A stretch of 64,000 bases of DNA from Candidatus Thiothrix sulfatifontis (GCA_022828425.1 CP094685.1:1860001-1924000), one strand, 5' to 3'; counted from the first letter of the stretch, positions 1 to 64,000 are shown. Notes: generated by a model not told the origin, from the letters alone. A program made the numbers and translations.

Positions 1-1210
1 GCGCCCCGGTTTGCCATTCACTCAAGCCGATGTAAATCAAACCGAGGTGGATATTCAGGTAACTGTCTAGTGCGTTGATCGTCTGTGCTTGTTCTGCTGC
101 TGTCTGGCAGCGTTCGTTGTCCCCATTAAACAAGCAGGCTGCTGCGTAGTATGCGTGTGAATAGGCATTAGCGGGAGCGAGTTGCAGCAAGGTATCGGCA
201 GCATGAGCCACCTTGGTTTCTATGGATTCAATGACCTGGTGTTTCAAGCCATATTCTGCAAGACAATGATTGATGTAGACAAATAAAGCTGGTACATCAT
301 TGGGGGCTTGTTCAAGCCGCTGTGTGCAGGCTTGCCAACTGGTTCGGAAGGTTGTGGGGGATGGATTCCATAGGTACTGGCGTACTGCAACCAATACTTG
401 GTGTTGGGAAGCAATGGGTTTACCTGAATCTAGTTGCTGACGCACCCAATAGTGATGTGCCACACCTGTTTCATAGTTGAGGGTATCGTGAGCGATACGC
501 TTGAATATCGGGTTAATGCTTGCAGGTGTTGGGTAGCTTTTTTCCAATGGAAAATTGTGCCCCCAGATAATCTGTTGGTTTACCCCATGCACCAAACTGC
601 ATTTGAGGCTATAGCCGGATTCTGTGGGGTAAAGGTCAAAAAATAGAATGAAATCTGCACCGTATTGTTGCCAGACATCAGACTGCCAAGATGCGTTGGC
701 CAATGTCACCTGACAAAAACTGAATTTTGCCAATGCAGCCACATAATCATTCGTCAGACGGGTGATGAAGGAAGTTCCCACATTTTCATCGGTCACGAAA
801 TGGCGGGGGATGCACATAATGCTGGGGCCTTGCGATTGGCTTACCGCCGCGTTTGCCCGTTCCAGCGGGAAAACAGGGTGCTGGTGGCTGAATTCAGGGC
901 AGTAACTGCCCATTGGCAAGTCGATGCGAATGGTGTCAAAGCGGCCTTCTGTCGCGTAATACTCACCCAGTTGATCCCGCAGCCGTCGGGCTTGCACGCG
1001 CACCAAAGGGCTTTCCAAGGCACTAAAATCCGTTGATCTTCCCAGTGCGTGAAGAGCGATAGCGTGTTGTGTGATCTGCGTTTGTTTTCCTGCCAGACTT
1101 TCCCGCACAATATAGCGCAAAAATTGGCTCAATATTTTGCGGGCGCGAAAACAGCGGCTGGTCAGAATGCGTTCAAGTTCAGCCTCTATTGCGGGGCGAT
1201 CGAGTTCCAT
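1..1210 (-). CDS. TPR-like protein, tandem paralogue 1 (partial, runs off left edge)
   Basis: An open minus-strand frame begins at the ATG whose complement is at 1208-1210 and stays open to the window edge, giving about 403 codons with the C-terminus missing. The start MELDRPAIEAELERIL and the following 150 residues are almost the same as in the gene just upstream (start 2779). They form a conserved N-terminal block with motifs such as FLRYIV, VRVQARRLRDQL and YYATEGRFD, a type often found ahead of TolB-like or TPR regions in environmental bacteria. The later part has helical TPR-like repeats (LLQLAPANAYSHAYYA). An AAAGGTAA Shine-Dalgarno precedes the ATG, and only 18 bp separate it from the upstream stop, so the two are co-transcribed. 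Function is unknown; a regulatory or scaffolding role is inference. Confidence 0.8.
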   Translation of the reverse strand, partial: MELDRPAIEAELERILTSRCFRARKILSQFLRYIVRESLAGKQTQITQHAIALHALGRSTDFSALESPLVRVQARRLRDQLGEYYATEGRFDTIRIDLPMGSYCPEFSHQHPVFPLERANAAVSQSQGPSIMCIPRHFVTDENVGTSFITRLTNDYVAALAKFSFCQVTLANASWQSDVWQQYGADFILFFDLYPTESGYSLKCSLVHGVNQQIIWGHNFPLEKSYPTPASINPIFKRIAHDTLNYETGVAHHYWVRQQLDSGKPIASQHQVLVAVRQYLWNPSPTTFRTSWQACTQRLEQAPNDVPALFVYINHCLAEYGLKHQVIESIETKVAHAADTLLQLAPANAYSHAYYAAACLFNGDNERCQTAAEQAQTINALDSYLNIHLGLIYIGLSEWQTGA

Positions 1211-1228
1211 GCGTTACCTTTAATGCGG

Positions 1229-2779
1229 CTACTGGTCGTCTGGCGCAGGCGTATTCCCCGTAACACGCGACCATAAGTGACGGATGATTTGATTGTTTTT
1301 ACGGCTAAATCCTTGCGCCAGTTTGTGACTGTCCTGCGCAAATTTAGGGTATGTCTGTGTTAGGTGTTGGTATTCTTGTTTGCCTTTTTCCTGCCACCCG
1401 CCCTGATGGTACAGCGCGGTGCGCAGCATGGTTGACCACAAATGCTTGAGTTTTATTTTCTTGGCCTCTTGCGCAGCGGCGAGGTAGCGCCCTTCGTGGT
1501 AATGGTATACACACAAGGGGATGTGATACCAATCCGGGTAAATGGGGCTGATATTAATACAATCCTGTATCAGTGCTGCCCCCCGCTCCCATTGGCCTAG
1601 CCCTATGTAAATCAAACCCGCAAGATTGTTAAGATGGCTGTCGAGCGGGTTAATGGCTTGCGCTTGGGTGATGCTATCGGCACATTGCCCGTATTCTTCT
1701 TGGAGTATGTAGGACATGGCTTGAAACAGGTGCGTGTAAGCATTATTGGGTGCTAGTTGAAGTAAACGTTCCACGGTTTGGGCAGTACGAGCGTGCAGCC
1801 GTTCAATTTCATGATATTTCAGTAAATAATCCCCACGGCAGTGGTCAGCAAACATAATCAGTGCCGGTATATCATCTGGAAATTGCTCCAGTCGCTGCTC
1901 ACAAGCACGTAACGTGGTACGAAAATTATCGTGAGAAATATTCGAGCAATACTGGCGAAATGTCACCAATACCTGATGTTGTGAACGGATGGGTTTGCCC
2001 GAATCCAACAGTTGGCGTACCCAATAATCTTGTGCAATTCCCTTTTCTGCGCCTACCGTGTCATGAGCAATGCGTTTAAAGATTTGTTGATGTAATGCCA
2101 GAGCTGGGTAGGTGTGATCAAGTGCAAAACTGTGCGCCCAGACAATTTGCCGATTCAACCCATGCACCAGACTGCACTTGAGGCTATAGCCGGATTCGGT
2201 AGGGTAAAGGTCAAAAAACAAGTTGAAATCTGTGCTATGCCAAACATCATGCCGTTGCGCTGCATCCGCTAACGTCACCTGACAAAAACGGAAGTGTGCC
2301 ATGACCGCCACATAATCATCCGTCAGACGGGTGATGAAGGCGTTTCCTACGCTTGCATCGGTCACGAAATGGCGGGGGATACAGGTAATGCTAGGGCCTT
2401 GCGATTGGCTGACCACCGCGTTTGCCAGTTCCAGCGGGAAAACAGGGTGCTGGCGGCTGAATTCAGGGCAGTAACTGCCCATCGGCAAGTCGATACGGAG
2501 GGTGTCAAAACGTCCTTCTGTCGCGTAATACTCACCCAGTTGATCCCGCAGCCGTCGGGCTTGCACACGTACCAAAGGGTTTTCCAAGGCACTAAAATCC
2601 GTTGGTCTTCCCAATGCATGAATAGCGATAGCGTATTGTGTGATCTGAGTTTGTTTTCCTGCCAGACTTTCCCACACAATATAGCGTAAAAATTGGCTCA
2701 ACATTTTGCAGGCGCGAAAACAGCGGCTGGTCAGAATGCGTTCAAGTTCAGCCTCTATTGCAGGACGATCAATTTCCAT
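1229..2779 (-). CDS. TPR-like protein, tandem paralogue 2 (516 aa)
   Basis: A complete 516-residue member of the tandem family. Residues 1-105 form the conserved N-terminal block (FLRYIVWESLAGKQTQITQYA, then VRVQARRLRDQLGEYYATEGRFD). Residues about 115-290 form a mixed middle domain. Residues about 290-500 are helical repeats with TPR character (LLQLAPNNAYTHLFQA, LNNLAGLIYIGLGQWERGAAL). There is no signal peptide or membrane segment, so it is probably cytoplasmic. The leader and N-terminal half are nearly identical in DNA to paralogue 1 while the middle differs, which suggests recent duplication or gene conversion. It lies between paralogues 3 and 1 on the same strand. The N-terminal block may be DNA- or protein-binding; I cannot assign a specific role. 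Confidence 0.82.
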   Translation of the reverse strand: MEIDRPAIEAELERILTSRCFRACKMLSQFLRYIVWESLAGKQTQITQYAIAIHALGRPTDFSALENPLVRVQARRLRDQLGEYYATEGRFDTLRIDLPMGSYCPEFSRQHPVFPLELANAVVSQSQGPSITCIPRHFVTDASVGNAFITRLTDDYVAVMAHFRFCQVTLADAAQRHDVWHSTDFNLFFDLYPTESGYSLKCSLVHGLNRQIVWAHSFALDHTYPALALHQQIFKRIAHDTVGAEKGIAQDYWVRQLLDSGKPIRSQHQVLVTFRQYCSNISHDNFRTTLRACEQRLEQFPDDIPALIMFADHCRGDYLLKYHEIERLHARTAQTVERLLQLAPNNAYTHLFQAMSYILQEEYGQCADSITQAQAINPLDSHLNNLAGLIYIGLGQWERGAALIQDCINISPIYPDWYHIPLCVYHYHEGRYLAAAQEAKKIKLKHLWSTMLRTALYHQGGWQEKGKQEYQHLTQTYPKFAQDSHKLAQGFSRKNNQIIRHLWSRVTGNTPAPDDQ

Positions 2780-2886
2780 GCATTACCTTTAAGGAAGTGG
2801 ACGTAAGTTATGTACTATAGGGGTTTGCATACAAAGTTATACCATCCATTCTCTGTTTTCACGCAAAGGGGGCATTAAAAATAAAA

Positions 2887-2915
2887 AAGGCTACGCAGTT
2901 GGGGCTGGTAGCCTT
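2887..2915 (-). terminator. Rho-independent terminator downstream of paralogue 3
   Basis: The arms AAGGCTAC (2887-2894) and GTAGCCTT (2908-2915) can pair, and an inner CAG/CTG extends the stem. Read on the minus strand, the hairpin is followed by TTTTTTATTTTTAAT. It lies about 150 nt past the stop of the 3064-4332 gene and ahead of the next tandem gene, so it separates their transcription units. The rest of the 2780-3063 gap is AT-rich and presumably holds the promoter of the 2779 gene; I see no further gene there. Confidence 0.8.
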
Positions 2916-3063
2916 AAAGGGCTTGCGAGGGATAATGCAAGATTTTTAAAATTAATTAATGATAGAGTGTTAAGTGTGTGAATTTCTAAAACAAGCAAAT
3001 GCTACCATTTAGGAATAAATCATAACAGTAACCAAAATTTGTTACGAAAATAATAAATAACTA

Positions 3064-4332
3064 TTACTCAATAATTTTATCAGTAGTATTTAAATTTGAA
3101 ATTGACGCAATTGATTTTTCTTGGGTTAATCTCCTGTGAATTAACGCAGCAATTGTTTCGAGGTGTGTATCCAGCGGATTAATCGCTTGCGCTTGTTGCA
3201 GAGCTGCTAGGCACGCATCATGCTCTGCTGACAACAGGCAAGACAGCGCGTAGTACAAGTGTGAATAAGCATTGCCGGGGGCTAGTTGCAGCAGGGTTTC
3301 GGTAATGTAGGCGAGGCGTTCTTCCAACGTTTCAATTTGCCGGTATTGGAATAAATAGTCCATTCGGCAGTAATCAGCGTAAACAATCATCGCTTGCACA
3401 TCATTCGGAACGTGCGCTAAGCGTTGTTCACAAATTTTGACACTGCGCTGAAACGCGGCGGGGGAGCGTTCCCATAATTGCTGACGTAACGCCAACATAA
3501 CCTGATAGTGCGCGGCAATCGGTTTGGCTGAGGCCGTCAGGTAACGCGCCCAAACATGGTGCGCTACGCCTTGTTCATAGTCTAAGGTATTGTGGGCGAT
3601 GTGTTTAAAAATGGCTTGGAGTTGAGGTTGAGAGTCGCCGAAGTGTGCATTGAGTGTGAAACTCTGCGCCCATGCCGTTTGTTCCGTGGGGACATGTATC
3701 AAGCTGCATTTGAGACGGTAATGTTCGGCAGTGGCGGTATGCAAATCCAAAAATAGTGCGAAATCCGCGTGGTGGCGCTGTAACGCATCACGCGATTGCC
3801 AGCGGGTTTCCTGCGTAAATATCACTTGGCAACCGTTAAAATGCGTCAAAATATTGATGTAATCGCGGGTTAGACGTGTGATAAGTGACCAGCTATCCGG
3901 GGTATTCATAAATGTGCGGGGAGTACAAACAATGCTGGGGCCTTGGGAGAGGCTGAAGCTTGTCTCTGCCAGCATTATCGGTTGATACACGGTTTGCGTG
4001 ATGGAGTGGGTAAATGTGGCGTAGTAGCCGCGTGTTGCCAATTCAATCGTTATGGGATCGAAACGGCCTTCGCTGGCATAATATTCATCTAATAGCTTGC
4101 GTAAGCGCCCAGCCTGTATGCGTATTAGCGGGTCAATGGCGCTATTAAAATCAGGTGATTTTCCTAATCCTTCGACGGCAATGGCGTATTGCGTGATTTT
4201 TGCAATATTTCCCGCCAGCGTTTGCGTCACCACGTAATGTAAAAAAGCCCGCAATACTTTACGTGAGCGAAAATGACGGCTTTTTAAAATATTATCCAAT
4301 TCTGATAATGCTGATGATTCGTCAATTCTCAT
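3064..4332 (-). CDS. TPR-like protein, tandem paralogue 3 (422 aa, shorter C-terminus)
   Basis: This is the third and most diverged paralogue. The N-terminal block is recognisable (SRHFRSRKVLRAFLHYVV, then LIRIQAGRLRKLLDEYY and SEGRFDPI), followed by the same middle domain and TPR-like helices (LLQLAPGNAYSHLYYALS). It stops after ALIHRRLTQEKS and a low-similarity tail, so it lacks the last roughly 100 residues found in the 516-aa paralogue. That is either a real short form or an old truncation. It begins MRIDESSAL and is followed by its own terminator at 2887-2915. Its upstream neighbour on the same strand is the 48-residue zinc-ribbon gene that ends 20 bp before it. Function unknown. Confidence 0.78.
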   Translation of the reverse strand: MRIDESSALSELDNILKSRHFRSRKVLRAFLHYVVTQTLAGNIAKITQYAIAVEGLGKSPDFNSAIDPLIRIQAGRLRKLLDEYYASEGRFDPITIELATRGYYATFTHSITQTVYQPIMLAETSFSLSQGPSIVCTPRTFMNTPDSWSLITRLTRDYINILTHFNGCQVIFTQETRWQSRDALQRHHADFALFLDLHTATAEHYRLKCSLIHVPTEQTAWAQSFTLNAHFGDSQPQLQAIFKHIAHNTLDYEQGVAHHVWARYLTASAKPIAAHYQVMLALRQQLWERSPAAFQRSVKICEQRLAHVPNDVQAMIVYADYCRMDYLFQYRQIETLEERLAYITETLLQLAPGNAYSHLYYALSCLLSAEHDACLAALQQAQAINPLDTHLETIAALIHRRLTQEKSIASISNLNTTDKIIE

Positions 4333-4352
4333 AAAAATTTAACATATCAATA

Positions 4353-4499
4353 TTAGCCACCTCTCCAAAAACGTTTGCCGCAGCACTTGCAACGGTAGCG
4401 GATTTTTTGAGGTGAAAATAGACGTTGCCACCAATTCGGGCGTGAGCGGCGGGCAGGTGAATCACATTTGGGACAGGTAGTAAGATTGGTTCCTGACAT
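4353..4499 (-). CDS. 48-aa zinc-ribbon protein
   Basis: A short minus-strand frame that encodes MSGTNLTTCPKCDSPARRSR and ends KCCGKRFWRGG before a TAA stop at 4353-4355. Two cysteine knuckles (CPKC at residues 9-12 and CKCCGK at 37-42), separated by a basic and aromatic linker (NWWQRLF), are the pattern of a small treble-clef or zinc-ribbon fold. The frame ends 20 bp before paralogue 3 on the same strand, so the two may form an operon. The product may bind nucleic acid or be an accessory of the TPR family; that is inference. The conserved knuckle spacing supports a real gene despite its size. Confidence 0.6.
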   Translation of the reverse strand: MSGTNLTTCPKCDSPARRSRPNWWQRLFSPQKIRYRCKCCGKRFWRGG

Positions 4500-4550
4500 G
4501 GCTATCCATCCACTGATACTGCGGATTTATTAATCTGCTTCTTGTTTTCA

Positions 4551-4584
4551 AAAAAAAGCTATCCAGTCAGAATTTCTGGATAGC
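4551..4584 (-). terminator. Rho-independent terminator of the cytochrome c5 gene
   Basis: GCTATCCAG (4558-4566) pairs with CTGGATAGC (4576-4584). On the minus strand the stem is followed by a run of eight T residues (the A-run ending at 4557). It lies about 75 nt beyond the stop of the cytochrome gene transcribed toward it. Confidence 0.85.
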
Positions 4585-4658
4585 CACCTAGTCTTTTACC
4601 AAAATAGATGATAATAGGCCTATTACCGACTCTGGTAGTAACAGGATTTTGTTACAAT

Positions 4659-5051
4659 TTACTTGACTTGCGCCACCATGTAATCCACGGCTGCTTTGAC
4701 TTCATCATCAGACAGCGCCGGGTTGCCGCCTTTAGCGGGCATCACGCCTTTACCCTTGAGGCTGGATGCGTAAAGTGCATCCATACCCGTTGCAATGCGC
4801 GGCTCCCACGCGGCTTTGTCACCCAGTTTAGGCGAGCCAGCGATACCTGCGTCATGGCAGCTCATGCATAAACCTTTGTAAATTTTCTCGCCGTCGATTT
4901 TAGCAGCATCGGTCGCTTTGTCGTCGGTTTTGGGGGCTTCCGCCGCCGCTTCCGGTTTCGCGGCATCGGCGGGTTTTTCTTCAGCAAACGCAGGGGCGTT
5001 GGCTTGTGCAAGCGTGAGGATGGCAATACCTATCAGGCTTAATGCTTTCAT
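4659..5051 (-). CDS. Periplasmic c-type cytochrome, c5 family
   Basis: A 130-residue monohaem cytochrome. It has an N-terminal signal peptide (about residues 1-23, ending AFA) and an Ala/Lys/Glu-rich linker to about residue 50. The haem site CMSCH is at residues 62-66 and the distal Met ligand lies in GVMPAKGG (Met104). The C-terminal helix AAVDYMVAQVK is typical of the c5/cytochrome c class I fold. It should carry electrons in the periplasm, for example toward a terminal oxidase or from sulfur-oxidation enzymes; the partner is not visible here. It is monocistronic, has its own terminator at 4551-4584, and is divergent from trxC across a 167-bp promoter region. Confidence 0.92.
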   Translation of the reverse strand: MKALSLIGIAILTLAQANAPAFAEEKPADAAKPEAAAEAPKTDDKATDAAKIDGEKIYKGLCMSCHDAGIAGSPKLGDKAAWEPRIATGMDALYASSLKGKGVMPAKGGNPALSDDEVKAAVDYMVAQVK

Positions 5052-5218
5052 TGAGATTTCTCCTAGCGATTATGGTTTGTCGTATTATCAACAATCTGAT
5101 CATACGGGTTTCCGGTCGGGGCGCAATTCTCGGTAAATATTGATGGGTATTAGCGCTTTAAAACGGGTAAATGCCACCCATAATGAAAGCATTGCTAAAT
5201 TAACGTTAAGGATATGAC

Positions 5219-5653
5219 ATGAGTAACCCGATGAATATCGTCTGCCCCGCGTGCAGCGTCACCAATCGCATTCCAGCAGAACGGCTGGGCGAACACGCCA
5301 AGTGTGGCAAATGCGGCAGCGATTTGTTTACTGGACACCCAACCGAGCTAAGCGCTGAGAATTTTGCCAAACACATCAGCCGCAATGATATTCCCGTCCT
5401 CGTTGATTTTTGGGCACCGTGGTGTGGCCCTTGCCGTCAGATGGCTCCGGCGTTTGCACAAACAGCGGCACAACTGGAACCCAGAGTACGCTTTGCGAAA
5501 CTGAATACCGAAGATCACCAAATGGTGGGGGCGCACTACAATATTCGCAGCATTCCGACCATGGTGTTGTTTAAAGGCGGGCAAGAAATTGCGCGGCAGT
5601 CTGGTGCGATGGGAGCGGCGGATATTGAACGTTGGGTACGTAGCCAACTTTAA
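5219..5653 (+). CDS. trxC: Thioredoxin 2
   Basis: A 144-residue TrxC-type thioredoxin. The N-terminal zinc ribbon has cysteines 9, 12, 29 and 32 (CPAC, CGKC), and the thioredoxin fold has the active site WCGPC at residues 68-72 and the cis-proline segment RSIPTMVLF. It reduces protein disulfides in the cytoplasm using thioredoxin reductase; in this family the zinc ribbon tunes redox potential and heat stability. AAGGAT lies about 7 nt before the ATG. It is monocistronic, convergent with the RND pump gene and divergent from cytochrome c5. Confidence 0.95.
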   Translation: MSNPMNIVCPACSVTNRIPAERLGEHAKCGKCGSDLFTGHPTELSAENFAKHISRNDIPVLVDFWAPWCGPCRQMAPAFAQTAAQLEPRVRFAKLNTEDHQMVGAHYNIRSIPTMVLFKGGQEIARQSGAMGAADIERWVRSQL

Positions 5654-5670
5654 CCCGTGTACACATTGGC

Positions 5671-5698
5671 GCGGGAGCAAATGGCTGTTTGCTCCCGC
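5671..5698. terminator. Hairpin between convergent genes (possible bidirectional terminator)
   Basis: A perfect 11-bp stem (GCGGGAGCAAA, 5671-5681, with TTTGCTCCCGC, 5688-5698) and a 6-nt loop lie in the 53-bp gap between trxC and the RND gene. Neither side has a clear T-run, so termination efficiency is uncertain. Position and stem strength support a shared transcription end. Confidence 0.55.
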
Positions 5699-5706
5699 AG
5701 TTATGC

Positions 5707-8700
5707 TCAGGCGTGTTTGAACTTACCGCTGAGCTTGCTGAATCCGACCAAAATGTCGTCAATAAACGTAAACACCACCGGAATCACCAGCAAACTCAGC
5801 ACCGTTGACGCCAGCAAGCCGCCGATGACCACAATCGCCATCGGTTGGCGGAAGCTGGGGTCAGCCGCTAACCCCAACGCGGTTGGCATCATCCCTGCAC
5901 TCATCGCAATCGTGGTCATCACAATCGGACGGGCGCGTTTGTGGCAGGCATCCAACAGCGCATCCACGCGGTTTTTCTGGTCACGTTCCCGCGCCATCAC
6001 CGCATAATCCACTAGCAAAATCGAGTTTTTGGTCACAATGCCCATCAGCATCAGCAAGCCAATGACCGCAGGCATCGAGAAGCTACTGCCCGTCAGCAAC
6101 AATGCCAACAGCGCCCCGCCGATTGACAAGGGCAATGCCGCCAGAATCGTAATCGGTTGTAAAAAGTCGTGGAACAGCAGCACCAACACAATGTAAATCA
6201 ACAATACCCCGATCAACATCGCACCACCGAACCCGCCGAAGAGTTCCGCCATGCGTTCCGCATCCCCCGAACTTTGCCGAATCACACCGGGGGGCAGGGT
6301 TGCCAAACTCGGCAACTTATCCACCATGGTGGTCACTTGCCCGACGGGTAAGCCGTTCAATTCCACATCAATACTGACATTGCGCATCCGATCGAAACGA
6401 TCCAAACGCGCCGGGCCGCTGCCCAATTGCACATCCGCCACCGCCGCTAATGGCACCGCACCATTGCGCCCCGGAATCCGCAATTGGCGAATCGTATCGA
6501 GATCATTGCGCACACTTTCATCAAATTGCACCCGAATCGGGATTTGGCGCTGGGGTAAATTGAGCTTGGGTAAGCGGGTGGAAAAATCCCCGCTGGTTGC
6601 CACGCGCACCACTTGCCCCAAAGCCTCGGTGCTCACGCCTAATTCTGCTGCCCGCGTGTAATTGGGGGTAATGTGAATTTCAGGGCGTTGCAAACTGGCA
6701 CCGGACACCACATTGCCGATGCCTTGCAGGGTGCGCAAATCGCGTTCCGCACGCTGCGCTGCGGTCAGCAACAGCTCGCCATCATCACTGGCTAACACCA
6801 CCTGCGTTTTGTCGCCCGAACCGCCCGAACCCACGGTGTAACGCACCCCCGGTAGCTCTTTCAACGCTTGACGAATGTCGGCTTCGACCGCGATTTGGGT
6901 GCGTGAACGTTCCTCGCGGGTAGTGAGACTGACGGTCAGCGTGGCTTTGCGCACATCCGCACCGCCACCTTCGGCAATCGGGCCGCTGCTTACGCCACTG
7001 GCTGCACCGACCAGTGTGAAGACTTGTTTCACATCGGCTAAGGGTTGCAACAAACGCCGGGCGCGTTCAGCAATGGCGTAGGATTCTTCCAGCGTGCTGC
7101 CCGGTTGCATTTCCAGCGTTACCGAGGTCAGTGCGGTATCCGCCGGTGGTACGAAGCCTTTGGGTAACAAGGGTATAATTTGCATTGACCCCGCAAAGAT
7201 CGCAATCGCCGCCACTAACGTGATAAAGCGGTGTTTCAAACACCAGCCTGCCGCCGTCATGTAATGGCGCATAAACCAGCCGTCACGCTCCGGCTGTGCG
7301 GTTTTTTCATGAGCTTTGGGATTGTGCGGTTTCAGGAAATATGCCGCCATCATTGGTGTGAGCAAACGCGCCACCGCCAGCGAGAAGAACACCGATACCG
7401 CAGCGGTAATCCCAAACGATTCAAAAAACTTACCCGGCACACCGCCCATAAACGCCGTCGGTAAAAACACCGCAATCAGCGTAAACGTGGTCGCAATCAC
7501 CGCCAGCCCGATTTCATCGGCGGCTTCGATGGCGGCTTGTTTGGGCGTTTTGCCCATGCGCAAATGGCGTTCAATGTTTTCCACTTCCACAATCGCGTCA
7601 TCGACCAAGACTCCGACTACCAACGCAAGCGCCAGCAAGGTGAGAATATTCAGCGAGAACCCAAAGTAATGCATCGCCGCAAACGTGGGAATAATCGCCA
7701 ACGGCAACGCTGCTGCGGATACCAATGTGGCGCGTATGTCCCGCAAAAACAGGAATACCACCAAAATGGCTAAGGCAGCACCTTCGTACAGTAAATGCAT
7801 TGAGCCGGTGTAATTGGCTTGAATGCGTTCAATGGTGTCGTAGGCTTCCGCCATTTGCACTTGCGGATACGCACTAGACAGTTTAGTCACCGCTGTTCGC
7901 ACGCCTTCTACCACGTCAATTTCACTGGCGCCGCGTACCCGTGTGACTTGGAAACCGACCACCGCTTTGCCATCCAGCAAAGCGTGTGTGGAACGTTCCG
8001 CAATGGTATCGCGAATGGTGGCAAGTTGATCCAAGCGCACATGCCGCCCGTTTGAGAGCGGAATTTCGATGGCACCGAGTTCGGTTGCCGTACCGACACG
8101 CCCTAAGGTACGTACCGATTGAATACCGCCGCCCACATCACCACGTCCACCGGGTGCATCTTGCTGCATTTGCCCTAAACGGCTGGAAACGTCAGCAGCC
8201 GTCACCCCCAAACCTGCCATGAGTGCCGGGTTCAGGTCGATACGCACTTCGCGATTAACACCGCCGACTCGTGATACTTGACCGACACCTTTGACCGCCA
8301 TTAATTCGCGCGTAATCTCGTTGTCGACAAACCAAGACAGCGCTTCTTCGTCCATGTTGGGCGCGGCAACGGTGAATGTCACCAGTGGACTGCCCGCAGT
8401 CGTCACTTTCGAGACCACCGGGTCATTCATTTGCGGTGGCAAGTTGGCGCGAATGGTGTCGATAGCGTTGCGCACTTCGTTGAGCGCGACCTCGGTATCT
8501 TTGTCAATGTCGAATTCGACGACGATGCTGGCAGAACTGTCGGTCAAGGTGGTACGTAAATGCTCAACGCCGGTAATCGTGGCAAGCTGGTTTTCGATCT
8601 TGCGGGCAACTTCGCTTTCGAGCTGTTCAGGGTCAGCGCCTTCCAGTGAGGCATTTACAATAATGGTGGGGAAATCAATATCGGGGAAATTTTGAATGCC

Positions 8701-8796
8701 GAGCGCTTGAAACCCCTTGATTCCCAAGAAGCTTAGCAACATGAACAATAACACCGCCGGGACGGGGTTGTGGATTGACCAAGCGGAAACGTTCAT
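5707..8796 (-). CDS. RND efflux pump, inner-membrane transporter (AcrB/HAE1 type)
   Basis: A 1029-residue, full-length resistance-nodulation-division transporter. TM1 is followed by the large periplasmic porter domain (GIQNFPDIDFPTI, NAIDTIRANLPPQM). The TM4 proton-relay pair is in VGVLVDDAIVEVENIERHL, then come VFLPTAFMGG, a second porter half and the C-terminal bundle (IGLLMLMGIVTKNSILLVDYA). These are hallmarks of the HAE1 branch, which exports hydrophobic or amphiphilic compounds through an outer-membrane channel. Its start overlaps the stop of the membrane fusion protein gene by ATGA, so the two are translationally coupled. No outer-membrane TolC-type gene lies nearby. Substrate unknown. 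Confidence 0.93.
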   Translation of the reverse strand: MNVSAWSIHNPVPAVLLFMLLSFLGIKGFQALGIQNFPDIDFPTIIVNASLEGADPEQLESEVARKIENQLATITGVEHLRTTLTDSSASIVVEFDIDKDTEVALNEVRNAIDTIRANLPPQMNDPVVSKVTTAGSPLVTFTVAAPNMDEEALSWFVDNEITRELMAVKGVGQVSRVGGVNREVRIDLNPALMAGLGVTAADVSSRLGQMQQDAPGGRGDVGGGIQSVRTLGRVGTATELGAIEIPLSNGRHVRLDQLATIRDTIAERSTHALLDGKAVVGFQVTRVRGASEIDVVEGVRTAVTKLSSAYPQVQMAEAYDTIERIQANYTGSMHLLYEGAALAILVVFLFLRDIRATLVSAAALPLAIIPTFAAMHYFGFSLNILTLLALALVVGVLVDDAIVEVENIERHLRMGKTPKQAAIEAADEIGLAVIATTFTLIAVFLPTAFMGGVPGKFFESFGITAAVSVFFSLAVARLLTPMMAAYFLKPHNPKAHEKTAQPERDGWFMRHYMTAAGWCLKHRFITLVAAIAIFAGSMQIIPLLPKGFVPPADTALTSVTLEMQPGSTLEESYAIAERARRLLQPLADVKQVFTLVGAASGVSSGPIAEGGGADVRKATLTVSLTTREERSRTQIAVEADIRQALKELPGVRYTVGSGGSGDKTQVVLASDDGELLLTAAQRAERDLRTLQGIGNVVSGASLQRPEIHITPNYTRAAELGVSTEALGQVVRVATSGDFSTRLPKLNLPQRQIPIRVQFDESVRNDLDTIRQLRIPGRNGAVPLAAVADVQLGSGPARLDRFDRMRNVSIDVELNGLPVGQVTTMVDKLPSLATLPPGVIRQSSGDAERMAELFGGFGGAMLIGVLLIYIVLVLLFHDFLQPITILAALPLSIGGALLALLLTGSSFSMPAVIGLLMLMGIVTKNSILLVDYAVMARERDQKNRVDALLDACHKRARPIVMTTIAMSAGMMPTALGLAADPSFRQPMAIVVIGGLLASTVLSLLVIPVVFTFIDDILVGFSKLSGKFKHA

Positions 8797-9896
8797 GGCT
8801 TATCCCTCATCGAACTGGCGGACTCTGCCACAGGGGAGGGGGGCGCGGCAACGATTTGCACCGTATCGCCATCGTTCAAAAAGCCGCCGCCGGTCATCAC
8901 CACGCGGGCGCTGGCGTTGATGCCGTCGCGAATTTCGGTTTGGCCTTGCGCTGTTTTGCCGATTTTCACAAGGCGTTGTTGCACCCGATTGTCGTCGCTG
9001 ACTTCAAACACGTAGTGATTGCCATCGCGCAAGATCACCGCTGTTTGGGGCAGGGTCATGGCTTTGGTTGCGCCGGTGAGAATTTCACCTTCGGCAAACA
9101 TCCCGGTTTTGGCAGGGCTACCGTTCGGTAAGCTGATGTACACCATCGCGTTGCGCGTATTGGGGTCGAGTGTGGGCGCGACTAGGCGCACCGTGCCGGT
9201 AACGCTTTCGCCGTTGGGAAGGGTGAGGCGAGCGGCTTGCCCGCTTTGAATGGTGCTGGCATCGCGCCCGGAGACTTCTGCCCGCCACTCGAGTTTGTGT
9301 TGGCGCACCATGCGGAATAATTCGGTGCCGGTTTGCACGACTGCGCCGAGGGTGGCGGTGCGGGTGGTGATAATGCCATCATCCGGCGCAAGGATGCGGG
9401 TTTGCGCGAGGCGGATTTGTTGGGCATCGAGCGCGGCTTGCGCAACCGCTTCACCCGTTAAGTATTGGTCAATTTGTTGCGCGGGGATGGCACCGCTGCT
9501 TTTTAAGCGACGGGCACGGTCGGCATTGGCACGCGCTTCGGCGAGACTGGCTTGTTTTTGGGCGACATCGGCTTGCACGGCGGCTTGCGATAATTTCACC
9601 AATTCTTGACCTTTTTTGACTTCATCGCCGACATCAGCCAGCACGTCAGTGATGCGCAAGCCACTGATTTCGGATGCAATAATCGCTTCTTGCCAAGGGC
9701 TGATCGCGCCGTTAGCCATAATGGTCGTGCCCCAGTCTTGCGCCATGGGGCTGGTGACGCTGACGGCGAGAGCGGGATTGGCAGCGGGCGCAGGCTTGGC
9801 ATCTTCGGCGGCTACCGATGGCAAGGGTAACAGCATCACGCTGCTTACCAGCAACAACGCAGAAATTAAACGGGGTGTGCGTAACGTGTTCTTCAT
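8793..9896 (-). CDS. RND efflux membrane fusion protein
   Basis: A 367-residue periplasmic adaptor. It has an N-terminal signal sequence (ALLLVSSVMLLPLPSVAA) and a barrel-sandwich lipoyl half (SGLRITDVLADVGDEVKKGQ). A short alpha-hairpin follows (QKQASLAEARANADRARRL), then the returning lipoyl motif (RILAPDDGIITTRTATLGAV) and beta-barrel and membrane-proximal domains. It links the RND transporter to an outer-membrane channel. It is the first gene of a two-gene operon with the transporter. Two palindromic operator-like sites lie 6-53 bp upstream of its start, so a TetR-type repressor probably controls the pump; no such repressor gene is in the window. Confidence 0.92.
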   Translation of the reverse strand: MKNTLRTPRLISALLLVSSVMLLPLPSVAAEDAKPAPAANPALAVSVTSPMAQDWGTTIMANGAISPWQEAIIASEISGLRITDVLADVGDEVKKGQELVKLSQAAVQADVAQKQASLAEARANADRARRLKSSGAIPAQQIDQYLTGEAVAQAALDAQQIRLAQTRILAPDDGIITTRTATLGAVVQTGTELFRMVRQHKLEWRAEVSGRDASTIQSGQAARLTLPNGESVTGTVRLVAPTLDPNTRNAMVYISLPNGSPAKTGMFAEGEILTGATKAMTLPQTAVILRDGNHYVFEVSDDNRVQQRLVKIGKTAQGQTEIRDGINASARVVMTGGGFLNDGDTVQIVAAPPSPVAESASSMRDKP

Positions 9897-9901
9897 ATTA
9901 A

Positions 9902-9949
9902 TGACTGCCGGTCAATTGATTGAAGTGAATCTTAAATGACCGACAGTCA
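9902..9949. promoter_or_regulatory. Two imperfect palindromes, probable repressor operators of the RND pump
   Basis: Two 13-bp sites match TGACnGnCnGTCA: 9902-9914 (TGACTGCCGGTCA) and 9937-9949 (TGACCGACAGTCA), with start points 35 bp apart. They lie in the leader or promoter of the membrane fusion protein gene. Size and symmetry fit TetR-family operators, which often guard RND pumps. The sequence shows the repeats; the regulator is inferred. Confidence 0.55.
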
Positions 9950-10023
9950 GTTGTCGAGATGGAATTAATCGGATGCGTGTTTTGTGCTAACATAGAGAAC
10001 ATAGCATCATCGGGAAATTGATC

Positions 10024-10563
10024 ATGACGATCCTTGCGACACCCCAGAAAGAAACTGATCAAAAGTTTAAAGATACCGACCAACAAATCAAGGAAATGTC
10101 CCAAGCTACCGACATCAAAATCAAGGAAGTCTCCGTGCGGATTAGTAAGCTGGGCGGATGTTTAGCTGACTTTATCAAGTATGAATTGCGTCCTGCTGCG
10201 GTGCGGCTGTTCCGCGAACATGGGATTGATGTGCATGAAGTCCACCAGAACATCATCGCCAAACGGGATGGCGAGTCACTGGAACTGGACTTGCTGGTGG
10301 TCAACGACACCGACATGGTGGCGGTAGAATGCAAAAGCAACCTCAGCATTGATGATGTGAACGAGCATCTGGAACGCTTGGGCAAATTGAAACGACTGTT
10401 GCCACGTTATGCGGATTCGTGCGTGTATGCAGCGGTGGCGGGGATGGTGATTCCGTCCCACGTCGCGGCTTATGCCATCCGCAAGGGGCTGTTTGTGATC
10501 GGGCAGAATGGGGATGACCTTAGCCTGCTCAATGATGTGTCATTTAATCCGATTTGCTGGTGA
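10024..10563 (+). CDS. DUF3782-type PD-(D/E)XK-like protein
   Basis: About 179 residues. An N-terminal coiled-coil stretch (KFKDTDQQIKEMSQATD) precedes a compact alpha/beta domain with GGCLADFIKYELRP and the nuclease-like signature LELDLLVVNDTDMVAVECKSNL. The D...ECK arrangement is that of the PD-(D/E)XK fold, and the protein resembles the DUF3782 family common in Thiothrix and cyanobacteria. ATG at 10024 is preferred over an upstream TTG because CGGGAA lies 8 nt before it. It is divergent from the efflux operon and next to toxin-antitoxin genes. Enzymatic activity and target are unknown. Confidence 0.75.
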   Translation: MTILATPQKETDQKFKDTDQQIKEMSQATDIKIKEVSVRISKLGGCLADFIKYELRPAAVRLFREHGIDVHEVHQNIIAKRDGESLELDLLVVNDTDMVAVECKSNLSIDDVNEHLERLGKLKRLLPRYADSCVYAAVAGMVIPSHVAAYAIRKGLFVIGQNGDDLSLLNDVSFNPICW

Positions 10564-10572
10564 TTAGTGTTT

Positions 10573-10827
10573 TTACCAAGGCTCACTGACATCCCCATCC
10601 GCAAACTTACTGGTGGCTACGGGCGTGGTTTGTGCTAAAGGTTCATTCAGGCTGGATTGATGACAGGCGGTGGCGGGGTATTGAGCCTTCAGGTTATCTA
10701 GCCGTGCATGGAAATCAGGTAATCCATCCAATGCGACCAAACGGTTATGCTGTGACTCACCCTGATGGCTGTTGTAGATAGCGGTGAAACGTTCGAGATT
10801 GAGCATGGCATCATTATCACGTCCCAT
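10573..10827 (-). CDS. Hypothetical protein, 84 aa
   Basis: The frame starts MGRDNDAMLNLERF and ends FADGDVSEPW. Its ATG overlaps the stop of the DUF3368 PIN-like gene by 11 bp, and an AGGG lies about 5 nt before it, consistent with translation as the third gene of that toxin-antitoxin unit. No domain is recognised; the sequence is polar with no membrane segment. The ORF could be non-coding. Confidence 0.4.
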   Translation of the reverse strand: MGRDNDAMLNLERFTAIYNSHQGESQHNRLVALDGLPDFHARLDNLKAQYPATACHQSSLNEPLAQTTPVATSKFADGDVSEPW

Positions 10828-11338
10828 CAACGCCCTGTGAAGAAGAAGACTCCCCTGCCTCTTGTAACAACGCCACAATCAGCTCCTCCGACAACCACAA
10901 CCCCGCCGCCTGTAATTGCCGAAATGCTGGCTCTGCTTTAAGCAATAATCCGCGCCGCTTCGCCAACACAATCACGCCACACGTTCCCGTCATGGAAACA
11001 TTGATACTACGCGCACAACGACGCGCAGCGGCATCATCCAGAATGGCACGATCCGCCGTCAACTCACGCGCATGATGCATAACAGCCGATTCACCCGCCC
11101 CCAAATTCCAGCGTTGGATGTCCAGCGCAACCTCGACAGGTGGCAAGCGTTGCAACCAATCCAAAGTAGGGACAATACAGGCAGCGGCATCATCCTTACC
11201 GCCATTAACAACTTCCTGCCATACCGCATCAGGCACATACACCGCTTCAAACAATTGCGGCAACAGATCATGCAATTGGCTACGGCACAAGGTAATCAAT
11301 GGTGAGGCATTAATCACCACCCGCTTAATAGAGGTCAT
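10817..11338 (-). CDS. DUF3368 PIN-like toxin component
   Basis: A 173-residue protein that starts MTSIKRVVINASPLITL, the DUF3368 form of a PIN-domain first strand with its acidic/Asn position. It continues with AVYVPDAVWQEVV, GAGESAVMHHARE and ADRAILDDAAARR, which supply the other conserved acidic residues of PIN nucleases. This group usually forms a toxin-antitoxin pair with a UPF0175 protein, and the UPF0175 gene overlaps its start by 14 bp here. It probably cleaves RNA when unopposed. A start at 11359 is possible, but MTSIK fits the family. Confidence 0.83.
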   Translation of the reverse strand: MTSIKRVVINASPLITLCRSQLHDLLPQLFEAVYVPDAVWQEVVNGGKDDAAACIVPTLDWLQRLPPVEVALDIQRWNLGAGESAVMHHARELTADRAILDDAAARRCARSINVSMTGTCGVIVLAKRRGLLLKAEPAFRQLQAAGLWLSEELIVALLQEAGESSSSQGVDGT

Positions 11339-11579
11339 GCAATTCCTCGCGTATCTCATCCGCTGTTAGCTGGAAAGGAGAAACCTTCGCCAACGACAAT
11401 GCAGTGATGAAATCAGCGCGGCTGATTCCGGCGATTTCTGCCGCCTTTTCCTGCGACACTCGCCGTAACTCATACCATTTGATGGCAGCGGCAAGGCGCA
11501 TCTCTTGCACAAAGCCTGCGGGGTCAAGGTGCAGCACAGGCAAGACGGAATCCGGTATTTGAATAGTGATCGCAGTCAT
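11325..11579 (-). CDS. UPF0175 family antitoxin
   Basis: An 84-residue protein. The N-terminal strand (MTAITIQIPDSVLPVLHLD) is followed by a helix-turn-helix-like segment (RVSQEKAAEIAGISRADFI), the UPF0175 pattern. It overlaps the downstream PIN-like toxin gene, the standard antitoxin-first order, and probably both neutralises the toxin and represses its own operon. GC-rich, like its neighbours. Confidence 0.85.
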   Translation of the reverse strand: MTAITIQIPDSVLPVLHLDPAGFVQEMRLAAAIKWYELRRVSQEKAAEIAGISRADFITALSLAKVSPFQLTADEIREELHDLY

Positions 11580-11653
11580 AGAGCGCGTTCTCTAGTAATT
11601 TAGGTACTCTGACTATAGGCGTAAGCAAGGCAGGCATCAAGCCCGCCCGTGTA

Positions 11654-12097
11654 TCATGAACCAGAGAGCAAGCCATTTTCCTCCGCATACTGCCTGACAG
11701 TCAGTACCCGAATATTTTTATAGGGATTCAGCACCAGCAAATCATTATCACTGGAGACGATCATATCCGCTTCAACCGATAACGCTAAAGATAAAAACAT
11801 ATTGTCGTTTTCATCCCGGCACTCCGTCGCGGTATGCGTGGGTTCAACAAGCTGAGCGATTGCACGGTATTCAGCAAAGAAATCTTCTCTCCGGCTCGCC
11901 TCTTTCCCGATGAAATAGTGGTCAAATTTCTTTCTGGCAACAACTGTTTGAAGTTCGGCGATAGTTTCCAACGAAATGAACAATGTATGCGCTTGTTTGG
12001 CTTGGGCAAAGACCAAAGCAGGCAAGGATTTGGCATTGATGACCGCCCCAATCAGGGAACTGGTATCAAAAATGAGTTTTTTTGTTGTGCGGGTCAT
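11654..12097 (-). CDS. PIN-domain toxin (COG1569-like)
   Basis: A 147-residue PIN-domain protein. The first acidic residue lies in KLIFDTSSLIGAVI, the second in ISLETIAELQTVV, and the C-terminal cluster in CRDENDNMFLSLALSVEADMIVSSDNDLLVL. All expected acidic residues of a PIN ribonuclease are present. The layout matches the putative toxin component of the PIN family found beside small helical antitoxins, and such a gene ends 12 bp upstream. It probably cleaves RNA; the target is unknown. Confidence 0.88.
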   Translation of the reverse strand: MTRTTKKLIFDTSSLIGAVINAKSLPALVFAQAKQAHTLFISLETIAELQTVVARKKFDHYFIGKEASRREDFFAEYRAIAQLVEPTHTATECRDENDNMFLSLALSVEADMIVSSDNDLLVLNPYKNIRVLTVRQYAEENGLLSGS

Positions 12098-12109
12098 GTG
12101 TGGCTTTGG

Positions 12110-12547
12110 TTAATGACGACTGGCTTGTATAGCTTCCAACGCCCGTTTTTCAGCGCGGTGTTGTTTGACTTCAATATTTGCCATCGCAAGCAATTCGTCA
12201 TCGGTCATCGCCTCAAGGTCAGGGTGTACCGCGTGTTGCACAGCATCATCCAGCCACTGCTCAACCGATGCTGTCCTGTTTACCTTGCGCCCTGTTTCGG
12301 CTTCGATTTTTTGAATGATTTTTTCACGCTCTGCCCACTCTTCAAGCTCATCCAGAATGGCAAGCGCATCCGTGACCGATTCGCCCTTTCCAATCGCAAA
12401 CGGGACTTTTTTGGTAATAGCCACAAAACGCAGTAAATCAGCAAAAAGCTGAGCGGGATTAACCCCTCGATCACGAAACACCGAAAAAGCCGCCGCCTTC
12501 TCTGCGGCTGACAATTCAGCCAACGGACTGGGATTTACAGTAGTCAT
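12110..12547 (-). CDS. Antitoxin partner of the PIN toxin
   Basis: A 145-residue, mostly helical acidic protein (LAELSAAEKAAAFSVFRDRG, ILDELEEWAEREKIIQKIEAE). It sits directly upstream of the PIN toxin gene with a 12-bp gap on the same strand. No named DNA-binding fold is obvious, but size, charge, position and spacing match antitoxins paired with COG1569-like PIN toxins. Assignment rests on context. Confidence 0.65.
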   Translation of the reverse strand: MTTVNPSPLAELSAAEKAAAFSVFRDRGVNPAQLFADLLRFVAITKKVPFAIGKGESVTDALAILDELEEWAEREKIIQKIEAETGRKVNRTASVEQWLDDAVQHAVHPDLEAMTDDELLAMANIEVKQHRAEKRALEAIQASRH

Positions 12548-12633
12548 GCGAATACCCTAAAAATTAGATGTAACTTCATTGTAGGGTAAAGGCAGGAAAA
12601 AGCAAGAAGAGCATCCTGACAGTTAGCTAACTC

Positions 12634-12676
12634 CTACTCCCTTCACCCCTTGCGGGGGAAGGGTCGGGGATGGGGG
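12634..12676. repeat. CCCTTC...GAAGGG intergenic repeat, copy 1
   Basis: Intergenic sequence with CTCCCTTCACCCC and GGGGGAAGGGTCGGGG can fold as an imperfect hairpin. A related motif occurs in inverted orientation at 44053-44105. It resembles short dispersed intergenic repeats common in such genomes. It sits just outside the left 930-bp repeat. The remainder of 12548-12684 contains the promoter region of the antitoxin gene and nothing else I can name. Confidence 0.45.
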
Positions 12677-12684
12677 GGATTCTT

Positions 12685-13614
12685 CTACCCCCGCCGTAAA
12701 TCCAACGTATACGGATAATCCGCATTCACCTCTTCCGGCGGTGGACTCATCGGCTGCGGCTTCGCCCCATGCTCATAGAACGCCCGCGTCGCCTCCGACA
12801 AGAACTTCGGCTCAATCACACCCGGCGTATGTTCCTCACGGAAGCGCGAGAAGCGCCGACTTTCCGCCTCATACGCATTCACCGGGAAGATCTCGGAATT
12901 GCGCCCGCCCGGATGCGACACATGGTAAGTGCAACCACCCACCGAACGCCCATTCCAGGTATCAATAATGTCAAACACCAACGGCGCATGAATCCCAATC
13001 GTCGGATGCAACGCGGAAGGCGGCTGCCAAGCACGGAAGCGCACCCCCGCCACATACTCACCCTTCACGCCGGTCGCCTTCATCGGCACACGCCGCCCAT
13101 TACACGCCACCACGTAACGCGAATCGGTCAAACCATTGATTTTCACCTGCACCCGTTCCAACGACGAATCCACAAACCGCGCCGTGCCTTGGCTACTCAA
13201 TTCCTCACCCAACACATTCCACGGCTCTAACGCCGCCCGCAATTCCAGCTCAATGCCGCAATATTGCACCCGCCCATACACCGGGAAACGGAACTCGTGG
13301 AACGGAGCCAACCACTCCAACTGGAACGGATACCCCGCCGCCTGCAAGTCCGCGCACACATCCTTCATGTCTTCCCACACGTAATGCGGCAACATGAAAC
13401 GGTCGTGCAACGCCGTACCCCAACGCACCAAGCGATGCGCATACGGCGTATTCCAGAAACGCACCATCAGGGTACGGATCAGCAACATCTGTACCAACGA
13501 CATCCGCGCATGAGGCGGCATTTCAAACCCACGGAATTCCAGCAAACCTTGGCGACCGCTGAAAGAATCCGGTGAATACAGCTTGTCGATGCAGAACTCC
13601 GCCCGATGCGTATT
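12685..13614 (-). pseudogene. 5'-truncated copy of the transglutaminase gene (C-terminal 309 codons)
   Basis: This 930-bp segment repeats the 3' end of the full-length gene at 20476-23835. It begins in frame at NTHRAEFCIDK and ends with the same stop (TLDLRRG). An in-frame TAA lies just upstream at about 13620, so the fragment has no natural start; only an internal TTG at 13545 opens a 286-codon frame. The N-terminal transglutaminase domain is absent, so it cannot be active as such. Only three differences from the intact gene are visible, all synonymous and all within 43 bp of the stop. Confidence 0.9.
12685..13614. repeat. 930-bp direct repeat, left copy
   Basis: Matches 20476-21405 over exactly 930 bp without indels at a constant offset of 7791 bp. 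Differences are at 12688 (C/T), 12705 (A/G) and 12727 (C/T). Together with the right copy it brackets the Trypco1/caspase/Sel1 segment. Confidence 0.93.
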
Positions 13615-13650
13615 CTCTCGTTACGTCAATCAACAACCGGCAGAATTGAT

Positions 13651-13998
13651 CTACACCGCTTCTTTTTTCGGGGTAAACTCTACGGTTACGTTAACTGAGC
13701 CTTCAGCCTTACCGCTTGTCACTAACGGAATTGCCAACTCACCGCCTAAGGTAACGCTAAACTCCAGCGTAACTTTGTCAACAGATCCCAGTGTTGAGTT
13801 TTGTACGGCATTAGCAGTGGTTTCAGTCATAGCTCGGATCATGTCACTAAGTTTGGTAATGATTTTGGGAGGTGAGCCACCACCTTTGCGCTCATAACCA
13901 CCATGTTGTGCTGGCGGAGTGGGAAGCGTAATGCTTTCATCAACCTGCATATATACCCATTGACCATTTTCTAGTTCAACCAATTTCACTATTGCCAT
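13651..13998 (-). CDS. Trypco1-like (CU044_2847 type) small protein
   Basis: About 115 residues, starting MAIVKLVELENGQWVYMQVDE. A central helix (KLSDMIRAMTETTANAVQN) leads to a C-terminal beta-region KVTLEFSVTLGGELAIPLV and GSVNVTVEFTP. This layout (short N-terminal beta-hairpin, helix, then a hydrophobic sheet with VEF/LEF motifs) is that of the trypsin-co-occurring domain 1 (CU044_2847-like) family, an effector-associated adaptor in NTP-dependent conflict systems. It is divergent from the caspase-nSTAND-WD40 gene, with 73 bp between starts, as expected for partners sharing a promoter region. In-frame ATGs upstream (14010, 14046) lack better ribosome-binding sites. Family assignment is by pattern recognition. 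Confidence 0.7.
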   Translation of the reverse strand: MAIVKLVELENGQWVYMQVDESITLPTPPAQHGGYERKGGGSPPKIITKLSDMIRAMTETTANAVQNSTLGSVDKVTLEFSVTLGGELAIPLVTSGKAEGSVNVTVEFTPKKEAV

Positions 13999-14071
13999 AA
14001 TATTATCCATTTGATGCTGTAGAGTTTTCATACTATCATAAGTCATACCCTGCTATGGTAAAGAAAATCCT

Positions 14072-17000
14072 ATGCCAAGTCGCAAAGCATTGATTGTTGG
14101 TGTCAGCCAGTATGCTCCTGAAACTGAGTTATCTAATCTTTCCGCACCTGTACGAGATGCACAGGTTGTCTATGAGATGTTACGCCAATACGGTAATTTC
14201 GACCTGCCTCCCATTCTGCTCCATGAAGGACAAGACAAGCATGGCCGCTGGATGGAAGGTGTTGTCAATACGGATGACTTGGAGAAAGCTTTAGATAACC
14301 TTTTTACCCAAGAGGAGGCTGAAGCAGTAGACCTTGCTGTTTTCTATTTTTCTGGTCACGGAACGTATGATAACAAAACTCGGCAGGCTTTCCTTGCCAC
14401 TACTGATAACGCACAAGCTATTACCTTGCTTAACCTGCTGGATCGGGTTGAAAACAGTCATATTCAAAATGTTTGTATCTGGTTGGATGCTTGTCACAGT
14501 GGTGGTGTACTGGATTTCAAAGAACTCAAAGGCAAGAATTATTGTGTTGTGGCGGCAGCCTCTAAATTTGGTTCGGCACTTGCTCCTTATGGTGGTAACA
14601 GCTTTCTGACACAACTGCTCTGCCAAGCATTGAAACCATGTGAAACGTCCAGACCAGAAGTCACCACGTTTGAACTGGTACGTTACCTGAAACAACATCG
14701 CCGCGATTTGCCTCCTTTGCAACATGTGCTATTTGTACACGGTGAGCATTATTTTCCGCTGACTTTCTGTGATCATCCCTTGCCAGAAAGCGATAGGATC
14801 TCCCCCGATGAATGTCCATTCAAAGGTCTGGAAGCATTTACACAGAATGATGCAAAGTATTTCTTCGGACGTAAACGCATCATTCAACAGTATCTCGACA
14901 GATTGGAACAAGAAGGTGGTAAACGCCTAGTCCCAATTATTGGAGCTTCGGGCAGTGGTAAATCCTCGCTGGTTTTGGCGGGTATTATACCTAATCTGCT
15001 GGAAACCGACTGGGAAGTAAGAATTATACAACCTGCAAGCGGTTGTCCTTTGCAAAACCTTCAGGATATTTTAGGCATAGCCGTAGGTGGTCAGCACGAT
15101 GCAGCGACTGTGCAGCAAGCCGTGTTGCAACAAATACCAGAAGGTAAAAAATTTCTGCTAGTTATTGATCAGTTTGAGCAAGTATTTACCCAATGCACTG
15201 ATGGAATAGAAAAGATTGTATTCAAACATCTTCTCAGCATGGCGGTGCAAGCCAATAGCCATTTTTATCTTATGCTGACTTTACGTTGGGACTTTCTGGA
15301 AGACTTCCTGCAATATGCCAACGATGTTCACCCTGACATGCGGGAATATTTACGGCTTATTGAACTGCTTCCCACATTGGATTCCGATGAGTTATATGAA
15401 GCTATCACCGAACCACTGAAGCTGATTGGCATGACGATTGATGGAGGTTTGGTTAATGAGTTGTCAGCAAAATCGCTAGGTGAAAAAGGTAGCCTGCCGC
15501 TTCTACAATACACATTAAAGGAACTCTGGACTGAGGTAAAGCGCAAAGGTAACAGCACCCTGACGTGGGATTTATACCAACAGTTAGGGGAAGAACATGG
15601 TGGTGGGCTGCGTGGTATCCTCAACCAAAAAGCAAACGAGTTTTACGAGAGCCTGACCGAAAAGCAAAAACTTTTGTTGGAATGGCTAATGGTCAGTCTA
15701 ACTCAACATCGAGAAGATGACGGTGCATATACTCGCCGTACTTTGACGATGAAAGAGTTGACTAATGATCAACTAGAATACAAAGACACAATCCATGCAT
15801 TGATAGAACGATTGGCTTCAGAAGACTACCGCTTATTGACCAAAGGTAGTACACCAGAAAACATGCCCACAGTGACAGTAGCGCATGAAGTATTAATTCG
15901 TGACTGGATTCAATTAGGCACTTGGCTTCAAACTAACCGTGAAATTATTAGCTGGCGTGAACGGATCAAAGAGGATGTTATTGACTGGAAGAGAACTGGT
16001 GGTAGCCTACTACAAGATGGGCGACTAGCAGAGGCTCAAGAACTTCTTGCACGCTATCCTGAGTCATTATTGATTGGAAATAACGATAGGGATTTTATTA
16101 AATCAGGCATCAAACACCAAAAACGGCAACGTAATAAGTTCGTTATTTCAATCGCTTTATTTATAATTGTTTTATTAGCAGGTATAGCTGCTACCACTTG
16201 GCAGTGGCAAGAGGCGGAAAAACAACAGAGAGAAGCAAGTCGACAGGCAAATAATGCTCTTGTTGGTAAAATATCCAGTCAGTCCATGTTTAACTCTGGC
16301 ATCGGAAATACCGATAAAAAGCATATCAATAGAGGTATATTAATGGCAGTAGAGGCATTCAATTTAGATCCCCAAAGTCTTACTGCCAAAAAAAACTTAT
16401 TAGATATTTTGTATTCCACTCACTTAATAAAGACTTTATACTGGAATGAGCCAATTAATAATATTGAGATAAATGATAAGGAAAAATTAATATTTTCTTC
16501 TGGAGAGCATGGATCAGTACAGCTATGGGATGAAGTATCAGGAAAGAAGTCAACGAGTTTTTGGCACGGCTTTATAGTAGGAAATGGAAAGAAAGCAATT
16601 AGTCCTGATGGAAATCTCATGGCATCAAGTGGATATGGTGGAATTTTGGAATTATGGAATAGCAAAACAGGTAAGTTGCATAGTAAGTTTCAACAAGGTA
16701 ATGAGATTATGTGTATTAGGTTTAGTCCAGATGGAAAATTAATAGCAGCAGGAGACGAATCAGGTAATATCATGCTATGGGATATAGCGACTAACAAATT
16801 GCTAAATAAATCTTTTACTGGTCATAGTGCCAAAACTAATACTATTGCCTTCAGCTCAGATGGAAAAAAAATAATTAGTGGTAGTGACGATCAAACCTTA
16901 AGATTATGGGATGTTGCAACAGGTGAAATTATCGGAGAACCATGGCATGGTCATTCTGGTGCAGTTACTAGCGTTGCATTTTTAGCAGATTCTAGTCTCT

Positions 17001-18418
17001 GGGTAGTAAGCGGTAGTGATGATAAGAGCTTGATATTATGGGATGCAACTGCGGGTAAAACTATTAAGTCTCCATGGCAAGGACATACAAGCGGTGTGAC
17101 AAGCGTTGCAGTTAGTCACAATGGAGAATGGGTTGTTAGTGGTGGACAAGATAATACCCTAATTTTATGGGACAATTCTGGTCAAGCAATTGGGAAGCCT
17201 TGGTTAGGTCATGAAGGTGAAGGATTTAATAGCGGGGTATCGAGTGTAGTATTTTCCTCCGACGACAAGTATGTATTCAGCGGGGGGCGGGATGGGACTT
17301 TGCGTAAATGGAGTCGGAATGCAGGTTTGGCAATAGGCAAACATTTTGACACTTTGTCTTCAACACTCGCCTTCAGTCCTGATAATAAATACATATTGTC
17401 AGGGTTTTCACATGGCTTAGAGTTATGGGATATCGCTACAGCAAAGTGCACAAGTGATCTGTGGGTCAATGAAACTATACGTAGTGTCGCATTCAGCCCC
17501 GATGGAAAACAAGTTGTTAGTGCAGGGGAGAAAGGGGTTTTACGACTATGGGATGTAACCACTGGGGAGTTAATCGGAAACGGAAAACCATGGGTGGGAC
17601 ATGATGATGATGACTATGTTTATCAAGTTAGATTTAGTCCTGATGGTAAAAAAGTTATAAGCGGGAGTTCTGATAGGTCATTAATGCTATGGGATGTTTC
17701 GTCAGGAATGCCTATCGGTAAACCTTGGTTGGCCCATCAAGGAACTGTAGAAGGAGTTGCTTTCAGCCCAGATGGAAAACAAGTGGTAAGTGGCGGTTGG
17801 GATGGAAAGTTATTGTTATGGGATGTTAACACAGGAAAACAAATTTCAGAATTCTGGAGGGATGGAAATACAGCTTATATTTCTAGTGTAAGCTTTAGCC
17901 CAGATGGAAAGCTGGTAATTAGTGGTGGTCATGATAATGCCTTAACATTATGGTCTATGGAAACAAAGAAACCAATTGGTTTCCCATGGCGAGGACACAA
18001 TGATACAATCACCTCTGTCACTTTTAGCCATAATGGTAAGCTAGTGGCTAGCACTAGTGATAATAAAAAAGATAACATAGGAGAAGTAATATTATGGGAT
18101 GTAGAGACCAGCACTCCGATTGGAGAACATCGGTATAAGTATGGATATTTCGGACAACTTAAAAATAATCCTCCCCAAGACATAGCATTCAGTTCAGATG
18201 ATAAGTTGTTAGCTGCTAGTGGCCCAGAAGGTATCAGTATATGGGAAATGGAACCTTCTCTATGGGTAAAAAAAGCTTGCTCCATTGTCAATCGAAACTT
18301 TGACCTCATTGAATGGAAACTTGTCATAAGCGATACACTACCCTATCAAAAAACTTGTCCTGATTTACCTGCTCCTAGTGAAGCGGGGTGGATAAAACCT
18401 TATAATAATACTTTTTAA
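14072..18418 (+). CDS. Caspase-like / nSTAND ATPase / WD40 conflict protein (1448 aa)
   Basis: A multidomain protein of 1448 residues. Residues 1-235 form a peptidase C14 caspase-like domain with the catalytic His in YFSGHGTYD (His96) and Cys in LDACHSGG (Cys141). The segment CPFKGLEAFTQNDAKYFFGR, from about 248, introduces an nSTAND1-type NTPase with Walker A GASGSGKSS (291-299) and Walker B LLVIDQFEQ (362-370), then a helical region to about 680. One membrane helix (about 690-709) precedes 14 WD40 repeats (each ending LWD or a variant), enough for two seven-bladed propellers, and a Cys-containing tail (KTCPDLPAP). The WD40 part probably senses a ligand, the STAND module oligomerises with ATP, and the caspase cleaves targets. 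This is the architecture of abortive defence or programmed death proteins. The gene is AT-rich compared with flanking genes. Confidence 0.9.
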   Translation: MPSRKALIVGVSQYAPETELSNLSAPVRDAQVVYEMLRQYGNFDLPPILLHEGQDKHGRWMEGVVNTDDLEKALDNLFTQEEAEAVDLAVFYFSGHGTYDNKTRQAFLATTDNAQAITLLNLLDRVENSHIQNVCIWLDACHSGGVLDFKELKGKNYCVVAAASKFGSALAPYGGNSFLTQLLCQALKPCETSRPEVTTFELVRYLKQHRRDLPPLQHVLFVHGEHYFPLTFCDHPLPESDRISPDECPFKGLEAFTQNDAKYFFGRKRIIQQYLDRLEQEGGKRLVPIIGASGSGKSSLVLAGIIPNLLETDWEVRIIQPASGCPLQNLQDILGIAVGGQHDAATVQQAVLQQIPEGKKFLLVIDQFEQVFTQCTDGIEKIVFKHLLSMAVQANSHFYLMLTLRWDFLEDFLQYANDVHPDMREYLRLIELLPTLDSDELYEAITEPLKLIGMTIDGGLVNELSAKSLGEKGSLPLLQYTLKELWTEVKRKGNSTLTWDLYQQLGEEHGGGLRGILNQKANEFYESLTEKQKLLLEWLMVSLTQHREDDGAYTRRTLTMKELTNDQLEYKDTIHALIERLASEDYRLLTKGSTPENMPTVTVAHEVLIRDWIQLGTWLQTNREIISWRERIKEDVIDWKRTGGSLLQDGRLAEAQELLARYPESLLIGNNDRDFIKSGIKHQKRQRNKFVISIALFIIVLLAGIAATTWQWQEAEKQQREASRQANNALVGKISSQSMFNSGIGNTDKKHINRGILMAVEAFNLDPQSLTAKKNLLDILYSTHLIKTLYWNEPINNIEINDKEKLIFSSGEHGSVQLWDEVSGKKSTSFWHGFIVGNGKKAISPDGNLMASSGYGGILELWNSKTGKLHSKFQQGNEIMCIRFSPDGKLIAAGDESGNIMLWDIATNKLLNKSFTGHSAKTNTIAFSSDGKKIISGSDDQTLRLWDVATGEIIGEPWHGHSGAVTSVAFLADSSLWVVSGSDDKSLILWDATAGKTIKSPWQGHTSGVTSVAVSHNGEWVVSGGQDNTLILWDNSGQAIGKPWLGHEGEGFNSGVSSVVFSSDDKYVFSGGRDGTLRKWSRNAGLAIGKHFDTLSSTLAFSPDNKYILSGFSHGLELWDIATAKCTSDLWVNETIRSVAFSPDGKQVVSAGEKGVLRLWDVTTGELIGNGKPWVGHDDDDYVYQVRFSPDGKKVISGSSDRSLMLWDVSSGMPIGKPWLAHQGTVEGVAFSPDGKQVVSGGWDGKLLLWDVNTGKQISEFWRDGNTAYISSVSFSPDGKLVISGGHDNALTLWSMETKKPIGFPWRGHNDTITSVTFSHNGKLVASTSDNKKDNIGEVILWDVETSTPIGEHRYKYGYFGQLKNNPPQDIAFSSDDKLLAASGPEGISIWEMEPSLWVKKACSIVNRNFDLIEWKLVISDTLPYQKTCPDLPAPSEAGWIKPYNNTF

Positions 18419-18444
18419 AGCATCATATAGTATGAACTCTTTTA

Positions 18445-20310
18445 TTATTCTTTGTCAATTTCATTAGCAAGACTACTAATATCGTGTAATATCTCTTTAG
18501 CTGAATCACTTTCCAGCGCTGCTGCTTTACCAAACCACTTGATAGATTCTATTCTATCTTTATTTACTCCCCAACCATATTCATAAGCAAGCCCTAGCCT
18601 GACTTGGGCATCAATATTATTTTGCTCCGCCGATTTTCTAAACCATTTCGCCGCCTCAATTTCATCTTTTTCTATACTATTGCCTTCATCATATATTACA
18701 CCAAGGTTTACTTGGGCTTCAGAGTTTCCCTGTTCAGCCGCTTTTCTAAACCAATTGACAGCTTCTTTCTCATCTTTACTAACTCCATCACCATGAATAT
18801 ACATTACGCCTAACATATTCATCGCAGTAGTATCGCCTTGAACGCTCCATGACTTTAAGGTATCGACAGGAATTTCTTTATCCGGTCGTTGTGGGGGTCT
18901 ATCTCTCGCCAATACTTGCAAGAGAGCCTCTTTAGATCCAACCTTATCTTGCTCCGCAGCTTTTCTCAGCCACTTTAATGCTTCTGCCCTATCTTTATTA
19001 ACACCATGCCCATTGGCATACGCCATACCCATACTAATTTGTGCCACAACGTTTCCCTGCTCAGCCGACTTTCTCTGCCAGTTTATAGCTTCTACTGGAT
19101 CCTCTTTGACACCTATCCCTGCACTATATAGAGTGCCTAAAGTACTCTGAGCATATGTATCTCCCTGTTCAGCCCCTTTTTTCACCCAGTTTGCCGCTTC
19201 GACTTCATCTTTCTTTACACCCTGCCCCATCAGATACATACTCGCGAGAGTACTCTGGGCTTCGGCACTCCCTTCTTCGGCAGCTTTCCTGATCCATTTT
19301 ACCGCTTCGGCTTCATCTTTTTCAACTCCTTGCCCTATCAGATACATATTTCCCAAGTAGAATTGAGATTGAATATTTCCCCATTCAGCAGACTTTTTAA
19401 GTTGATTTACTGCTTTTTCAATCCATACTGTTGCCTCGACTTCATCTTTTTCAATCCCTTGTCCTGTTAGATACAGACCACTAAGAGTAACTTGAGCCAA
19501 GATATCTCCACCTTTAGCAGCCTTCTTAATCCATTTTATTGCTTCTTCTTGATCTTTCTCAGTCTCGGTATTTATCAAATAAAGTCCAAGAGTACTTTGG
19601 GCTGAGATATTCTCTTTTTCAGCAGCTCTTCTAATCCATTTTATTGCTTCTGGCCCGTCCATTTTTACTCCTTTTCCCGTAAAATAGGAAAATCCAAGAC
19701 CGACTTGAGCTTCGGAATTTCCTTGATCCGCAGCTTTTCTAAACCAATTTACCGCTTCTGCTTCATCCTTCTTGATCCCTGCACCTAGAAAATACATTCC
19801 TCCAAGGCTGACTTGCGCCTCAACATCCCCTTTTTCAGCAGACTCCTTAACCCAACTTGCTGACTTATTGAACCATTTTAATGCTTCAGATTTATCTTTT
19901 CTTATTCCCAACCCTATGAAGTAAGCAAATCCAAGATTAACTTGAGCTTTTGCATCTCCTTGATCAGCAGCTTTTCTATACCATATCGTAGCTTCTTTCT
20001 CGTTTATAGCCACTCCTTTTCCCGCAGAATATATATCTCCTAGATTAGTTTGTGCTTCAACACTCCCTGCGTCAGCAGCCTTTCTAAACCACCTTATAGC
20101 TTCTTGTTCATTTTTTACGGAATCATCTCCTTTTAAATAAATATTCCCTAACGCATTTATTGATGTAATATCTCCCTGATTAGCTGATGATTTTAATTTG
20201 TTAAAATTTAGCTCTTCGTCTTTCTCAGTTTGCAATATATTATTCGTTATTGCCGCCACTAGCATTAAAGAAAATATAAAAACTGATGTTGCGAATATTT
20301 TGCTTTTCAT
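18445..20310 (-). CDS. Sel1-repeat protein with N-terminal membrane anchor (621 aa)
   Basis: Starts MKSKIFATSVFIFSLMLVAA, a signal or membrane anchor segment. Then come 14 Sel1-like repeats of about 36 residues (EAQVNLG.IY..G.GV.KDE.EA..WFRKAA); an irregular stretch around 437-472 (DRPPQRPDKEI) separates repeats 11 and 12, and two repeats carry 7-residue extensions. Sel1 arrays make solenoids for protein-protein binding, usually periplasmic when a signal is present. It is convergent with the caspase gene (26 bp apart) and AT-rich like it, so it arrived with the same segment. It may be a sensor or anchor partner; that is inference. The frame opens upstream at 20331, but MKSKIF is a better start. 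Confidence 0.88.
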   Translation of the reverse strand: MKSKIFATSVFIFSLMLVAAITNNILQTEKDEELNFNKLKSSANQGDITSINALGNIYLKGDDSVKNEQEAIRWFRKAADAGSVEAQTNLGDIYSAGKGVAINEKEATIWYRKAADQGDAKAQVNLGFAYFIGLGIRKDKSEALKWFNKSASWVKESAEKGDVEAQVSLGGMYFLGAGIKKDEAEAVNWFRKAADQGNSEAQVGLGFSYFTGKGVKMDGPEAIKWIRRAAEKENISAQSTLGLYLINTETEKDQEEAIKWIKKAAKGGDILAQVTLSGLYLTGQGIEKDEVEATVWIEKAVNQLKKSAEWGNIQSQFYLGNMYLIGQGVEKDEAEAVKWIRKAAEEGSAEAQSTLASMYLMGQGVKKDEVEAANWVKKGAEQGDTYAQSTLGTLYSAGIGVKEDPVEAINWQRKSAEQGNVVAQISMGMAYANGHGVNKDRAEALKWLRKAAEQDKVGSKEALLQVLARDRPPQRPDKEIPVDTLKSWSVQGDTTAMNMLGVMYIHGDGVSKDEKEAVNWFRKAAEQGNSEAQVNLGVIYDEGNSIEKDEIEAAKWFRKSAEQNNIDAQVRLGLAYEYGWGVNKDRIESIKWFGKAAALESDSAKEILHDISSLANEIDKE

Positions 20311-20475
20311 GTAACGATTCCCTGAAATCATACTGCATCATTAAATACATAAACAAAAATCAACCTACTGATCTCCCAAGCAAGCCTAACCTTGCTTGAG
20401 ATTCGCATCATATCAATTGTTCTACGGATAATGCCATATCCTAAGTTTAGACGGACGATTTATAAAGTGCTTACG

Positions 20476-21405
20476 CTATCCCCGCCGTAAATCCAGCGTA
20501 TACGGATAATCCGCATTTACCTCTTCCGGCGGTGGACTCATCGGCTGCGGCTTCGCCCCATGCTCATAGAACGCCCGCGTCGCCTCCGACAAGAACTTCG
20601 GCTCAATCACACCCGGCGTATGTTCCTCACGGAAGCGCGAGAAGCGCCGACTTTCCGCCTCATACGCATTCACCGGGAAGATCTCGGAATTGCGCCCGCC
20701 CGGATGCGACACATGGTAAGTGCAACCACCCACCGAACGCCCATTCCAGGTATCAATAATGTCAAACACCAACGGCGCATGAATCCCAATCGTCGGATGC
20801 AACGCGGAAGGCGGCTGCCAAGCACGGAAGCGCACCCCCGCCACATACTCACCCTTCACGCCGGTCGCCTTCATCGGCACACGCCGCCCATTACACGCCA
20901 CCACGTAACGCGAATCGGTCAAACCATTGATTTTCACCTGCACCCGTTCCAACGACGAATCCACAAACCGCGCCGTGCCTTGGCTACTCAATTCCTCACC
21001 CAACACATTCCACGGCTCTAACGCCGCCCGCAATTCCAGCTCAATGCCGCAATATTGCACCCGCCCATACACCGGGAAACGGAACTCGTGGAACGGAGCC
21101 AACCACTCCAACTGGAACGGATACCCCGCCGCCTGCAAGTCCGCGCACACATCCTTCATGTCTTCCCACACGTAATGCGGCAACATGAAACGGTCGTGCA
21201 ACGCCGTACCCCAACGCACCAAGCGATGCGCATACGGCGTATTCCAGAAACGCACCATCAGGGTACGGATCAGCAACATCTGTACCAACGACATCCGCGC
21301 ATGAGGCGGCATTTCAAACCCACGGAATTCCAGCAAACCTTGGCGACCGCTGAAAGAATCCGGTGAATACAGCTTGTCGATGCAGAACTCCGCCCGATGC
21401 GTATT
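20476..21405. repeat. 930-bp direct repeat, right copy
   Basis: The right copy of the repeat that brackets 13615-20475. It ends at GTATT (21401-21405), after which the transglutaminase gene continues while the left copy changes to unrelated sequence. A weak similarity (CAATCA.CAA) continues for about 20 bp past the break. Confidence 0.93.
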
Positions 21406-23835
21406 GCCCGTAATATCAATCAGCAAGTTACGCAACAAACGGTCAACCAACCACGGCTGATCATTGTGTCCACTCGGCATTTGCTGGAACGCGATTTCCA
21501 GCTCATACAAGCTCTCATCCCGCGCCTCATCCACCCGTGGTGCTTGGCTGGTCGGGCCCAAGAACATCCCCGAAAACAGGTAAGACAGTGCCGGATGGTG
21601 CTGCCAAAATGTCAACAAACTGCGCAATACATCCGGCTGGCGCAAGAACGGGCTATCGCTCGGCGTAGCCGCACCCAGCGTGACGTGATTACCGCCACCC
21701 GTGCCAGTATGCCGTCCATCCAGCATGAATTTTTCCGCACCCAGCCGAGACAACCGCGCCTCTTCGTACAGAATTTCAGTATTCTCAACCAATTCCTTCC
21801 ACGTCGTCGCCGGGTGAATATTCACCTCGATAACACCCGGATCAGGCGTAACCTTGAACGACTTCAAACGCGGATCAGACGGCGGCTCGTAGCCTTCCAG
21901 CAAAATCGGCATCTTCAATTCGGCAGCGGTGGTTTCCAGCGTCGCCACCAAATCCAGATAATGCTCCAAGAAATGCAACGGCGGCAGGAACACATACAAA
22001 CGCCCTTCCCGCGCCTGCACGCACAAGGTAGTACGCGGCACTTCGCGCCATTCCTTCACCATCGTTTTGGTCGCATCCGCGTGCTGCAAAGTCGGCTCAG
22101 GTGGTGCAACATACGCGCTGTAACGCTGTTCCACTTCACCGTGGAAATCCGCTAACGCCGGGCGGTCTTCAAACGGGCAAGGCTGTGCTTCGACTTCGCG
22201 CTCATCTTCAGCCGTCCACGCCAAACTATCCAGTGGCAAACGGAAACCCATCGGCGAATTGCCCGGAATCAAATACATCTCGCGGCGGCGGAATTCCCAC
22301 GGCGCACTCGCCCAGCTTTTCGCCGCATCATCCCAACGCAACGGCAGCGCGTAACCCGTCGGCACATCCAGACCGCGCTGCAACGCCATCACCAAATCGT
22401 TACGGTGCTTGCTGTCACGCAGATTCAGCGTTAACCAATCCACATTCGCAGGCTGATTCGCTTCTTTCCACAAGTAATACAAACGGTCTTCGTAACCCGG
22501 CACAAGGTACTTTTTGTTCAACGCCAACTTGGCACAAACCGCCTCAGCAAACACCTTCGCGTGCGTATCCTTATAGCCATAATCCTTCTGATCATCCGCC
22601 ACCAGTGCAGGATCTTTCCACACCGGCACACCATCCGGTCGCCAAAAACAACCCAACGCCCAACGCGGGAACGGTTCACCCGGATACCACTTGCCCTGCC
22701 CAAATTGCAGCGCACTGCCCGGCGCAAACACCTTCTGCATCCGCCGCAACAACACGCCCGCCCGTTCGCGCTTGTGTTCACCCAACGCCGCCGTGTTCCA
22801 CTCCGCCCCATCCATATCGTCGATGGAAACAAACGTCGGTTCACCGCCCATCGTCAGGCGCACATCGCCACGCACCAAATCGGCTTCGACCTGATTACCC
22901 AAGGCCAGCACGTCCGCCCATTGCTCATCCGAATACGGCTTGGTCACACGTGGGTCTTCGAGAATCCGGCGCACATTATTGTGGAAATCAAACTCGACTT
23001 CGCATTTATCGGTGAAACCGTCAATCGGCGCAGCACTGCCCGGTGAAGGCGTACACGCCAACGGAATATGCCCCTCACCCGCAAACAGCCCCGAAGTCGG
23101 ATCAAGCCCAATCCAGCCCGCCCCCGGCAAATACACCTCCGTCCAAGCGTGCAAATCGGTGAAATCCACCTCTGTCCCGCTAGGGCCATCCAATGCCTTT
23201 TGGTCCGCCGTCAATTGCACCAAATAGCCCGACACGAACCGCGCCGCCAGCCCCAAATGCCGCAAAATTTGCACCAGCAACCAAGCCGAATCGCGGCACG
23301 AACCCGTTTTCGTGGTCAGGGTTTCCTCACACGATTGCACCCCCGGTTCGAGGCGGATGTTGTAACCAATGTCCTGCTGCAAACGCCCATTGATGCCCAC
23401 CAAGAACAGCACGGTATTCGGCTGCTTGCGGTCAACACCCTTCAACCACTTCTTCAGCAAATCGCCATCTTCGGCAATTTCCAGATACGGAATCAGCTCT
23501 TTCTGCAAGGCTTTGTCATACTTGAAGGGGAATTTTTGCGCGTACTCTTCCACAAAGAAATCGAACGGGTCAATCGTCACCATATCGGCAACCACATCGA
23601 CTTCCACGCTGAATTCCATCGTTTTTTCCGGGAATACCAAGCGTGCCAGCCAGTTACCAAACGGGTCTTGCTGCCAATTGATGTAATGCTTTTCCGGCTT
23701 GATTTTCAGGGAATACGCCAGAATCGGCGTGCGCGAATGCACCGCAGGGCGCAAACGCACCACATGCGGCGACAGGCTTACCGGACGGTCAAATTTATAG
23801 CCGGTGTAATGGTTTAAAGCGACGTGAATACTCAT
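20476..23835 (-). CDS. Transglutaminase-like protein with DUF2126 C-terminal region (1119 aa)
   Basis: The N-terminal domain (MSIHVALNHYTGYKFDRPV) is the bacterial transglutaminase N-region. It is followed by the papain-like core with Cys180 in TKTGSCRDSAW, His229 in DLHAW and Asp245 in GLDPTSG. Residues about 300-1119 form the large DUF2126 domain. It is the last gene of an operon with an alpha-E protein (9 bp upstream) and a circularly permuted ATP-grasp protein, a widespread trio thought to make or attach a peptide-like product; the substrate is not known. The last 930 bp of this gene are duplicated at 12685-13614, so its present 3' end may derive from the inserted segment. The triad is intact, so it should be functional. 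Confidence 0.93.
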   Translation of the reverse strand: MSIHVALNHYTGYKFDRPVSLSPHVVRLRPAVHSRTPILAYSLKIKPEKHYINWQQDPFGNWLARLVFPEKTMEFSVEVDVVADMVTIDPFDFFVEEYAQKFPFKYDKALQKELIPYLEIAEDGDLLKKWLKGVDRKQPNTVLFLVGINGRLQQDIGYNIRLEPGVQSCEETLTTKTGSCRDSAWLLVQILRHLGLAARFVSGYLVQLTADQKALDGPSGTEVDFTDLHAWTEVYLPGAGWIGLDPTSGLFAGEGHIPLACTPSPGSAAPIDGFTDKCEVEFDFHNNVRRILEDPRVTKPYSDEQWADVLALGNQVEADLVRGDVRLTMGGEPTFVSIDDMDGAEWNTAALGEHKRERAGVLLRRMQKVFAPGSALQFGQGKWYPGEPFPRWALGCFWRPDGVPVWKDPALVADDQKDYGYKDTHAKVFAEAVCAKLALNKKYLVPGYEDRLYYLWKEANQPANVDWLTLNLRDSKHRNDLVMALQRGLDVPTGYALPLRWDDAAKSWASAPWEFRRREMYLIPGNSPMGFRLPLDSLAWTAEDEREVEAQPCPFEDRPALADFHGEVEQRYSAYVAPPEPTLQHADATKTMVKEWREVPRTTLCVQAREGRLYVFLPPLHFLEHYLDLVATLETTAAELKMPILLEGYEPPSDPRLKSFKVTPDPGVIEVNIHPATTWKELVENTEILYEEARLSRLGAEKFMLDGRHTGTGGGNHVTLGAATPSDSPFLRQPDVLRSLLTFWQHHPALSYLFSGMFLGPTSQAPRVDEARDESLYELEIAFQQMPSGHNDQPWLVDRLLRNLLIDITGNTHRAEFCIDKLYSPDSFSGRQGLLEFRGFEMPPHARMSLVQMLLIRTLMVRFWNTPYAHRLVRWGTALHDRFMLPHYVWEDMKDVCADLQAAGYPFQLEWLAPFHEFRFPVYGRVQYCGIELELRAALEPWNVLGEELSSQGTARFVDSSLERVQVKINGLTDSRYVVACNGRRVPMKATGVKGEYVAGVRFRAWQPPSALHPTIGIHAPLVFDIIDTWNGRSVGGCTYHVSHPGGRNSEIFPVNAYEAESRRFSRFREEHTPGVIEPKFLSEATRAFYEHGAKPQPMSPPPEEVNADYPYTLDLRRG

Positions 23836-23844
23836 GTAAAGCCC

Positions 23845-24801
23845 TTATCCTTGTGATTGCTGTTGATCGCTGCGATCAGGATGAAACCATGTCTTGGCAA
23901 TTTCGGTATGCAAGATACCCAGTTCGCTCTGCAAATAGTCCATTAAAGTGTGTACCTTTTCGGCTGGAATCGCGCCGACATCTTCACGTTTGGTGTGTTC
24001 TAACACCCGATACGCCATCGTCATCGCCATTTCGGGGTCGGGTAAATAGCGCATCCGGCGGCTCATGGCGGCGAGAGAGTAGCTGACCGAGCCGGGGAAT
24101 ACGTTGTCATTCATCAAAAAGCGCATCACGCTTGCGCCTTCCACCCGCGAATGGATGTGCTGCAAATACATCTGCCGTCCGCCTAAGGCTTGCAACAAGT
24201 TTGTCCACACAATGCCGTCGTATTTGCGCAAAGTATCGCTACGGTCTTCCGACAACAGCAACGAAGTCATTTCCAGAATTCGGCTGGTCATGTCGGTACG
24301 TTCCAAATGCTTGCCGATTTGCATGAAATCGAAGCTATGGTCGCGGCTCATATTGCTATCCAACGCACCCCGGATGCACTGGCAATGCTTCATGACTTCG
24401 CGCAGAAATATCTGGCGGGAATAACGATCAGAAATACGCGGCAAGCTATTCGTCATCAGCAAATGAATCTGGTTAGCCTGTTCCCAAATTTCTTCCGGCA
24501 ACACATCCAACGAGGTACGCACGTTTTCGCGCACATTCGCCAAGGACGTTGCCAACGACGATGAATTGTTGGTATCCGCAATCAAAAATTGCATGATATT
24601 GGCTTCATTGCCGCGCTCGTAATGTTCGCTGAATACCTTTTCGGCATTGAACAAGCGGATCAGGGTGAACCAGTTGATTTCCATGCGCCCCGGTAAATCC
24701 ATCAGCAACGCGGTATGCACGTTAATCAGGCGGGCAGTTTTTTCGGCACGTTCTAAATAACGCGCCATCCAATAAACACGTTCAGCCACTCGTGATAGCA
24801 T
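23845..24801 (-). CDS. Alpha-E domain protein (DUF403)
   Basis: A 318-residue all-helical protein that starts MLSRVAERVYWMARYLERAEKT, the signature of the alpha-E family. It continues with LDVLPEEIWEQ, FDFMQIGKHLERTDMTSRIL and VMRFLMNDNVFPGSV. In many bacteria this gene sits between the circularly permuted ATP-grasp gene and a transglutaminase-like gene, exactly as here. Its ATG overlaps the ATP-grasp stop by one base (TGATG), and 9 bp separate it from the transglutaminase. Biochemical role unknown; cooperation with the ATP-grasp ligase is inferred from conserved linkage. Confidence 0.93.
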   Translation of the reverse strand: MLSRVAERVYWMARYLERAEKTARLINVHTALLMDLPGRMEINWFTLIRLFNAEKVFSEHYERGNEANIMQFLIADTNNSSSLATSLANVRENVRTSLDVLPEEIWEQANQIHLLMTNSLPRISDRYSRQIFLREVMKHCQCIRGALDSNMSRDHSFDFMQIGKHLERTDMTSRILEMTSLLLSEDRSDTLRKYDGIVWTNLLQALGGRQMYLQHIHSRVEGASVMRFLMNDNVFPGSVSYSLAAMSRRMRYLPDPEMAMTMAYRVLEHTKREDVGAIPAEKVHTLMDYLQSELGILHTEIAKTWFHPDRSDQQQSQG

Positions 24802-26279
24802 CAGTTATCCTCCCCTTCCTGCACATCGCCCACAATCCACGTATCCTTGCTGCCGCCGCCTTGCGACGAATTCACAATCAACGAACCTTCCACCAACGCC
24901 ACACGGGTCAAGCCGCCGGGTGTTACAAAAATGTCTTTACCGCTGAGGATGAACGGGCGTAAATCCACATGGCGCGGGGCAATTTTGATGTATCCTTTAT
25001 CAGCGGTTTCGCACGACGTTGGCGTGACCGACAGACTCAAGGTGGGCTGGGCAATGTAATTATTCGGGTCTTCCTGAATCAGCTTGCGGAATTCCTCGAC
25101 TTTTTCCGGCGTGGAATGGGGGCCGACCAACATGCCGTAACCGCCCGATTCATTGGCAGGTTTCACCACCAATTCTGCCAAGTGTTCCAGCACGTAAGCA
25201 CGGTCTTCGTCACGGCGGCACACGTAAGTCGGCACATTCGGCAAGCTCGGCTCTTCGCCAAGGTAATAGCGGATCATGTCCGGCACGTAAGCATAGATCA
25301 CTTTGTCATCTGCCACGCCACATCCCGGTGCATTAGCAATGGCGACTTTGCCCTCTTTCCAAGCACGCATAATACCGGGAACTCCCAGCATGGAATCTTC
25401 GCGGAACACTTCGGGGTCGATGAAATCGTCATCAATGCGGCGATAAATCACGTCAACGCGCTCTAAGCCCTTGATCGTTTTCATGTAAACGTAATTGTCG
25501 TTGCCCACCACCAAATCCGCGCCTTCCAGCAATACCAAACCGGCTTGTTGCGCCAAGAAAGCGTGTTCAAAGTAAGCGGAGTTGTAGACGCCGGGGGTCA
25601 TTAGTGCGATGGTCGGGTCATCCAGATCAGGGCGCAATGACGCGAGCATTTCATACAATTGTGCGGGGTAATTGCTCACTGGACGAATCGGCAGCGTATT
25701 GAAAATTTCCGGCAATACACGCTTGGTAATGTTGCGGTTTTCGAGCATGTACGCCACGCCAGACGGCACACGCAAGTTATCTTCCAGCACATACAACACG
25801 CCATCGCTGTGACGCACCAAATCCGAGCCGCAAATATTCGCCCAAACACCGTGCGGTGGGGTCATACCAATGCACGCTTTGCGGTAGCCTTTCGATTGCA
25901 GCACGATGTCAGCGGGCATTATGCCGTCTTTGAGGATTTGTCCGCCGTTGTAAATATCTTGAATGAACATATTCAGTGCGCGGATGCGTTGCTTCAGCCC
26001 TATTTCGGTGCGATCCCATTCCGCCGCGTGAATAATGCGCGGAATGATGTCGAACGGCCAAGCGCGGTCGATGTTGCCCGCATCGCTGTAAACCGTGAAC
26101 GTTATCCCCATTTCGCGGATAACCACTTCGGATTCTTGCACACATTGGCGAAAACGGTCGGGGGTGAGGTGACGTAAATACTCGACCAACTTGTAGCTGG
26201 CTTCACGCGGTTGATGCACCGCAGCAATCAATTCGTCGTACAACGAGCGAGGATCGTATTGATTCCATTCTTTTTTCAT
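24801..26279 (-). CDS. Circularly permuted type-2 ATP-grasp protein
   Basis: A 492-residue protein with the conserved blocks of DUF404/DUF407: DIIPRIIHAAEWDRTEIGLKQ, ADIVLQSKGYRKACIGM, LEDNLRVPSGVAYMLENR and VDVIYRRIDDDFIDP. The catalytic part follows: ELVVKPANESGGYGMLVGP, then HVDLRPFILSG and TPGGLTRVAL near the C-terminus. The fold is a ligase with permuted ATP-grasp order that should form an amide bond. First gene of the three-gene operon reading toward 20476. The 127-bp gap upstream (26280-26406) presumably contains the operon promoter. Substrate not known. Confidence 0.93.
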   Translation of the reverse strand: MKKEWNQYDPRSLYDELIAAVHQPREASYKLVEYLRHLTPDRFRQCVQESEVVIREMGITFTVYSDAGNIDRAWPFDIIPRIIHAAEWDRTEIGLKQRIRALNMFIQDIYNGGQILKDGIMPADIVLQSKGYRKACIGMTPPHGVWANICGSDLVRHSDGVLYVLEDNLRVPSGVAYMLENRNITKRVLPEIFNTLPIRPVSNYPAQLYEMLASLRPDLDDPTIALMTPGVYNSAYFEHAFLAQQAGLVLLEGADLVVGNDNYVYMKTIKGLERVDVIYRRIDDDFIDPEVFREDSMLGVPGIMRAWKEGKVAIANAPGCGVADDKVIYAYVPDMIRYYLGEEPSLPNVPTYVCRRDEDRAYVLEHLAELVVKPANESGGYGMLVGPHSTPEKVEEFRKLIQEDPNNYIAQPTLSLSVTPTSCETADKGYIKIAPRHVDLRPFILSGKDIFVTPGGLTRVALVEGSLIVNSSQGGGSKDTWIVGDVQEGEDN

Positions 26280-26406
26280 AGACTTATTCCAGTCAGGCGT
26301 CGATGTTGTAAACAGCGGCTGTCAACAGCCTGCAAACCTTATTGTTGTGATACATCTAGCAAGATTCATGCCCAAGCGTTAATGATGTTTTGCTCCAGAT
26401 TTGCCC

Positions 26407-27039
26407 CTAGAGTGCTGTCTCTAATACTTTCCACACATTGGCGAGGAGTTGCGGTTGGGCTGCTGCGGTGGGATGTAAACCATCCGCCTGCATCAAATCC
26501 CAATTTTCCGCCACACCGTCCAGTAAGAAAGGCAGCAGCGGAATTGTATACTGTTTGGCTAAGTCGGTGTAGGTGGCAGCGAACTTTTCGGTGAAAGTTG
26601 TGCCGTAATTGGGCGGTAATTGAATGCCTAATAAAATAACTTTGGCATCGGCAGTTTGTGAAAGCGTAATCATCTGTTCCAGATTGCGGCGCATGGTGGG
26701 CAAGTCGATGCCACGCAAGCCATCATTCGCGCCGAGTTCCAGCAAGACATAATCGGGTTCGTGCTGTTTGAGCGCTTCCGGTAAACGGGTTAAACCGCCT
26801 GCGGTGGTTTCGCCGCTGATGCTGCCATTCACCACCTTATAATGGTCGCCCAGCTTGGTTTGTAACAAGCTGACCCAGCCTGTTTCGACCGGAATGCCAT
26901 ACGCCGCACTCAGGCTATCCCCCCAGACCAATACGGTTGCGGCATGTTTGCTGGCAGGGGCGGTCTCTTCTGCCATAACCACAGTCGTGACTGGTAAAAA
27001 ACCGCATAGGCAAAAGATCAGGTAAAGTGTGCGCAACAT
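26407..27039 (-). CDS. tesA: Arylesterase / thioesterase I, SGNH hydrolase
   Basis: About 210 residues from MLRTLYLIF, with a periplasmic signal sequence ending near VVMA. The SGNH blocks are VLVWGDSLSAAYGI (Ser42), NGSISGETTAGG, LELGANDGLRG and the C-terminal DGLHPTAAAQ with the catalytic Asp and His. In E. coli, tesA encodes thioesterase I/lysophospholipase L1 and lies divergent from ybbA-ybbP; the same arrangement is here. A strong AAGGAA precedes this start. Only 19 bp separate it from the ABC gene start if ATG 27059 is used there. Confidence 0.92.
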   Translation of the reverse strand: MLRTLYLIFCLCGFLPVTTVVMAEETAPASKHAATVLVWGDSLSAAYGIPVETGWVSLLQTKLGDHYKVVNGSISGETTAGGLTRLPEALKQHEPDYVLLELGANDGLRGIDLPTMRRNLEQMITLSQTADAKVILLGIQLPPNYGTTFTEKFAATYTDLAKQYTIPLLPFLLDGVAENWDLMQADGLHPTAAAQPQLLANVWKVLETAL

Positions 27040-27058
27040 TAACGGATTCCTTAAGAAT

Positions 27059-27730
27059 ATGAACAAAACGATTATTCAGACCACCAACTTGATCAAAACT
27101 ATCCCCCAAGCGGGGCGTGAATTGCAAATTCTCCGAGGCGTAAGCCTTGCTATTGACACCGGCGAGTCGGTTGCGATTACCGGGTTGTCGGGTTCGGGCA
27201 AAAGCACGTTACTGGGTTTGCTGGCGGGTTTGGATTTGCCGACCAGTGGCACGGTCATGTTATTTGGGCAAAACCTTGACGGTTTGGATGAAGACCAGCG
27301 AGCGGCGTTGCGGCTGGGGCGGGTCGGGTTTGTGTTTCAGGCGTTTCATTTATTGGAAAATTTGACGGCGTTGGAAAATGTGATGTTGCCATTGGAATTG
27401 GGGTCGGCTGGGAATGCGCGTGTGCAGTTGGCAACGGAAGCCTTGCAGCAAGTGGGCTTGGGTGAGCGTTTGAGCCATTACCCGAACCAGCTTTCAGGCG
27501 GGGAGCAGCAACGGGTGGCGTTGGCACGGGCGTTTGTGACCCGCCCGCAAATTTTGTTCGCGGATGAGCCAACCGGTAATCTTGACCGCGCCACGGGGCA
27601 TGAAATCAGTGAATTGCTGTTTGCGTTGCAGGAAAAATTCCAGACGACCTTGGTTCTGGTGACGCACGATGACACGCTGGCGGCACGTTGCCAGCGGCAT
27701 TATCGGATGGAAGAGGGGACGCTGGTATGA
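27059..27730 (+). CDS. ybbA: ABC transporter ATP-binding protein (YbbA/LolD type)
   Basis: About 223 residues. Walker A GLSGSGKST, Q-loop region GFVFQAFHLLENLTALENVM, signature LSGGEQQRVALARA and Walker B ILFADEPTGNLD are all present, followed by the H-loop LVTHD. This is the small MacB/LolD/YbbA ATPase group that drives FtsX-type permeases in mechanotransmission. It overlaps the permease gene by ATGA. A GTG at 27029 with an AGGTAAA before it is an alternative start that would overlap the tesA start region. Confidence 0.93.
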   Translation: MNKTIIQTTNLIKTIPQAGRELQILRGVSLAIDTGESVAITGLSGSGKSTLLGLLAGLDLPTSGTVMLFGQNLDGLDEDQRAALRLGRVGFVFQAFHLLENLTALENVMLPLELGSAGNARVQLATEALQQVGLGERLSHYPNQLSGGEQQRVALARAFVTRPQILFADEPTGNLDRATGHEISELLFALQEKFQTTLVLVTHDDTLAARCQRHYRMEEGTLV

Positions 27731-30180
27731 AGTTGCTGTTTCAACATTGGCAACAACGCTGGCGGATGCCGGAGTTGCGTTTGTTATTGCTGGCATTGGT
27801 GGTGTCGGTGACGGTGGTGACATCGGTGGGCTTTTTCACCAGTCGGGTGGAAAACGCAATGCAAGCGCAAGCACGCCAACTGTTGGGCGGCGATTTGGTG
27901 CTGACATCGGCACGTCCCTTGGACAAAGCTTATGTGCAACAGGCGCAGGCGCTGGGTTTGGAAACGGCGGAAACCGTGAGTTTCCCCAGCATGGCATCCA
28001 TCGGTGAGAAGTTGCAATTGACGCAATTGAAAGCGGTTTCCAGCGCTTACCCTTTGCGGGGCGATTTGAAAACGGCGGATGCACCGGATGCGGTTGAAGT
28101 GCTTTCCACCGGACGTGTGCCTGCAAAGGGCGAAATTTGGGCGGAAGCGCGGTTGTTTGCGGAATTGGGCGTGCAGCCGGGGGCAACGGTAACGTTGGGG
28201 CGCAGCACATTCACGCTGACGCGGGTATTGACGCAAGAGCCGGATCGTAGCAGCAATTTGTTTCAGCTTGCGCCGGTGGTGTTGATGAATCTGGAGGATT
28301 TGCCCGCGACGCAATTGTTGTCGCCTGCAAGTCGGGCGCGTTTCAATCAGTTGTTTGCGGGTGATCTTAAGCGGATCAAACAGTTGCAGCAGGAGCTTGA
28401 ACCGCAATTGAAGCCGACGGAGCGGGTGCGCACCTTGGATGAAGATTTGGCATCGGTGCAGCAAACCTTGCAACGTTCTGGGCGTTTCTTGGGGTTGGCG
28501 GCATTATTGAGCGTGGTGTTGGCGGGGGCGGCGGTAGTGCTGACCTCGGCGAGTTTGATGCGGCGTGAATTGCCTGCGGTGGCGGTGTTGAAAGCGATGG
28601 GCGTGTCGCGGCGGCAAGTGTTGGTGGATCATGCGTTTTCGTTATTGTTGACGGCGTTGCTCGCAGCCGCGATTGGGGTGACGTTGGGATTGCTGTTGCA
28701 GTTTGGGTTGGCGGAATGGTTGAGCCGTTTTGTGGGTAAGGAATTGCCTGCACCGAGTGCCATGCCTGCGTTGAGCGGCTTATTGACGGCGGTGGTGTTG
28801 CTGCTGGGGTTTGCGTTACCGCCATTGTTGCGTTTGGTGAATACCTCGCCGATGCAGATTTTGCAGGGTGCATTGCAAGGAACGCAGCAATCAACTTGGT
28901 TGGTGGTGGTGTGTTTGGTGTTGGCGGTGTTTGGCTTGTTGTGGTTGCAAGCGCGGGATGTGCTGCTGGCGGGATTATTGCTGGTGGGGCTGATCGTTGG
29001 GATTGGTTTGTTTGCGGCATTGGCGGGAGCAGGTTTGCGCTTGGTACAGCAGGTGGGGAAACGTGCCGGTTGGGGGTGGTTGCCTGCGTTGGGGCGTTCC
29101 AAACGGGCGGTGTTGTTGGTGGTGGTGTTTGCCACGGGCTTGTTTGCGTTGCTGTTGTTGACCACGGTGCGTACCGATTTGCTGAATCGGTGGGAGCAAA
29201 CCTTGCCTGCGGATGCACCGGATCATTTCCTGATTAATATCCAACCGGCGGAAGCCGCGCCGCTGCAACGCTTCTTGAACGAACGTGGCGTGAAAACGGT
29301 ACTGTACCCGATGATTCGCGGGCGTTTGGTGGAAATCAACGGCAAACCCATGAAGCCGGACGATTATTCCGAACAGCGGGCGCAGCGGTTGTTGGAACGC
29401 GAATTTAACCTGTCATCGTTTGCAGCATTTCCGGCGAGCAATGCCTTGTTGGAAGGGCAGTGGTTTGACGGCAAGCAGGGCGGTTTGTCGATTGAGCAAG
29501 GCATTGGTGAAACGCTCAAGTTTGGCATGGGCGACAAACTGACGTTTGATATTGCCGGGCAACGGCTGAGCGATACCGTGACCAGTGTGCGCGAAGTGCG
29601 TTGGGACAGTATGCAGCCGAATTTCTTTGTGGTCGCGGCACCGGGAACGGTGGATGCATTGCCGCAAACCTTGATTACCAGCATCCATTTGGGTGAGCAA
29701 AAACCGTTGGTGACGGCGCTGATTCGTGAATTTCCCAGCGTGACCGCGATTGATATTGGTGCGGTGGTGGGCGAAGTGCGTTCTTTGGTGAATCAGGTGA
29801 GTTTGGCGGTGCAGGGAATTTTTGTGTTCACCCTGATTGCTGGCGTGGTGGTGTTGGTCGCGGCGTTGCAATCCCAACAGGCGGAGCGGCGGCGCGAATT
29901 GGCGATCCTCAAATCCTTGGGGGCAGGGCGGGCATTGTTGCAACGGCGCATTTGGAGTGAGTTTTTATTGCTGGGCGCATTGGCGGGGGCGTTGGCAGGG
30001 TTGCTGGCGTTAACGGCGGGGAATGTGTTGGCGTATTATTTGTTTGATTTGGATTTGCGTTTGAATGTATTGCCGCTACTGATTGGAACAGTGCTGGGCA
30101 GTCTGTTAGTGGGCGTGGCGGGGTATTGGAATTTACGCAGTTTGCTGAATGTATTGCCGCTGTCTCTGCTAAAAGCGTGA
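27727..30180 (+). CDS. ybbP: FtsX-like ABC permease (YbbP type)
   Basis: About 817 residues starting MKLLFQHWQQRWRM. It has an N-terminal TM, a large periplasmic domain, several TM helices (for example SVVLAGAAVVLTSASLMRR) with FtsX motifs, a second periplasmic part and C-terminal TMs (FVFTLIAGVVVLVAALQS, LAILKSLGAGRALLQRR). The double FtsX-domain layout matches YbbP. It is translationally coupled to the ATPase. The pair probably works on lipids or lipoproteins at the envelope; the linked tesA esterase fits that but does not prove it. Confidence 0.92.
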   Translation: MKLLFQHWQQRWRMPELRLLLLALVVSVTVVTSVGFFTSRVENAMQAQARQLLGGDLVLTSARPLDKAYVQQAQALGLETAETVSFPSMASIGEKLQLTQLKAVSSAYPLRGDLKTADAPDAVEVLSTGRVPAKGEIWAEARLFAELGVQPGATVTLGRSTFTLTRVLTQEPDRSSNLFQLAPVVLMNLEDLPATQLLSPASRARFNQLFAGDLKRIKQLQQELEPQLKPTERVRTLDEDLASVQQTLQRSGRFLGLAALLSVVLAGAAVVLTSASLMRRELPAVAVLKAMGVSRRQVLVDHAFSLLLTALLAAAIGVTLGLLLQFGLAEWLSRFVGKELPAPSAMPALSGLLTAVVLLLGFALPPLLRLVNTSPMQILQGALQGTQQSTWLVVVCLVLAVFGLLWLQARDVLLAGLLLVGLIVGIGLFAALAGAGLRLVQQVGKRAGWGWLPALGRSKRAVLLVVVFATGLFALLLLTTVRTDLLNRWEQTLPADAPDHFLINIQPAEAAPLQRFLNERGVKTVLYPMIRGRLVEINGKPMKPDDYSEQRAQRLLEREFNLSSFAAFPASNALLEGQWFDGKQGGLSIEQGIGETLKFGMGDKLTFDIAGQRLSDTVTSVREVRWDSMQPNFFVVAAPGTVDALPQTLITSIHLGEQKPLVTALIREFPSVTAIDIGAVVGEVRSLVNQVSLAVQGIFVFTLIAGVVVLVAALQSQQAERRRELAILKSLGAGRALLQRRIWSEFLLLGALAGALAGLLALTAGNVLAYYLFDLDLRLNVLPLLIGTVLGSLLVGVAGYWNLRSLLNVLPLSLLKA

Positions 30181-30276
30181 GGGGAAATGGTGCGATTGTC
30201 GTCTCGTGTTCGTCTGCTGTCTGGAATACTGCTACACTTTGCAAATACATAAAAAATAAGAGTGGACACAGCGAAC

Positions 30277-31947
30277 ATGGCTACCGACGAAGCGCAGATT
30301 TCCAACCATCGGTTTATTCCCCTGTCACCCAGCAAGGCGCGTGACTGGATTGCCGCCTTGCCATTAACCGACCCCGGTGAAACCACGCGGCGCATTTTTC
30401 ACGGTCTGGTGGATTTGAACCGGCGGGCGCTGCCTGCAATGGCACGGTTGCAAATCAGTGAAATGTTACGCCCAGCGGTTGATGTAGCGCTGGAGGCGTT
30501 GCAGCGTCATCTGGAAGCACGTGCCTTTCCATTAACGTTGAAAAGTCAGAAGATTTTCGAGCTGACGCAATCGTTGATGCTGGAATTTGCGGGGTCGTAT
30601 CAGGTTGCGGCGCTGGATATGATGACCAAAAAAGAGGGCAATAAAAAAGCCCTGCAACTGGCAATTTATCGAGCGCTGGATTTCATGGGTAAAGTGCTAT
30701 TGCTTACCTGTTCGGTCTATGTGCGCACTCGCGAAACCTTGTGGCATGACATTCATCACCTCTATTTGCTGGCGGTTGAAAATGAGGTGGAAAAAATCGC
30801 GTTGCGGGATGCTGTTCCCGGTGCTCCGACGATTGAAACCCGTTACACCCAGATGAATTTGTTGGCGCTGGCTAAACCCTATTGCTTGCGGCAGGGCGAA
30901 GTGGCGCGTTTGGTGCAGTATTTCACGCAATACACGCATCTGGTGACGATTGCGCGGGAGACTACTGGGGAACAGGTGGGTGCGTATGTTCATGCTGCGA
31001 TTCTCAACAGCGATGAACCGGCAGTGATGATGTTGTCGAGTGATTTGCCGCATTCCCCGACCGTGCGGGTGCTGAATTTGAGCGCGTTGGTGGCGCAGAT
31101 GGATGCGCATATTCGCGAGCTGGAGGCGAAGGGTGTACCCGCGATGATGCTTCAGGATGGCTTGAGTCGCAATCTGGCGAAACGGGTGATTTATCACCTG
31201 ACGGCGGTACAGAATCGCAGTTATAACCGCTTTCCAAAAAATGCGCAGATTGGCATGGTCACGCGGATGCCTGACGTGTTATCGGTGATTCGCCGTGCGC
31301 AGAAAACCGAGGTGAGTGAAGATGCGGAAGCCGAAGACATGTTGTTCAATGTGTTCATGGCCAGCGATTACGAAGACGAGGGTGAGGCACGCAAAGCGGT
31401 GATTCAGCGCGTGGCGGAGGATGAGGGGGCGTGTATCCAAACCTGGCGCGTGATGAATACCAGCGTGGGCGGTTACGGTTTGCGCTGGGAAGGCAAGGAA
31501 GTGTCGGGCGCACGGGTTGGCGAAATTGTAGCATTGCGCGATCTCGGTGATGACAGTTCGGTGTGGATGATTGGGGTGATTAAGTGGATGGAATTTGTCG
31601 CTACCAAAGGTTTGTGCTGTGGCGTTGAATTGTTGTCGACCAAAATCATGGAAGTATCGGTGTTGCAAGTGCTGAACCGTCAGGTGACGCAAAAAATGCC
31701 GGTGGAAGGCTTGATGTTGCCCAGTATTGAGGGCGTGCGGCCTGACCCTGCGTTGATTTTGCCCGCGTATATCTTCCAAGCCAGCGATGAAATTCGGCTG
31801 GAATTTGCCGAGCGTGAAGAGCGGGTGCGTTTGGTGTTGCTGGATGAGTGTTTGGGGGCGTTTGCTTATTTTCGCTTTACCACGTTGGCGGATAAGACCT
31901 TGGAAGAAGATGAGGACGACTTTACGTCATTGTGGCAGTCGCTTTAA
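30277..31947 (+). CDS. PilZ-like domain protein, probable c-di-GMP effector
   Basis: About 556 residues, starting MATDEAQISNHRF (a GTG at 30262 is an alternative). The first 370 residues are helical (LVDLNRRALPAMARLQISEML) with no named domain. Residues about 375-485 look PilZ-like: MNTSVGGYGLRW gives the (D/N)xSxxG motif near residue 393, followed by VGEIVALRDLGDDSSVWMIG and GVELLSTKIMEV. The classical RxxxR is not clear, so the domain may be atypical. There is no membrane segment. It precedes a degenerate EAL protein and the polysaccharide cluster. Binding c-di-GMP and tuning polysaccharide output is inference. Confidence 0.68.
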   Translation: MATDEAQISNHRFIPLSPSKARDWIAALPLTDPGETTRRIFHGLVDLNRRALPAMARLQISEMLRPAVDVALEALQRHLEARAFPLTLKSQKIFELTQSLMLEFAGSYQVAALDMMTKKEGNKKALQLAIYRALDFMGKVLLLTCSVYVRTRETLWHDIHHLYLLAVENEVEKIALRDAVPGAPTIETRYTQMNLLALAKPYCLRQGEVARLVQYFTQYTHLVTIARETTGEQVGAYVHAAILNSDEPAVMMLSSDLPHSPTVRVLNLSALVAQMDAHIRELEAKGVPAMMLQDGLSRNLAKRVIYHLTAVQNRSYNRFPKNAQIGMVTRMPDVLSVIRRAQKTEVSEDAEAEDMLFNVFMASDYEDEGEARKAVIQRVAEDEGACIQTWRVMNTSVGGYGLRWEGKEVSGARVGEIVALRDLGDDSSVWMIGVIKWMEFVATKGLCCGVELLSTKIMEVSVLQVLNRQVTQKMPVEGLMLPSIEGVRPDPALILPAYIFQASDEIRLEFAEREERVRLVLLDECLGAFAYFRFTTLADKTLEEDEDDFTSLWQSL

Positions 31948-32018
31948 ACCGTCCGCTATGCAGTTCATCCCCTAGTCATACTCGATAATCGGTCTTTATG
32001 TAGGTTTGGCCGGAGGTG

Positions 32019-33617
32019 ATGCGTATCTTCTGTGGTATGAGAAAGCAGAAGATACATTGTGTTGTCATTGATCAGGATGTGGAAGTAACGGCATCGTTAG
32101 ATGCGGCGTTGCGCCACTCTGATGTGCTGCTGGAGCTGAAACAGGTGACATCGGTGCAGCAACTGATCCCCGTGTTGCAGGAGCTTCAGCCGCACTTGTT
32201 ATTTTGCCCGCATGAAAAAACCAAACCGGCGACGGATTTGCTGGAAACTTTGCAGCGTTATTCGCCCGATACGCTGCTGGTGTGGGTGGCACGGGATGAA
32301 TGGCAAGGTTTGACGACCTGGTTGATGGGGGTTGAATCTTGCATTCTGCCGCTGAATGATTTGGAATATTTCTCCCAATACATTGATTTTTTGCTGCGTT
32401 ATTCCGCGATTAAACAAGATTTTCGTGACTGCAAACATTTGCTGGGGGTGGCGGAGTTACGTTGTCATTGGTTGGTGGATTATTCGTGGGAAGCGATTGC
32501 GTATATTTCTCAGGGAATGCATTTGTATGCGAATAACGCTTATGTGACTTTATTTGGGTTTGAAAGCATGGCGGAAGTGCGTTCCATGCCAGTAGCGCAT
32601 TTGGTGGATACCCCGGAGCGCAAAACCTTTGAGGCCATGAGTAAGGCGGCGGATGTCGGTAGCAAGCCTTCCAACCGCTTACTGATTACCTTGCGCACCT
32701 TGGATGGTGAGCGGATGCGGGCAGAAATCCGCTTCATTCCTGCGGTGCTGAAAGGCAAGCGTTGCACGCAGTTACACGTGCGCCCACTGGAACGCAATAT
32801 GCTGAAAGGTGTGTCGTTGCGTAAACAAGATAACCCTTGGGAGGCGACTGAGCAGCGCTTGCAACATGCGCCTGCGCCCCGCGTTGCGCCCGCCGAAGTC
32901 TCCGTAGCATCACCGAGAGCCGTTGCGCCGCTGGTGCCGCCAACCGTGGCGGGAATGAAAATGGTGTTCCACAAACTTCAACGTATGAAGGAAAACTTGC
33001 CCAGCATTTATTTGGCAGAACCCGAATTTCAGCAAAAAGCACAGCAATTGAACTATGCCGCGCTAGTCAAACAATTAGGCAATGGTGGCGGGCGTTCCCG
33101 GCTGGATTACTGGAATCTTGGGCAAGTGGTGTTGCGTTTGTCATCTCAGGGGCATGAAAAGCCCAGTTATCTGGTTTTTGTGTCCGTAGGCGGTGCAATT
33201 CTGAATAATGAAACCGAGCTAAAACGGGTCGTCGAGTTGTTGAATGCTGCGCCGGATGCGGCAAAACGCATTGTATTGGCATTCCCCTATCAGGATTGCA
33301 TGGCACACCTCGCGCAACTGGGCAAAGTCATTAAGTTGTTGAAAGCACTTGGTGTACGGTTGGCGATTGATGGCCTGCCAGATTCACCCCAAGCGCTGAA
33401 ATTTACCCAAGTGGTGAAACCCGTTTTGGTACGTGTGGATGTTGGTTTGGTGAATGAGAGTATTCGCAGTACTAATACTGAGCGGTTGCAACGCTTGATT
33501 TATCAATTAGCCGATAGCCGCTGCAAGGTGATCATTCCGTGTGTTCAGGATAAGCAATTTCTTAGAGTGGCTTATTCCACCGCTGCCGCTTATGTACAAG
33601 GTGGCGCAATGACATAA
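32019..33617 (+). CDS. REC/PAS-like and degenerate EAL domain protein (FimX-like)
   Basis: About 532 residues. The N-terminal part has a receiver-like look (IHCVVIDQDVEVTASLD), residues about 140-250 a PAS-like fold (YSWEAIAYISQGMHLYANNAYVTLFGFESM), then a proline-rich linker. The C-terminal part is an EAL-like domain (LDYWNLGQVVLRLSSQGHEK, GVRLAIDGLPDSPQALKF, VVKPVLVRVDVGLVNES, AYVQGGAMT). The canonical EAL signature and most metal-binding acidic residues are missing, so it is likely a c-di-GMP receptor rather than a phosphodiesterase, as in FimX. Start choice is uncertain: GGAGG lies only 2 nt before ATG 32019, and ATG 32037 is also possible. It neighbours the PilZ-like gene on the same strand. 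Confidence 0.78.
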   Translation: MRIFCGMRKQKIHCVVIDQDVEVTASLDAALRHSDVLLELKQVTSVQQLIPVLQELQPHLLFCPHEKTKPATDLLETLQRYSPDTLLVWVARDEWQGLTTWLMGVESCILPLNDLEYFSQYIDFLLRYSAIKQDFRDCKHLLGVAELRCHWLVDYSWEAIAYISQGMHLYANNAYVTLFGFESMAEVRSMPVAHLVDTPERKTFEAMSKAADVGSKPSNRLLITLRTLDGERMRAEIRFIPAVLKGKRCTQLHVRPLERNMLKGVSLRKQDNPWEATEQRLQHAPAPRVAPAEVSVASPRAVAPLVPPTVAGMKMVFHKLQRMKENLPSIYLAEPEFQQKAQQLNYAALVKQLGNGGGRSRLDYWNLGQVVLRLSSQGHEKPSYLVFVSVGGAILNNETELKRVVELLNAAPDAAKRIVLAFPYQDCMAHLAQLGKVIKLLKALGVRLAIDGLPDSPQALKFTQVVKPVLVRVDVGLVNESIRSTNTERLQRLIYQLADSRCKVIIPCVQDKQFLRVAYSTAAAYVQGGAMT

Positions 33618-33658
33618 CTCATCCGTAACAATGACTAAAATAGTAAGCGAGCGTCGTA

Positions 33659-35341
33659 ATGTCTGTGAACGCTTTCCGGGCTGCCCTGGTCGTAGAGGGC
33701 GAATACATGGCTGCTTGGCAGTACCAAATGTTGGAGCGTTTACTCGCATCCGGTGGTGTGCGTTTGGTCATGGTTGTGTTTCGCCAGCCCGTTGCCTTGA
33801 CGCTGTTGCAGCGTATTAATGCCGCTTTATTGAATACGCTGCATTATATTGACGGTAAGTTGTTCAAATGCCCGGTAGCGGCACAACAACCCACCAGTTT
33901 TTTGAATTTGTTGGGGGATGTGAACGTGTGTGATGCGGGTGGCAAGCGTTACCACACTTTACTTGCACAGCAAGCGCTGGATGTGGTGATTGATTTGAGT
34001 GCGCAAGCACCGTTGCCTGAATTGATTGGTGCGGCTAAATACGGTGTATGGCGGCACTTTTTCGGTCAGGCATTTGAGCGTTCCGACCGTTACACCGGCA
34101 TACGTGAATACGTGAATCAGCAAGCAGAAATTCTGTCAGGGATTGAGCGTTGGACGGCTGGTAACACGGCTCCAGCGTATATTTTTGCTGCCACGACTAG
34201 CAGCGATGGTGCATCCATTAACCGTGGGGTTGAGCGCACCTTGTGGAAAATGGTGGATTTTCTGCCCCAGCGCCTGCAAGAACTGCTGACTCTTGGGGAA
34301 AAAACGTTCTTCGAGAACGTTACAGCGCGTATGCAGCCATTAGCCTTGGCCCCACCCGCGAAGTCAGTCAGCCTTGGGGCGGTAACAACGCTGCAAGTGT
34401 TGTGGCGTTACCTCTGCAATTTCCTCAATAAATTGTTCATTTCCCTGTTTCGCGCAGAACAATGGATTTTGCTCAGCAAAGCCACTGGTCAGGTGACAGA
34501 GGCGGGTGCATTGGAACAATTTCGTAAATGGCTGCCGCCGCGTGATCGCTTTTGGGCTGACCCGTTTGTGGTGGAGTATGGCGGTGAGCAATACGTGTTT
34601 TTCGAGGAATTGATTTACGCACGGGGCATTGGGCATTTGGCTTGTGTGCGCTTGAATGCCGACGGTTCGCATACTGAACCCGTGACTATTTTGGAAAAGC
34701 CTTACCACCTGTCGTATCCGTTTGTGTTTCAGCATCAGGGTAACTATTACATGATTCCTGAAACGGCGGGCAATCACACGGTGGAGGTTTACCGTTGCGA
34801 AGCCTTTCCGCACCGTTGGGTGTTTGAGAAGAACCTGATGACAGGCGTGGAAGCTTACGATGCGACCTTAATGGAATACGATGGGCGTTGGTGGCTGTTT
34901 GCGAGTATGCGCCACGATCAACGCTGTTCGCCCAGTGAAGCCTTGTATTTGTTTCATGCTGATGACCCTTTGAGCACGCAATGGCAAGCGCATCCGCAAA
35001 ATCCGGTGGTGGCGAGTGCGGCACGAGCGCGTCCGGCGGGGCGTATTTTTAACGCAGCAGGGCAGTGGTATCGACCGTCACAAAATTGCGCGGGAACTTA
35101 CGGGCGTGGTTTGAATATTAATCGGATTCAGCAACTGGATGTGAATACCTACCGCGAACAATTGGTCAGTGCTTATCTTCCCGATGGGCAACACGATATG
35201 AACGGAATGCATACCTTGGGCGTGAGTTCGCCGGTATCGGTGGCGGATGCGGTGCATGTGCATCGTCGTTTGGGGATCGTGGATCGTTGGGTGGTGAAGT
35301 TAAACCGTTTTTTTAGCCAACCGCTGGTGATCAGTTCATGA
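33659..35341 (+). CDS. GINT1-type beta-propeller protein of the polysaccharide cluster
   Basis: A 560-residue protein. The N-terminal part (MSVNAFRAALVVEGEYMAAWQ, LALDVVIDLSAQ-like core) is a Rossmann-type, formyltransferase-like region. From about residue 255 a five-bladed-propeller-like region carries RDRFWADPFVVEYGGEQYVFFE, YHLSYPFVFQHQGNYYMIPET and GRWWLFASM, typical of the N-terminal domain of glucosamine inositolphosphorylceramide transferase-like proteins and of GH43-like folds. It is the first gene of a tightly packed glycan cluster and overlaps the next glycosyltransferase gene by ATGA. It probably modifies or hydrolyses a sugar in the exported glycan; the exact reaction is not assignable. 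Confidence 0.65.
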   Translation: MSVNAFRAALVVEGEYMAAWQYQMLERLLASGGVRLVMVVFRQPVALTLLQRINAALLNTLHYIDGKLFKCPVAAQQPTSFLNLLGDVNVCDAGGKRYHTLLAQQALDVVIDLSAQAPLPELIGAAKYGVWRHFFGQAFERSDRYTGIREYVNQQAEILSGIERWTAGNTAPAYIFAATTSSDGASINRGVERTLWKMVDFLPQRLQELLTLGEKTFFENVTARMQPLALAPPAKSVSLGAVTTLQVLWRYLCNFLNKLFISLFRAEQWILLSKATGQVTEAGALEQFRKWLPPRDRFWADPFVVEYGGEQYVFFEELIYARGIGHLACVRLNADGSHTEPVTILEKPYHLSYPFVFQHQGNYYMIPETAGNHTVEVYRCEAFPHRWVFEKNLMTGVEAYDATLMEYDGRWWLFASMRHDQRCSPSEALYLFHADDPLSTQWQAHPQNPVVASAARARPAGRIFNAAGQWYRPSQNCAGTYGRGLNINRIQQLDVNTYREQLVSAYLPDGQHDMNGMHTLGVSSPVSVADAVHVHRRLGIVDRWVVKLNRFFSQPLVISS

Positions 35342-36405
35342 CGGCACGCAGAAAAATCGCTTTAGTGGTTTACTCGTTGGGCATGGGGGGCGCAGAAAAA
35401 GTGGTGTCCGACTTGTCGTTCCAGTTTGCTAAGCAGCATGATGTGACGTTGATTTTGTTCGATGGTGGTCGTCGGTATTACCCGTATGCCGGTGAATTAA
35501 TTGACATTCAATGTCCTTCTAAAGTGGGCTTTTTGCCTAAATTATTTAACTTTTTAGATCGTGCCAGTCAGCTCCGGCGTATTTTCAAAGTGAGGCGTTT
35601 TGATACGATCATCAGCGTAATGGAACACGCTAATTTTCCTTCTATATTGGCGAGTCGCCAAACCATTGCGGCGAATCATTGTAACCCTGAACGCAATTTC
35701 ACCCGGTTTGATTGGTTGTTTGCGCGGTGGTTGTATCCGCGTGCGAAAAAAGTGATTGCGGTTTCCAGAGAAGGAATGCGTATTTTCCAGCAACACTTGG
35801 GTTTGCAAAATATTGATTGTTTGTATAACCCGGTGAATTTGTATCGCATCCGTGAATTGGCGACGGAACGTCCGGCTGTTAGCGTGAATGGCGCTTATAT
35901 TGTGGCGGCAGGGCGCTTGAGTCCTGAAAAAAACTTCCCCAGTTTGTTAGAAGCTTACGCACATTCACAGGCTTCGCAAACGTTCAAGCTATTGATTTTA
36001 GGCGAGGGTTCAGAGCGGGCGAGCTTGGAACAACACATTAAGCGCTTAGGGTTGGAAGCGCAGGTGTTGATGCCGGGATTTATGCGCAACCCTTATCCGT
36101 ATATTGCGCAGGCGCGGTGTTTGGTGCTGTCGAGTTTGCACGAAGGTTTTCCGGTGATTTTGATTGAAGCGTTGGGGCTGGGGCGTCCGGTGATTTCTAC
36201 CAATTGTGAAACCGGGCCGCGTGAGATTATCCGTGATGGTGAAAATGGTTTGTTAGTGCCGACAAATGATCCGCAAGCACTGGCAATCGCCTTGGATCGG
36301 GTTTGTCTCGATGCAGATTTACATCAACATTTTCAACAACATGCCGCTCCTTCAGTGGAGTATCTGGATATTGAAAAGGTAGCAGAGCAATGGCTGGCAC
36401 TCTGA
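35338..36405 (+). CDS. Glycosyltransferase family 4 (first of three)
   Basis: A 355-residue GT-B fold enzyme. The donor-loop N-terminal motif is MTARRKIALVVYSLGMGGAEKV. The C-terminal nucleotide-sugar domain has GRLSPEKNFPSLLEA, LILGEGSERASLE and EALGLGRPVISTNCETGPREI, the GT4 acidic motif region. It is cytoplasmic and adds a sugar to the growing polysaccharide unit. It overlaps both the upstream propeller gene (ATGA) and the downstream DUF4091 gene (16 bp). Confidence 0.92.
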   Translation: MTARRKIALVVYSLGMGGAEKVVSDLSFQFAKQHDVTLILFDGGRRYYPYAGELIDIQCPSKVGFLPKLFNFLDRASQLRRIFKVRRFDTIISVMEHANFPSILASRQTIAANHCNPERNFTRFDWLFARWLYPRAKKVIAVSREGMRIFQQHLGLQNIDCLYNPVNLYRIRELATERPAVSVNGAYIVAAGRLSPEKNFPSLLEAYAHSQASQTFKLLILGEGSERASLEQHIKRLGLEAQVLMPGFMRNPYPYIAQARCLVLSSLHEGFPVILIEALGLGRPVISTNCETGPREIIRDGENGLLVPTNDPQALAIALDRVCLDADLHQHFQQHAAPSVEYLDIEKVAEQWLAL

Positions 36406-38174
36406 AATCTTGGTACGGCTACGTGTGGCTGGCATTGGGATTGAGTGCTTGTTCCCCTGAGCCGTCAGTGCCGGATTTGCAGGTGAAAGCGATTGGCGTG
36501 TTGGAACGTTTTGCGCCGTTCGAGCCAGTGGTGGGGTCGGATAGCGTGGCGATTCTCGCTGCCCGTAATGAGTACGAAGGTTTCCAGTTTGTCATTACGG
36601 CGGGGCAAACGGGAGCGAAGAATGTGCGGGTGAACCTGTTGCCATTACGCAATGCAACGGGTGATGTAATTGATAAGGTGGAGTTTTTTCGGGAGCGTTA
36701 TGTGAAAGTCAGTACGCCATCCTCGCATTCGCCGTATGCACCGCAGTCATGGCCGGATATTTTATTGCCAGCAGCAAATCCTTCTCCTGACGTGACGAGC
36801 GCGTATCGGGCATTCCCACAGAATCTGAGTGCGGGTGAAAATTTGCCGGTGTGGGTGGATGTGCATGTGCCTGCTGATACCAAGCCGGGGGTGTACAACG
36901 CAAACGTGACAGTGAGTGCGGATGGGGTGGCATCAGTCGAATTGCCGGTGCAATTGACGGTGTGGAATTTTACCTTGCCTGCGCGTTCGCCGTTGCGCAC
37001 GGTGTTTGGCACGAATGGCTACCGGGTGGCGGAGATTTATGGGTTTGAGCGCACGGGTGAAGCGGCAGCGGATAACCGTTTGATTCGCGCTTACAACGAT
37101 TTCATGCTGGATCATTATTTATCGCCGGAAAGTTTGTGGGATGCCTCCCCCGAAGTCGATGCGGATGGTAAACCCGATTTTCAGCGTGAATTTGCGGGGT
37201 TGGGGACAGTGACAGAAAACATGCGTCATTACATGCAGGACAAGCACGCTACGGCGTATACCTATGTGTTTGCGGACAGTTACCCGTTTGCCGATCCCTT
37301 GGGTAAAGACCGCGATAAGGCGCAGCGTTTTATGCGGGAATATGCCGGTTGGTGTGCGGCACACGCGGGCGCAGAGCGGTGTTATACCGACCCTTCGTTT
37401 GTGGATGAGCCGGATACCCGTGAAGCGTATGCGTATGCGCGGCGCTGGGGTGAGTTTTTCGATGAGATGCGCTTGCCAACAGGTGAAAAAATTCGCTATC
37501 AGGTCAGTGAGCCGCCGTTAAATGAAGACCTTGCTTTGGGTTCGTTAACCGGGGCAGTGGATGTGTGGATTCCGAAGTTCTACGATTTGTGGCGCGATGT
37601 GGATCATTTGGGCAAAAATGTCACGGCACAGCGGCTGGATGCAGGTGAAGAAGTGTGGGCATACACGGCTTTGGTGCTGGATTTCAAAGCGTATCAGCAA
37701 GTGAATCCGCGTGCGGATGTGTTAAAAGGCAATTATCCTCCCGTGTGGCAATTGGATTTTCCGGCGATTAATTACCGGATTCCAACCTGGTTGTTTCACC
37801 GTTACGGGGTGACGGGTTTGGGCTATTGGGATACGTTGGCATGGGCGGAAAATACCGATATTTGGCAGGATGCGGCGAGTTTCATCAGCGATAATCCGCC
37901 AGGGATCGTTTTCAATGGGGATGGTTTGTTGGTGTACCCCGCGAAACAGGCGCAAACGGGGGTTGACGCGCCGTTCGCGTCGTTGCGGCTGAAATGGATT
38001 CGTGCGTCGGTGGAAGATTATATGTACATCGACTTGCTGTTGCAGGCCGGTGAAACCGAATTTGTGAATCAGCAATTGGGGCGTATTGCGCGTCATTTCG
38101 GCGATTGGGATAACCAGCCTGCGTTATTAATGCAAGTCAGGCAGGCGTTGGGCGAGCGTTTGGCAAGCTTATGA
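36390..38174 (+). CDS. DUF4091 lipoprotein, putative glycan-active
   Basis: 594 residues. The N-terminal LALGLSACSPEPS is a lipobox (Cys after LSA), so the protein is lipid-anchored in the periplasm or outer membrane. It continues with the beta-rich N-domain (AILAARNEYEGFQFVITAG) and the DUF4091 catalytic-like barrel (FVDEPDTREAYAYARRWGEFF, GLGYWDTLAWAENTDIW). DUF4091 resembles glycoside hydrolase barrels and occurs in polysaccharide loci. It overlaps the preceding glycosyltransferase gene and the following ligase gene (ATGA), so it is co-translated with the cluster. Enzymatic activity is not known. Confidence 0.82.
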   Translation: MAGTLKSWYGYVWLALGLSACSPEPSVPDLQVKAIGVLERFAPFEPVVGSDSVAILAARNEYEGFQFVITAGQTGAKNVRVNLLPLRNATGDVIDKVEFFRERYVKVSTPSSHSPYAPQSWPDILLPAANPSPDVTSAYRAFPQNLSAGENLPVWVDVHVPADTKPGVYNANVTVSADGVASVELPVQLTVWNFTLPARSPLRTVFGTNGYRVAEIYGFERTGEAAADNRLIRAYNDFMLDHYLSPESLWDASPEVDADGKPDFQREFAGLGTVTENMRHYMQDKHATAYTYVFADSYPFADPLGKDRDKAQRFMREYAGWCAAHAGAERCYTDPSFVDEPDTREAYAYARRWGEFFDEMRLPTGEKIRYQVSEPPLNEDLALGSLTGAVDVWIPKFYDLWRDVDHLGKNVTAQRLDAGEEVWAYTALVLDFKAYQQVNPRADVLKGNYPPVWQLDFPAINYRIPTWLFHRYGVTGLGYWDTLAWAENTDIWQDAASFISDNPPGIVFNGDGLLVYPAKQAQTGVDAPFASLRLKWIRASVEDYMYIDLLLQAGETEFVNQQLGRIARHFGDWDNQPALLMQVRQALGERLASL

Positions 38175-39373
38175 ATCATGTACATAACGCGGCGGTATTT
38201 TTCATGATGGTGTTGGTATTCGCTTTGCCTACCGATGGTGCGGTGGAAGTGGCGGGTATGTCGCTGGTGAAAATCGCGGGGTTAATGGCGTTTGGTTTGA
38301 CGGCGCTGTTGTTGATGATGGGCAATGGCCTTCATGCGCTGCGGGTATTTCACACGGCAGTGTTGTTGTATGTGGCGTGGGTGATGTTGTCGTATACCTG
38401 GTCGGAAATGCCCGTTCCTTATGAAACCACGCAAGCGGTGAGCAGTGATCAAGCGTTAAAAAGCAATCTGTATATTTTGATGATCAGTTTATTGCTATTT
38501 CAATTGGTCACAACTGTGCAGGATGTAAACAAGCTGTATATCGCTTTGGTATTGGGATCGTTTTGGTTGGTGTATTTGATGGTCAAAGATTACCAAATCA
38601 CCGCGAATACGGTACGCCATGAAATCAAGCAGTTCGATGCGAATGAAGTTTCGGTTAAATTAGCGATGGTGATACCGTTGGCGATTTATTTGCTGACACA
38701 GATCAAAGCGTGGTGGTGGCGTTTGTTGGGGGGGCTGTATTTGCCTGCGGCGGCGTTTACGATTTTGATCACGGGGTCGCGCACGGGGGCGGTGATTATG
38801 GTGTTGGGATTCGCCGGATTTTTGCCGACGATTTTGCGGGCGGGTGTGTTGGGGAAAGCCGCTAGTGGGCTGGTGATGGTGGTGGCGTTGATTGCAGTGG
38901 CGAATGTGATTCCGCAAAAAACCATTGAGCGCATTTTTTCTACCGGCAAAGAAATTTCCAGCGGTACTTTGAATGAGCGCAGCGTAATATGGGCGAATGC
39001 GTATGAGGAATGGGAAGAAAGCCCGCTTTACGGTCATGGTTTAGGCTCTTTCCGGCGCATTATCAACCCGTACAATGTCGACTATACGGCGCATAACAGT
39101 TTCGTGGCGATTACGGCTGAGCAGGGCATTGTCGGTGTGGTGTTGTACCTGACAGTGATCGGCATTGCGCTGAGTTTGGCGTGGCGCTTGCCGGGCGATG
39201 AACGTTGGCTGTTACTGTTGATGCTATTGGTGGTGGTGATTGGGCAAATGTCCCTGACGCTGCAAGACCGGATGTATATTTGGTTCACTTATACCCTGAC
39301 TGCACTGAATTTTTATATTAAAAATAACGCAGCTAATGCGAAATATTCCAATAAGGTATCACCGGCAACATGA
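38171..39373 (+). CDS. O-antigen ligase / Wzy-type membrane protein
   Basis: A 400-residue polytopic membrane protein with about 10-12 TM helices. It starts MNHVHNAAVFFMMVLVFALPT and has a periplasmic region. The conserved C-terminal part NERSVIWANAYEEWEESPLYGHGLGSF and YTAHNSFVAITAEQGIVGVVLYL contains the H-N-x-F and GHG motifs of the O-antigen ligase (WaaL/Wzy) superfamily. It either polymerises repeat units or ligates glycan to an acceptor; the presence of a flippase in the cluster favours a Wzx/Wzy-type system. Confidence 0.88.
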   Translation: MNHVHNAAVFFMMVLVFALPTDGAVEVAGMSLVKIAGLMAFGLTALLLMMGNGLHALRVFHTAVLLYVAWVMLSYTWSEMPVPYETTQAVSSDQALKSNLYILMISLLLFQLVTTVQDVNKLYIALVLGSFWLVYLMVKDYQITANTVRHEIKQFDANEVSVKLAMVIPLAIYLLTQIKAWWWRLLGGLYLPAAAFTILITGSRTGAVIMVLGFAGFLPTILRAGVLGKAASGLVMVVALIAVANVIPQKTIERIFSTGKEISSGTLNERSVIWANAYEEWEESPLYGHGLGSFRRIINPYNVDYTAHNSFVAITAEQGIVGVVLYLTVIGIALSLAWRLPGDERWLLLLMLLVVVIGQMSLTLQDRMYIWFTYTLTALNFYIKNNAANAKYSNKVSPAT

Positions 39374-40437
39374 AAAAGATCGCTATTGTCATTGCTGAAC
39401 TGGCTGCGCCGGGTGGTGCGGAAAAGGTCGCGGTGGATCTGGCGGAGGAGTTTCGGCAGCGTAATTACGAGGTCACGGTGATTAAGTTTGCGCGGTTGCC
39501 GCCTGAGATTACGCGCTACGAGTTGCCGGTACGGATGATTAATTTGGATATTCCCGAACGCCAAGGTGGGCTGTTTACCCAGATTAGTTTGTTGTTGCAA
39601 CGCGCTTGGCAATTCCGTCAGTTATTTCAACGTGAAAAGTTTGATCATATCTTTTCGTTTTTGGAAGCGGCGAATGTGCCGTGTGCACTGGCTTGCTCGG
39701 ATGCCGTGCTTTCCATCCACCTTGACCCTGGCACTATGACTCGCAGCGAATGGCTGGCGTTTCGCTGGTTGTATCCGCGTGCGAAACGGGTGATCGCGGT
39801 GTCACGGCAAATGCAGAATTTACTGGAAAAACAGGCGCATTTACGCAATGTGAATTGCATTTATAACCCGGTGAATACGCGGCTGATTCGTGAAAAATCG
39901 CAGGAAACCCTCGGATTTGAAGGGCGTTTTATCCTTGGGGTCGGGCGTTTGGAAAAGCAAAAGCGGTTTGATTTACTGATTGAAGCGTTCGCCCGCAGCA
40001 AGGCACAACAAGCCTGTAAATTGTTGATTGTGGGGCGTGGTTCGCAACAAGCATTGCTGGAGCAGAAAATTAAAATGTTGGGCATGGAAGCGCGGGTGAT
40101 TTTGGTGGGGTTTGATGCGAACCCTTACAAATACATGGCGAAAGCGGAATTTCAGGTGATGAGTAGCGATTATGAAGGCTATCCGCTGGTATTGATTGAA
40201 GCGTTGTCCTTGGGCTGTCCGATTGTGTCGACCGACTGCCCGACGGGGCCGCGTGAAATTATTCGTCACGGCGAGAACGGTTTGTTGGTGGAAAAAGGCA
40301 ATGTGGCGGCACTGGCAGCGGGGATTGATGAGCTGTTTTTTGATGATAATAAGCGCGAACGGTTGCGGCAACAGGCGCAGGAATCCGTGCGGGCGAATGA
40401 TATTGTGGCGGTGGCGGATGCGTGGTTAGCCGCATGA
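39370..40437 (+). CDS. Glycosyltransferase family 4 (second)
   Basis: A 355-residue GT4 protein (MKKIAIVIAELAAPGGAEKVAVDLA; later GRLEKQKRFDLLIEAFARSK, LLIVGRGSQQALLEQ, EALSLGCPIVSTDCPTGPREI). It is clearly paralogous to the 35338 gene, with the same length and shared blocks. It overlaps the ligase gene by ATGA. The pair may add adjacent sugars of one repeat unit; linkage specificity cannot be read from sequence. Confidence 0.92.
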   Translation: MKKIAIVIAELAAPGGAEKVAVDLAEEFRQRNYEVTVIKFARLPPEITRYELPVRMINLDIPERQGGLFTQISLLLQRAWQFRQLFQREKFDHIFSFLEAANVPCALACSDAVLSIHLDPGTMTRSEWLAFRWLYPRAKRVIAVSRQMQNLLEKQAHLRNVNCIYNPVNTRLIREKSQETLGFEGRFILGVGRLEKQKRFDLLIEAFARSKAQQACKLLIVGRGSQQALLEQKIKMLGMEARVILVGFDANPYKYMAKAEFQVMSSDYEGYPLVLIEALSLGCPIVSTDCPTGPREIIRHGENGLLVEKGNVAALAAGIDELFFDDNKRERLRQQAQESVRANDIVAVADAWLAA

Positions 40438-40449
40438 GAGCGTTACACC

Positions 40450-41898
40450 GTGTACGTTAAACACAGCTTGATTTATTTGTTGGCAAAATTGGCTCCGGCG
40501 TTGGCGAGTTTCGTGGTGTTGGCGGCGTATACGCGCTGGATGTCGGCTGAGGAGTACGGGATCTTTACCACCATTTTGGTGGTGGCATCGAGTGTCAGTT
40601 TGTTTGCGTTTGGCTGGCTGTACGTCGGCATTATGCGTTTTTGGGATAAGCAGGAATTGAATGCTGGGGCGGTTGAACATTTAATCAGTGTATCGGTGTT
40701 GGTGATTGCGTTACTGGTGGGCGTGCTGGCGGCATTGTTTGCGTGGTTGACTGGGCAGGTTGCGGTGGCGGCAGGCTTTTTTCTGGTATTTTTGAGTTCA
40801 GCATTTTATGAGGCGTATCAGCGCATTAATTCCATTACCTTGAAAGTGAATCACTATTTGTGGGCAGAAGTTGGGCGTACTGTATTAACGATGGGCAGCG
40901 GATTGCTGTTGGTGTGGCTGGGGTATGCGTGGCTGGGTGCGATTGGCGGCGTGGTGCTGGGAGTCTTGCTGGTATTGGTATTGTCGGGGGCGTTGTGGCG
41001 GCATTTTCGACCTGCTTGGCGTGAATTGGATCGTGGGGTGCTTAAAGCGTTGTTGGTCTACGGTTTGCCGTTAAGTTTGTCGTTTGTATTGTTGGAAATT
41101 ATCCATGCGTCTGATCGGGTGATGGTGGGTTGGTTGTTGGGGTATGCGCAGGCGGGGGAATACGCGGTGGCGTATAATTTGCCGTTTCAGATTTTAATGA
41201 TGTTGACCAGTTCGCTGAATTTAGCGGCGTATCCGCTGGTGATTCGTACCTTGGAACAAGCGGGGCGTGAGCAGGCAGAGGCACGGCTTCAACAGTATTT
41301 TGTGTTGTTGATGGGGGTGTCGATTCCAGCGATTTTGGGTTTGTTGGGGATTGCTGAGGCGTTTATTCCATTGTTGGTGGGTGTTGAGTTTGTACCCTCT
41401 TCGCTGCGTTTATTGCCGTGGATTGGCTTGGCGATTTTGGCGAATTGCACCTACTTGTTCTACGTGTCGCTGGCGTTTCAATTGGCGGAATACACCGCCG
41501 GTGCGGTCAAAGTGGTGGGTGCGGCAGCCGTGGTGAATGTGTTGCTGAACTTGATACTGATTCCTGAATACGGTTTGTTGGGGGCGGTGTTGGCGTCGCT
41601 GGCGGCTTACCTGATTTGCGTGGTGTATGGCTATTACCTTGGCAGGCAATATTTCGCGTTAAATATTCCCGTGTTGGACATCGGAAAAATTTTGCTGGCA
41701 GCGGTGGGGATGTACGCGCTGATGGAGCAGATACCTGTTTTAGCCGTGCATAATGCGTATGTGGTGGTGTTAAAAATCCTGTTGGGGATGGCAAGCTACG
41801 CGATTTTGGTGTGGTTGTTGGATATTGGTCAGGTGCGGCAATTAATCAAAGCGAGGTTCACATGGGCAACACGATGCTCTACATCATCACCTCGCTGA
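40450..41898 (+). CDS. Polysaccharide flippase (Wzx/MOP superfamily)
   Basis: A 482-residue protein with about 12-14 hydrophobic helices (MYVKHSLIYLLAKLAPALASFVVL, then YGIFTTILVVASSVSLFAFGW and PLSLSFVLLEIIHASDRVMVG). It belongs to the MOP exporter family that translocates lipid-linked repeat units across the inner membrane. The start is a GTG 12 bp after the second GT gene. Its 3' end overlaps the next GT4 gene by 37 bp in another frame. Confidence 0.88.
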   Translation: MYVKHSLIYLLAKLAPALASFVVLAAYTRWMSAEEYGIFTTILVVASSVSLFAFGWLYVGIMRFWDKQELNAGAVEHLISVSVLVIALLVGVLAALFAWLTGQVAVAAGFFLVFLSSAFYEAYQRINSITLKVNHYLWAEVGRTVLTMGSGLLLVWLGYAWLGAIGGVVLGVLLVLVLSGALWRHFRPAWRELDRGVLKALLVYGLPLSLSFVLLEIIHASDRVMVGWLLGYAQAGEYAVAYNLPFQILMMLTSSLNLAAYPLVIRTLEQAGREQAEARLQQYFVLLMGVSIPAILGLLGIAEAFIPLLVGVEFVPSSLRLLPWIGLAILANCTYLFYVSLAFQLAEYTAGAVKVVGAAAVVNVLLNLILIPEYGLLGAVLASLAAYLICVVYGYYLGRQYFALNIPVLDIGKILLAAVGMYALMEQIPVLAVHNAYVVVLKILLGMASYAILVWLLDIGQVRQLIKARFTWATRCSTSSPR

Positions 41899-43016
41899 GT
41901 GTCGGCGGGGCGCAAAAAGCCTTGTTGAATTTGGCGAGTTCCGACTTCAGCCGCGATTATGCGCCGGTGGTGATTGCGTTGGTGGAAGTCGAGGGTGTGC
42001 AGCAACAGTTTGCCGCAGCGGGGATTCCGGTGCATGTCTTGGGGATAAACCGGCTGGCGAAGTTACCTTGGTTGTTACCGCGTTTGTTTGGTTTGGTGCG
42101 GAAAATCAAGCCGCAAGTGATTCATGGCTGGATGCACCACGGTAATCTATTCGCGACGCTGGCATGGTGGTTCGCGGGTTGCCGCCCGGTATTGCTGTGG
42201 GGAATGCACCATACCCCGGAAAAAGCGACCTTGGAGCGAGCGCAACATGCGTTGGTACTCAAAGCAGGGCGCTGGCTGTCACGTTTTCCACATCACATTG
42301 TGTACGTGTCACGCAGGAGTATGCAGCGTCATGCGGAATTGGGTTATGCCATGCAGCACGCGCAAGTGATTGCCAATGGCATTCCGTTGGGCAGTAACCG
42401 TGAACAGGCTGAGCATTGCGTGAGTGTGCGTCAGGAATTAGGCATTCCGGCAAATGCGCAGTTGATTGGTAGCCTGACCCGTTACGTGCCGGAAAAAGAT
42501 ATTCCGAACTTGTTAAATGCGATCCGCCTTTATCAAGACAGTGGTGAGGATGTGCATTTTTTATTAGCGGGTGAGGGGATGGATGCCCACAATCCAGCGC
42601 TGCAACCGTTGCTGACGGCATTGCCTGATCGTGCGAAGGTGCATTTGCTGGGGGTGCGGACTGATGCGCAACGTTTGATTGCTGCGTTGGATATTGCCAC
42701 CTTGTCTTCACAGCGCGAGGCATTCCCACTATTTTTGGCAGAAGCGATGGCACTGGGTGTGCCTTGTGTGGCAACCGATGTGGGCGATATTGCCGAATTT
42801 GTGGCAGATACCGGAAAGATTGTACCCGTGGCTGATGCCGTAGCCTTAGCAAACGCTTGGTCAAGCGTGTTGCATCAAGTGCCTGAACAGCGCGAATGCT
42901 TAGGGCAACAAGCGCGACAACGGGTCGCCGCGCGTTACAGTTTGGATGCTGTTATCCAGTCATACCGGCAACTGCTAGGCACAATGCCTAACACTTACTC
43001 GGTTTCCAGCGCGTAA
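41862..43016 (+). CDS. Glycosyltransferase family 4 (third)
   Basis: About 384 residues from MGNTMLYIITSLSVGGAQKAL, chosen over a frame that opens at 41811 because GCGAGG lies 5-6 nt before ATG 41862. The donor domain has RYVPEKDIPNLLNAI, FLLAGEGMDAHNP and the acidic motif FLAEAMALGVPCVATDVGDI. Last gene of the polysaccharide cluster. Its end overlaps the convergent ygfZ gene by 22 bp, which leaves no room for a conventional terminator between them. Confidence 0.92.
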   Translation: MGNTMLYIITSLSVGGAQKALLNLASSDFSRDYAPVVIALVEVEGVQQQFAAAGIPVHVLGINRLAKLPWLLPRLFGLVRKIKPQVIHGWMHHGNLFATLAWWFAGCRPVLLWGMHHTPEKATLERAQHALVLKAGRWLSRFPHHIVYVSRRSMQRHAELGYAMQHAQVIANGIPLGSNREQAEHCVSVRQELGIPANAQLIGSLTRYVPEKDIPNLLNAIRLYQDSGEDVHFLLAGEGMDAHNPALQPLLTALPDRAKVHLLGVRTDAQRLIAALDIATLSSQREAFPLFLAEAMALGVPCVATDVGDIAEFVADTGKIVPVADAVALANAWSSVLHQVPEQRECLGQQARQRVAARYSLDAVIQSYRQLLGTMPNTYSVSSA

Positions 43017-44023
43017 GGCAATTCTAAAACGTTGACCTTGTATTCACCCAAGTGCAATGGTTTGTTGGCTTCCGCAATTTTCATCACCGCCAAAGCTTCG
43101 ACGTAACCATCAGGATTAAGGGTGGCATTGAGAATCGTGCCTGCCTCTGCGTCCGCATCGCTGGCAAGGTTAGCGCCGATGGCGGGGACATTAACGCAAT
43201 GTGGAATGCCAATCCGGTACATCTGGCGTTTGCTTTTGCCCAGATATTTGAGACGGGCGACAATTTCCTGACCGGGGAAACAACCTTTGGTGAAGCTGAC
43301 ACCGTTGATCAGGTGCATATTCAACATTTGCGGAACCCATGCTTCGCTGCTGACTTGCGTTACCATTGGCACGCCGGACATAACGTTGAAATATTCCCAA
43401 CTGCTGCGCCCGACGCAAGCGGCGTTAACGTTGAGGCGTTCCCACAGTTTTCGGGCTTCATCCAATTCGCCTAAAATCTTGAAGCGCGGAATTGGCGCCG
43501 GTTGACGCATAATCGTCAGGCTATTGATTTGCAAGGTTTCATAAGCTTGAGCGGGTGCTTTGCCAAGGATTTCTTGCAAACGCTTATCACCGTCAGGGGC
43601 AGCGAATCCAAAATGTACCAAGCTGGCACTGGCATCTTCGAGCGCCACTTTGGAGCGCATCACGTACATACGCAGGCGCTTGAGGATGGGTTCGAGCAAA
43701 TCACGCGCTACGCTAAGGTAGTAAATGCCTTGGCGCTTGGTAATAAAAAACGTCGCTAATGCCCGCCCTTTGGGGGTGCAATACGCACTCAGTTGGGATT
43801 GGGTGTCGCTGACTTGGTTAATGTCGTTGGTCAACTGCCCTTGTAAAAATGCGGTGGCATCTTCACCGCTGACACTGATTAGACCGAAATGCGCGAGGTC
43901 ACAAAGAATCGCGCCTTGTGGCGGGATGCGGCGTTCGCGTTCGGGATTACCAAAGGAGATGAGTGAATCGCCTGCGAATTCTGCCCCGTGATCAATAAGA
44001 AAGTTTTTCCAGTCTGCTTTCAT
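42995..44023 (-). CDS. ygfZ: Folate-binding tRNA-modification/Fe-S repair protein YgfZ
   Basis: A 342-residue member of the GcvT-like folate-binding family. It has LCDLAHFGLISVSGEDATAFLQ near the N-terminus and the diagnostic KGCFPGQE motif (residues 246-253) followed by IVARLKYLGKSKRQ. YgfZ uses tetrahydrofolate to support iron-sulfur enzymes such as MiaB. It is transcribed from a start at 44023 toward the glycan cluster. The dispersed-repeat hairpin at 44053-44105 separates it from the PpiC gene upstream. Confidence 0.93.
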   Translation of the reverse strand: MKADWKNFLIDHGAEFAGDSLISFGNPERERRIPPQGAILCDLAHFGLISVSGEDATAFLQGQLTNDINQVSDTQSQLSAYCTPKGRALATFFITKRQGIYYLSVARDLLEPILKRLRMYVMRSKVALEDASASLVHFGFAAPDGDKRLQEILGKAPAQAYETLQINSLTIMRQPAPIPRFKILGELDEARKLWERLNVNAACVGRSSWEYFNVMSGVPMVTQVSSEAWVPQMLNMHLINGVSFTKGCFPGQEIVARLKYLGKSKRQMYRIGIPHCVNVPAIGANLASDADAEAGTILNATLNPDGYVEALAVMKIAEANKPLHLGEYKVNVLELPYALETE

Positions 44024-44052
44024 GACGGCTCCTTTAGTTGGTGGTGGTTAAA

Positions 44053-44105
44053 GAAACCCCTCCCCAGCCCTCTCCTTATCAGGGAAGGGAGCAAGAGGGG
44101 GTTTC
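44053..44105 (-). terminator. Repeat-type hairpin acting as terminator of the PpiC gene
   Basis: GAAACCCCTC (from 44053) can pair with GAGGGGGTTTC (44095-44105), and CCCTCTCC pairs with the GGGAAGGGAG of the inner part. On the minus strand the stem is followed by TTTAACC. It is 4 nt downstream of the PpiC stop. The motif resembles the repeat at 12634-12676 in inverted orientation. Confidence 0.6.
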
Positions 44106-44108
44106 CCC

Positions 44109-44978
44109 TTATTTCTTTTCTTCGGGTTTAGCTTCTGTCGCGGCAGGCGCTGCATCGGCGGCTGGTTTGGCCGCTTCTGCTGGTAGCGTGACTTTGATGT
44201 CTGCTTTGGCTTTTAACTCGTCCATGTAAGCCAGCATTTTTTTCTGCTGGTATTCACGTTCGATTTGCGGTTTCAGGGTTTCCATTTCGGGTGGTTTGAC
44301 GTCACGACGTTCTTCCAGCTTGATGACGTGCCAGCCGAATTCGGTTTGCACGGGTTCTTTGGTAATGGTGCCGGGTTCCATTTTGGCAACTGCTTCAGCA
44401 AACGCTTTGACCATGGTGCTGGCTTTGAACCAGCCTAAATCGCCGCCTTGGGTGGAAGAGGGGCCGTCGGAAGATTTCTTAGCCAAATCAGCAAAATCGA
44501 CTTTGTTTTCCAGTTCTTTGATGATGCCTTCGGCTTCTTCCTTGGTTTTCATCAGGATGTGGCGGGCTTTGTACTCCACTTTGTCGCCGCTGGTGCGCTC
44601 TTCGTAGCCTTTTTTCAGCTCATCTTCGCTGGGTTTGAAAGAAGCCGCTTTTTCTTGTGTCCAAGTATTTAGGATCAGGCGATCGGTGGCATCTTTGATT
44701 TTGTCTTTGATTTCTTGACGATCCGCCAACCCCGCTTTGTTCGCCTCTTGGCGTGCCAATTCAGTGATAATCAGGTCATCGAGGATGGATTTGGTATCAA
44801 CTTGTGCGCCCGGCATTCCACCAGCCACCATCTTGACGACAGTGTCCAAGGTTTCTTGGGTAATGTCAGTGCCGTTAACGGTTGCGACCACTTTTTTGTC
44901 ATCCGCATACAAGCTTGTTGCCATCAGTGTTAAGCCAACCAGCCCGGTTGCGATCATTGTAGTTTTGTTAAAACGCAT
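44109..44978 (-). CDS. Periplasmic peptidyl-prolyl isomerase, PpiC/SurA type
   Basis: 289 residues. The signal peptide (MRFNKTTMIATGLVGLTLMATSLYA) is followed by a SurA-like N-terminal helical domain (NGTDITQETLDTVVKM). The parvulin domain at residues about 133-225 has KARHILMKTKEEAEGI, GDLGWFKASTMV and EFGWHVIKLEER. It folds exported proteins in the periplasm. An Ala/Lys/Glu-rich tail ends the protein. It has the order PpiC-YciI-YciB found in many proteobacteria. Confidence 0.92.
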   Translation of the reverse strand: MRFNKTTMIATGLVGLTLMATSLYADDKKVVATVNGTDITQETLDTVVKMVAGGMPGAQVDTKSILDDLIITELARQEANKAGLADRQEIKDKIKDATDRLILNTWTQEKAASFKPSEDELKKGYEERTSGDKVEYKARHILMKTKEEAEGIIKELENKVDFADLAKKSSDGPSSTQGGDLGWFKASTMVKAFAEAVAKMEPGTITKEPVQTEFGWHVIKLEERRDVKPPEMETLKPQIEREYQQKKMLAYMDELKAKADIKVTLPAEAAKPAADAAPAATEAKPEEKK

Positions 44979-45007
44979 GGTAAGTATCGTCCTCTATCGT
45001 CGTTGAT

Positions 45008-45307
45008 TTACGGTAAAACTTTTTTGAACGGTTTGACGGTGACACGCTGGTAAACGCCTGCTGCCACATAAGGGTCAGCGTCTGCCCAGCGTTGTGCCGC
45101 GTCGAGTGAGTCGAATTCAGCAATAATTACGCTGCCACTGAAGCCCGCTTCACCCGGATCGTTACTGTCAATCGCGGGGTTGGGGCCTGCGAGTAGCAGA
45201 TGGCCTGCATCCCGTAACGCATGAAGCCGTTCCAGATGCGCTGGGCGGGCGGCAAGCCGTTGCGCCAGACTGTGTTCAATATCGTCGCCAATAATGACAT
45301 ATAACAT
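45008..45307 (-). CDS. yciI: YciI family protein
   Basis: A 99-residue small ferredoxin-like fold ([28 protein letters not shown]). The family's conserved [33 protein letters not shown] and YQRVTVKPF segments are present. Catalytic activity is unknown, but a His-Asp pair is conserved in the family. It sits between yciB and ppiC, 27 bp from yciB, likely in one operon. Confidence 0.9.
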
Positions 45308-45334
45308 AAGTGTCGTGTCCTTAACGTTTGGTAA

Positions 45335-45964
45335 CTATTTGGTGGTATTTTCGGGTGTTTCAAGCGCGTGTTTTTGCAGGTAGAACACTTGCGCAATAAT
45401 AAACGCGAAGGTCAGCCCTAAAACGCCGAACAGTTTGAAATCCACCCAAATTTCTTCACTGAAAGCGTAAGCCACAATCAAGTTCAGCACGCCGATGAAT
45501 ACGAAAAAGCCTACCCACAGCCGATTGGTCGTAATCCAAACAGCGGCGGGAACTTGAATCGCGCTCGACATCATGCGCTCCGTCAGGGTTTTACGAGCGC
45601 CAATGTATTGACTCAGCAAGAAGGCCAGTGCGAAACCCCAGTTGATAATACTGACTTTCCACTTGATAAAAATGGGGTCTTTGAGGAACAAGGTAAGTGT
45701 GCCAAACACAATCAGGATGGCTAATGTGATCAAATGCATCCGCTCAAAGCGGCGGTGTAAAGCAAAATACAGGGCGTTTTGTACGATAGTCGCCAAAATG
45801 ATCACCAGCGTCGCCAATAAGATGGCATCTTTCGGCTCAGTCTGGTTAAGTGTCATCAGCGGTAACTGATTGGCAGCGGCAATCCACGCAGGCGGCAGTT
45901 CGGCAAAGAACTTATACGCCAGAAAGAAGAGTGCAACCGGGAAAAAGTCAAACAAGAATTTCAT
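45335..45964 (-). CDS. yciB: Inner-membrane septation protein A (YciB/IspZ)
   Basis: A 209-residue protein with five or six TM helices. It starts MKFLFDFFPVALFFLAYKFF, the conserved start of YciB/IspZ, and includes NALYFALHRRFERMHLITLAIL and DPIFIKWKVSIINWGFALAFL. The family is needed for normal septation or cell shape and envelope integrity. It is divergent from the YciO gene with 51 bp between starts. Confidence 0.94.
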   Translation of the reverse strand: MKFLFDFFPVALFFLAYKFFAELPPAWIAAANQLPLMTLNQTEPKDAILLATLVIILATIVQNALYFALHRRFERMHLITLAILIVFGTLTLFLKDPIFIKWKVSIINWGFALAFLLSQYIGARKTLTERMMSSAIQVPAAVWITTNRLWVGFFVFIGVLNLIVAYAFSEEIWVDFKLFGVLGLTFAFIIAQVFYLQKHALETPENTTK

Positions 45965-45973
45965 ACGTATTGG

Positions 45974-45979
45974 TATAAT
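45974..45979 (+). promoter_or_regulatory. Candidate -10 box (TATAAT) for the YciO gene
   Basis: A perfect TATAAT in the short divergent region between yciB and the YciO gene, 37 bp before the YciO start. No good -35 is visible at the proper distance, so support is weak. Confidence 0.35.
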
Positions 45980-46015
45980 CGATTAAAGTTAACCATTCTA
46001 AACGATAATTGTACA

Positions 46016-46642
46016 ATGAGTCAGTATTTTCAAATTCATCCAGAAAACCCTCAGACGCGCCTAATTCGCCAAGCGGTAACGATTATCCGCGACGGTGGCG
46101 TGGTGGTATTTCCAACCGATTCCAGTTATGCCATTGGTTGTCATTTGGGCGATAAAGCCGCAATGGAGCGTGTGCAACGCATCCGCAAGCTGGATAATAA
46201 GCACAATTTCACCCTAATTTGTCGGGATTTGTCAGAAATATCGCTCTACGGTCAAGTGGATAATATGAATTACCGCCTGATTAAATCTTTGACACCGGGA
46301 CCTTACACCTTCATTCTACAAGCGACCCGCGAAGTGCCGCGCCGCTTGCAGAACCCTAAGCGCAAAACTATCGGGGTGCGCGTGCCGGATCACATTGTGA
46401 CGCAGACTTTGTTGCAAGAACTGAATGAGCCGTTAATGTCCAGCACCTTGATGTTACCCGGCGATGATTTGCCGATGATCGACCCTTACCAAATTCGATT
46501 GTCGTTGGAACATCAAGTCGATTTGATCATTGACGGCGGTTTCTGCGGGCACGAACCCACCACCGTGGTGGATTTAATGGAAGCCCGCCCCGTGATCTTG
46601 CGCGAAGGCAAGGGCAATATTGATTGGCTGGTGGAGCATTAA
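46016..46642 (+). CDS. yciO: L-threonylcarbamoyladenylate synthase-like protein (YciO/Sua5)
   Basis: A 208-residue YrdC-fold protein with RDGGVVVFPTDSSYAIGCHLGD and KHNFTLICRDLSEIS, then KTIGVRVPDHIVTQ and EPTTVVDL. YciO is the paralogue of TsaC in the t6A-tRNA pathway; its own role is less certain. It starts a run of plus-strand genes through scpB. Confidence 0.93.
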   Translation: MSQYFQIHPENPQTRLIRQAVTIIRDGGVVVFPTDSSYAIGCHLGDKAAMERVQRIRKLDNKHNFTLICRDLSEISLYGQVDNMNYRLIKSLTPGPYTFILQATREVPRRLQNPKRKTIGVRVPDHIVTQTLLQELNEPLMSSTLMLPGDDLPMIDPYQIRLSLEHQVDLIIDGGFCGHEPTTVVDLMEARPVILREGKGNIDWLVEH

Positions 46643-46644
46643 AT

Positions 46645-47316
46645 ATGGAAGGTATGGATATAGGTTATGTCATTCGCTTGATCGTAGCGGGCGCCATCCC
46701 GGTGTTGTTTGCGATTACCTTGCACGAAGTGGCGCACGGTTGGGTTGCCAATAAGCTCGGCGATAGCACCGCGAAAATGCTGGGGCGTTTAACGATTAAT
46801 CCTCTCAAACACATTGACCCCGTGGGTACAGTGGCATTACCACTGGGCATGTTACTGGTGTCGATGCTAACCATGGGGCAACCGTTCGCCTTTGGTTGGG
46901 CAAAACCGATTCCGGTAAATACGCGCAACCTCCGTAACCCGCGCCGCGATATGGCGATTGTGGCAGTGGCTGGCCCGCTGTCTAATTTACTCATGGCGCT
47001 GTTTTGGGTGCTGATGATGCCGGTATTTATGGCGTTGATACCGGATGATAATATTGCTGACGGTTTTATCACCATGGCGCAAATTGGCTTGGTGTTTAAT
47101 TTGGTGCTGCTGGTGCTGAATTTATTGCCGATACCGCCGTTGGACGGGGGGCGCGTGTTAGCAGGTTTGGTGCCGCGCAATATCGCCGATGTGCTGGATA
47201 AAATTGAACCTTACGGTTTTCCGATTCTGCTTGTTTTGTTGTTTTTGGGCGTGCTGGATCGAATTATCGGGCCAATTATTGGTACACTGCACAGCCTGCT
47301 TATCTCCATTATTTGA
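46645..47316 (+). CDS. Site-2 protease family protein (M50)
   Basis: About 223 residues, with the intramembrane metalloprotease motif HEVAHGW (His27, Glu28, His31) inside the first TM region and the second motif NLLPIPPLDGGRVL. Four to six TM helices. It cleaves membrane-bound substrates in the bilayer; the target is not predictable. The start MEGMDIGYV is 2 nt after the YciO stop; an earlier frame start at 46624 would overlap YciO. Confidence 0.92.
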   Translation: MEGMDIGYVIRLIVAGAIPVLFAITLHEVAHGWVANKLGDSTAKMLGRLTINPLKHIDPVGTVALPLGMLLVSMLTMGQPFAFGWAKPIPVNTRNLRNPRRDMAIVAVAGPLSNLLMALFWVLMMPVFMALIPDDNIADGFITMAQIGLVFNLVLLVLNLLPIPPLDGGRVLAGLVPRNIADVLDKIEPYGFPILLVLLFLGVLDRIIGPIIGTLHSLLISII

Positions 47317-47333
47317 TCAAAAAAAGGTTTGTT

Positions 47334-48554
47334 GTGAGTACTACACCTTCGCAAAATCAACGTGTCGTTTCTGGGATGCGTCCGACGGGCTTGTTACATC
47401 TGGGGCATTATCACGGTGTCTTGAAAAATTGGGTTGAGATGCAACTCAATTACGAGTGCTTCTTTTTTGTGGCGGACTGGCACGCGCTAACCACCCATTA
47501 TGAAACGCCGGGCAGTATTTCCCAGCACGTCGAAGACATGGCGATTGATTGGTTGGCAGCGGGTATTAGCCCCAGTTCTGCGACGATTTTTACCCAGTCA
47601 CACGTGCCGGAACACGCAGAATTACACCTGCTATTGTCGATGATTACCCCGCTGGGTTGGTTGGAGCGCGTGCCTACCTATAAAGACCAACAGGAAAAAC
47701 TCAAGGAGCGTGATCTCGCTACCTACGGTTTTCTTGGCTACCCGCTGTTGCAGTCGGCTGACATTCTTATCTACAAAGCCGACCGTGTGCCGGTGGGCGA
47801 AGATCAGGTGGCGCACATTGAATTAACGCGCGAAGTCGCGCGGCGTTTCAACCATTTGTACGGGCGTGAACCGGATTTTGAGCAAAAAGCCGAACAAGCC
47901 GCTAATAAAATGGGCAAGAAACAGGCGAAAATGTACCGTGATTTGCGTCGTCAATATCAGGAACAAGGCGATGGCGAAGCCTTGAATGTCGGGCGGGCAT
48001 TATTGGAATCGCAGCAAAACTTGTCACTGGGTGATCGCGAGCGTTTGTTCGGTTACTTGGAAGGTTCTGGCAAAATCATCCTGCCAGAACCGCAAGCGTC
48101 GTTGACCAAAGCGTCTAAAATGCCGGGGCTGGATGGGCAAAAAATGTCGAAGTCGTACAACAATACGATTGCCTTGCGTGAATCCCCGGAAAGTGTGGAT
48201 AAGAAAATCCGTACCATGCCGACCGACCCGGCACGCGGGCGACGTACTGACCCCGGCGATCCGGCAAAGTGTCCGGTGTGGCAATTCCATGAGGTGTATT
48301 CGGATGACGCCACCAAGCAATGGGTGCAGGAAGGTTGCCGCAGTGCCGGAATCGGTTGTCTCGAATGCAAGCAGCCGGTGATTACGGCCGTGCAAACCGA
48401 GCTTGCCCCGATTCAACGCCGTGCGGCCGAATTCGAGCAAGACCGGGGGCGGGTGCGTGCCATTTTGCGTGAAGGCGCAGAGTCGGCGCGTCAAGTGGCG
48501 CGTGAAACCTTGGCAGATGTGATGGAAGCACTGCATTTCACCCATCACCTCTAA
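47334..48554 (+). CDS. trpS: Tryptophan-tRNA ligase
   Basis: About 406 residues from GTG 47334 (AAAAAGG lies 6 nt before). The class I signature is HLGH (residues 22-25) and KMSKS is in GQKMSKSYNN. A TTG at 47313 also opens the frame. It is longer than the typical 330-residue TrpS, with a Cys-containing insertion near the C-terminus (GCRSAGIGCLECKQP). It charges tRNA-Trp. It is followed by scpA with a one-base overlap (TAATG). Confidence 0.95.
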   Translation: MSTTPSQNQRVVSGMRPTGLLHLGHYHGVLKNWVEMQLNYECFFFVADWHALTTHYETPGSISQHVEDMAIDWLAAGISPSSATIFTQSHVPEHAELHLLLSMITPLGWLERVPTYKDQQEKLKERDLATYGFLGYPLLQSADILIYKADRVPVGEDQVAHIELTREVARRFNHLYGREPDFEQKAEQAANKMGKKQAKMYRDLRRQYQEQGDGEALNVGRALLESQQNLSLGDRERLFGYLEGSGKIILPEPQASLTKASKMPGLDGQKMSKSYNNTIALRESPESVDKKIRTMPTDPARGRRTDPGDPAKCPVWQFHEVYSDDATKQWVQEGCRSAGIGCLECKQPVITAVQTELAPIQRRAAEFEQDRGRVRAILREGAESARQVARETLADVMEALHFTHHL

Positions 48555-49351
48555 TGAGTGCCATTCAGCGGGAAATGCCCTTCGCGGTGGTGCGTGGCGA
48601 GCAAGTGATCGCCATGCCAGAGGATTTGTACATTCCCCCCGATGCGTTGGAAGTGTTTTTGGATGCGTTTGAAGGGCCGCTGGATTTATTATTGTATTTG
48701 ATTCGGCGGCAGCACTTCGACATTTGCGATATTCCGGTGGCGGCTATTACTGAGCAATACGTTGCTTATGTGGAGTTGATGCAAGCCTTCAAGCTTGATC
48801 TGGCGGCTGAATATTTGCTGATGGCGGCGATGTTGGCAGAAATCAAGTCACGTTTATTATTGCCCCGCCAAGTGGTGGTTGAGGAAGAAGATGATCCGCG
48901 TGCGCAATTAATGCGCCAGTTGCAGGAATACGAACAGTGCAGACAAGCCGCAGCGGATTTGGATACGTTGCCGCGTTTGGAACGTAATCATTGGGTGGTG
49001 CAAACCGTTGCGGATTTTCCGAAAGTGCCACGCCCGCCGCCCGAAGCGTCATTGCGTGAATTATTGCTGGCATTTCAGGGCGTTTTGCAACGTGCGGATA
49101 TGTTCACGCATCACGAAATTCGGCGCGAACATTTGTCGATCCGCGAGCGCATGACGTTGATACTGGCGGCATTGCAGACGCAACAATTTGTGCCGTTTGA
49201 GCAGTTGTTTCGGGTGGAAGAGGGCAGACGTGGCGTGGTGGTGACATTGATGGCGGTGTTGGAATTGCTCAAAGCGCACTTGATTGATGTCACGCAAGGT
49301 GATGAAGCGTATGCGCGGCTCTATATCCGTGCGGCGACGGCGGTGATGTAA
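48554..49351 (+). CDS. scpA: Segregation and condensation protein A
   Basis: A 265-residue kleisin. LDAFEGPLDLLLYLIRRQHFDICDIPVAAI and AAEYLLMAAMLAEIKSRLLLP give the SMC-neck-binding N-domain, and a C-terminal winged helix binds the SMC cap (LSIRERMTLILAAL). It connects SMC heads in the chromosome condensation complex. It overlaps both trpS and scpB by one base, so the three are coupled. Confidence 0.94.
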   Translation: MSAIQREMPFAVVRGEQVIAMPEDLYIPPDALEVFLDAFEGPLDLLLYLIRRQHFDICDIPVAAITEQYVAYVELMQAFKLDLAAEYLLMAAMLAEIKSRLLLPRQVVVEEEDDPRAQLMRQLQEYEQCRQAAADLDTLPRLERNHWVVQTVADFPKVPRPPPEASLRELLLAFQGVLQRADMFTHHEIRREHLSIRERMTLILAALQTQQFVPFEQLFRVEEGRRGVVVTLMAVLELLKAHLIDVTQGDEAYARLYIRAATAVM

Positions 49352-49902
49352 TGGCGTTGAGCACGATTTTGCAAGCCATTTTGCTGACCGCCGACCAGCC
49401 ATTGTCATTGGAACAATTGGAACACTATTTTTTGCCGGAAGAAGGCATTTCGCGGGGCGCGATTCGGAGCGCGTTACACACTTTGCAAATAGCGAGTGCT
49501 GGGCAAAGCTTTGAACTTAAGGAAACGGCAAGCGGGTTTCGCTTGCAAACTCGCGTCGAATTTCAGCCTTGGGTGCAACGCCATCATGATGAACGCCCGC
49601 AAAAATATTCCCGTGCGTTTTTAGAAACACTCGCGCTGATTGCTTGGCGGCAACCGATTACCCGTGCCGAAATTGAAGAGGTGCGCGGCGTGGCGGTGAA
49701 TGCCAATGTGATTAAAACCTTGTTGGAACGCGATTGGGTGAGGGTTATTGGGCATAAAGAAGTCCCCGGTAGACCGGAAATGTTGGGGACTACCCGTCAC
49801 TTTCTGGATTATTTCAACCTCAAATCATTGGATGAATTGCCGAGTTTGGCGGACATGCAAACGCTTGACGTGGATAAGTTACAACTGGAGTTGTTGGGAT
49901 AA
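49351..49902 (+). CDS. scpB: Segregation and condensation protein B
   Basis: A 183-residue protein with the two winged-helix domains of ScpB: AILLTADQPLSLEQLEHYF, then YSRAFLETLALIAWRQPITRAEIEEVRGVAVN and GRPEMLGTTRHFLDYFNL. It binds ScpA and helps SMC-ScpAB condense and segregate chromosomes. Length is typical. Confidence 0.95.
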   Translation: MALSTILQAILLTADQPLSLEQLEHYFLPEEGISRGAIRSALHTLQIASAGQSFELKETASGFRLQTRVEFQPWVQRHHDERPQKYSRAFLETLALIAWRQPITRAEIEEVRGVAVNANVIKTLLERDWVRVIGHKEVPGRPEMLGTTRHFLDYFNLKSLDELPSLADMQTLDVDKLQLELLG

Positions 49903-49963
49903 TTGACCGGCAGGGGCGGTTTCGCCATAGTCGAGTTTTAATCACTGGCGGAGAGTAACGGCT

Positions 49964-50650
49964 ATGCGTTTCTATGGATTCTTGCTGTGTTTGCCTTTAG
50001 TGGGATCGCCAGTTTGGGCAGAATCGCCTGCCGTTGATGCCGAACGCGAAGCACTGGAAAAATGGTTTGAGTCGGATACCTCCGAACCGCCGCCGGTAGT
50101 GATTAATGAGGGGAAACTCGATTTTTTAGCAACTGCACCGGCAGGTGAAGCGCTTCATCACCATCAAAACAAAGTCAAAATTACCGCTGAATCTTTGCAG
50201 GCTGGCTGGGCGCAACTCGAACAATGCCACGACAATCTGGATCAGGCTGCGGCGATGCAAATTACTTTCCGCGATGGCTATATCCGCGATATGAAAATTA
50301 CTGAGCAGCGCAATATTGGGAAGGCGTGGGTGGAAGGTTCCAGCCTGCAACTCAGCAAAGTTGGCGCTAATGCGCGGGTTTGTTTGCAAGCGCATACCCG
50401 TGCGTTGCGGATTCAAGACGATGGCACCTATGTATTGCTCAACGGGCCGTATATGCGCAAGTTTTTGGACGGTTATTATCCGATGCAGGTTTCCATGCAA
50501 ATCGAATACCCCGCCGATTTGCTGAAAGTGGCGGCTGTTACCCCGGCAGTACAAACCGGTTTTAGCGTGCAGCAACAGCGCGGCTCGGTTGGTTTTGATG
50601 CGTTGTTTGCAGGGGAATTGCGCACTTCGATTCAGTTTGAAGCGCTATAA
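49964..50650 (+). CDS. Exported protein of unknown function, 228 aa
   Basis: Starts MRFYGFLLCLPLVGSPVWA, a clear signal peptide, and the mature part begins ESPAVDAER. The rest (CHDNLDQAAAMQITFRDGYI, ARVCLQAHTRALRI, YYPMQVSMQIEYPADLLKV) is beta-rich with two cysteines that may form a disulfide. No family is recognised. Soluble, periplasmic. It stands alone between scpB and the phosphatase gene. Confidence 0.78.
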   Translation: MRFYGFLLCLPLVGSPVWAESPAVDAEREALEKWFESDTSEPPPVVINEGKLDFLATAPAGEALHHHQNKVKITAESLQAGWAQLEQCHDNLDQAAAMQITFRDGYIRDMKITEQRNIGKAWVEGSSLQLSKVGANARVCLQAHTRALRIQDDGTYVLLNGPYMRKFLDGYYPMQVSMQIEYPADLLKVAAVTPAVQTGFSVQQQRGSVGFDALFAGELRTSIQFEAL

Positions 50651-50696
50651 CATAATGGGCTAGAATCCGGCGCACGACATTATCAGGATAATCATT

Positions 50697-51458
50697 ATGC
50701 CACAGCTCACCGCCTTGCTCTTCGACGTCGATGGCACACTTGCTGACACCGAACGTGATGGACATCGCCCCGCCTTTAATAAAGCCTTTGCCGAAGCCGG
50801 TTTGGTCTGGGATTGGACCGTCGCATTGTACGCCGACTTGCTGACCGTCACCGGCGGTAAAGAACGCATCCGCTATTTTGTGGAAAAATATTTGCCAGAT
50901 TTTGCACCCGCCGAAGGCATCACCGCGTTCGCGGCACGGATACATAAGCGCAAAACGCATTTTTATCTGGAAATGTTGCAAGCGGGCGAAATTCCGTTGC
51001 GCGTCGGAGCGGAACGCTTGATTCGGGAAGCGCGAGCGGCGGGTTTGCGGTTGGGCATTGCGACCACGACTACGCCAGAAAACGTGACTTACTTGCTGAA
51101 AGCCACTTTGGGTGAAGAATCCATTGCTTGGTTTGAGTGCATTGCGGCAGGCGATATTGTGCCGAAGAAAAAACCCGCGCCGGATATTTATGAGTACGCG
51201 ATGCAGCAGATGGGCTTACAGCCGGAAGAATGCTTGGCGTTTGAAGATTCGGATAACGGTATTCGCTCGTCCACTGCCGCTAATTTGAAAACGGTGGTGA
51301 CAGTGAATGATTACACCCGTGACCACGATTTCAGCAAGGCAGTCTTGGTGGTTGATCAGTTTGGCGAGGCGGATGCGCCGTTCACGGTGTTGCGAGGTGA
51401 CGCAGGTGCGCATACCTACGTCACGCTTGAGCTATTGCAGCAAGTGTTCGCTCAATAA
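50697..51458 (+). CDS. cbbY: HAD-family phosphatase of the CbbY group
   Basis: 253 residues. HAD motif I is FDVDGTLADTE (Asp10, Asp12). Later motifs are LGIATTTTPENV, KKKPAPDIYEYAM and CLAFEDSDNGIRSS. Length and sequence match CbbY-like enzymes, which in autotrophs remove xylulose-1,5-bisphosphate, an inhibitor of RuBisCO. That role is inference because no RuBisCO gene lies in the window. Its end overlaps the convergent lipoprotein gene by 7 bp. Confidence 0.88.
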   Translation: MPQLTALLFDVDGTLADTERDGHRPAFNKAFAEAGLVWDWTVALYADLLTVTGGKERIRYFVEKYLPDFAPAEGITAFAARIHKRKTHFYLEMLQAGEIPLRVGAERLIREARAAGLRLGIATTTTPENVTYLLKATLGEESIAWFECIAAGDIVPKKKPAPDIYEYAMQQMGLQPEECLAFEDSDNGIRSSTAANLKTVVTVNDYTRDHDFSKAVLVVDQFGEADAPFTVLRGDAGAHTYVTLELLQQVFAQ

Positions 51459-52288
51459 GCGCCTAACAGCGATTGGGCACGGTAAGTGTTCAGGCGGGTG
51501 CGCCAGCCGGGGAGCCATTTGGCTTCGCCGCGTTCGGGTGATGAGTTGGCGATACGCCGCACCAAGACTTCTTCGGCGGCACGCGCAAACTCATCCAACG
51601 CTTGCGGGCCTGCTTGAACCGGGCGCATGGTCAATAGTACTTGCAGCAAGCCCCAGCCTTGACCGTTGTAGCGTTCGGTTGGGCTAGTGCCTTCGCCTTT
51701 GAAATTGACGTAATCCAGCAGTGGATACAGCCCGCGTTGGGTTTTTTCGACCGCTTGGTAGTTTTGCAAAACGCGCTCACGGTCTTGCGGGGCAACCTGT
51801 TCTAGCATGGTGGGTAAAGCGCGGGTGAGGCGTTCAGACATGTAGTTTGCCTGAATATTCATGGTTTGTTGCAGGAACGTGCGCAATTGCTGCATTTCTG
51901 GGTCATTGCGAGCGCGTTCAAACGCGGCTTTGTTTGCCCAGGGCGCGGTGCGCACGTTGCGGTTGGTCAGCCATTGGGGGACGGGTACGCCTTGCGCTTT
52001 GGTGTAGTCGATTAGGCCGGGGAAGGTTTCGGTATAAGGGCCGCGATGCCCTGCCGGATACCAGATAAAATGCCCGATACCGAGAGAGGCGAATTCTTCG
52101 CGGTCATTCCAAACTACTAGCAAGGCTGGGTTGCCGCTGGTTTCGTTGCGGTATACTTTGTCGGCAATCCAGTTTAAATCTTTAGCGGGAACGACCGTCG
52201 GGGTAGGTGGCGTTTGCTGATTCATCGGAGCACACGCCGATAACCCTAAGCCAGCAATCACCGCCAGTGATAATACTATTTTTTTCAT
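51452..52288 (-). CDS. Lipoprotein of unknown function, lysozyme-like motif
   Basis: 278 residues. The lipobox LGLSACAPMNQ gives a lipid-anchored protein. The mature part contains WIADKVYRNETSGNPALLVVWND and EFASLGIGHFIWYPAGHRGPY, which resemble the N-terminal region of cell-wall lytic enzymes with a catalytic Glu in a NET-type motif. No proven family assignment. It is convergent with cbbY and overlaps its end by 7 bp. Confidence 0.72.
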   Translation of the reverse strand: MKKIVLSLAVIAGLGLSACAPMNQQTPPTPTVVPAKDLNWIADKVYRNETSGNPALLVVWNDREEFASLGIGHFIWYPAGHRGPYTETFPGLIDYTKAQGVPVPQWLTNRNVRTAPWANKAAFERARNDPEMQQLRTFLQQTMNIQANYMSERLTRALPTMLEQVAPQDRERVLQNYQAVEKTQRGLYPLLDYVNFKGEGTSPTERYNGQGWGLLQVLLTMRPVQAGPQALDEFARAAEEVLVRRIANSSPERGEAKWLPGWRTRLNTYRAQSLLGAY

Positions 52289-52433
52289 AACAAGCCCTTG
52301 TGTCGGTGTAAAACAAAATCAAATTCATAGAGCCGTGCGTCGGGTGAAAAGTTCCATTCTTTGCGCAATGCCCGTGCTTAATTTGGCTGAAAGTGTATAG
52401 TTATCAGAGTAAGTAACACAGGAGGTTGATGCC

Positions 52434-52766
52434 ATGAAAGAAAAATTACAGCAATTAATGCAAGCCTTGACCAGTGAGCGCGAGGAGTTACGCGTGCGGT
52501 TGCACGTATTGGGTCTGGAGGCGCGTGAAGAGTGGGCGCATCTGGAAACCAAGTGGGATGCTATGCAGGTGCGCTTGCGTGATACCGGCTGGGAATTGAA
52601 CCTGAAAGCAAAAGAGGAAATTCACGATTTGGGGGAAGATGTGGATAAACTTCAGCATAAAATCAGCGACAAGGTGAAAGATGTGCGCTTGGAAGTGGTT
52701 GAGGAATTACACGATTTGGGCGAGGAATTGTCTGACCTGTACCAGAAAATCCGGCGGCATTTTTGA
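52434..52766 (+). CDS. Coiled-coil protein, 110 aa
   Basis: A highly charged helical protein (MKEKLQQLMQALTSEREEL, EVVEELHDLGEELSDLYQKI) with no membrane segment, consisting almost entirely of heptad-like coiled coil. AGGAGG lies 7 nt before ATG, one of the strongest ribosome-binding sites in the window. It overlaps the start of the channel gene by 4 bp, so the two are translated together. It may be a cytoplasmic accessory of the channel; that is inference. Confidence 0.75.
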   Translation: MKEKLQQLMQALTSEREELRVRLHVLGLEAREEWAHLETKWDAMQVRLRDTGWELNLKAKEEIHDLGEDVDKLQHKISDKVKDVRLEVVEELHDLGEELSDLYQKIRRHF

Positions 52767-53770
52767 ATCGAGTGAACCTGTTGAGGGCGCGTCGGTGGTT
52801 GTATCTGGCGCTTGAGGCACAAAAAGGCGGGGTATGGGCAACATTTCTGAACCATTTTTTAATGGTATTGGTCGTGGCAAATGTCGTTGCCGTGGTGGTG
52901 GAGTCTGAGCACGCTATTTACCAGGCATACGCACCGTTTTTTGAGTGGTTTGAAGTGTGTTCGGTGGCCATTTTTACGCTGGAATACGTATTACGGGCTT
53001 GGGTTTGCGTGGAATCTGAGCACGTTGCGTTTCAGCATCCGATGCGTGGGCGCGTTCGTTATTTGTTGTCGCCGATGGCACTGGTCGATTTGGTGGCGGT
53101 ATTGCCTTTTTACCTCAGTTTGTTTTTCGGGTTAGTGGATTTACGCGTGTTGCGTAGTTTGCGTTTGTTGCGCTTATTGAAATTGACCCGCTATTCGCAT
53201 TCTCTGGCGCTGTTGTTGGCAGTATTGCGACAAGAGGCGGATAACTTGATCTCGGCTTTGTTCATTTTGTGCATGTTGGTGTTGTTGTCCGCAACGGGTA
53301 TTTATTTAGTGGAAGGTCACGTTCAACCGGATAAATTCGGTAGTATTCCCCGCGCATTGTGGTGGTCGGCGGTGACGGTGGCAACGGTCGGTTATGGTGA
53401 TGTGGTGCCGGTAACGTTAGTGGGAAAGGTGTTTAGTGGCACTATTATCATCACCGGCATTGCAGTTGCAGCGTTGCCTGCCGCTATCCTTGCCTCCGGC
53501 ATGATCAATGAGTTGAAGCGTCGCCGTGAAAGTTTCCGTTTTGAACTGGTACGTGCCATGGAAAATGGCAAGCTGGATTTTGGCGGCCTGCGTTATTTGG
53601 AAAAAATGCGCGTCACCATTGGCATTAGCCGGGCGGATGCGCGTTTGGTGTTCGAGGAAGTTAAGCAGGAAACGCGCTTGCAGACGCACACCAATTGCCC
53701 CCATTGCGGGCAGGCGCTGCTGATTAAACATCCGCCGGGGCACATTCATGTGAGTCTGGCGAAGCGGTAA
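52763..53770 (+). CDS. Voltage-gated-type potassium channel
   Basis: 335 residues. Six TM segments are visible; S4 is rich in Arg/Lys (RVLRSLRLLRLLKLTRYS), and the pore loop has TVATVGYGDVVPV, with the TVGYGD selectivity filter intact. The C-terminal tail includes a CPHC knuckle. It carries K+ across the inner membrane and is gated by voltage. The TTG start at 52763 overlaps the coiled-coil gene; a GTG at 52772 is also possible. It is the last gene before the integrated island. Confidence 0.9.
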   Translation: MNRVNLLRARRWLYLALEAQKGGVWATFLNHFLMVLVVANVVAVVVESEHAIYQAYAPFFEWFEVCSVAIFTLEYVLRAWVCVESEHVAFQHPMRGRVRYLLSPMALVDLVAVLPFYLSLFFGLVDLRVLRSLRLLRLLKLTRYSHSLALLLAVLRQEADNLISALFILCMLVLLSATGIYLVEGHVQPDKFGSIPRALWWSAVTVATVGYGDVVPVTLVGKVFSGTIIITGIAVAALPAAILASGMINELKRRRESFRFELVRAMENGKLDFGGLRYLEKMRVTIGISRADARLVFEEVKQETRLQTHTNCPHCGQALLIKHPPGHIHVSLAKR

Positions 53771-53792
53771 CAGTAAGAGTTGGGAAGAGTTT

Positions 53793-53867
53793 ATGAAACA
53801 AGTTAAGGTTCTCTTTGTCTGCATGGGCAGGATACGGCAAGCAGATTTAGCCCTTTTCTATCAATAG
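53793..53867 (+). pseudogene. 5' remnant of the low-molecular-weight protein tyrosine phosphatase gene
   Basis: Codes MKQVKVLFVCMG, the same first 12 residues (Val/Ile4 apart) as the intact gene start at 63672, then diverges to RIRQADLALFYQ and a stop. The break is inside the catalytic P-loop, right after TGCATGGGCA. It is the native 5' end, cut off by the island. Confidence 0.85.
53820..53829. other. Left attachment core (attL)
   Basis: TGCATGGGCA, identical to 63699-63708. It lies in the phosphatase P-loop codons Cys10-Met11-Gly12. Flanking similarity extends 27 bp to the left only, as expected if the crossover is in this core and the element carries a mimic of the gene's 5' end. Confidence 0.7.
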
Positions 53868-53900
53868 CTTACCGTTAATTAGTAAGCTATTTGTAAGCTA
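53863..53900. repeat. Arm-type repeats beside attL
   Basis: A perfect 10-bp inverted repeat (AATAGCTTAC at 53863-53872, GTAAGCTATT at 53882-53891) is followed by a third half, GTAAGCTA (53893-53900). Location between attL and the integrase gene suggests recombinase arm-binding sites; a transcription terminator is an alternative. Confidence 0.5.
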
Positions 53901-53909
53901 ATAATTATC

Positions 53910-54980
53910 TCAAATCTCTAAAGTAAGCCAATCATCACCCCGCACATCGTCATATCTCTCAGTCGAACGGGAGTCCTTGTGACCTAGCAGCGTCTTAACG
54001 TCAACACCCTGCTTTCTATAAAGCCGTTCGGATAAAGAGCGAACTTCATAGAGCGTCGCCGGTTGCTTGCCTTCCTCCCATGCAATACCCGAACGTCTCA
54101 CTATCTGGGTGAATTCGCGTGTGATGCGGTAAGGGTGCATAGGCTTGCCCTTGCCCATGTTGCCAGCGTCGGAAACGTGGTGGAGCAAATACGGCGATTC
54201 AATGCCATCAGTGAAGCACTTGTTAATGGTGTCTTCCAATGTCCAGCCTAGAGCGTCTAATTTCAGCGTCACGGGGATTTTGATACGAACATCGGTCTTT
54301 GTGCGCTGAACCTGCAAATATCCATCTACAGGCTTTTGCATGGCGGTCAATTCCGTTGCGCCCGCGTGACTTGTCAGGATCGCAAGTTCTAGCGCCCGCT
54401 GCATCCAATCATCAGCGAGTGAGTAAATCGCACTGAACTGTTCCAGCGATAACCGCGAACGTTTGGCGGTAGCAGTCGGGTTACGGGTCAAGCTTGCAGG
54501 ATTATGGTTAGCCTTCAGCCATCCCGTAGAAACGGCTTCAAGGAAAAGATCAATCAGCACCGAGCGGATAGTTTGAGCCATGCGGTTTTTACCTTGGCTC
54601 TTGAATTCGCTTAGCAAGTCAGTGATTGCTTCAGCATCAACGTCTTTCAATTGCCAGCTACCAAAGCGCGGCATTAGCACGTTATCGAGAATGTGGTGAC
54701 GGCTTCGCAGGGTGTTAGGCTTTAGATTTCTTTCCTGTAAAGCCTCTTTGAACTTCTCCACGAAAGCACTGAAGGTTTTACCCTTGCCCTCTATGCGTTC
54801 AAATAGCGCGGTCTCACGGTCTTTCGGGTGTGCAGCTTGCAGACGATGCAACACCTTGCAAGCGGTTACAAAGTCGCTCCCTAAGCCGTGACGCTTCCCA
54901 GTAACGGGATGGATGCACGAATAGTAAGTTTTACCATTCGCGCCTTTTGCATGGTGTAATCCCGCTGGTTTGCGCTTCAT
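53910..54980 (-). CDS. int: Lambda-type tyrosine integrase with altered catalytic residues
   Basis: 356 residues, close to lambda Int in layout. It has an N-terminal arm-binding domain (HHAKGANGKTYYSCIHP), a core-binding domain and a C-terminal catalytic domain. Lambda-like blocks are GYLQVQRTKTDVRIKIP and TLYEVRSLSERLYRKQG, then LLGHKDSRSTERYDDVRG. Arg314, His334 and the nucleophile Tyr343 are present. However, the first catalytic Arg is absent (TSHAGATEL stands where lambda has TGQRVGDL), and the His before Arg314 is Tyr311. It is placed next to attL and overlaps xis by ATGA. Activity may be reduced or lost. Confidence 0.9.
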   Translation of the reverse strand: MKRKPAGLHHAKGANGKTYYSCIHPVTGKRHGLGSDFVTACKVLHRLQAAHPKDRETALFERIEGKGKTFSAFVEKFKEALQERNLKPNTLRSRHHILDNVLMPRFGSWQLKDVDAEAITDLLSEFKSQGKNRMAQTIRSVLIDLFLEAVSTGWLKANHNPASLTRNPTATAKRSRLSLEQFSAIYSLADDWMQRALELAILTSHAGATELTAMQKPVDGYLQVQRTKTDVRIKIPVTLKLDALGWTLEDTINKCFTDGIESPYLLHHVSDAGNMGKGKPMHPYRITREFTQIVRRSGIAWEEGKQPATLYEVRSLSERLYRKQGVDVKTLLGHKDSRSTERYDDVRGDDWLTLEI

Positions 54981-55165
54981 GAACTCTCACCTGTGAATGG
55001 GCAGTAGTATTTTGCATTTTCGAGAACACGATATGTCCGACCATGCTTTACAGGTTGCGGCTGAATGCGCCCTTCCCTTGCCCACAGACGCAAGGTGTTA
55101 ATGCTTGGCACTTGATCGGAATAGCGAGACTCTGCCCATTTTTCCAAGGTCAATAATTTTTTCAT
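54977..55165 (-). CDS. xis: Excisionase (lambda Xis family)
   Basis: A 62-residue winged-helix protein that starts MKKLLTLEKWAESRY. NTLRLWAREGRIQPQPVKHGR matches the lambda Xis pattern with its recognition helix and wing. It overlaps the int start by ATGA. It would bend DNA at the attachment site and favour excision with the integrase. Confidence 0.8.
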   Translation of the reverse strand: MKKLLTLEKWAESRYSDQVPSINTLRLWAREGRIQPQPVKHGRTYRVLENAKYYCPFTGESS

Positions 55166-55238
55166 TGTTTTGCTCTCCATGCTGGCAAGGTCATCTTTTC
55201 TCTGAAAAGCATCTTCATGCTGTTTTCAACGAACCAGC

Positions 55239-55377
55239 TACACACACAAAGCGAGACTACACACTTACACACTTTACACACCCCTAAAGGGGAGTGTGTA
55301 AAAGTGTGTAGGTGTGCTGATAGTCCAGTGTGTAAAAGTGTGTAATTGTGTGTAGTAAAGTGTGTAGGTAGTGTGTA
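55239..55377. repeat. Iteron-like GTGTGTA array
   Basis: The heptamer GTGTGTA occurs seven times on the plus strand (55294, 55304, 55328, 55338, 55348, 55360, 55371), mostly 10-12 bp apart, a helical phase. Four TACACAC copies (the same on the other strand) lie at 55239, 55258, 55266 and 55275. The two sets are separated by CCCCTAAAGGGG, so the region can form a strong hairpin. It lies between the RepA-like gene and xis, where a replication origin or regulatory site is plausible. No gene of its own is seen in 55166-55382. Confidence 0.7.
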
Positions 55378-55382
55378 GCTCA

Positions 55383-56615
55383 TTATTTAACCACCTCAAC
55401 ATATCCGTTCTGGCATTTGATTAGATTTTGCTCTATCAATTTGTCTGTGATTCGTTCGGCAAATGCTGAAGGTGTTAGGTATCGGTAATTTACTTCAGAA
55501 TTGTTTTTGCACGATTCAATCCAGTGAGTGAGCATAACTTGCGCCTGATCTGGATTATGACCACTAAGCTCTAAGTTCCGGCGTTGCGCATCAATCAAGC
55601 TATGCAGCACTACCATTGCCGCCTTTGGGTTCTTCCCGCTGGCAACTTTTGAGCCTTTACTAGCTTTGGGTGGCGCATCAGTTGCAACAGGAACAAGCGT
55701 TGTTTCCCATCCATCTTCCGGGCAGTCTGGATCGGCATAAATTCCGGGTAGCTCAACTCGCTTGAATGTAAATCCCATAGGCAATGGTTTGGCAGCGTCC
55801 TTCATTTCGGTGCAGGTGAGGCTTTTAACGGACTGCATATCGTCACCATCCCCATCTAAGAGATAAACGCAATCTGCATTCTTGAGTAGCGTATTTGAGC
55901 CATTCATCCGCGTTTCATTGCGGTTCGTGTGATGAATAACCACGACTGCGCAATTGAACCTATCTTTGATTTCATCAGCCGCCGCAATATATTTTGCTGC
56001 ATCAACACTGCTATTTTCATCACCATCAAGAGTGCGGATATATGTATCAAGGAAAATACAACTAACATCAGGGTATCCGTGTTCTTGCATAGCATTTATT
56101 ACAGCGTCGATTATTGCATTTTGATCTGTTGGCAGTTTTAGCACTTGCTCTGACAGTAGTAAGTTAGCATCATCCGCTGATACATCATTGTTATTGAGCC
56201 ATCCCTGAAACCTTTTCAGGATGTTGTTATTCCCTTCCCCGGAAATATAAAGAACTGTTCCCGGTTGCTTGATTTCTTTGCCGTGCCAATCTTCGCCAGT
56301 TGCAATAGACATAGCCCAATCAATGCCAATAAATGTTTTTCCAACTTTTGGAGGTGCATGTAAAAAAATGACACTTTTTGATGGAAGTGTTTTTTTAATA
56401 AGCCATTCCATCGGCTTAAGATTCTGCAATGCGCTTGATAGCGTTTTCAGCAATACCTTTTTGCTGGATTTTGGTGGTGTATCAGAAAGCGACTCATAAG
56501 CAGGGTCTTCGTAATAGCAGTGATCGGGCATATCATGCTTATGGTCTTTGCACTCATAAGCAGGCTGATAAAATCCTGATTCAATTGCAGCAGAGATAAC
56601 GTCATCATTAAGCAT
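55383..56615 (-). CDS. RepA-type AAA helicase of the island
   Basis: A 410-residue RecA-fold ATPase. Walker A is APPKVGKT (residues 87-94), Walker B is CIFLDTYIR (about 186-194), and VVVIHHTNRN follows as in RSF1010 RepA and related helicases. A C-terminal helical tail follows (CKNNSEVNYRYLTPSAFAERI). It overlaps the primase gene by 8 bp. It should unwind DNA for replication of the excised element. Confidence 0.85.
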   Translation of the reverse strand: MLNDDVISAAIESGFYQPAYECKDHKHDMPDHCYYEDPAYESLSDTPPKSSKKVLLKTLSSALQNLKPMEWLIKKTLPSKSVIFLHAPPKVGKTFIGIDWAMSIATGEDWHGKEIKQPGTVLYISGEGNNNILKRFQGWLNNNDVSADDANLLLSEQVLKLPTDQNAIIDAVINAMQEHGYPDVSCIFLDTYIRTLDGDENSSVDAAKYIAAADEIKDRFNCAVVVIHHTNRNETRMNGSNTLLKNADCVYLLDGDGDDMQSVKSLTCTEMKDAAKPLPMGFTFKRVELPGIYADPDCPEDGWETTLVPVATDAPPKASKGSKVASGKNPKAAMVVLHSLIDAQRRNLELSGHNPDQAQVMLTHWIESCKNNSEVNYRYLTPSAFAERITDKLIEQNLIKCQNGYVEVVK

Positions 56616-57321
56616 GATTCACCTCAGGCTTTAGGTACTCTCCATAGGATTCAATGGAATGGGTGATTAGCTCTTTAACCAGTGCGATTTCATCAATACT
56701 GGGGCGAAACACATAACGACCGTCTACTTTATTCGTCTGGCGTTGCAGGTATTCACGGTGCTTAATTGCGTCGATTAAATCCTCTGCAATCGTCTTGATA
56801 TTGTAATCACGACGCGCTTGCTCATGCTTGCGCTGCGCATCTAATGCCATTTGTGCAGATTGTTTTTCGGCAATTGCCCTGATTTTATCGCGCTCTTTAT
56901 TGTCCATTTGCGATAAACCTAAAACATCAGCCACGGCTTTTAATTGCTGTTTGCTATCCCATCCGAAAACATGCCCTAGCAAACTAAATCCATCGCCTGA
57001 CTGTTGATCGCCACCGCCCCCGCAAAACCACTTGCCAGTATTGCCATAATCAGCCATTACTCTAAAGCGGTCTTTGCCACCGCATCCACAACAAGCCGTA
57101 TGCTTACGGTAATCCGTTGATATGATTTTTACACCAAGGGCGGTATGGATGTATTCCCACTGCCCATAAGCAGCGACACGAACATCAGAGAAACTAAGCT
57201 GATTATTTGAATCAGGTTTGCTATAATTGCGGCTGGAAGTTGAACATATCGCCCCTTCATTTTTGCGAGTGCTGGGGCTTTCGCTTTTTTGGGATTCTTC
57301 CCTGTCGATTGCTGCCATCAT
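56608..57321 (-). CDS. P4-like zinc-ribbon primase protein
   Basis: 237 residues. A zinc-ribbon primase-helicase N-domain: HTACCGCGGKDRFRVMAD, then GKWFCGGGGDQQSGDGFSLLGHVFGW, the Cys/Gly-rich pattern of the P4 alpha-type Prim_Zn_Ribbon. The C-terminal half is a long charged helix region and has no Toprim domain, so it is a short primase accessory, perhaps working with the RepA-like helicase. It overlaps alpA by ATGA and the helicase gene by 8 bp. Confidence 0.8.
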   Translation of the reverse strand: MMAAIDREESQKSESPSTRKNEGAICSTSSRNYSKPDSNNQLSFSDVRVAAYGQWEYIHTALGVKIISTDYRKHTACCGCGGKDRFRVMADYGNTGKWFCGGGGDQQSGDGFSLLGHVFGWDSKQQLKAVADVLGLSQMDNKERDKIRAIAEKQSAQMALDAQRKHEQARRDYNIKTIAEDLIDAIKHREYLQRQTNKVDGRYVFRPSIDEIALVKELITHSIESYGEYLKPEVNHA

Positions 57322-57506
57322 TGGTTAGCACCTCCATTGTCCAGCCACTCATTAATGACACTTTCGCGCCATCCAATCCGGCGAAGAGATACCATTATCG
57401 GCTTTGGGAGCTTGCCACTTTTCATCAAGCGGATAGCAGTCCATTTGCTAAATCCGAGCTTTTCTTTCAGTCCGGCATAGCCATGTATTAATTGATCGTT
57501 TTGCAT
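57318..57506 (-). CDS. alpA: AlpA-family DNA-binding regulator
   Basis: A 62-residue winged-helix protein from MQNDQLIHGYAGLKEKLGFSK, then RLMKSGKLPKPIMVS and IGWRESVINEWL, the AlpA pattern (helix-turn-helix, wing, tryptophan). AlpA regulators activate integrase or replication genes in P4-like satellites. It starts the replication operon. A frame opens earlier at 57581, but MQNDQ begins the family domain. Confidence 0.82.
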   Translation of the reverse strand: MQNDQLIHGYAGLKEKLGFSKWTAIRLMKSGKLPKPIMVSLRRIGWRESVINEWLDNGGANQ

Positions 57507-57665
57507 GTTTTTAACACTCAGGTTGCATAAAGTAAGCAAATGATTGCAGGCTCTTGCAAATGGGTTCGTGGAGGTTTCCATTTGAGGCTGTTTTTCTGCT
57601 AATTCGCGTTTTGTTCATTTGCCATTAAGAAATGGCAAGGTTTTCACCCTGCCACCTCCGTTTTG

Positions 57666-59261
57666 CTACGCTTTACGCCTCCTAGACTTCGCTTTTAACG
57701 CCTCCAATCGCGTTGGGTCTTTCGCATTGTGCCAATCATCCTTACAAGTGGATTTGCAGAACGTGTGCCATTTGTTCGCCTTGCGGAAGTTTGCGCCGCA
57801 TTGTGGGCAGTCAACATAAGTCCCTGCTTTCGCCTCAGCAGCTTGCGTGTACGCCGCTTCGTTGATGCGTGTATCTACACGTTCGTGTAAGGGCTTAGAA
57901 TCGCCTACACGTTCGTGTAAGGGCTTCTCTGCTGATGCGTGTACGCTCTCCTTACGCGCTACCGGCGCATAGTCCGATGGGGTAGGGCGTGGGTTCGTAG
58001 GCAAGATGATTTCCTGCGCGTATTTCCGCCGGTTTTCTTCCAGCAATGAGGTTTCACGATCTTTAGCAACCTGACCTGATTGGATAAACCCGAACGTTCT
58101 TTCTGGTTTCGCTGGCAATTCGATTTCTGAATCTTGCCACCTGAAGCGACTTGCAGTAGCAGGATTGCCAAAGCCGATTTTAGAATCAGAATACGGCTTG
58201 CCCTTAGTGCGAATTTCATAACCATCATCATTGAACGTTTCTGGATTATTCGGGGTAGGGCGGTTTAATTCATCCTTCGATAAATCAATAACACGGTCAT
58301 CTGTAAAATCATCTGGTGAAAATGTTTTGCCAGTCATTTTGAAATATGAACCGTTCAAATCCTTCAGCATATCGGTGTAATGGCGAATGTTTTTCAATGT
58401 TCTGGACTCATTGAAAATGGTCGTGACGTGTATCAGTTCCAGTAGCAATGCCGCTATTAGGGTGATAATCATCACGCCACCATCAATAGATGTATTGAAA
58501 ATCTGACTAGCGAATTTAGCAGGCGGGATAGCCTGTTCTGTTCGTTCGGCTTTCATCAATTCATGGTTAACCGCTTGCGCCTTAGAGGTTGCTTCAGCAT
58601 TGCTTGCGCGTTCAGCATTAGCCTGTTCCTTTAAAGAATCAACCATGCCTTTGTCACCATTACAATGAAACTTTGTTTCAGGATTGGTCTTTTTAGCTTG
58701 TTCGAGTTTAACCAAACAAGCGCTATAAGACTTTTGAGCCTTAGCAATAGATTCAGCCATTCCAGACGCGCCACTATTAACAATGGTTGCACTGGTGAGT
58801 GATTTCCCCATTGCGCTATTATCCGCTGCATGAAAACTCTTTACCTGCAAATTGGTACTTGCTGAAATGCTTTCGTAGTAAATGCCGCTAACGATCGCCA
58901 GCGCAATAATGAAATAGATAATGGTTTGAATTTTCCTACGGTCATTAAAGCCATCTTTCGCTATCGCCTTGTAATTGAAGTGCTTCGCCAGACTTAACGC
59001 CGCTGGTACGCTTAGAGTGACGATAATCACCCATAGCATACCCACAACATTGGTTTTATTGGCAAACAAATAATCTTGCAAAGCGAATACCGACACGCCA
59101 GCGAACAATACGCTAGTGAATGACAGGTAAATGAAAAACGTCGCAATACTCCATATTGACTGAGAAGTTTTAATGCCGTGCAAATCAGCCTTGTGCTGTT
59201 CCAATTGCGCGGTTGAACTGGTGATCTCTTGAAAAAGAGGGTAAGCGTTATTCAGATTCAT
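57666..59261 (-). CDS. Membrane protein with C-terminal zinc finger (531 aa)
   Basis: From MNLNNAYPLFQEITSS. Four TM segments lie in the first 320 residues (IATFFIYLSFTSVLFAGV, GMLWVIIVTLSVPAALSLA, TIIYFIIALAIVSGIYYES and GVMIITLIAALLLELIHV), with a coiled-coil periplasmic or cytoplasmic loop between. The C-terminal 50 residues are a zinc-finger (YVDCPQCGANF, HTFCKSTCKDDW) with a basic tail. No known family. It starts 2 nt after the preceding membrane gene stops, so they form an operon. A role in surface exclusion or superinfection immunity is a guess. Confidence 0.7.
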   Translation of the reverse strand: MNLNNAYPLFQEITSSTAQLEQHKADLHGIKTSQSIWSIATFFIYLSFTSVLFAGVSVFALQDYLFANKTNVVGMLWVIIVTLSVPAALSLAKHFNYKAIAKDGFNDRRKIQTIIYFIIALAIVSGIYYESISASTNLQVKSFHAADNSAMGKSLTSATIVNSGASGMAESIAKAQKSYSACLVKLEQAKKTNPETKFHCNGDKGMVDSLKEQANAERASNAEATSKAQAVNHELMKAERTEQAIPPAKFASQIFNTSIDGGVMIITLIAALLLELIHVTTIFNESRTLKNIRHYTDMLKDLNGSYFKMTGKTFSPDDFTDDRVIDLSKDELNRPTPNNPETFNDDGYEIRTKGKPYSDSKIGFGNPATASRFRWQDSEIELPAKPERTFGFIQSGQVAKDRETSLLEENRRKYAQEIILPTNPRPTPSDYAPVARKESVHASAEKPLHERVGDSKPLHERVDTRINEAAYTQAAEAKAGTYVDCPQCGANFRKANKWHTFCKSTCKDDWHNAKDPTRLEALKAKSRRRKA

Positions 59262-59263
59262 GA

Positions 59264-59659
59264 TTAAACCCCCATCCATGAAATTGTGTACAAACCGACG
59301 ATGTATAAAACACGTAGCAAGCTGTTTGCCGGTGTTGTCCACAGTGTTGTGGTTATCGCCAGTGAAGCGAATACCGGGAACAATTGATAGACCGCGTAAA
59401 TGTGGTTATCGCTTGCCATCACGTTTGAGAAGTTCACGGCATAGAACAGAACCGCCAGTAAGCCGATTCCATTGGTAACGTGCTTGAACAGTTCCGCACG
59501 TACCGCAAAATCAGCGACGTGACGGAATAGGGCAAACATCAAGGGGAATACCGTCGCCCCTGTGGTGATAAGTTCCCAGACGTTGCCAGCCGTGCCAATG
59601 TGACCATTGGTTTTTTCCAGCTTGGCAGGGGATACGGTTAGGTGAGTGGGGTTGCTCAT
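59264..59659 (-). CDS. Small membrane protein of the island
   Basis: About 131 residues from MSNPTHLTVSPAKLEK. Three or four TM segments (ELITTGATVFPLMFALF, NGIGLLAVLFYAVNF, YQLFPVFASLAITTTL, RVLYIVGLYTISWMGV). It overlaps the upstream gene by ATGA. No family recognised. Probably a partner of the 531-aa membrane protein just downstream. Confidence 0.68.
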   Translation of the reverse strand: MSNPTHLTVSPAKLEKTNGHIGTAGNVWELITTGATVFPLMFALFRHVADFAVRAELFKHVTNGIGLLAVLFYAVNFSNVMASDNHIYAVYQLFPVFASLAITTTLWTTPANSLLRVLYIVGLYTISWMGV

Positions 59660-60009
59660 TGCTGCACCTCCAACAAATCCGCACGGACTAGCGCCCACAA
59701 GGTTGTCAGGTTTTCAATTTCCTGATTCATGCCAGCAATCGCGGTTTGTTTCGTTGAAAATCGGGTGAAGAATTGCGACAAAATGGCGGCATGGCTTTTC
59801 ATGCGAGCGGTAATGGTAAGAAGCCCTTGGATGCGCTCTTGCGTAGTGAGTCGTGCGTATGGTGAGATTTCAGGCTGTGTGCCGACCATCGCCATAGCAA
59901 AATCCGCAAGAATGCGTTGATTTTCTGGACTCATCAGGGGAATTGCCTGAATGATGCGTGTTTCTAACTGACTGTAGTTTTCAGTTTCAGTTGTGTTAAG
60001 ATTTGCCAT
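59656..60009 (-). CDS. Helical protein of the island, 117 aa
   Basis: Starts MANLNTTETENYSQLETRI with AGGAG 7 nt before it. A helical, uncharged core (PLMSPENQRILADFAMAMVG, IQGLLTITARMKSHAAILSQF) without TM segments. It is the first gene of the three-gene set with the two membrane proteins. Function unknown. Confidence 0.65.
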   Translation of the reverse strand: MANLNTTETENYSQLETRIIQAIPLMSPENQRILADFAMAMVGTQPEISPYARLTTQERIQGLLTITARMKSHAAILSQFFTRFSTKQTAIAGMNQEIENLTTLWALVRADLLEVQQ

Positions 60010-60090
60010 TGCTGGACTCCTAAGTTATTGCATTAAGTGGGTTTTCAGTAATTGGCTGTTTGGTGCTTCCAACACCTTGCAGCCCTTAAG

Positions 60091-60112
60091 CGCCCCTTCA
60101 TTGGGGCGTTTT
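60091..60112 (+). terminator. Terminator-like hairpin facing the plus strand
   Basis: CGCCCC (60091-60096) and GGGGCG (60103-60108) form a 6-bp stem with a TTCATT loop, followed by TTTTCGTTT. It lies just downstream of the minus-strand Arc gene in a region without plus-strand genes, so it would stop antisense transcription coming from the left. It also separates the Arc gene from the next operon. Confidence 0.5.
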
Positions 60113-60115
60113 CGT

Positions 60116-60280
60116 TTATGCCGTTTGTGCTTTCTGTTCTGCCTCCCTTGCCATTGCTTCTTTCAGGATGCGGATAAGTTCCGCGTTCATGCTTCTATCG
60201 TTGGTCTTCGCCCGATCTGTCAGCCATTGGTGAACAGGTGCGGGCATTCTTGCTTGCGTTTTTTTGTCTGGTTCTGTCAT
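60116..60280 (-). CDS. Arc-family ribbon-helix-helix repressor 1 (54 aa)
   Basis: A 54-residue protein: MTEPDKKTQARMPAPV, then HQWLTDRAKTNDRSMNAELI, then RILKEAMAR and an alanine-rich tail. This is the Arc/Mnt ribbon-helix-helix pattern (strand, helix A, NRSxNAE turn, helix B). It is divergent from a second Arc-like gene across a 127-bp region with repeated AT-rich palindromes. It probably represses one or both genes and so sets the lysogeny state of the island. Confidence 0.75.
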   Translation of the reverse strand: MTEPDKKTQARMPAPVHQWLTDRAKTNDRSMNAELIRILKEAMAREAEQKAQTA

Positions 60281-60311
60281 TGCCAAAATTCCAATATAGT
60301 TAAAATAGATA

Positions 60312-60371
60312 CTAAATTAGTTAGTGAGAATACGGTATTAGTTATTTTTGAGTTTGTCAACTAAATTAGTT
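60312..60371. promoter_or_regulatory. Repeated operator-like sites between two Arc genes
   Basis: CTAAATTAGTT occurs at 60312-60322 and again at 60361-60371, each nearly palindromic (AACTAA/TTAGTT), with a partial ATTAGTTA near 60337. Spacing between the full copies is 49 bp. They fall between the two divergent starts, where each repressor could block both promoters. Confidence 0.6.
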
Positions 60372-60407
60372 GTAGAATGCGGCATAAATTCAATTAGGCG
60401 TTACCGG

Positions 60408-60638
60408 ATGGCAAAGCAAGACGACTTTTTCAAGATGCAGGTGAGAATTCCAATGGAGCTGTACGAACAACTCAAAGAATCATCTGATGAAAATTTCAGG
60501 AGCTTGAATGCGGAAATTATCTATCTGCTGTCGGTTTGCATGGGCAACAAGGCAACCTCAGCCACGCCGGATGAAGTGCGTAGCATCATCAGAGAGGAAC
60601 TAGGCACGGCAATAAAAAAAAGCCTGAATAAAGTTTGA
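60408..60638 (+). CDS. Arc-family ribbon-helix-helix repressor 2 (76 aa)
   Basis: From MAKQDDFFKMQVRIPMEL. The helix A-turn-helix B region is YEQLKESSDENFRSLNAEIIYLLS. The C-terminal 30 residues (VRSIIREELGTAIKKSL) may be a dimerisation helix. It is the only plus-strand gene in the middle of the island, divergent from Arc 1. The pair resembles the Arc/Mnt arrangement of phage P22. A frame opens at 60348, but MAKQ fits the family and sits after the operators. Confidence 0.75.
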   Translation: MAKQDDFFKMQVRIPMELYEQLKESSDENFRSLNAEIIYLLSVCMGNKATSATPDEVRSIIREELGTAIKKSLNKV

Positions 60639-60656
60639 CTGATTTTTACAGTTAGC

Positions 60657-60716
60657 AAACGTGCGTGATTCTTTGAGAGTTGCGCGGGCAATCGCCCCAA
60701 AGATTCGCCCACGTTT
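60657..60716. other. Large imperfect inverted repeat
   Basis: The 21-nt arms at 60657-60677 and 60696-60716 match at about 17 positions (both begin AAACGTG when read inward, and share TCTTTG), with an 18-nt GC-rich spacer. The fold could be a small structured RNA, a single-strand origin or a packaging/protein-binding site. Nothing else is seen in 60639-60887 apart from the terminator at 60849-60872. Confidence 0.45.
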
Positions 60717-60848
60717 ACTCAAAATGAGGAGGTGTGATTAGTCCAGGAACTGCATAAGAAAACGCTAATATTCCATAGGGGGGGGTATGTGCGATAAACC
60801 AATGATCTAGTTAAGAAATTCGGGATTAAGATTCGGTACGCTAGACGC

Positions 60849-60872
60849 AAAAAAGCCGGAATTTATCCGGCT
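60849..60872 (-). terminator. Rho-independent terminator of the phage-like gene group
   Basis: AGCCGGA (60854-60860) pairs with TCCGGCT (60866-60872). On the minus strand the stem is followed by TTTTTT. It lies after the 55-aa and TerS-like genes that read toward it. Confidence 0.82.
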
Positions 60873-60887
60873 CTTGGTGGTGGTGTC

Positions 60888-61055
60888 TTAGCGTTTTGGT
60901 TTAGCCATCTGCAACAGAATCACCGCTATTGCCGCTAATAGCTTGTTTTGCGGGGTATCCTCTTCGGGGACACGCTCCATGTGACCGAGCGCCTTATCGA
61001 GTAGCCCGAATGCCACTTTGTATCCTTCAAACCCTTGAATTTCTTTCGTGTTCAT
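60888..61055 (-). CDS. Hypothetical protein, 55 aa
   Basis: Starts MNTKEIQGFEGYKVAFGLLD and ends LLAAIAVILLQMAKPKR. Its ATG overlaps the stop of the TerS-like gene (ATGA), so the pair is translationally coupled. No family recognised. Mostly helical and soluble-looking, with a hydrophobic patch near the C-terminus. Confidence 0.6.
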   Translation of the reverse strand: MNTKEIQGFEGYKVAFGLLDKALGHMERVPEEDTPQNKLLAAIAVILLQMAKPKR

Positions 61056-61558
61056 GATTTCGCCGCTCCTTTCGCCGCGTTAATTTGCTGCTCAAGCATC
61101 ACGCCTCTGCCGACTAATGCCGCTTCTTTAACCGCCACTTCTTCCGAACCGATTTGATACAGCATTTCGAGCCGTTCATAATTGACGGGTCGGTATTCCG
61201 CCGTTTCAATGCCAAGCTCTCGCAATGCCAGCAATTCAACAATCTTAGGTAATGCCATGCCTTGCGCTGAAATCTCTAGCGCACAATCAGTTGCGGTGAG
61301 TTCGCCACTCTTCAACCGTAAAATGATTGGTTCAAGGTCTGCATCGTTCATGACTTTAGGTTTTCCATAGCCACGATCTAGCAAGCTATTTGCAGCTATC
61401 GCCCGTTGGGGTGATTCAGGGTTATTGAGAAGCTCCACAAGCGCATTAATAGCGTTTTCCGTATGTTGCCTAGCCAATTCACGAACGTTGATTGTAGCGG
61501 CATTCAATGCGCCCCTCTTGCGTCCTGCACCGTCACGTTTTCCGCCTCGCTTTTCCAT
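61052..61558 (-). CDS. Phage-type protein resembling terminase small subunits
   Basis: 168 residues. It starts MEKRGGKRDGAGRKRGALN, a basic AT-hook-like segment common in phage small terminase and related proteins. The helical part ALVELLNNPESPQRAIAANSLLDRGYGKPK is also phage-typical. The C-terminal half (LGIETAEYRPVNYERLEMLY) is unassigned. A TerS role is possible but unproven. It overlaps the downstream 55-aa gene and follows the 185-aa gene within one operon. Confidence 0.55.
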   Translation of the reverse strand: MEKRGGKRDGAGRKRGALNAATINVRELARQHTENAINALVELLNNPESPQRAIAANSLLDRGYGKPKVMNDADLEPIILRLKSGELTATDCALEISAQGMALPKIVELLALRELGIETAEYRPVNYERLEMLYQIGSEEVAVKEAALVGRGVMLEQQINAAKGAAKS

Positions 61559-61588
61559 TTTGAAAAAATCCTCTGGAATGATTGTTTA

Positions 61589-62146
61589 TCAAACGCCGCA
61601 ATTCAGGCTGTATAAGTTCTGCGGTCGCTGGCAACCGCTACCAAAGTCTTCGTAAGATTCAAATAGTTGTTGGGCATTCGGTGGCAAGTCGCTTGCTAGT
61701 CCCGTTTCAGAAAATGACACCCATTCAGCTAGTTCGCTTTCCAGAGGTTCGAGCTTTTGCAGTGATTCGCTAGCGTCGTAATCAGCAATAATCCGCCCGG
61801 CTTCTTCGGCTTGAATGCCAGAATCAACCAATGCTTGACGCTTGCGTTCAACAGCCGCTTGACCGTTGGTAATCTCGCTACGCAAACCACGTATTGAGCT
61901 TGGGAGTTCGTGAAACTGTCGATGTGTGCGAATCCCGATGAACTTATCAATCAATGCCTTACGGTCATCAATATCAAGCGTCAAAGCTTCGAGTTCCTGC
62001 GATCTTGCTTCGATAATGCCGTCAACACCTTTCGTAGCAACATTGTATTCCGCCAGCGTGTTACGGCATTGGTGCAGGGAATCCAGCTTGCTGGTGAGTT
62101 CGTGACGTTTCAGGCAAACGCCCTTGAATGATAATGGTGCGGTCAT
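61589..62146 (-). CDS. Coiled-coil protein of the island, 185 aa
   Basis: Starts MTAPLSFKGVCLKRHELTSK. A long helical region (VDGIIEARSQELEALTLDI, AAVERKRQALVDSGIQAEEAG) is followed by an acidic, aromatic C-terminus (ESYEDFGSGCQRPQNLYSL). It resembles phage hypothetical proteins but has no named domain. First gene of the three-gene operon ending at the terminator at 60849-60872. Its leader shares TTTGATAAAC with that of the next gene. Confidence 0.6.
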   Translation of the reverse strand: MTAPLSFKGVCLKRHELTSKLDSLHQCRNTLAEYNVATKGVDGIIEARSQELEALTLDIDDRKALIDKFIGIRTHRQFHELPSSIRGLRSEITNGQAAVERKRQALVDSGIQAEEAGRIIADYDASESLQKLEPLESELAEWVSFSETGLASDLPPNAQQLFESYEDFGSGCQRPQNLYSLNCGV

Positions 62147-62226
62147 TTTTAAAATCCAGTTTGAAATAAGCCACCATTTTGAATGTTTATCAAAGCGGGA
62201 TTTAGGCGGGTTTCCTTGCCCGTTGG

Positions 62227-62322
62227 GGTTTTGTCAGTTTTGGCAGTTCGACACAGACACACTTTCCCGTTTTTCTGGTGCTAGATTGCCTGAAAATTAG
62301 GTTTTGTCAGTTTTGGCAGTTC
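62227..62322. repeat. Two 23-bp direct repeats upstream of the phage-like operon
   Basis: The same 23-bp sequence (contains TGTCAGTTTTGGCAG, a near-palindromic TGTC...GGCA element) occurs at 62227-62249 and 62300-62322, 73 bp apart. They lie between the operon start at 62146 and the recombinase terminator, so operator or origin sites are plausible. No gene is seen in 62147-62415. Confidence 0.65.
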
Positions 62323-62364
62323 TACGGTGAGGCACTTTTGTGTTTTTTCTGTGAATGACGGACA

Positions 62365-62388
62365 CAAAAAAGCCGGATTTCTCCGGCT
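62365..62388 (-). terminator. Rho-independent terminator of the second recombinase
   Basis: AGCCGGA (62371-62377) pairs with TCCGGCT (62382-62388), followed on the minus strand by TTTTTTGTG. The stem is almost the same as that at 60849-60872. Confidence 0.82.
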
Positions 62389-62415
62389 CTTGCTTAGTGT
62401 AGGGTAGGGCAGGGA

Positions 62416-63369
62416 TTACAGAAACGAACTTCCGGCATGGTCTTTGAATAGTTCCGCGTTCCGCACGTAGCCTTTCACTGTCTGTACTGACTTATGGCGC
62501 GATACATCCATAATCTTGAACAGGTTAGCGCCCGCTTCCGCTGCACTGGTGATGAATCCCGCCCGCAATGAATGCCCGCTAAAATCATCAGGATTCAAAC
62601 CAGCCGCTTCAGCGTAACGCTTCACGATAGCAGCAATGGATTTGTCGGTGATTGCCTGATCGCGGGTCTTGTCGCTTTTGGTGATAGGTCTGAATAATAC
62701 GCCGTCACTAATGCCAGCCGATTGCAGGTAATCTTTCAGGATGCCGCATACATCCAGCTTGCCGCCGTAGATAGCGATAACATGCCCTTCACCCTCTTGG
62801 TCGGTCTTACTCTTGCGAATCGTGACTCTTGCGCCATCTTGCACAAACTCAATATCTGACACCTGCAAAGCTACCAGTTCCGAGCGACGGAAAGCGCCAG
62901 CAAACCCTAACAACAAAATAGCCTTGTCACGCTTGCCCTGTAGCGTCTTTGTGTTGCATTGAGCAATCATCTGATAAATCTTATCCACGGTTGCCGCTGC
63001 TTTCTTTTCGACCTTAGCACCGACATTGCGCTTAATGCCTTTCAGTGTGGCACTCACCAGCTTGTCGCCAGTCGGTGAAGTCATTCCCGCCGCTTCATGT
63101 GCATAGCGAATTGCAGCAATGCGCCGATTTAGGGTTGAAGGCGAAACACCGTCATTAGCCTGATGTGCCAGAAAGTCGGCAATGGTAGCGGGTGATGCTG
63201 GCATGGCTTCCAAAGACCGACTATCGCACCAACTGACAAAAATAGTCAGGTCACTACGGTAAGCCTTGCGAGTGGATGCCGCTGTGGATTCTGCGACAAA
63301 GTGCCGTGTTTCATCACTGATAGTTTGTGTTGCCAGTGAGTTGCTGTTTGTGGTGGTCAATGTGGTCAT
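62416..63369 (-). CDS. Tyrosine recombinase, second (complete catalytic set)
   Basis: 317 residues. The N-terminal SAM-like domain has AYRSDLTIFVSWCDSR. The catalytic domain has all residues: Arg161 in FRRSELVAL, the HSLRAGF motif (His266, Arg269), His292 in SRHKS and Tyr301 in VKGYVRN. It is a XerC/D-like or integron-like integrase, distinct from the lambda-type int at the other end. It sits next to attR with its own terminator. With int apparently damaged, this one may drive integration; which enzyme acts at the phosphatase site is not known. Confidence 0.92.
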   Translation of the reverse strand: MTTLTTTNSNSLATQTISDETRHFVAESTAASTRKAYRSDLTIFVSWCDSRSLEAMPASPATIADFLAHQANDGVSPSTLNRRIAAIRYAHEAAGMTSPTGDKLVSATLKGIKRNVGAKVEKKAAATVDKIYQMIAQCNTKTLQGKRDKAILLLGFAGAFRRSELVALQVSDIEFVQDGARVTIRKSKTDQEGEGHVIAIYGGKLDVCGILKDYLQSAGISDGVLFRPITKSDKTRDQAITDKSIAAIVKRYAEAAGLNPDDFSGHSLRAGFITSAAEAGANLFKIMDVSRHKSVQTVKGYVRNAELFKDHAGSSFL

Positions 63370-63387
63370 TTCAAGCCTCTTTATTAG

Positions 63388-63411
63388 TTCCGAGAATATA
63401 CATTATCGGAA
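63388..63411. promoter_or_regulatory. Inverted repeat upstream of recombinase 2
   Basis: TTCCGA (63388-63393) and TCGGAA (63406-63411) flank 12 bp of AT-rich DNA just before the recombinase start. It may be an operator or recombinase-binding site. Confidence 0.4.
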
Positions 63412-63671
63412 GTAATAATATATATTGGTGTAAGTTGTGTCAATGCGTGTCAATAGGTGGCTTTATGGTTCATTCCTGAATGAGTGGGTAATTGGAAGTT
63501 TTAGTACAGGGTGATTGATTACAGTGAGAGGATGCAGGATGCTATGATTTAACCTAGATTCAGGCGAAACGCATTTGTAAAAAATCTTGTAAGTACCTGT
63601 TTTTGTTAGTGCGTGAATGTAAGTTTTACAGTGTTTTTCAGGTGGCTTTTTTAGTATAAGTGGTTGATTTT
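63412..63671. other. Island end, likely promoter of the restored phosphatase gene
   Basis: AT-rich sequence without a gene between recombinase 2 and the phosphatase start. It includes TGTGTCAAT and CGTGTCAATA repeats near 63437-63452 and TTTTTAGTATAAG shortly before the ATG. As element DNA it would now supply the promoter for the phosphatase gene; no clear -35/-10 pair can be fixed. Confidence 0.4.
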
Positions 63672-64000
63672 ATGAAACAAATTAAGGTTTTATTCGTTTG
63701 CATGGGCAATATCTGTCGTTCACCCACGGCGCAAGGCGTGTTCGAGCGTTTGGTGCAGGCGCAAGGCTTGGCAGATCGCATTCTGATTGATTCGGCGGGC
63801 ACACACGCGTACCACATCGGCAGTTCCCCGGATAAGCGGTCGCAAGCAGCGGCAAAACATCGTGGGCTGGATTTATCGGGGCAGCGAGCACGTAAAGTGA
63901 CCGCAGCCGATATTGAGGAATTTGATTATGTGCTGGCAATGGATCGTGCAAATTTAGAGGATTTACAGGATTTGGTTGTGGCGTCACCGCCTGAACGGGT
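63672..64000 (+). CDS. Low-molecular-weight protein tyrosine phosphatase (partial, runs off right edge)
   Basis: 109 codons are in the window. MKQIKVLFVCMGNICRSPTAQG gives the C-x5-R-S P-loop (Cys10 to Arg16-Ser17), followed by ILIDSAGTHAYHIG and EFDYVLAMDRANLEDL; the DP-type general acid region lies beyond the edge or near it. It dephosphorylates protein tyrosine and often regulates polysaccharide tyrosine kinases. The first 12 codons come from the island side of the attachment core, so this is a hybrid gene. The first 12 codons differ from the displaced native copy by one conservative residue. Confidence 0.9.
   Translation, partial: MKQIKVLFVCMGNICRSPTAQGVFERLVQAQGLADRILIDSAGTHAYHIGSSPDKRSQAAAKHRGLDLSGQRARKVTAADIEEFDYVLAMDRANLEDLQDLVVASPPER
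63699..63708. other. Right attachment core (attR)
   Basis: TGCATGGGCA in the phosphatase P-loop codons 10-13, identical to 53820-53829. To its right, the native gene continues; to its left, the element-borne start does. Confidence 0.7.

Follow-up and report, generated by a model that had tools for sequence, protein, structure and literature searches.

A 9.9-kb element in the P-loop codons of a Thiothrix tyrosine phosphatase gene, carrying a substitute 5′ end for the gene

In a Thiothrix genome, the gene of a low-molecular-weight tyrosine phosphatase (LMW-PTP) was found split after codon 12 by an element of 9,879 bp. The window, a stretch of 64,000 nucleotides of Candidatus Thiothrix sulfatifontis (GCA_022828425.1, CP094685.1:1860001-1924000), contains two copies of the phosphatase start, 9,879 bp apart, and the element is bounded by cores at 53820-53829 and 63699-63708. 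Judging from the comparisons below, this is very probably an integrative element whose Int and Xis recombined its attP into an attB within LMW-PTP, the 5′ end of the gene being replaced by that of the element.

The left copy (53793-53829, ATGAAACAAGTTAAGGTTCTCTTTGTCTGCATGGGCA) begins about 22 bp downstream of an ion-channel gene and is followed by element DNA; the phosphatase ends there after codon 12 and one base, leaving a 24-codon stub closed by TAG at 53865-53867. The right copy (63672-63708, ATGAAACAAATTAAGGTTTTATTCGTTTGCATGGGCA) is followed by the remainder of the phosphatase, and the element's own ATG and 12 codons restore a 163-codon ORF, complete beyond the window, with the P-loop CMGNICRS intact and a Pfam LMWPc match at E 7e-31; GTG at 63660 is an alternative start in this frame. 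The two copies differ at 5 positions in 36 bp, four of them silent (two in one Leu codon) and one Val/Ile, and the repeat reaches base 37, as the A after GGC is present in both. Searching 237 bp around the left end against the whole 3.69-Mb genome by blast gave two places only, the second with 86% identity over 43 bp (E 2e-7). The sequence-only reading had proposed that the native start at 53793 is severed after codon 12 and that the start and 12 codons at 63672 rebuild the ORF; sequence, blast and Pfam LMWPc agree on this, and its count of silent and Val/Ile differences was reproduced.

Table 1. Features of the element and its flanks, in window coordinates.
Feature	Position	Strand	Basis or remark
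Ion-channel/potassium-channel gene (Ion_trans), host; natively ~22 bp before phosphatase	52763..53770	+	Pfam PF00520 E 1e-34
attL: severed native phosphatase 5′ end, 12 codons and one base	53793..53829	+	nearest G001/G009 native starts, 2 differences
Left 10-bp core TGCATGGGCA at catalytic Cys codon	53820..53829	+
P′ arm, three GTAAGC arm-type repeats: 53867-53872 (-), 53882-53887 (+), 53893-53898 (+)	53830..53909	.	44 bp from core
Lambda-type tyrosine integrase (Int)	53910..54980	-	Pfam arm-binding, SAM-like, catalytic domains; lambda Int E 5e-50
Excisionase (Xis), overlaps int	54977..55180	-	Pfam Exc E 7e-15; PHROG excisionase
AAA_25 helicase-like replication protein	55383..56615	-	Pfam/PHROG
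Primase-type zinc-ribbon protein	56608..57321	-	Pfam/PHROG
AlpA-type regulator	57318..57581	-	Pfam Phage_AlpA E 2e-8
558-residue uncharacterised protein, also in G011, G009, G002 elements	57666..59342	-	C-terminal PHROG match only
Arc-like ribbon-helix-helix protein	60116..60286	-	Pfam
Arc-like ribbon-helix-helix protein, divergent from 60116..60286	60348..60638	+	Pfam; 100% identical in G011 element
168-residue uncharacterised protein	61052..61558	-	phrog_15261, unknown function
185-residue uncharacterised protein	61589..62146	-	82% identical in G011 element
Second tyrosine recombinase, XerC/D type, beside attR (named XerR here)	62416..63369	-	Pfam; relatives on plasmids
Imperfect palindrome, two 16-nt arms, 6-nt spacer; candidate XerR site or operator	63381..63418	.	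same architecture upstream of 10/11 XerR loci
Promoter-like TTGACA-17-TATTAT for XerR	63415..63443	-	kept in G011
Candidate extended -10 TGCTATGAT toward phosphatase	63540..63548	+	consensus match only; in both phosphatase elements, absent from DUF808 element
P arm, two GTAAGT arm-type repeats (63589-63594, 63619-63624), ends directly at ATG	63566..63671	+
attR: element-borne start codon, 12 codons, core 63699-63708; rebuilds phosphatase	63672..63708	+
LMW-PTP gene, runs past window, total about 163 codons	63672..64000	+	Pfam LMWPc

Two congeners, G001 and G009, have one uninterrupted phosphatase directly behind the channel gene (96% identical); the start of this phosphatase resembles that at 53793, and the 63672-type leader is absent from the phosphatase locus of both. 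These empty sites show that the insertion is real, and the opposite arrangement, an uninterrupted gene starting as at 63672 with no match at 53793, is excluded. Thiothrix lacustris DSM 21227 (G011) carries a second, diverged element at exactly the same base, which also bears out the proposal that an island was inserted inside the phosphatase codons. The phosphatase gene was found in 15 of the 16 genus genomes searched (the window's own counted), and its target codons are kept in all 14 congeneric genes examined besides the window's own; two of the 15 phosphatase-bearing genomes carry an element there.

The integrase and XerR hold the same places in both phosphatase elements, with 94% and 85% identity, respectively, whereas the middle genes share only about 45-50% protein identity and the attachment arms differ by about 5%. 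The low divergence of the arms against the high divergence of the central genes suggests more than one transfer or an exchange of modules. One Arc-like regulator (window 60348-60638; L042:10653-10940) is 100% identical between the two elements and its neighbour genes are far more diverged; this too suggests module exchange.

From attL, the element encodes int, xis, the AAA_25 protein, the primase zinc-ribbon protein, AlpA, the 558-residue protein, small unknowns, the two Arc-like regulators, two unknowns and XerR. No capsid gene was recognised in the scanned element ORFs (14 by Pfam; by PHROGs the set without the four small ORFs 59264, 60116, 60348 and 60888), no relaxase or conjugation gene among the 14 element ORFs by Pfam, and no defence cargo by PADLOC in the element. 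The gene set resembles that of PICI: int, a regulator of the AlpA type and genes for primase and replication are present, and capsid genes are absent from the ORFs scanned. The element is probably phage-satellite-like or otherwise non-autonomous. Relatives of Int at E ≤ 1e-40 were found in none of 369 class-level genomes besides the window's own, and at E ≤ 1e-20 only distant lambda-type integrases appeared elsewhere; viral contigs gave no relative, and phage records at most 37% identity.

Integrases of this group are found at no fewer than three different sites. In G009, 15-bp repeats (CGGTGTAGCATACGC) upstream of a DUF808 gene flank an element whose Int is 89% identical, and the corresponding site is empty in G001. 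This element (L043:8240-8320, L048:9905-9925) cuts the DUF808 gene off from its upstream DNA. A more distant relative (Int 53%; L067:370-403, 11136-11170) is flanked by repeats of 22 bp and 11 bp, seemingly at the end of an ABC-transporter gene. The integrase group would thus use 5′, upstream and, probably, 3′ gene ends.

The active site of Int was examined in an alignment of five Thiothrix integrases, lambda Int and 11 other integrases. Int matches the lambda Int profile over positions 19-357 (E 5e-50), arm-binding domain included, and Xis and P/P′ arms are present as in lambda. However, it differs from lambda in lacking the full catalytic R-K-H-R-H plus Tyr set: in all five Thiothrix relatives Arg-I (lambda R212) is replaced by Ala with a one-residue Gly insertion (window Ala206) and His-II (H308) by Tyr (window Tyr311), and Lys228, Arg314, His334 and Tyr343 are retained. 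All five share an invariant arginine, R226, placed two residues ahead of the catalytic Lys; this position is Gln or His in all others, and none of the 11 aligned outgroup integrases has the arginine. The substitute arginine of the CTnDOT integrase (IntDOT) reportedly has the same spacing to its catalytic lysine. As related in PMC8138268, citing Kim et al. 2010, IntDOT resembles the Thiothrix Int in that Arg-I is missing from its usual place, and a downstream arginine substitutes for it; IntDOT, however, falls outside the lambda branch. The chances seem about even that the Thiothrix enzymes form a branch of lambda-type integrases with a relocated Arg-I, in which the otherwise near-universal first arginine gave way to Ala206 and a one-residue insertion, and the new invariant R226 arose before Lys. 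An Int structure predicted from five sequences was of low quality (mean pLDDT 53) and gives no basis for placing R226 relative to the active site; a PDB search recovered lambda Int only with poor superposition. The loss of Arg-I and His-II would normally suggest a dead enzyme, though close relatives occupy several sites.

Because identical blocks stand at both ends of the 37-bp repeat, the ownership of the two copies is not readable from the repeat alone. The DUF808 element of G009, whose repeat gives an unambiguous 15-bp core, was used for comparison, and its arms align with those of both phosphatase elements. GTAAGY is the arm-type repeat of both P and P′ arms. The distance from the P′ arm to the core is 44 bp in all three elements, and that from the P arm is 71 bp in the G009 element and 76 bp in the phosphatase elements. 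This shared geometry identifies the core here as TGCATGGGCA and assigns the right-hand 12 codons to the P side and so to the element; the proposals of a core at the catalytic Cys codon and of a right-hand 5′ end belonging to the element were both borne out. Element DNA in common with G009 runs to TTGATTTT, with the start codon immediately next. The leader thus belongs to the element, and the coding part is DNA of host type that was captured. A decayed phosphatase start was also looked for in the DUF808 element and rejected, as the 25 bp between its P arm and core were no closer than shuffles (p 0.78).

A crossover at the end of the 37-bp repeat that contains the start codon, with the right-hand codons as host DNA and the left copy as the element's, appears highly improbable. 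Both copies do contain TTTATGAAACAA, a 12-bp identical block spanning the ATG, and the native phosphatase is 16% diverged from that of G001, so that with 2 (left) and 5 (right) differences in 36 distance alone decides neither. Such a crossover would nevertheless break the arm geometry of the G009 element, exact at P′ and 71 against 76 bp at P, and the native genes of G001 and G009 resemble the left copy more than the right one. Somewhat less improbable, though still unlikely, is a remnant, with the element dead and the duplicated start left from one old insertion; the Int without canonical Arg-I and His-II and the small cargo, mostly of unknown function, would fit this. Yet every gene is open, at least three sites are in use by the related integrases, and the arms have diverged from those of the T. 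lacustris element by only 5% (7/140 and 4/80) with central genes at about 45-50% identity. A gene duplication or an assembly error, which the second phosphatase start 9.9 kb away could bring to mind, has practically no probability left: the genome is a single contig, attachment arms flank the element together with int and xis, an independent occurrence lies at the same codon in another species, and the empty sites in relatives already refute it. Integration at TGCATGGGCA is the reading kept here. The sequences directly show the insertion and where it lies, the core, the geometry of the arms and the restored ORF, as well as a second use of this site by a diverged element.

The captured codons appear to have a history of their own. 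Between the window and T. lacustris elements we counted 7 differences in 140 positions of the P arm, 4 in 80 of the P′ arm and 8 in the captured 37 bp, the last having p 0.0004 at a 5% rate and p 0.02 if the faster rate of int codons is assumed. In G011 only one base separates the element copy from the host copy, and in the window the element copy has 5 differences from its own host, the closest native gene being that of G006 (4 differences). It seems that hosts and elements have exchanged the captured codons, or that these were picked up repeatedly. The block GATTTTATG is common to the element leader and several native leaders, and may be a natural joint for exchange of the captured part.

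XerR, the element gene nearest attR, is transcribed away from the phosphatase, so phosphatase transcripts must either start within the terminal part of the element or arise by read-through. A single good sigma-70 match, TTGACA-17-TATTAT, is present there and faces XerR, and no convincing sigma-70 promoter toward the phosphatase (+ strand) was found in the element end. A promoter argued from conservation alone was rejected: the block from 63566 to the ATG is also in the G009 element, which does not adjoin a phosphatase, and the conserved upstream block consists mostly of attP arm DNA. In the element leader, AAGTGGTTGATTTT replaces the AGGAAG-like Shine-Dalgarno sequence that is native in G001 and G009. 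We infer that the phosphatase is transcribed from inside the element. The sequence-only reading had put the phosphatase under an element promoter; the gene is indeed cut from its normal upstream DNA, and the promoter stays putative, since the strong conserved one points the opposite way and the upstream block is mostly attP arm. IMEVchUSA3 keeps dusA expressed, at a lower level (PMC8409611), and by analogy with this measurement a lower phosphatase expression is plausible.

Upstream of XerR we found a palindrome with a consensus near TTAACTTCCGATAA-N6-TTCTCGGAAGTTAA (arms of 13-16 nt, 6-nt spacer). It is kept in 10 of the 11 XerR loci examined (window 62416-63418; L042:12788-13788; L080-L085, L087, L088), those of other genera at 35-38% protein identity included, and is likely a resolution site or an operator. 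XerR relatives occur on at least 5000 plasmid records. In the G009 element a serine resolvase (L048:10247-10840, Pfam) sits in the slot of XerR at the end opposite int, suggesting that both enzymes serve the resolution of element multimers.

On the reading preferred here, lambda-type Int and Xis would recombine attP with an attB in the conserved P-loop codons of the chromosomal LMW-PTP gene, with the crossover inside TGCATGGGCA. The host start and 12 codons would stay at attL, and the P arm of attP would bring an equivalent start and 12 codons, so that the phosphatase stays one ORF, read from element DNA and parted from its usual channel-gene neighbour. The copied codons may persist as hosts need a working phosphatase, and Int and Xis are presumably active.

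Two features of known 5′-capture elements were found here: an insertion in the 5′ coding end, relatives having the site empty, and an element-supplied start with N-terminal codons in frame. ICE SXT is described as inserting at the 5′ end of prfC and supplying a new start (Hochhut and Waldor 1999, as cited in PMC8409611); it is conjugative and about 100 kb, whereas the present element has another target and 9.9 kb, with no conjugation genes detected by Pfam and a putative promoter. The dusA islands likewise insert in the 5′ end of a conserved gene, supply new 5′ coding sequence and leave the host 5′ end at the other junction (PMC4482086; PMC8409611). They differ in target and in their altered N-terminus of 35 residues, against LMW-PTP with 12 codons and a 10-bp core here; with this target, the present integrase falls outside the dusA-specific family. 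The 5′-end capture claimed at the outset was thus borne out, and it is not new in kind, as SXT in prfC and the dusA islands are already described as using it. A limited search of the open-access literature gave no report of integration into LMW-PTP; as far as found, this is a new target for a known strategy.

With this finding, the gene of a signalling enzyme joins the few whose 5′ ends are captured and replaced by islands. The empty sites, the pair of diverged elements sharing one codon and the sister element inserted elsewhere form a natural set in which target switching and start capture can be tested. The consequence for the host is that a tyrosine phosphatase can be detached from its normal operon and put under the control of a mobile element.
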